From: Actinomycetes bacterium
GTDB taxonomy: Bacteria > Actinomycetota > Actinomycetes > Propionibacteriales > Propionibacteriaceae
Direction of reading: 5' to 3'
Assembly: GCA_023387135.1 (NCBI GenBank)
Contig: JAEWIK010000182.1
Location: 1-17,766, forward strand
DNA: 17,766 nt
Each line of letters opens with the position of its first letter. The first letter of the stretch is position 1. The translations under genes and the position numbers were made by a program. Positions 1-17,766 of the stretch are shown piece after piece. Below the pieces are notes generated by a model. The model did no database searches and was not told where the DNA came from. It saw nothing but the letters and a program-made list of their open reading frames with translations.

Positions 1-1
1 G

Positions 2-916
2 CTGTGGGTGGTCCCGCTGCTGGTCGCCGGCTACATCTGGGTGGTCAGGAGCCGGAAGAAGACAGGCATGCGGTTCACCAACACGACGATCCTGTCGCGC
101 GTGGTGCCCAAGCAGTCGCAGTGGCGCAGGCACCTGGCTGTCGCCCTGTCGCTGTTCTCGCTGGTGTCGCTGGCGCTGGCGTGGGCGCGCCCGAACGGCG
201 TCGAGATGGTGCCGAGGGAGCGGGCGACAGTCGTGCTCGTCATCGACATCTCGCAGTCGATGCGGGCCACCGACGTCAAGCCGAACCGGTTGGACGCCGC
301 CAAGCAGGCGGCCATCACCTTCGTGAAGGAGCTGCCGGCCCAGTACAACCTCGCGCTGGTCAGCCTGTCCGGCAACCCGTCGGTGAGGCTGCCACCCACC
401 CTCGACAGGGTGATGGCGCAGCAGGCGATCAACAGCCTCCGCGTGCAGGACTCGACCAGCGTCGGTGAGTCGGTCTACACGGCGCTGACGGCGTTGCAGA
501 TGGCTCCCAGGGGCGAGGACGGCAGCATCGCGCCGGGCGCGATCGTGCTGCTGAGCGACGGCCAGAACACCGCCGGGCGCTCCCCGCAGCAGGCAGCGGC
601 CGAGGCGAAGAAGGCCGAGGTCCCGATCTACTCGATCGCTTACGGCACCCAAAACGGCTACGTCGACCTGGACGGCAAGCGCGAGCGCGTGCCGCCGGAC
701 GACCAGTTGCTGCAGACCTTGTCGTCGATGACCGGCGGCCAGTCCTACTCGGCGGAGAGCCTTCCCGAACTCGACAGGGTGTACGGCAACATCCGCAGCG
801 AGGTCGGGATGGTTCCGGTGAAGAAGGAAGTCACCGCGTTGTGGGCCGGCTACGGCCTGGCCTTCGCGGTGGTGGCTGCGCTGGCCGCGGTGTCCCTGGG
901 AGCGAGGTGGCCGTGA
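2..916 (+). CDS. VWA-domain membrane protein (first of two tandem copies), 5' end cut by window edge
   Basis: Seen: the reading frame is open to the left edge. Alignment with the next gene suggests only about 10-12 N-terminal residues are missing, so an internal GTG at position 8 is unlikely to be the true start. The visible protein has a hydrophobic segment at its very start, a second at about residues 45-61, a VWA domain from about residue 75 with the MIDAS metal motif Asp-Ile-Ser-Gln-Ser (visible residues 82-86) and a later LLSDGQNT strand, and a C-terminal membrane helix ending in GARWP. Known: BatA-like VWA proteins with this topology follow MoxR ATPase and DUF58 genes (Rv1479-Rv1481 in M. 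tuberculosis) and are linked to envelope stress or metal-protein maturation. Inferred: the upstream genes outside the window are DUF58 and moxR. The stop shares one base with the next start, implying translational coupling. The domain call is firm; the role is not. Confidence 0.88.
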   Translation: MWVVPLLVAGYIWVVRSRKKTGMRFTNTTILSRVVPKQSQWRRHLAVALSLFSLVSLALAWARPNGVEMVPRERATVVLVIDISQSMRATDVKPNRLDAAKQAAITFVKELPAQYNLALVSLSGNPSVRLPPTLDRVMAQQAINSLRVQDSTSVGESVYTALTALQMAPRGEDGSIAPGAIVLLSDGQNTAGRSPQQAAAEAKKAEVPIYSIAYGTQNGYVDLDGKRERVPPDDQLLQTLSSMTGGQSYSAESLPELDRVYGNIRSEVGMVPVKKEVTALWAGYGLAFAVVAALAAVSLGARWP

Positions 917-1875
917 TGGAGTGGCTACAGTTCATGCGTCCCGAGCGGTTGTGGTGGTTGCTGCTGATCCCCGCGCTGCTGTTGCTGTACGTCGGCCTGC
1001 TGGCCCGTCGCAGGCACCACTCCCGGGCCAACACGATCGCGAAGCTGGAACGCGTCCTGCCCCGGCAACAGGCCTGGAAACGCCACGTGGCGGTCGGCGG
1101 CGCCGTGCTGGCGCTGGCGGCGCTCAACGTCGCGTACGCCCAGCCGAAGGGCGAGGTCGAGGTGCCGCGGGACAGGGCGACGGTCGTCCTCACCATCGAC
1201 ATCTCGCGGTCGATGATCGCCGAGGACGTCGCCCCGAACCGGCTGGACGCCGCGAAGGCCGCCGCCAAGGACTTCCTCAACCTGTTGCCGCGCGGCTTCA
1301 ACGTCTCGCTGGTCAGCTTCGCGGCGACGGCGGCGGTGGTCGTCCCGCCGACGACGGATCGCGGCATGGTCGCGGCGGCGATCGACAACCTGCAGGTGGC
1401 TCCGTCCACGGCGATCGGGGAGGGCATCTTCTCGGCGCTGGACGCGATGGCGCAGGCTCCGCCCGACCCCGACCACCCCGATGAGCCGGCCCCCGGCGCG
1501 ATAGTGCTGCTGAGCGACGGCTACACCAACATCGGCAGGTCGTCGTCCTCGGCGGCCGAGGAGGCCAAGTCCCTGAAGATCCCGATCTACACGATCGCGT
1601 ACGGCACCGCCGGCGGTTACGTCGAGAGCAACGGACGCCGCGAGCCCGTCCCGGTGAACCACCAGGAGCTCGAGGTCATCGCGCGGATCTCCGGCGGCGA
1701 GAAGTTCTCCGCAGGAAGCAGCGCCGAGCTGAAGCGCGTCTACCAGTCGATCGCCAACACCGTCGGCTACGTGAAGGTCGACCAGGAGGTGACCGAGCAG
1801 TACGCCGGTTACGCCCTCGCGTTCGCGATCCTCGCCTCGCTCGCCCTCATGTCCCTGGCCGCCCGCTGGCCGTGA
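916..1875 (+). CDS. VWA-domain membrane protein (second tandem copy)
   Basis: A 319-residue paralogue of the preceding protein. The ATG at 916 overlaps the previous TGA by one base (TGATG), and the start is supported by the family-like N-terminus MEWLQFMRPERLWW. Predicted membrane helices lie at about residues 12-30, 57-75 and 297-315, leaving a VWA domain (about 88-285) on one side of the membrane. The MIDAS ligands are visible: D95, S97 and S99 in DISRSM, T165 in PSTAIGEG and D201 in LLSDG, so metal-dependent ligand binding should be intact. Both copies end in the same AARWP/GARWP tail. Known: BatA/Rv1481-type proteins work with MoxR AAA+ ATPases. Inferred: the two copies may form a heteromeric pair in the membrane. 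The ligand is unknown. Confidence 0.9.
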   Translation: MEWLQFMRPERLWWLLLIPALLLLYVGLLARRRHHSRANTIAKLERVLPRQQAWKRHVAVGGAVLALAALNVAYAQPKGEVEVPRDRATVVLTIDISRSMIAEDVAPNRLDAAKAAAKDFLNLLPRGFNVSLVSFAATAAVVVPPTTDRGMVAAAIDNLQVAPSTAIGEGIFSALDAMAQAPPDPDHPDEPAPGAIVLLSDGYTNIGRSSSSAAEEAKSLKIPIYTIAYGTAGGYVESNGRREPVPVNHQELEVIARISGGEKFSAGSSAELKRVYQSIANTVGYVKVDQEVTEQYAGYALAFAILASLALMSLAARWP

Positions 1876-1961
1876 TGCGGGGCAGGCGGACGGGGTGCGC
1901 GGGGAATCGACACGCCGGTACGGCTGGTGCAGGTGGGGCGGCTGGGGCAGAATGAGGCAAT

Positions 1962-2006
1962 CCCTTCGGGCTGAGATCGCTGGGGAAGGCACATCTCAGC
2001 GAAGGG
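1962..2006 (+). promoter_or_regulatory. 5'-UTR hairpin sequestering the Shine-Dalgarno of the DUF3145 gene
   Basis: Two arms pair over 14 bp with one 2-nt bulge: CCCTTC (1962-1967) with GAAGGG (2001-2006), then GCTGAGAT (1970-1977) with ATCTCAGC (1993-2000). G1968-G1969 is the bulge and 1978-1992 the 15-nt loop. The 3' arm GAAGGG is the Shine-Dalgarno of the gene starting at 2014. The sequence therefore predicts an mRNA that hides its own ribosome-binding site. No T-tract follows, so a simple terminator is unlikely. A weak -10-like CAGAAT (1948-1953) would place the transcript start near the 5' foot of the stem; that is inference. Confidence 0.6.
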
Positions 2007-2013
2007 GACACGT

Positions 2014-2511
2014 ATGGAGATCACGCGCGGGATCATCCTGATCCACTCGGCGCCGGCAGCGCTGTGCCCGCATCTGGAATGGGCGGTCAGCGCCGCGACA
2101 GGGAGCGTCATCAGGTTCGACTGGACCCCGCAGCCCGCCGAGCCCCGCACCATGCGCGCCGAACACTTCTGGACCGGCGCCCCGGGCACCGGAGCCACCC
2201 TCGCGAGCGCGCTGGCCAGGTGCGAGCGTGCCCGCTTCGAGGTGACCGAGGACCCGACGGGCCACAGCGAGGGGCAACGTTGGGCTTTCACCCCCAGGTT
2301 GGGTGTCTTCTCGGCCGTGACCGGCCCCAATGGCGACATCATGATCCACGAGAACCGCATCAAGCGGGCCATCGTGGGCGAAGCGCTCGGCGGCAAGTCC
2401 CTGCTGGAGGCGCTCGAAGACCTGCTCGGCACGAGCTGGGACGACGAGCTGGAAGCCTTCAGGCACGCGGGCGAGGGCAGCTCCGTCCGCTGGCTGCACG
2501 CGGTGAGCTGA
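2014..2511 (+). CDS. DUF3145 family protein
   Basis: A 165-residue protein whose full length resembles the actinobacterial DUF3145 family: an N-terminal TRGIILIHSAPAALCPHLEWA segment, an FDWTPQP segment, an F-EVTEDP-T-EG-R segment and a C-terminal WDDELEAFRHAGEG..RWLH block. There is no signal peptide or membrane helix, so it is probably cytosolic. Known: DUF3145 genes sit next to the fabDHPF cluster in Streptomyces; the biochemical function is not established. Here the gene converges on accD with only 11 bp between the stop codons. The ATG at 2014 fits both the family start and the GAAGGGG Shine-Dalgarno at 2001-2007, which is buried in a hairpin. No function should be asserted beyond a likely link to fatty-acid synthesis. 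Confidence 0.87.
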   Translation: MEITRGIILIHSAPAALCPHLEWAVSAATGSVIRFDWTPQPAEPRTMRAEHFWTGAPGTGATLASALARCERARFEVTEDPTGHSEGQRWAFTPRLGVFSAVTGPNGDIMIHENRIKRAIVGEALGGKSLLEALEDLLGTSWDDELEAFRHAGEGSSVRWLHAVS

Positions 2512-2522
2512 CCCCGGGGCCC

Positions 2523-3938
2523 CTAGAGCGGGATATTCGTGTGGACGCCGCGGACGCCGAAGTCGGCGGTCCTGATGGCGTCGGCGATCGCCGAGCGCGT
2601 GGCGGCGGGGGAGAGGATCTCGTCCACCACCCCGATCTCGACGGCCTTCTCGACGCCGCCGGCGATCTTCTGGTGCTCGTCGGCCAACTGGGTCTCGACC
2701 TCGGCCAGCATGTCGGCGGGCACCTCGGCCAACCGGCGGCGGTGCAGGATGCGGATCGCGGCCACCGGCCCCATCACGGCGATCTCGGCACCCGGCCAGG
2801 CGAACACCCGGGTCGCGCCCAGTGAGCGGGCGTTCATGGCGATGTAGGCGCCGCCGTACGCCTTTCGCGTGACCAGGGTGACGCGGGGAACCGAGGCCTC
2901 GGAGAACGCGTGCAGCAGCTTGGCGCCGCGGCGCACCACTCCGTCCCACTCCTGGCCGACGCCGGGAAGGTAGCCGGGCACGTCCACGAGGACGACCAGC
3001 GGCACCCCGAACGCGTCGCACAGCCTGACGAAACGGGCAGCCTTCTCCGCCGACAGCGAGTCCAGGCAGCCGCCCAGCCGCAACGGGTTGTTGGCGATGA
3101 CGCCGACGGTGCGGCCGCCGAGCCTGCCCAGCGCGATGGTGATGTTGGGCGCCCAGCGGGTGTGCAGCTCGAACACCGAGCCCTCGTCCAGCACGCCCTC
3201 GACGAGCGGGTGGACGTCGTAGGCCCGCTTGGGCGAGTCGGGCAGCAGCGCCGACAGGTCGGCGTCCTCGACGGTTCCGATGGCGCCCTGGGCGGCCAGC
3301 AGCGACGTGACGGCACGACCGCGGGCCAGTGCGTCCGCCTCGTTGTCGGCGACGACGTGGACGACCCCCGAGCGACGCTCGTGGGTGTCGGGACCACCGA
3401 GCCGCAGCATGTCGACGTCCTCGCCCGTGACCGAGCGGACGACGTCGGGCCCGGTGACGAAGATCCTCCCGGTCGGCGCGAGGATGACCACGTCGGTGAG
3501 CGCCGGCCCGTAGGCGGCGCCACCCGCGGCGGCTCCCAGCACGATCGAGATCTGCGGGATCTTGCCGGACGCCTGGGTCATGGCGTTGAAGATCCTGCCG
3601 ACGGCGTGCAGGCTCAGCACACCCTCGGCGAGGCGGGCGCCGCCCGAGTGCCAGATGCCGAGGATGGGGACGCGGTCCACCATGGCCCTGCGATACGCCT
3701 GGACCACTACCTCGCAGCCGTCCCAGCCCATCGCGCCGCCCATCACGGTGGCGTCGGAGCAGAACGCGACCACGGGCGACCCGTTGACGGTGCCTGTCGC
3801 CGCCAGCATGCCGGAGTCGTCATCGGCGCTGATCAGGCTCAGCGAGCCCGGGTCGAGCAACGCCTCCAGCCTGTGGTGCGGGTTGCGCGGATCCTCCTCG
3901 CGCGACAGCCGCGCGGGCTTTGTCGGGGCCTCGGTCAT
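2523..3938 (-). CDS. accD: Acyl-CoA carboxylase beta subunit (carboxyltransferase), AccD6-like
   Basis: Carboxyltransferase of biotin-dependent acyl-CoA carboxylases: it moves carboxyl from biotin on a separate alpha chain to acetyl- or propionyl-CoA, giving malonyl- or methylmalonyl-CoA. The 471 residues hold two crotonase-like halves. The N half has the oxyanion-hole motif GAAAGGAAYGPA (about 135-146), and the C half has PGYLPGVGQEW (321-331) and RKAYGGAYIAM (358-368). In that motif the residue after GGAY is Ile366; from memory, the equivalent position is Asp422 in the propionyl-specific S. coelicolor PccB and Ile in acetyl-accepting subunits, so acetyl-CoA use is favoured (inference). It is somewhat shorter than typical 510-540-residue PccB proteins. 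It starts 29 bp after fabF, last in the FAS operon, as accD6 is in mycobacteria. No alpha (biotin carboxylase/BCCP) gene is in the window. Confidence 0.9.
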   Translation of the reverse strand: MTEAPTKPARLSREEDPRNPHHRLEALLDPGSLSLISADDDSGMLAATGTVNGSPVVAFCSDATVMGGAMGWDGCEVVVQAYRRAMVDRVPILGIWHSGGARLAEGVLSLHAVGRIFNAMTQASGKIPQISIVLGAAAGGAAYGPALTDVVILAPTGRIFVTGPDVVRSVTGEDVDMLRLGGPDTHERRSGVVHVVADNEADALARGRAVTSLLAAQGAIGTVEDADLSALLPDSPKRAYDVHPLVEGVLDEGSVFELHTRWAPNITIALGRLGGRTVGVIANNPLRLGGCLDSLSAEKAARFVRLCDAFGVPLVVLVDVPGYLPGVGQEWDGVVRRGAKLLHAFSEASVPRVTLVTRKAYGGAYIAMNARSLGATRVFAWPGAEIAVMGPVAAIRILHRRRLAEVPADMLAEVETQLADEHQKIAGGVEKAVEIGVVDEILSPAATRSAIADAIRTADFGVRGVHTNIPL

Positions 3939-3967
3939 CGGGGGGTCTCCGATCTCGGCGGTGGCCG

Positions 3968-5224
<1,257 letters not shown>

Positions 5225-5311
5225 GGTGTCTCCGGGTCGGTGAGAAAGGGGTGGTTGGCCGCCCCCCGGCGCCAGGACGTGCTGACGCGCGGGGCGAGCG
5301 AGCCGGGTGGT

Positions 5312-5554
5312 TCAGGAGTGGGCCTCGATGTAGGCGACAGCGTCGCCGACAGTCTTGAGGTTCTTCGACTCCTCATCGGGGATCGCGACGCCGAACTTCT
5401 CCTCGCAACCGACGAGGATCTCGACCATGGCGAGCGAGTCGACGTCGAGGTCGTCGGTGAAGGACTTGTCGAGCTGGACGTCCTCGACCGGCACGCCCGC
5501 AACGTCGTTGACGAGTTCGGCGAGCTGGGCGCGGATTTCTTCAGTGGTAGCCAT
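5312..5554 (-). CDS. acpP: Acyl carrier protein
   Basis: An 80-residue acidic carrier protein that holds growing acyl chains on 4'-phosphopantetheine. The attachment serine is Ser40 in DDLDVDSLAMVEI, the usual DSL site at the start of helix II, and the end KTVGDAVAYIEAHS is typical of actinobacterial ACPs. The start MATTEEIRAQL at 5554 is preferred over an in-frame ATG 33 bp further upstream because AAGGAG (5565-5570) precedes it and the extra residues have no family match. It lies between fabH (54 bp upstream) and fabF (87 bp downstream). A holo-ACP synthase is not in the window. Confidence 0.95.
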   Translation of the reverse strand: MATTEEIRAQLAELVNDVAGVPVEDVQLDKSFTDDLDVDSLAMVEILVGCEEKFGVAIPDEESKNLKTVGDAVAYIEAHS

Positions 5555-5608
5555 GGCCTGGTTTCTCCTTAGTGTTGGACGTGGCATGGGCCGGCCGGAG
5601 CCGGGGGA

Positions 5609-6604
5609 TCAGGGGAGGGTGACGACCTGGCCGGCGTACACCAGCCCGGCGCCGAAGCCGATCAGCAGTGCGGTCTGGCCGCTCTTGGCCTCGCCGCTGG
5701 CCAGCAGCGCGTCCATGGCGATCGGGATGGACGCCGCCGAGTTGTTGCCGTAGTGCTGGATGGTCCTCGCCACCACGACCTTCTCGGGCAGCTTGAGGTA
5801 GCGCAGCAGGGTGTCGGTGATCCGGTTGTTCGCCTGGTGCGGGATGAACACGTCGAGGTCGTCGGGGGTGAGGCCCGACCTCTCCAGGCACTGCTGGGTC
5901 GCCGTGGCGATGAAGCTGGTCGCCCACTTGAAGACGCTGCGGCCGTCCATGCCGAGGGCCGGCCAGGTGCCGGTCTCCACGGCTGTCTTCCAGTCCTGCG
6001 CCTGCCAGATGGCGTCGGCCTGGGTGCCGTCGGAGCCCCACACCACCGGGCCGATGCCGTTGACGTCGCTGGGCCCCACGATGGCGGCGCCCGCGCCGTC
6101 GGCGAACAGGAAGGCGGTGCCCCTGTCGTGCAGGTCGGTCATTCGCGACAGGGTCTCGGCGCCGATCACCAGCACGTGCTTCGCCTGGCCGGCGCGCACG
6201 AGCGCCTCGGCCTGCGCCAGCCCGTAGCAGAAGCCGGCACAAGCGGCGGAGATGTCGTAGGCCGCGGTGTCGGTCATGCCGAGCTTGACGGCGAGCGTCG
6301 GGGCGAGCGCGGGGGTCTGGTAGTAGTGCGAGACGGTCGACAGCAGCAGGGCGTCCACGTCCGACGGTTGCAGGCCCGCCCGCTCGATCGCCTTGGCGCC
6401 GGCCTCGAGGCACAACGTCTCGAGGCTCTCGCCCTCGGCCAGCCAGCGACGCTCCTTGATGCCGGTGCGCTGCTGGATCCACTCGTCGGAGGAGTCGATG
6501 AACTGCACCATGTACTCGTTGTCGAGCACCCGGCTCGGGATGGCGGAAGCCACGGACAGGATGCGGGCAAACGGTGACCCGGTGCTCGCCTTGAGGGTGG
6601 TCAC
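5609..6604 (-). CDS. fabH: Beta-ketoacyl-ACP synthase III
   Basis: Initiating condensing enzyme: it joins an acyl-CoA primer (acetyl- or branched-chain acyl-CoA) to malonyl-ACP. The 331 residues carry the Cys-His-Asn triad: Cys122 in SAACAGFCYGL, His256 in IPHQANNRI and Asn287 in HYGNNSAAS; the GFGAGLVYAGQV end is typical. The GTG at 6604 is chosen because it overlaps the fabD stop as GTGA and has AGGAG (6612-6616) 7 nt upstream inside fabD. The frame stays open much further upstream, but that part is a shadow of fabD. The overlap predicts translational coupling between malonyl loading and chain initiation. Primer specificity cannot be read from sequence alone; many actinobacterial enzymes prefer branched primers. 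Confidence 0.95.
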   Translation of the reverse strand: MTTLKASTGSPFARILSVASAIPSRVLDNEYMVQFIDSSDEWIQQRTGIKERRWLAEGESLETLCLEAGAKAIERAGLQPSDVDALLLSTVSHYYQTPALAPTLAVKLGMTDTAAYDISAACAGFCYGLAQAEALVRAGQAKHVLVIGAETLSRMTDLHDRGTAFLFADGAGAAIVGPSDVNGIGPVVWGSDGTQADAIWQAQDWKTAVETGTWPALGMDGRSVFKWATSFIATATQQCLERSGLTPDDLDVFIPHQANNRITDTLLRYLKLPEKVVVARTIQHYGNNSAASIPIAMDALLASGEAKSGQTALLIGFGAGLVYAGQVVTLP

Positions 6605-7812
6605 GAAGCTGCTCCTGAATTGGCGTCGAGAAGTGGGTAGAGGCGGACGAGCGGCTGGCCGGGCGCGACAGGGTCGCCGTCCTCGACGAGCCACTCCACG
6701 ACGGTGCCGCCGTGCGGTGCCGTGATCGGCGTGCTGTTGCGCAGCGTGGCGACATGCCCGACGACGGCGTGCGGCTGCAGCGTCGCACCATCGGCGATGT
6801 CGGGAGTGCGCGCGAAGGTGCCCTTGGCGGGCGAGACGACGAGCATCCACGAGGGAGTCGTGGAGAGTGCCGACGGGGTCGACGCCTCGCCGTGCTTGCT
6901 GACGAACTCGCGGGCGGCGGGGATCTGGTCGGGGGTGTTCAGGGCGAACAGTTCGACGCCCTTCAGGTTGCGCTTGGCGATGCCCGTCAGCGTGCCCGCG
7001 GGCGGCAGTTCGAGCAGCCCCGTCACGCCGAGGTCGGCCATCGTCTCCATGCACAGGTCCCAGCGGACGGGGTTCGCCACCTGCGCGACCAGCCGCTTGA
7101 GGTACTCCGAACCGCTCTGGACGACAGCCCCGTCGGCGTTCGACAGCAGCCGGGTGCGCGGGTCGTGGGTAGTGATGGCCTTCGAGAGCGCCGCCAGATG
7201 GGCGACGGCCGGTTCCATGTGGACGGTGTGGAACGCGCCGGCGACGCTGAGTTGTACGAGCCTCGCCCTGGCGGGCGGGTTCTCGCTCAGGGCGGCGAGT
7301 TGTTCGACGGTGCCCGCGGCGACGATCTGGCCGGAGCCGTTGTTGTTGGCGGGAGTGAGCCCCTGGGCGGCCAGCGCTGCGAGCACTTCGTCACGGTCGC
7401 CGCCCACCACCGCCATCATCGAGGTGGGACGGACGGCGCTCGCCGCGGCCATCTGCGCGCCGCGCTCCCTGACGAACACCATCGCCTGCTCGGCGCTCAG
7501 TACTCCCACGCCGGCGGCGGCGGTGATCTCCCCGACGCTGTGGCCCGCCGCCACCCCGACGTGCCGGAAGGCGTCGGCGGGCGAGGGGAACAGGTCGAGC
7601 GCGGTCAGCAGGCCGGAGGCGACCAGCAGCGGCTGCGCGATGGCGGTGTCCCTGATGGTCTCGGCGTCGGCCTGCGTCCCGTAATGGGCGAGGTCGAGTC
7701 CGGCGACGGTGGACAGCCACGCCAGCCTGTCGGCGAAGTTGGGTTCTGTCAGCCAAGGCCCGAGGAAGCCGGGCGTCTGGGCGCCCTGCCCGGGGGCGAC
7801 GATTGCGAGCAC
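6601..7812 (-). CDS. fabD: Malonyl-CoA:ACP transacylase with an extra C-terminal biotinyl/lipoyl-like domain
   Basis: Transfers malonyl from CoA to ACP. Starting at the GTG at 7812, the N-terminus is MLAIVAPGQGAQTPGF and the key residues are Ser92 in GHSVGE, Arg117 in RERGAQM and His195 in AGAFHTVH; Ser92 and Arg117 then match E. coli FabD numbering exactly. NPVRW replaces the E. coli NPVQW, which I recall as usual in actinobacteria. A GTG at 7860 would add 16 residues, but no Shine-Dalgarno precedes it. At 403 residues it is about 100 longer than ordinary FabD. After a Ser/Thr-rich linker (about 308-320), residues 321-395 resemble a biotinyl/lipoyl domain: RNSTPITAPHGGTVVEWLVE and then DGDPVAPGQPL match the second half of carboxyl-carrier domains, with Arg358 where the modified Lys should be. 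Covalent biotin or lipoate is therefore not expected. First gene of the FAS operon. Confidence 0.93.
   Translation of the reverse strand: MLAIVAPGQGAQTPGFLGPWLTEPNFADRLAWLSTVAGLDLAHYGTQADAETIRDTAIAQPLLVASGLLTALDLFPSPADAFRHVGVAAGHSVGEITAAAGVGVLSAEQAMVFVRERGAQMAAASAVRPTSMMAVVGGDRDEVLAALAAQGLTPANNNGSGQIVAAGTVEQLAALSENPPARARLVQLSVAGAFHTVHMEPAVAHLAALSKAITTHDPRTRLLSNADGAVVQSGSEYLKRLVAQVANPVRWDLCMETMADLGVTGLLELPPAGTLTGIAKRNLKGVELFALNTPDQIPAAREFVSKHGEASTPSALSTTPSWMLVVSPAKGTFARTPDIADGATLQPHAVVGHVATLRNSTPITAPHGGTVVEWLVEDGDPVAPGQPLVRLYPLLDANSGAAS
6612..6616 (-). promoter_or_regulatory. fabH ribosome-binding site inside fabD
   Basis: AGGAG on the minus strand, 7 nt before the GTG at 6604. It lies within the last codons of fabD and decides the fabH start at the GTGA overlap. 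Confidence 0.7.
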
Positions 7813-7879
7813 GGCTCTACTCTTGCGCGCGCCGGACGTGTCCGCGGTAGGTGACGACACGAAATCAGGGTGGCAGCTT

Positions 7880-7896
7880 TTGTAGGTTTCCTACAA
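7880..7896 (-). promoter_or_regulatory. Palindromic operator candidate upstream of fabD
   Basis: A perfect inverted repeat, TTGTAGG-TTT-CCTACAA (7-bp arms, 3-bp centre), in a locally AT-richer patch of the 161-bp gap between the regulator stop and the fabD start, 68 bp upstream of the fabD GTG. A -10-like TACAAA (7884 down to 7879, minus strand) overlaps one arm, but no good -35 precedes it. Known: FasR activates the fabDHPF promoter in Streptomyces coelicolor. Inferred: this is the binding site for the neighbouring PucR-type regulator, and the poor -35 fits an activated promoter. A hairpin in the mRNA leader is the alternative. Confidence 0.5.
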
Positions 7897-7962
7897 GCAT
7901 CTCCGGCGTCTCCCCGTGATACGCGGGCAGAGATTGTGGGAGACGGTCGTTCTTGAGAAGTT

Positions 7963-7978
7963 GCTGAGCGCTCTCAGC
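7963..7978 (-). terminator. Weak hairpin across the stop codon of the PucR-type regulator
   Basis: GCTGAG-CGCT-CTCAGC forms a 6-bp stem with a 4-nt loop and includes the regulator's stop codon (7974-7976). No T-run follows on the minus strand, so it is at best a non-canonical terminator and may be chance. Confidence 0.25.
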
Positions 7979-9158
7979 GGAGCAGCCTGCCCAGCGTCAG
8001 TGCTAGCTGCAGCACGTACGCGTCCCTGGGATCGTTGGCCGCATAGCCGGTGATCTCCTGGATGCGACGCAACCTGTACCGCACCGTGTTGGCGTGGATG
8101 TAGCGGGCGCGGGCGGTCGCCTCGATGGAGCCGCCCTGGCCCAGGAACTCGGTCAGCGTCGCTATCAACTCGCCTCCGGCGTCGACCAGGGGGGCGTACA
8201 CCTCGCTGACGAGCAGTCGCCTGGCGTGGCCGTCGCCGGCGAGCACGCGTTCGGGCAGCAGGTCGACCGACGCCACGGGACGCGGGGCTTCCGGCCAGGC
8301 GTGTGCCGCCCGGATCGCCGACAGCGCGGCCCTGGCGCTGCGCGCGGCCTCCGACAGGCTGGCCACCACCGGGCCCGCCACCACGTGCCCCGGGCCGAAC
8401 TGGTCCTCGAACTCGGCGACCCGACGGACGAGGTCGTCCGCCGAACCGAGGTCGCCGCCCAGCAGGACGACGAGACGGTCCCCCTGGGGGGCGGCCAGCA
8501 CCTCGTCGTGATGACGAGCGGCGGCCGCCCTGATGGCCTCGATGGCGGCGCCGGGATTGTCGGGTGCCGGGCCGATGATGACAGCCAGCCCGGGCGGGGT
8601 CGACCAGCCCAGCGTCGAGGCGCGCGAGACCACCGACTCGTCGGCGTCGCCCCGGATGACCGCGTCGACGACGAGGGCCTCCAGGCGGGCGTCCCAGGCG
8701 CCGCGGATCTCCGCCGCCCTCGCGTAGACCTCCGCGGCGGCGAACGCCACCTCCCGGGAATAGTGGACGATGGCGAGCTGCAGCGGCGGCTGGTCCTCCT
8801 CCGGCAGCTTGGCGATCTCGGCCTCGACGGTGTCGATCGTCGTCCTGACGAGGTCGACAGTCTGGTGCAGCGTGATGCGGCGGGTGAGCGCGCGGGGGGC
8901 AGCGCCGAAGATGGCGCGGGGCGGGGCGGAGTGCCCGCCGTCCGCGAACCAGTCGATGAAGCCGTCGATGCCGGAACGGGCGACGACGGTGATCCAGGAG
9001 CGGGGTTCCGCCTCCAGTTCGGAGAACCAGGGGTGCTGTTCGGCGATCCGGGCCATCGCGGCGGTGGTGAGCGTGGCCGCCGAGGCGCGCAGGCGTCGTG
9101 CGAGCTGTCCCCTGACTGCCTCCGTCGGCCACCAGGGCGCGTCGACCGCCGTCGCCAT
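7974..9158 (-). CDS. fasR: PucR/CdaR-type transcriptional regulator of fatty-acid synthesis (FasR-like)
   Basis: A 394-residue regulator. The N-terminal part (about 1-180) is an all-helical sensory region (RITLHQTVDLVRTTIDTV, VHYSREVAFAAAEVYARAAE). A central GGDEF-like/CdaR-type region follows (about 195-310, with GDRLVVLLGG), and the C-terminal PucR helix-turn-helix is visible in SIEATARARYIHANTVRYRL followed by RRIQEITGYAANDPRDAYVL. The ATG at 9158 is preferred over far-upstream starts because a strong GAGGAGG (9164-9170) lies 5 nt before it. Known: the same class sits between aceE and fabD in M. tuberculosis (Rv2242) and just upstream of fabD in Streptomyces (FasR, an activator of the fab operon). 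Inferred: it controls the fab operon downstream and perhaps the divergent aceE. The signal it senses is unknown. Confidence 0.87.
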   Translation of the reverse strand: MATAVDAPWWPTEAVRGQLARRLRASAATLTTAAMARIAEQHPWFSELEAEPRSWITVVARSGIDGFIDWFADGGHSAPPRAIFGAAPRALTRRITLHQTVDLVRTTIDTVEAEIAKLPEEDQPPLQLAIVHYSREVAFAAAEVYARAAEIRGAWDARLEALVVDAVIRGDADESVVSRASTLGWSTPPGLAVIIGPAPDNPGAAIEAIRAAAARHHDEVLAAPQGDRLVVLLGGDLGSADDLVRRVAEFEDQFGPGHVVAGPVVASLSEAARSARAALSAIRAAHAWPEAPRPVASVDLLPERVLAGDGHARRLLVSEVYAPLVDAGGELIATLTEFLGQGGSIEATARARYIHANTVRYRLRRIQEITGYAANDPRDAYVLQLALTLGRLLR

Positions 9159-9163
9159 CGCGT

Positions 9164-9170
9164 CCTCCTC
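9164..9170 (-). promoter_or_regulatory. Strong Shine-Dalgarno of the PucR-type regulator
   Basis: GAGGAGG on the minus strand, 5 nt before the ATG at 9158. It settles the start against several longer upstream alternatives in the same frame. Confidence 0.8.
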
Positions 9171-9185
9171 AATTCCCGCCTGCCA

Positions 9186-9199
9186 CACCCTAGAGGGTG
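9186..9199. promoter_or_regulatory. Short palindrome in front of the regulator gene
   Basis: CACCCT-AG-AGGGTG, a perfect 6-bp-arm palindrome 27 bp upstream of the regulator's start. On the minus strand it contains TAGGGT (9192 down to 9187), a fair actinobacterial -10 hexamer, which would give a leader of about 22 nt. An operator overlapping the promoter, used for autoregulation, is the natural reading; this is inference. Confidence 0.4.
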
Positions 9200-9248
9200 C
9201 GCCAAGAGGTCGGTTGACTCGCTCCACCACGGAACCATTGGCGCACCC
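9195..9248. repeat. 11-bp perfect inverted repeat in the fasR-aceE divergent region
   Basis: GGGTGCGCCAA (9195-9205) and its exact reverse complement TTGGCGCACCC (9238-9248) are separated by 32 bp, so the arm centres are 43 bp (about four helical turns) apart. A TTGACT hexamer (9214-9219) lies between them. The left arm overlaps the CACCCT-AG-AGGGTG palindrome. The 266-bp region 9159-9424 holds no gene. The arrangement fits two operator sites on the same face of DNA, possibly for the divergent regulator. Confidence 0.55.
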
Positions 9249-9363
9249 CCTTCGGTTCACCGTCAGGATGACCACGACCCGGACACCTGGCGCCCAGTGA
9301 CTGGTCATGTCGGGCGGTGGCGAGGGGATAGGACTCCGAGCGGGAATAGGCGATGATGGCTGG

Positions 9364-9369
9364 TAGGTT
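9364..9369 (+). promoter_or_regulatory. Possible -10 element for aceE
   Basis: TAGGTT in the context GGCTGGTAGGTTG fits the actinobacterial TANNNT pattern and would give a leader of about 50 nt. No convincing -35 is seen 16-19 bp upstream, so this is tentative. Confidence 0.3.
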
Positions 9370-9424
9370 GCTCCCTCGGGCCACAAGCCTCGGAGCAAGC
9401 AGGTGGAGCGAGGGGAAGGAAAGC

Positions 9425-12187
<2,763 letters not shown>

Positions 12188-12204
12188 GCTCGTAGGGAAC
12201 GCCT

Positions 12205-12237
12205 TTGAACTGGCGTGGCTTTCTGGCAGGCTAGCTA
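12205..12237 (+). promoter_or_regulatory. Possible promoter for the DUF3052 gene
   Basis: A -35-like TTGAAC (12205-12210) and a -10-like TAGCTA (12232-12237) lie in the 93-bp gap after aceE. The spacer of 21 bp is longer than ideal, so the assignment is weak; readthrough from aceE could also express the gene. Confidence 0.3.
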
Positions 12238-12280
12238 TCCAAGAGAGCATCGTCTGCGTAAGGAAAGAGGGGTTCAGCGC

Positions 12281-12697
12281 GTGAGCACCGCGCCCGGTCC
12301 GGCGAACCGAGCTACGGCCATGGGCCTTTCCAGTGGAGTGGCGGTACAAGAACTCGGCTGGGATTCAGATGTTGATGAAGGCCTTCGCGACGATGTCATG
12401 GAGGCCACCGGCCAGGAGTTCGTCTACGAGGCCGACCAGGCAGTCGACGTGGTGCTGCTGTGGTGGCGCGCCGAGGACGGAGACCTGGGCGACGGCCTGG
12501 TGGACGCCCTGACCGACCTCACCGACCGCGGCTACATCTGGCTGCTGACGCCGAAGGTCGGCAGGGACGGGTACATCGACCCGACGGACCTCTCCGAGGC
12601 CGCGCTGACGGCGGGGTTGTCGCTGGCGAACGCCGCCACGGTCTCGAGCGATTGGCAGGGCCACAAGCTGGTCCGTCCCAAGGGCATCCGCCGCTGA
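12281..12697 (+). CDS. DUF3052 family protein
   Basis: A 138-residue cytosolic protein matching the actinobacterial DUF3052 family across its length: the conserved GVAVQELGWDSDVDEGLRD block near the N-terminus, VVLLWWRAEDGDLGDGLVD in the middle, LLTPKVGRDGYIDPTDLSEA and a C-terminal SDWQGHKLVRPK. No catalytic motif is evident. Known: a DUF3052 gene (Rv2239c) lies beside aceE in M. tuberculosis; its function is not established. The GTG at 12281 is chosen because the family starts near a short polar leader before GLSSG and an AGAGG-like ribosome-binding site lies about 10 nt upstream; an in-frame ATG 66 bp earlier gives a non-conserved tail. Internal ATG 12320 is a shorter alternative. Confidence 0.85.
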   Translation: MSTAPGPANRATAMGLSSGVAVQELGWDSDVDEGLRDDVMEATGQEFVYEADQAVDVVLLWWRAEDGDLGDGLVDALTDLTDRGYIWLLTPKVGRDGYIDPTDLSEAALTAGLSLANAATVSSDWQGHKLVRPKGIRR

Positions 12698-12702
12698 GGC
12701 GG
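12688..12702 (+). terminator. Small GC hairpin at the end of the DUF3052 gene
   Basis: CCGCC-GCTGA-GGCGG forms a 5-bp GC stem spanning the stop codon. It lacks a T-run, so terminator function is uncertain. Confidence 0.25.
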
Positions 12703-12710
12703 CCGGCGCG

Positions 12711-12716
12711 TACGCT
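12711..12716 (+). promoter_or_regulatory. Candidate -10 for a leaderless phosphatase transcript
   Basis: TACGCT fits the actinobacterial TANNNT -10 and ends six bases before the ATG at 12723, so the A of ATG falls at the expected transcription start. No Shine-Dalgarno is present. Together these point to a leaderless mRNA; no clear -35 is seen. Confidence 0.45.
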
Positions 12717-12722
12717 GAACCA

Positions 12723-13685
12723 ATGAACCAGGCCCTCCCGCGTTCCCTCGCCGCCGCGCTCGCTGCGGCACTGCTCGCGGGCTGCGGCGTCCAGCAGGCA
12801 CCCGTCTACCAGGCGCCTGCGCCCGCGCAGTCCAGCCAGGTCCAGCCATCGACCGCGGCCCCACGGCCGTCCGTCACCTCCCCGGCCACCGCGACCCCGG
12901 CGCCGACCGAGACCCTCGCGGCCACGCCCGCTGTCAAGGTCAAGAGCGTCGCCAACTTCAGGGACGTGGCCGGCAGCGGCGCCGGGCTGGTGCTGAGCGA
13001 CGGCACCCGGATGGCCACGGGGGTGGTCTACCGCTCGTCGAAGCTGAGGCCGTTGTCCTCGACCGACAAGAAGAAGCTGGTCGCCGCGGGCATCACCGAC
13101 ATCTACGACCTGCGGACCCCGACCGTCGTGAAGGCGTCGCCCGACCCGAAGGTCAAGGGAGCCGCCTGGCACCTCTCCAACGTCTTCGCCGTGAAGAAGA
13201 CCCCCGTCGTCCGCCCGTCCAGCATCGCGAAGGCCACCGCCCACATGAGGGCGATGAACAAGGCCTTCGTGAGCAGCGCCAAGCAGCGCAAGGCGATCGC
13301 CGCCGTGTTGCGGGGGATCACCAACGACAAGGGACCTGTCATCGTCCACTGCACCGAGGGTAAGGACAGGACCGGCTGGATCTCGGCTGTGCTGCAGCTC
13401 GTGGCGGGCGCCAGCGAGAAGTCTGTCGTCGGCGAGTACCTGCTGTCGAACACCTACCGCAAGAAGCTGATCGACGCCGAGGTCGCCCACGTCAGGAAGA
13501 CGAAGGGCGCCAAGGCGGCGAGCATCAAGAAGGCCCTGCTCACCGTCGACGACTCGTACCTGAAGGCCGGCCTGTCCGAGCTGAAGAAGCGCTACGGCGA
13601 CGTGGACGGCTACCTGACCGACGGGCTCGGCCTGTCGCGCGGCACGATCGTGGAGCTGCGCGCGAAGCTCCGCGTCGCCGGCTGA
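12723..13685 (+). CDS. Lipoprotein tyrosine phosphatase (MptpB/LipA-like)
   Basis: A 320-residue exported phosphatase. The N-terminus is a lipoprotein signal with lipobox LLAGC (Cys21), followed by a low-complexity Ala/Pro/Thr/Ser linker (about 22-70) that would space the enzyme from the membrane. The catalytic domain shows VANFRDVAG (76-84), DIYDLRTP (126-133) and the P-loop HCTEGKDRTG (209-218) with nucleophile Cys210 and Arg216. Known: the HCxxGKDRTG loop defines the MptpB/LipA tyrosine phosphatase group, some members of which also act on phosphoinositides. The C-terminal half is rich in Lys. Inferred: it acts outside the cell membrane on phosphopeptides, phospholipids or other phosphoesters. 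It has its own probable leaderless promoter and lies 25 bp after the DUF3052 gene. Confidence 0.88.
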   Translation: MNQALPRSLAAALAAALLAGCGVQQAPVYQAPAPAQSSQVQPSTAAPRPSVTSPATATPAPTETLAATPAVKVKSVANFRDVAGSGAGLVLSDGTRMATGVVYRSSKLRPLSSTDKKKLVAAGITDIYDLRTPTVVKASPDPKVKGAAWHLSNVFAVKKTPVVRPSSIAKATAHMRAMNKAFVSSAKQRKAIAAVLRGITNDKGPVIVHCTEGKDRTGWISAVLQLVAGASEKSVVGEYLLSNTYRKKLIDAEVAHVRKTKGAKAASIKKALLTVDDSYLKAGLSELKKRYGDVDGYLTDGLGLSRGTIVELRAKLRVAG

Positions 13686-13744
13686 ACCGCGAGAGGCGCA
13701 ATCCGCGCCCGCCTGTCACAATGGTCGCCGCGGCCCAGCCGCGA

Positions 13745-13817
13745 GGGCGCATAGCTCAGTTGGTAGAGCACCTCCCTTACAAGGAGGTGGTCGTCGGTTC
13801 GAGCCCGGCTGCGCCCA
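13745..13817 (+). tRNA. tRNA-Val (anticodon UAC)
   Basis: A complete 73-nt cloverleaf: acceptor GGGCGCA/TGCGCCC, D stem GCTC/GAGC, anticodon stem CCTCC/GGAGG with loop CTTACAA (anticodon TAC at 13778-13780), variable loop TGGTC, T stem GTCGG/CCGGC with loop TTCGAGC, and discriminator A. The terminal CCA is not encoded. UAC reads GUA and, with a modified U34, probably other valine codons. The minus-strand ppgK gene ends 1 bp beyond the 3' end, so the two convergent units have almost no spacer. Confidence 0.97.
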
Positions 13818-13818
13818 C

Positions 13819-14673
13819 TCAGCGACGGGCGGCGTGGGCCTCGTAGGCGGCGCCGATGATGCCCGAGTCGTTGCCCATGCGGGCGCGGACGACGGGCGCC
13901 TCCAGTTGGAGCAGGGGAAGGAACCTGTCGGCGTCGTGGCTGATGCCGCCGCCGATCACGATGAGGTCCGGCCAGAGCAGGCTCTCGGCGTAGGCCAGGT
14001 ACTCCTGCAGGCGGGAGACCCACTGGGCCCACGAGAGCTTGTCGCGGGTGAGCGCCGCCGCCGACGCCCACGGGCAGCAGTCGAAGCCGTCGATGGTGAG
14101 GTGCCCCAGCTCGGTGTTGGGGACGAGGTGGCCGTCGACGAAGAGCGCCGAGCCGATGCCGGTGCCCAAGGTCACCACGAACACCACCCCCGCCACGCCC
14201 TGCGCGGCACCCCTCGCCACCTCGGCCAGGCCGGCTGCGTCGGCGTCGTTGAGCAGGGTCACGGGGGCGCCGAGGACGTCGGCGAACAGCGCGTCACCGT
14301 CGGTGCCGATCCAGGATTCGTCGATGTTGGCGGCGGTCCTCACAATGCCGCGCCTGACGACGGCAGGAACCGTCACCCCGACGGCGGCCTCCTCGAAGCC
14401 CACGAACTGCAGGCGCAGGTCGCGGACGGCCTCGGCCACGGCGAGCGGAGTCGCAGGAAGCGGCGTGGGGGCCGTCAGCCGGGACGCGCACAGCTCGCCC
14501 GTCGCGAGGTCGACCGGAGCCGCCTTGATGGCGGTGCCGCCGACGTCGATGCCGAGCGCCACGCCGCCGGGCGCCGGCCGTCCGTGGAACGCGACGGGCT
14601 CGACGGGCGGGGCGACCGGGTCGACCTGCTGGTCGACGGCGTCGACCAGCGGGGTGGAGGGGTTGCTCGACAT
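13819..14673 (-). CDS. ppgK: Polyphosphate (ATP) glucokinase, ROK family
   Basis: Phosphorylates glucose to glucose 6-phosphate using inorganic polyphosphate or ATP in the cytosol. The 284-residue protein shows the ROK phosphate-binding ALGIDVGGTAIK (39-50), LLNDADAAGLAE (140-151) with likely catalytic Asp143, VTLGTGIGSALF (167-178), NTELGHL (186-192) and the GGGIS loop. These blocks and RTAANIDESWIG (112-123) match the M. tuberculosis polyphosphate glucokinase closely. It lacks the CxCGxxGC zinc motif of other ROK kinases, as expected for this subgroup. The first 35 residues are a Pro/Val-rich, probably disordered tail. An AAGGAAG Shine-Dalgarno precedes the ATG. It begins 21 bp after the glycyl radical enzyme stop on the same strand, so the two are probably cotranscribed. 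Confidence 0.9.
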   Translation of the reverse strand: MSSNPSTPLVDAVDQQVDPVAPPVEPVAFHGRPAPGGVALGIDVGGTAIKAAPVDLATGELCASRLTAPTPLPATPLAVAEAVRDLRLQFVGFEEAAVGVTVPAVVRRGIVRTAANIDESWIGTDGDALFADVLGAPVTLLNDADAAGLAEVARGAAQGVAGVVFVVTLGTGIGSALFVDGHLVPNTELGHLTIDGFDCCPWASAAALTRDKLSWAQWVSRLQEYLAYAESLLWPDLIVIGGGISHDADRFLPLLQLEAPVVRARMGNDSGIIGAAYEAHAARR

Positions 14674-14694
14674 GGCTCTTCCTTGAGCGGGTTG

Positions 14695-17133
14695 CTAGAG
14701 GGTCTGTTCGGTGCGGGCGATGATGTCGTCCTGGGTGGCCTTGGACAACACGGTGAAGAACGCGCTGTAGCCCGCCACGCGCACGATGAGGTCGCGGTGA
14801 CGCTCGGGATGCGCCTGGGCGTCGAGCAAGGTCGCGCGGTCGACCACGTTGTACTGGACGTGGAAGCCGCCGAGCCTGTTGAAGAACGTGCGCAGCAGCA
14901 GGACGAGCTTGGCCCTGTCCTCGCTCGTCGTGAGCAGTTGAGGGTTGACCTTCTGGTTGAGCAGGACGCCGCCGGTGATGCGCGGGGTGTCGAGCTTGGA
15001 GACCGACTTGAACACGGCGGTGGGCCCGCGCAGGTCGGCGCCGTGGCTGGGGGAGCAGCCCTCGGCCAGCGGTTCGCCGGCGTGGCGGCCGTCCGGGGTG
15101 GCCATCGTGCTCGCCCCCTGCGGGACGTTGGCCGAGATGGACGACGTGCCCGCGTAGTACCCGCCGCCGATCGGCCCGCGCCCGTAGCGGGTGTTGTGGT
15201 GGGCGAAGATCTCGTCGATGCAGGTGTCGTACGCGCGGACGAGCAGGGTGTCGACGTAGTCGTCGTCGTTGCCGTACTTGGGGGCGTCGAGCAGCAGCGC
15301 GCGGATCTGCTCCCCGCGCTCGCCGGCGAAGTCGCCCAGCAGCGCGTCCCACAGTTCCTGCGCCGTCATCGAGCGGTCCTCGAAGACGCACTTCTTGATC
15401 GCCGCCAGCGAGTCGCCGAGGTTGGCGATGCCCACCTGCAGCCCCGAGATGAAGTCGTAGACGGCGCCGCCCTCCTTGATGGGCTTGCCGCGGCCGAGGC
15501 AGTCCTCCACCAGCGTCGAGCAGAGGATGTCGGCGACGCTCTCCTCCAGGGCGATGTCGCACGCGGTGTCGAGCGCCACGCAGTGCCGCTGGAACTCCCT
15601 GACAGTGACGTCCCACGCCTCCAGCAGCTCGTCGAAGGTTGCCATCTCCGTGAGGTGCTTCACCGGAGTCGCGAGCTGGACGCCCGACGCCGGGTCGACC
15701 CCGTTGTTCATGGCGATCAGCAGCGTCTTCGGGAAGTTGAGGAAGCTCATGCCCGTGCAGCGGTAGCCCCACTTGCCCGGGACCGCGACCTCCACGCACC
15801 CGACGGCCGAGTAGTCGTGGGCGTCCTGCGGGGTCACACCCTTGGCGACCAGGGACGGGATGATGATCTCGTCGCTGTTGAAGGCGGGCATGCCGAAGCC
15901 GAGGCGCATCACCTCGATGCACTCGACCATGAAGTCGTCCGAGAGCCCGCTGTGATACCTCACCGTGAGGTTCGGCTGCGGCAGCCTCGTCTGGGCGACC
16001 GAGCGCAGCACCAGGTACGACAGGGGATTGACGGCGTCGCGTCCGTCCGGTGTCTGACCGCCCACCGTGACGTTCTGGTACAGCGGCCCGCCGGCGCTGA
16101 ACCGGGTGTGGGACCAGCTCCTGATCTTCGCCACGGTGATGGTCTTCAGCCAGAGGTTGGTGAGCAGTTCGGTGGCGGCGTCCTCGGTGATGAGCCCGGC
16201 CTCGAGGTCGCGCGCGTAGAACGGGTAGAGGTACTGGTCGAACCTGCCGTAGGAGAGCGAGTGGCCGTTCGACTCGATCTGCAGGCAGAGCTGGATGAGC
16301 CAGACCGCCTGGACTGCCTCCCTGAAGCTCGTCGCAGGGTGCTCGGGCACGCGGTCGAGGATGCCGCTCATCTGCTGCAGCTCGGCCCGCCGGACGGGGT
16401 CGGGCTCGGTGGTGGCGAGGTCGGCGGCCAGCGCCGAGTAGCGGTGGGCGAAGCCGACGACGGCATCGAGGGTGATCAGCACCGCCCGGTAGAAGAAGGA
16501 CTTCTTCAGCCCCTCGGCGGTGGTGGTGTCGAGCGAGCCCAGCAGGTGCTCGGCGCGGGCCCGATAGCCGGCGAGGCCTTCGGCGAGCATGCGCCGGTAG
16601 TCGACGGCGATGTGGGCGTCGCCGGAGGTGATGTTGCCCTCGGGATGGATGATGCCGAGGTCGTAGAACCGCCTGCTCTGCGGCGGCATGAGCGCGAGGC
16701 CGCGGTCCTTGAGGGTGTTGTGCTCCCAGAACGGTGCCACCTCGCGCAGGGCCTGCTTGGCCTCCTCGGTGATGGTGAACCTGTCGCCGGGCCGGGCGTC
16801 GAACTCGTCCAGTTCGGCGATCACCCAGTCCATCGCGTACTCGGGCATGATCGGCGCCGCCCGGTTCGTCGAGGCCTGATTGCCGCAGATGAGCGTGGCG
16901 GGCTCGATGTAGATGGTCATGTTGTCGAGGACGTTCTTCACCATGAGCGCACGCCGGAGGACCATCGGTTCGTGCTGGTGCTCCCTGTAGGTCTCGGTGG
17001 TGAGCAGGGCGCGCTCCACGCAGACCGAGGCGGGGGTGTCGAGCAACTGCTCGCGCCAGGCCGCCATCCGGGGCGTGAGCCTCCCGAAGTGGGGTTCGTG
17101 GACTGTGGCCCGTGTTTCGGCCAGCGTGGTCAT
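14695..17133 (-). CDS. PFL2-type glycyl radical enzyme, probable dehydratase
   Basis: An 812-residue oxygen-sensitive radical enzyme. The glycyl-radical loop RVAGYS near the C-terminus places the radical on Gly788. The thiyl-radical site is YSAVGCVEVAVPGKWGYRC, with Cys446 and general base Glu448. Known: Cys-X-Glu occurs in glycerol, propanediol, choline and hydroxyproline lyases/dehydratases, whereas true pyruvate formate-lyase has adjacent cysteines, so a C-C or C-O bond eliminase is favoured over PFL. The start overlaps the upstream DeoR-type gene as ATGA, and ppgK follows after 21 bp. The phosphosugar-type regulator and sugar kinase suggest a sugar or polyol substrate (inference). A radical-SAM activating enzyme is required, but none lies in the window. 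The ATG at 17133 is preferred over longer frames that shadow the regulator. Confidence 0.9.
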   Translation of the reverse strand: MTTLAETRATVHEPHFGRLTPRMAAWREQLLDTPASVCVERALLTTETYREHQHEPMVLRRALMVKNVLDNMTIYIEPATLICGNQASTNRAAPIMPEYAMDWVIAELDEFDARPGDRFTITEEAKQALREVAPFWEHNTLKDRGLALMPPQSRRFYDLGIIHPEGNITSGDAHIAVDYRRMLAEGLAGYRARAEHLLGSLDTTTAEGLKKSFFYRAVLITLDAVVGFAHRYSALAADLATTEPDPVRRAELQQMSGILDRVPEHPATSFREAVQAVWLIQLCLQIESNGHSLSYGRFDQYLYPFYARDLEAGLITEDAATELLTNLWLKTITVAKIRSWSHTRFSAGGPLYQNVTVGGQTPDGRDAVNPLSYLVLRSVAQTRLPQPNLTVRYHSGLSDDFMVECIEVMRLGFGMPAFNSDEIIIPSLVAKGVTPQDAHDYSAVGCVEVAVPGKWGYRCTGMSFLNFPKTLLIAMNNGVDPASGVQLATPVKHLTEMATFDELLEAWDVTVREFQRHCVALDTACDIALEESVADILCSTLVEDCLGRGKPIKEGGAVYDFISGLQVGIANLGDSLAAIKKCVFEDRSMTAQELWDALLGDFAGERGEQIRALLLDAPKYGNDDDYVDTLLVRAYDTCIDEIFAHHNTRYGRGPIGGGYYAGTSSISANVPQGASTMATPDGRHAGEPLAEGCSPSHGADLRGPTAVFKSVSKLDTPRITGGVLLNQKVNPQLLTTSEDRAKLVLLLRTFFNRLGGFHVQYNVVDRATLLDAQAHPERHRDLIVRVAGYSAFFTVLSKATQDDIIARTEQTL

Positions 17134-17766
17134 CTGACGTCCTCTCGAGGGTTCGTGGGATCGGAAGGGACTGTCGTCACTGTGACGCCGGCGTGCCTGA
17201 GGTGGTCGGCCATGGCGGGCGTGAGGGAGGAATCCGTGACGACCTCGGCGACGGCGTCCACGGGCAGCAGCGGCACGGCGCCCTGCCGGGGGAACTTGAG
17301 AGACTCGGTGAGCACCACGACGTGGCGGGCGCGCTGCGCCATCGCCCTGACCGCGGCGGCGCGCAGATGGTTGCCCCCCGTGAAGCCGGCGGCCTCGGTG
17401 TAGCCGTCGATGCCGATGAACAGCCTGTCGACGAAGAAGTTGGCGGCACCCTGCTCGACCAGCGGCCCCACCACCACCTGCGACTCGGGTTGGTAGTCGC
17501 CTCCGAGCAGGACGACCGAGGCCTGGGAGGCGCGGACGTGGTCGGCGATGAAAGCCGAATTGGTGATGATCGTGACGCCGCGGCGGGTGCTGCCGAGCTC
17601 CTCGGCGAGCAGCGCGCAGCACGACCCCGACTCGATCATGACGGTGGCGCCGTTCGGGACGAGGGTCGCCGCCGCGGCGGCGATCCGACGCTTGACGTCG
17701 TAGTGGAAGGCGAGCCTGCTGCGCAGGTCGTCCGGCGCGATGGCCTCCGCGTACCCGTGCTGGCGC
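17130..17766 (-). CDS. DeoR-family transcriptional regulator, 5' end cut by window edge
   Basis: The frame runs to the right edge; the N-terminal helix-turn-helix lies outside, so a start at 17639 within the window is not real. Visible is the DeoR sensor domain: DDLRSRLAFHYDVKRRIAAA, then GATVMIESGSCCALLAEELG (equivalent of the phosphate-binding DxGTT region), TIITNSAFIADHV, VVLLGGDYQPESQVVVGP, FVDRLFIGIDGYTEAAGFTG and HVVVLTESLKF. Known: DeoR regulators usually repress sugar catabolic operons and are released by a phosphosugar. The stop overlaps the start of the glycyl radical enzyme by 4 bp, so the regulator is cotranscribed with its likely target. The effector is unknown. Confidence 0.85.
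   Translation of the reverse strand, partial: RQHGYAEAIAPDDLRSRLAFHYDVKRRIAAAAATLVPNGATVMIESGSCCALLAEELGSTRRGVTIITNSAFIADHVRASQASVVLLGGDYQPESQVVVGPLVEQGAANFFVDRLFIGIDGYTEAAGFTGGNHLRAAAVRAMAQRARHVVVLTESLKFPRQGAVPLLPVDAVAEVVTDSSLTPAMADHLRHAGVTVTTVPSDPTNPREDVR

What the first reader, a model, noticed from the sequence alone, without database searches (positions are those of the whole stretch)
6601..7560. FabD fused to a biotinyl/lipoyl-like domain that has lost its lysine
FabD is normally about 300 residues. Here about 75 extra residues after a Ser/Thr-rich linker resemble the carrier domain of acyl-CoA carboxylases, including DGDPVAPGQPL, but the modified Lys is replaced by Arg358 (RNSTPI). The same operon ends with the carboxylase beta subunit. 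A carrier fold that cannot carry biotin, attached to the enzyme that consumes malonyl-CoA, could be a docking module that links carboxylase and malonyl transfer, or a regulatory decoy for the carboxylase or biotin ligase. The function is inference; the architecture is visible.
Basis: partly seen in the sequence, partly recalled or inferred. Interest (0 to 1): 0.7.

Follow-up and report, generated by a model that had tools for sequence, protein, structure and literature searches.

The report
FabD carrying a dead biotin-carrier domain
In many actinobacteria the enzyme that loads malonyl units for fat synthesis carries an extra domain shaped like a biotin carrier but unable to hold biotin, and genomes that lose one particular carboxylase subunit tend to lose this domain too, which suggests that the two proteins work together.

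The parts
6901..7812 (-). FabD malonyl-CoA:ACP transacylase core, residues 17-320 (419-aa numbering)
   Evidence: PF00698 57.7 bits; closest solved chain 1nm2. Q25, S108, R133, H211 and Q260 are present in 223 or 224 of 224 aligned cores; their catalytic roles are recalled
6850..6900 (-). linker, residues 321-337
   Evidence: 327-336 has pLDDT below 50 in the full-length model
6631..6849 (-). pseudo-biotinyl (BCCP-like) domain, residues 338-410
6739..6741 (-). codon CGC of Arg374 (Arg358 from the 7812 start), in the place of the biotinyl lysine
   Evidence: read; profile alignment with transcarboxylase 1.3S; R in 136/149 locus tails and 86/86 database tails, K in 0/235
2523..3938 (-). accD, AccD6-type carboxyltransferase beta subunit, last gene of the operon, 29 bases after fabF
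   Evidence: PF01039; best solved match AccD6 4fb8, 635 bits, against 390 for the next other protein, PccB 1xnw
5609..6604 (-). fabH; putative GTG start at 6604 overlaps the fabD stop (GTGA), with AGGAG inside the last codons of fabD
   Evidence: TIGR00747 355.6 bits; start read by eye
5312..5587 (-). acpP, acyl carrier protein
   Evidence: PF00550
3968..5224 (-). fabF, beta-ketoacyl-ACP synthase II
   Evidence: PF00109/PF02801
7974..9431 (-). PucR-type regulator (FasR-like) upstream of fabD; longest ORF, start not settled
   Evidence: PF13556 HTH_30 and PF17853; FasR name by analogy with S. coelicolor FasR, activator of the fasII operon (PMC5541348, passages)

Best explanation
The tail is a biotinyl domain that has given up biotin: a BCCP mimic on a flexible linker, fused to FabD. 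SHOWN: BCCP fold by prediction, sequence homology, loss of the MKM-type biotinylation site with Arg in the lysine's place, conservation, and phylogenetic association with the AccD6-type carboxyltransferase gene. INFERRED: the domain docks on the AccD6-containing acetyl-CoA carboxylase, at or near the surface that the true biotin carrier uses, with the Arg hairpin in the place of the biotinyl-lysine hairpin. This holds FabD next to the site where malonyl-CoA is made, so that malonyl passes quickly to FabD and on to AcpP, and FabD occupancy can feed back on the carboxylase. When a lineage loses AccD6, the domain has no partner, the Arg drifts and the domain decays.
For: Fold and homology. R 136/149 and 86/86, K 0/235. 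Co-occurrence in 224 distinct operons: both 105, neither 79, accD only 31, tail only 9 (recounted). Independent pairs on the concatenated operon tree: 20; same way 12.8, opposite 0.5, no difference 6.7, median p 0.0005; FabF tree 11.4 against 0.1, FabH tree 12.8 against 0.0. Dependent against independent model: LR 52.9, p 9e-11; tail-loss rate 4.3 without accD, 0.55 with it. fabH, acpP and fabF lie between tail and accD and are kept in the tail-less relatives, so one deletion cannot remove both. AccD6 homologues above 50% identity were not found in any of 53 tail-less genomes without operon accD searched whole (21 of the 31 genomes, 32 of the 42). Among 113 tails with a readable site, Arg is kept in 97/104 with accD but in 3/9 without, Fisher p 5e-5. 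Closest contrast: L031 lacks both, while L003 at 0.093 changes per site has both. Presence of DUF3145, FabH or FasR is not significantly associated with the tail, but few pairs differ, so these controls are weak.
Against: 31 loci have accD without tail, so the coupling is dispensable elsewhere. Nine loci keep the tail without operon accD; in 8 of those 9 genomes no AccD6 was found elsewhere, and 3 of the 9 keep the Arg. The FabD-core tree alone gives 5.3 same, 0.5 opposite, median p 0.125. The Arg link rests on only 4 independent pairs (3.1 same, 0 opposite, p 0.25), and 7 tails lack Arg although accD is there. Tail dN/dS does not clearly differ without accD (0.69 in 37 pairs against 0.54 in 7330, pairs overlapping). 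The fitted model also wants a high rate of accD gain beside a tail (6.1), which may mean only that tail-without-accD is short-lived, or that the model is stretched. The partner could be the biotinylated alpha subunit rather than AccD6.
Confidence: 0.55

Rival explanations
1. Regulatory decoy: the biotin-free domain competes with the true BCCP for the carboxyltransferase or biotin carboxylase and so throttles or assembles the carboxylase in step with FabD level (BADC-like), without any handing over of malonyl-CoA.
For: Same fold, no biotin site, association with AccD6. Plant BADC proteins are non-biotinylated BCCP relatives that act on heteromeric ACCase, read as inhibitors in vivo and as assembly glue in vitro (PMC11926652, passages).
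Against: It does not explain by itself why the domain sits on FabD; any protein would do.
Confidence: 0.22
2. The tail serves FabD or AcpP (stability, dimerisation, ACP docking). Its link with accD is a by-product of both being old features of the operon that were lost in the same lineages.
For: Tail and accD both cluster on the tree; nine tails persist without operon accD; the FabD-core tree alone does not reach significance.
Against: Several phylogenetically independent co-changes with almost no discordant pairs. The controls DUF3145 (0.5 same, 2.6 opposite), FabH (2.3, 0.0) and FasR (1.5, 0.2) show no comparable association, though with few informative pairs.
Confidence: 0.15
3. The domain binds biotin protein ligase or the biotinylated alpha subunit and adjusts biotin loading.
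For: BCCP fold lacking the acceptor lysine.
Against: Other carboxyltransferase paralogues were found in 20 of 21 and 32 of 32 tail-less genomes, so biotin-dependent carboxylases seem still to be there, yet the tail is gone.
Confidence: 0.06
4. Vestigial fusion without function.
For: The tail evolves faster than the core (dN ratio about 1.7).
Against: G347, G385, E389, W390, D396 and R406 are conserved in 98-100% of 235 tails, R374 in 94%; tail dN is below dS in all 45 closest pairs printed, some of them repeats of one genome; 3218 proteins.
Confidence: 0.02

Closest known systems
Biotin carboxyl carrier protein domain of bacterial acetyl-CoA carboxylase (AccB; 1bdo, 4hr7)
   Different: Biotinyl lysine is Arg; an xLRD hairpin replaces AMKM; fused to FabD instead of being an ACC subunit
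Plant BADC proteins (biotin attachment domain-containing)
   Same: BCCP-like, no biotinylation motif, tied to acetyl-CoA carboxylase
   Different: Free-standing plastid proteins acting with BC and BCCP; not fused to a malonyltransferase; the PMC11926652 abstract calls these noncatalytic subunits unique to the plant enzyme
Actinobacterial FAS II operon with accD6
   Same: fabD first and an accD6-type gene last (mycobacterial operon order recalled; the five genes fabD, acpM, kasA, kasB, accD6 are named together as typically induced by Fas2 inhibitors in PMC12803843, passage)
   Different: The M. tuberculosis FabD chains solved (302-322 residues) have no such tail; here FabH is in the operon and FabD carries the extra domain
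Streptomyces coelicolor FabD (1nm2; species recalled)
   Same: Catalytic domain, 337 bits
   Different: 317-residue chain, no tail

Membership tests
FabD (malonyl-CoA:ACP transacylase) | conserved Ser-His-Arg-Gln set (roles recalled) | tested here: met
   S108, H211, R133, Q260 in 223-224 of 224 aligned cores
FabD (malonyl-CoA:ACP transacylase) | TIGR00128 equivalog cut-off (260.9 bits) | tested here: not met
   153.6 bits. In one search only 10 of 138 genomes of the class had any match over it, while 124 of the same 138 have a FabD-core match at E<=1e-30, so the model seems tuned to other lineages; 1nm2 is the closest solved chain
FabD (malonyl-CoA:ACP transacylase) | transferase activity | not testable with these tools
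   needs assay
BCCP / biotinyl domain | flattened beta-barrel biotinyl fold | tested here: met
BCCP / biotinyl domain | biotinyl lysine in an MKM-type hairpin | tested here: not met
   Arg374; K in 0 of 235 tails
BCCP / biotinyl domain | Pfam PF00364 gathering score | tested here: met
   22.1 bits at a cut-off of 22.1 in the whole protein, 26.0 for the tail alone
Lipoyl domain (E2, GcvH) | lipoyl lysine at the hairpin | tested here: not met
   same position, no Lys
BADC | BCCP-like without biotinylation motif | tested here: met
BADC | free-standing subunit of the carboxylase | tested here: not met
   fused to FabD
BADC | physical partner of the carboxylase | not testable with these tools
   only genetic association
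AccD6-type carboxyltransferase (window 2523-3938) | closest solved relative is AccD6 | tested here: met
   4fb8 635 bits, next other protein 390

The most novel reading that the evidence does not exclude
Bacteria evolved a covalent address label, a biotin-carrier mimic with Arg for biotinyl-Lys, that plugs the malonyl transferase of fatty-acid synthesis into the carrier's seat on acetyl-CoA carboxylase, making a gated malonyl-CoA channel in a type II system that is thought of as freely diffusing.
Probability: 0.35. Interest if true: 0.82.

Novelty: new variant of a known kind. Interest (0 to 1): 0.66.

Why it matters
Whether acetyl-CoA carboxylase and the first type II fatty-acid synthesis enzymes are physically coupled in bacteria is an open question to my knowledge. 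Here evolution seems to have built a removable tether, with natural pairs of closely related genomes that have and lack both tether and partner, so coupling can be tested directly. It would also be a bacterial counterpart of plant BADC and a ready part for steering malonyl-CoA.

Tried and rejected
Rejected: chance resemblance (Pfam, profile, fold and conservation agree); an intact carrier (no Lys in 235 tails); a lineage-local oddity; one deletion explaining the co-loss (three kept genes lie between). The simple claim 'accD in the operon implies tail' was tested on a wider class sample and rejected (30 of 59 kept loci have accD without tail). Relaxed selection on tails without accD: inconclusive (G+C-rich codon bias may compress dS). 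Which carboxylase the tail-less genomes use: not settled. A fused AccDA-like ORF scored well in 4 of the 21 tail-less genomes (G454, G422, G460, G562) and also in G444, which has tail and accD; none of 31 genomes passed the accD or BCCP family cut-off. Literature: searches listed no paper on a FabD-biotinyl fusion. I judged by titles and abstract starts; one search listed 12 of 17 papers and 15 of 30; only open-licence PMC papers are held. I read passages of four papers and no whole text. Not done: complex prediction, ancestral reconstruction, mapping of conserved residues on coordinates (models are not among the files given to scripts).

Sampling and rows dropped: 260 loci with longer flanks (80 named, L001-L080; L111-L150; L151-L230; L231-L290) gave 224 rows; 36 were left out: 9 named exclusions (L123, L136, L138, L140, L232 cut by contig ends; L137 and L148, one FabD with a run of N whose tail continues in another ORF; L149 and L150, repeats of named loci), 17 with under 5 kb downstream and no accD, 10 with an identical FabD core. 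L081-L110 were too short and not used. L287 has a partial tail, counted as tail but without an Arg state. In the Arg count the partial tails L123, L136, L138 and L287 were left out. Of 124 genomes with a FabD match, 60 were fetched as L231-L290, chosen by me mainly among those not already known to bear the tail; the 80 family loci were chosen from the rows listed, and L111-L150. The pooled counts are therefore not frequencies in nature. Many genomes are drafts, so absence from a genome is less sure than presence.

Full report
WHAT IS THERE. The minus strand carries a fatty-acid operon: PucR-type regulator, fabD, fabH, acpP, fabF, accD. fabD (6601-7860) encodes 419 aa. Residues 17-320 are an ordinary malonyl transferase; the closest solved chain is 1nm2. 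Q25, S108, R133, H211 and Q260 are kept in 223 or 224 of 224 aligned cores (their catalytic roles are recalled). After a short linker, residues 338-410 match Biotin_lipoyl at the Pfam cut-off, and 52 of 54 diverse tails match it at E<=0.01. The last gene is an AccD6-type carboxyltransferase (best solved match 4fb8, 635 bits; next other protein 390). fabH seems to start at GTG 6604, overlapping the fabD stop, with AGGAG inside the last fabD codons (by eye).

CONSERVATION. The tail search found 3218 proteins at E<=0.01, the best 120 listed. 77 of 80 named genome loci have the tail: mostly Propionibacteriales, also Jiangellaceae; two carry a Bifidobacterium label that I doubt. A second search from a distant member gave 100 proteins, some named Frankiaceae. 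In 235 distinct full tails the hairpin residue is Arg in 136 of 149 from loci and 86 of 86 from the 120 listed database proteins; the rest are Q, S, G, D, L, A, T, never Lys. One 'A' row (L120) has Arg next door and may be an alignment shift. G347, G385 and E389 are at 100%, W390 98%, D396 99%, R406 98%.

THE LINK WITH accD. In the close relatives L027, L031 and L075 the tail is gone and accD is missing from the operon. I therefore added to the 80 named loci 40 loci from a class sample and earlier handles, 80 from the family of one of the tail-less relatives and 60 from a second class listing. After removing 36 short, cut and duplicate loci, 224 distinct operons remain: tail and accD 105, neither 79, accD only 31, tail only 9. 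Within the family sample all 44 tail-less operons kept lack accD, and 20 of 22 tail-bearing ones have it.

The association is not only shared ancestry. On a FastTree tree of FabD core, FabH, ACP and FabF, 20 independent pairs differ in the tail; accD goes the same way in 12.8, the other way in 0.5, does not differ in 6.7 (mean of 200 pairings; median p 0.0005). Trees of FabF or FabH alone agree; FabD core alone points the same way but is not significant (5.3 against 0.5, p 0.125). A Pagel-type comparison gives LR 52.9 (p 9e-11), with tail loss about eight times faster without accD. Such tests can overstate significance, and the fit also asks for a high rate of accD gain beside a tail. As controls, DUF3145, FabH and FasR presence show no significant association with the tail (0.5 same and 2.6 opposite; 2.3 and 0.0; 1.5 and 0.2), but few pairs differ in them, so they have little power. 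Because the trees use operon genes, transfer of whole operons is followed rather than confounding.

Whole-genome searches suggest that accD was not merely moved. In 53 tail-less genomes without operon accD (21 of the 31 genomes, 32 of the 42) no homologue above 50% identity was found; what remains are paralogues at up to 49%, and in one draft (G004) nothing. The nine tail+accD genomes searched carry copies at 76-88%. Of the nine tail-bearing genomes without operon accD, one (G106) has a 59% copy elsewhere and eight have none. One tail-less genome (G064) does have a 62% copy in its operon.

THE ARGININE. Among 113 tails in the tree with a readable site, Arg is kept in 97 of 104 with accD and in 3 of 9 without (Fisher p 5e-5). 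This would fit an Arg hairpin that touches the carboxylase, but only four independent pairs carry the signal (3.1 same, 0 opposite), so it is a lead. A possible half-decayed tail stands in L187, an accD-less genome (resemblance by eye).

WHAT CUTS AGAINST. accD without tail is common elsewhere (30 of 59 class loci), so the tail is a lineage-specific addition and not part of the basic machine. A small clade (L006, L009, L056, L168) keeps the tail without AccD6, three of the four with Arg. Selection estimates do not show clear relaxation there. Sampling was by me and is not random.

MECHANISM. The domain cannot carry biotin in the usual way, has a BCCP shape, sits on the enzyme that consumes malonyl-CoA, and is kept mainly where the AccD6 carboxyltransferase is present. 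The simplest reading is docking on the AccD6 carboxylase. Whether this channels malonyl-CoA, regulates the carboxylase, or both, is open.

KNOWN RELATIVES. Plant BADC proteins are BCCP relatives that lack the biotinylation motif; they have been read as inhibitors and, from reconstitution, as assembly glue (PMC11926652, abstract and passages). AccD6 is reported as the carboxylase for malonyl-CoA in mycobacteria (PMC4949712, passages), and accD6 is named with fabD, acpM, kasA and kasB as typically induced by Fas2 inhibitors (PMC12803843, passages). I found no report of the FabD fusion (listings only, open-licence PMC only). Where the listed database proteins carry a name, it is S-malonyltransferase, malonyl CoA-ACP transacylase or acyltransferase domain-containing protein.

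VERDICT. Real, conserved and, as far as I could search, undescribed; a new variant of a known kind (a dead biotinyl domain). Identity of the domain about 0.95, dependence on AccD6 about 0.85, physical docking about 0.55.

Noticed in passing
window 14695-17304 (-), 13819-14673 (-), 17130-17639 (-): Pyruvate-formate-lyase-like glycyl radical enzyme with a ROK-family protein and a DeoR-type sensor domain beside it. I did not search for an activating enzyme.
   Followed up: no
L187 (tail-less, accD-less genome G534): FabD ends in 31 residues (GIAAETTIACHASRWQISAPADTGDPVPAGL) that look by eye like a tail with its middle deleted, perhaps caught in decay.
   Followed up: no
L287: Shortened tail of 57 residues (28 bits) in an operon that still has accD.
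   Followed up: no
L072, L074: MAG contigs labelled Bifidobacterium breve that carry this operon, with FabD tails nearly identical to that of a lake actinobacterium MAG (L073); the label is probably wrong.
   Followed up: no
tail-less genomes of G005's family (e.g. G005, G011, G469): No AccD6 found, and no match over the accD or BCCP family cut-offs: where their malonyl-CoA comes from is unclear; a propionyl-CoA carboxylase-type paralogue is a candidate.
   Followed up: partly
window 2014-2511 (+): A DUF3145 gene lies near the far end of the fab operon in 135 of 175 loci with at least 6.5 kb downstream, whether or not the tail is present.
   Followed up: partly
window 6601-6620 (-): The putative fabH start overlaps the fabD stop (GTGA) and its AGGAG lies in the last codons of fabD, so loss of the tail must keep or rebuild that signal (by eye).
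   Followed up: no
window 8-916 (+) and 841-1875 (+): Two neighbouring similar-looking ORFs; the first matches von Willebrand A and BatA families, the second was not searched.
   Followed up: no
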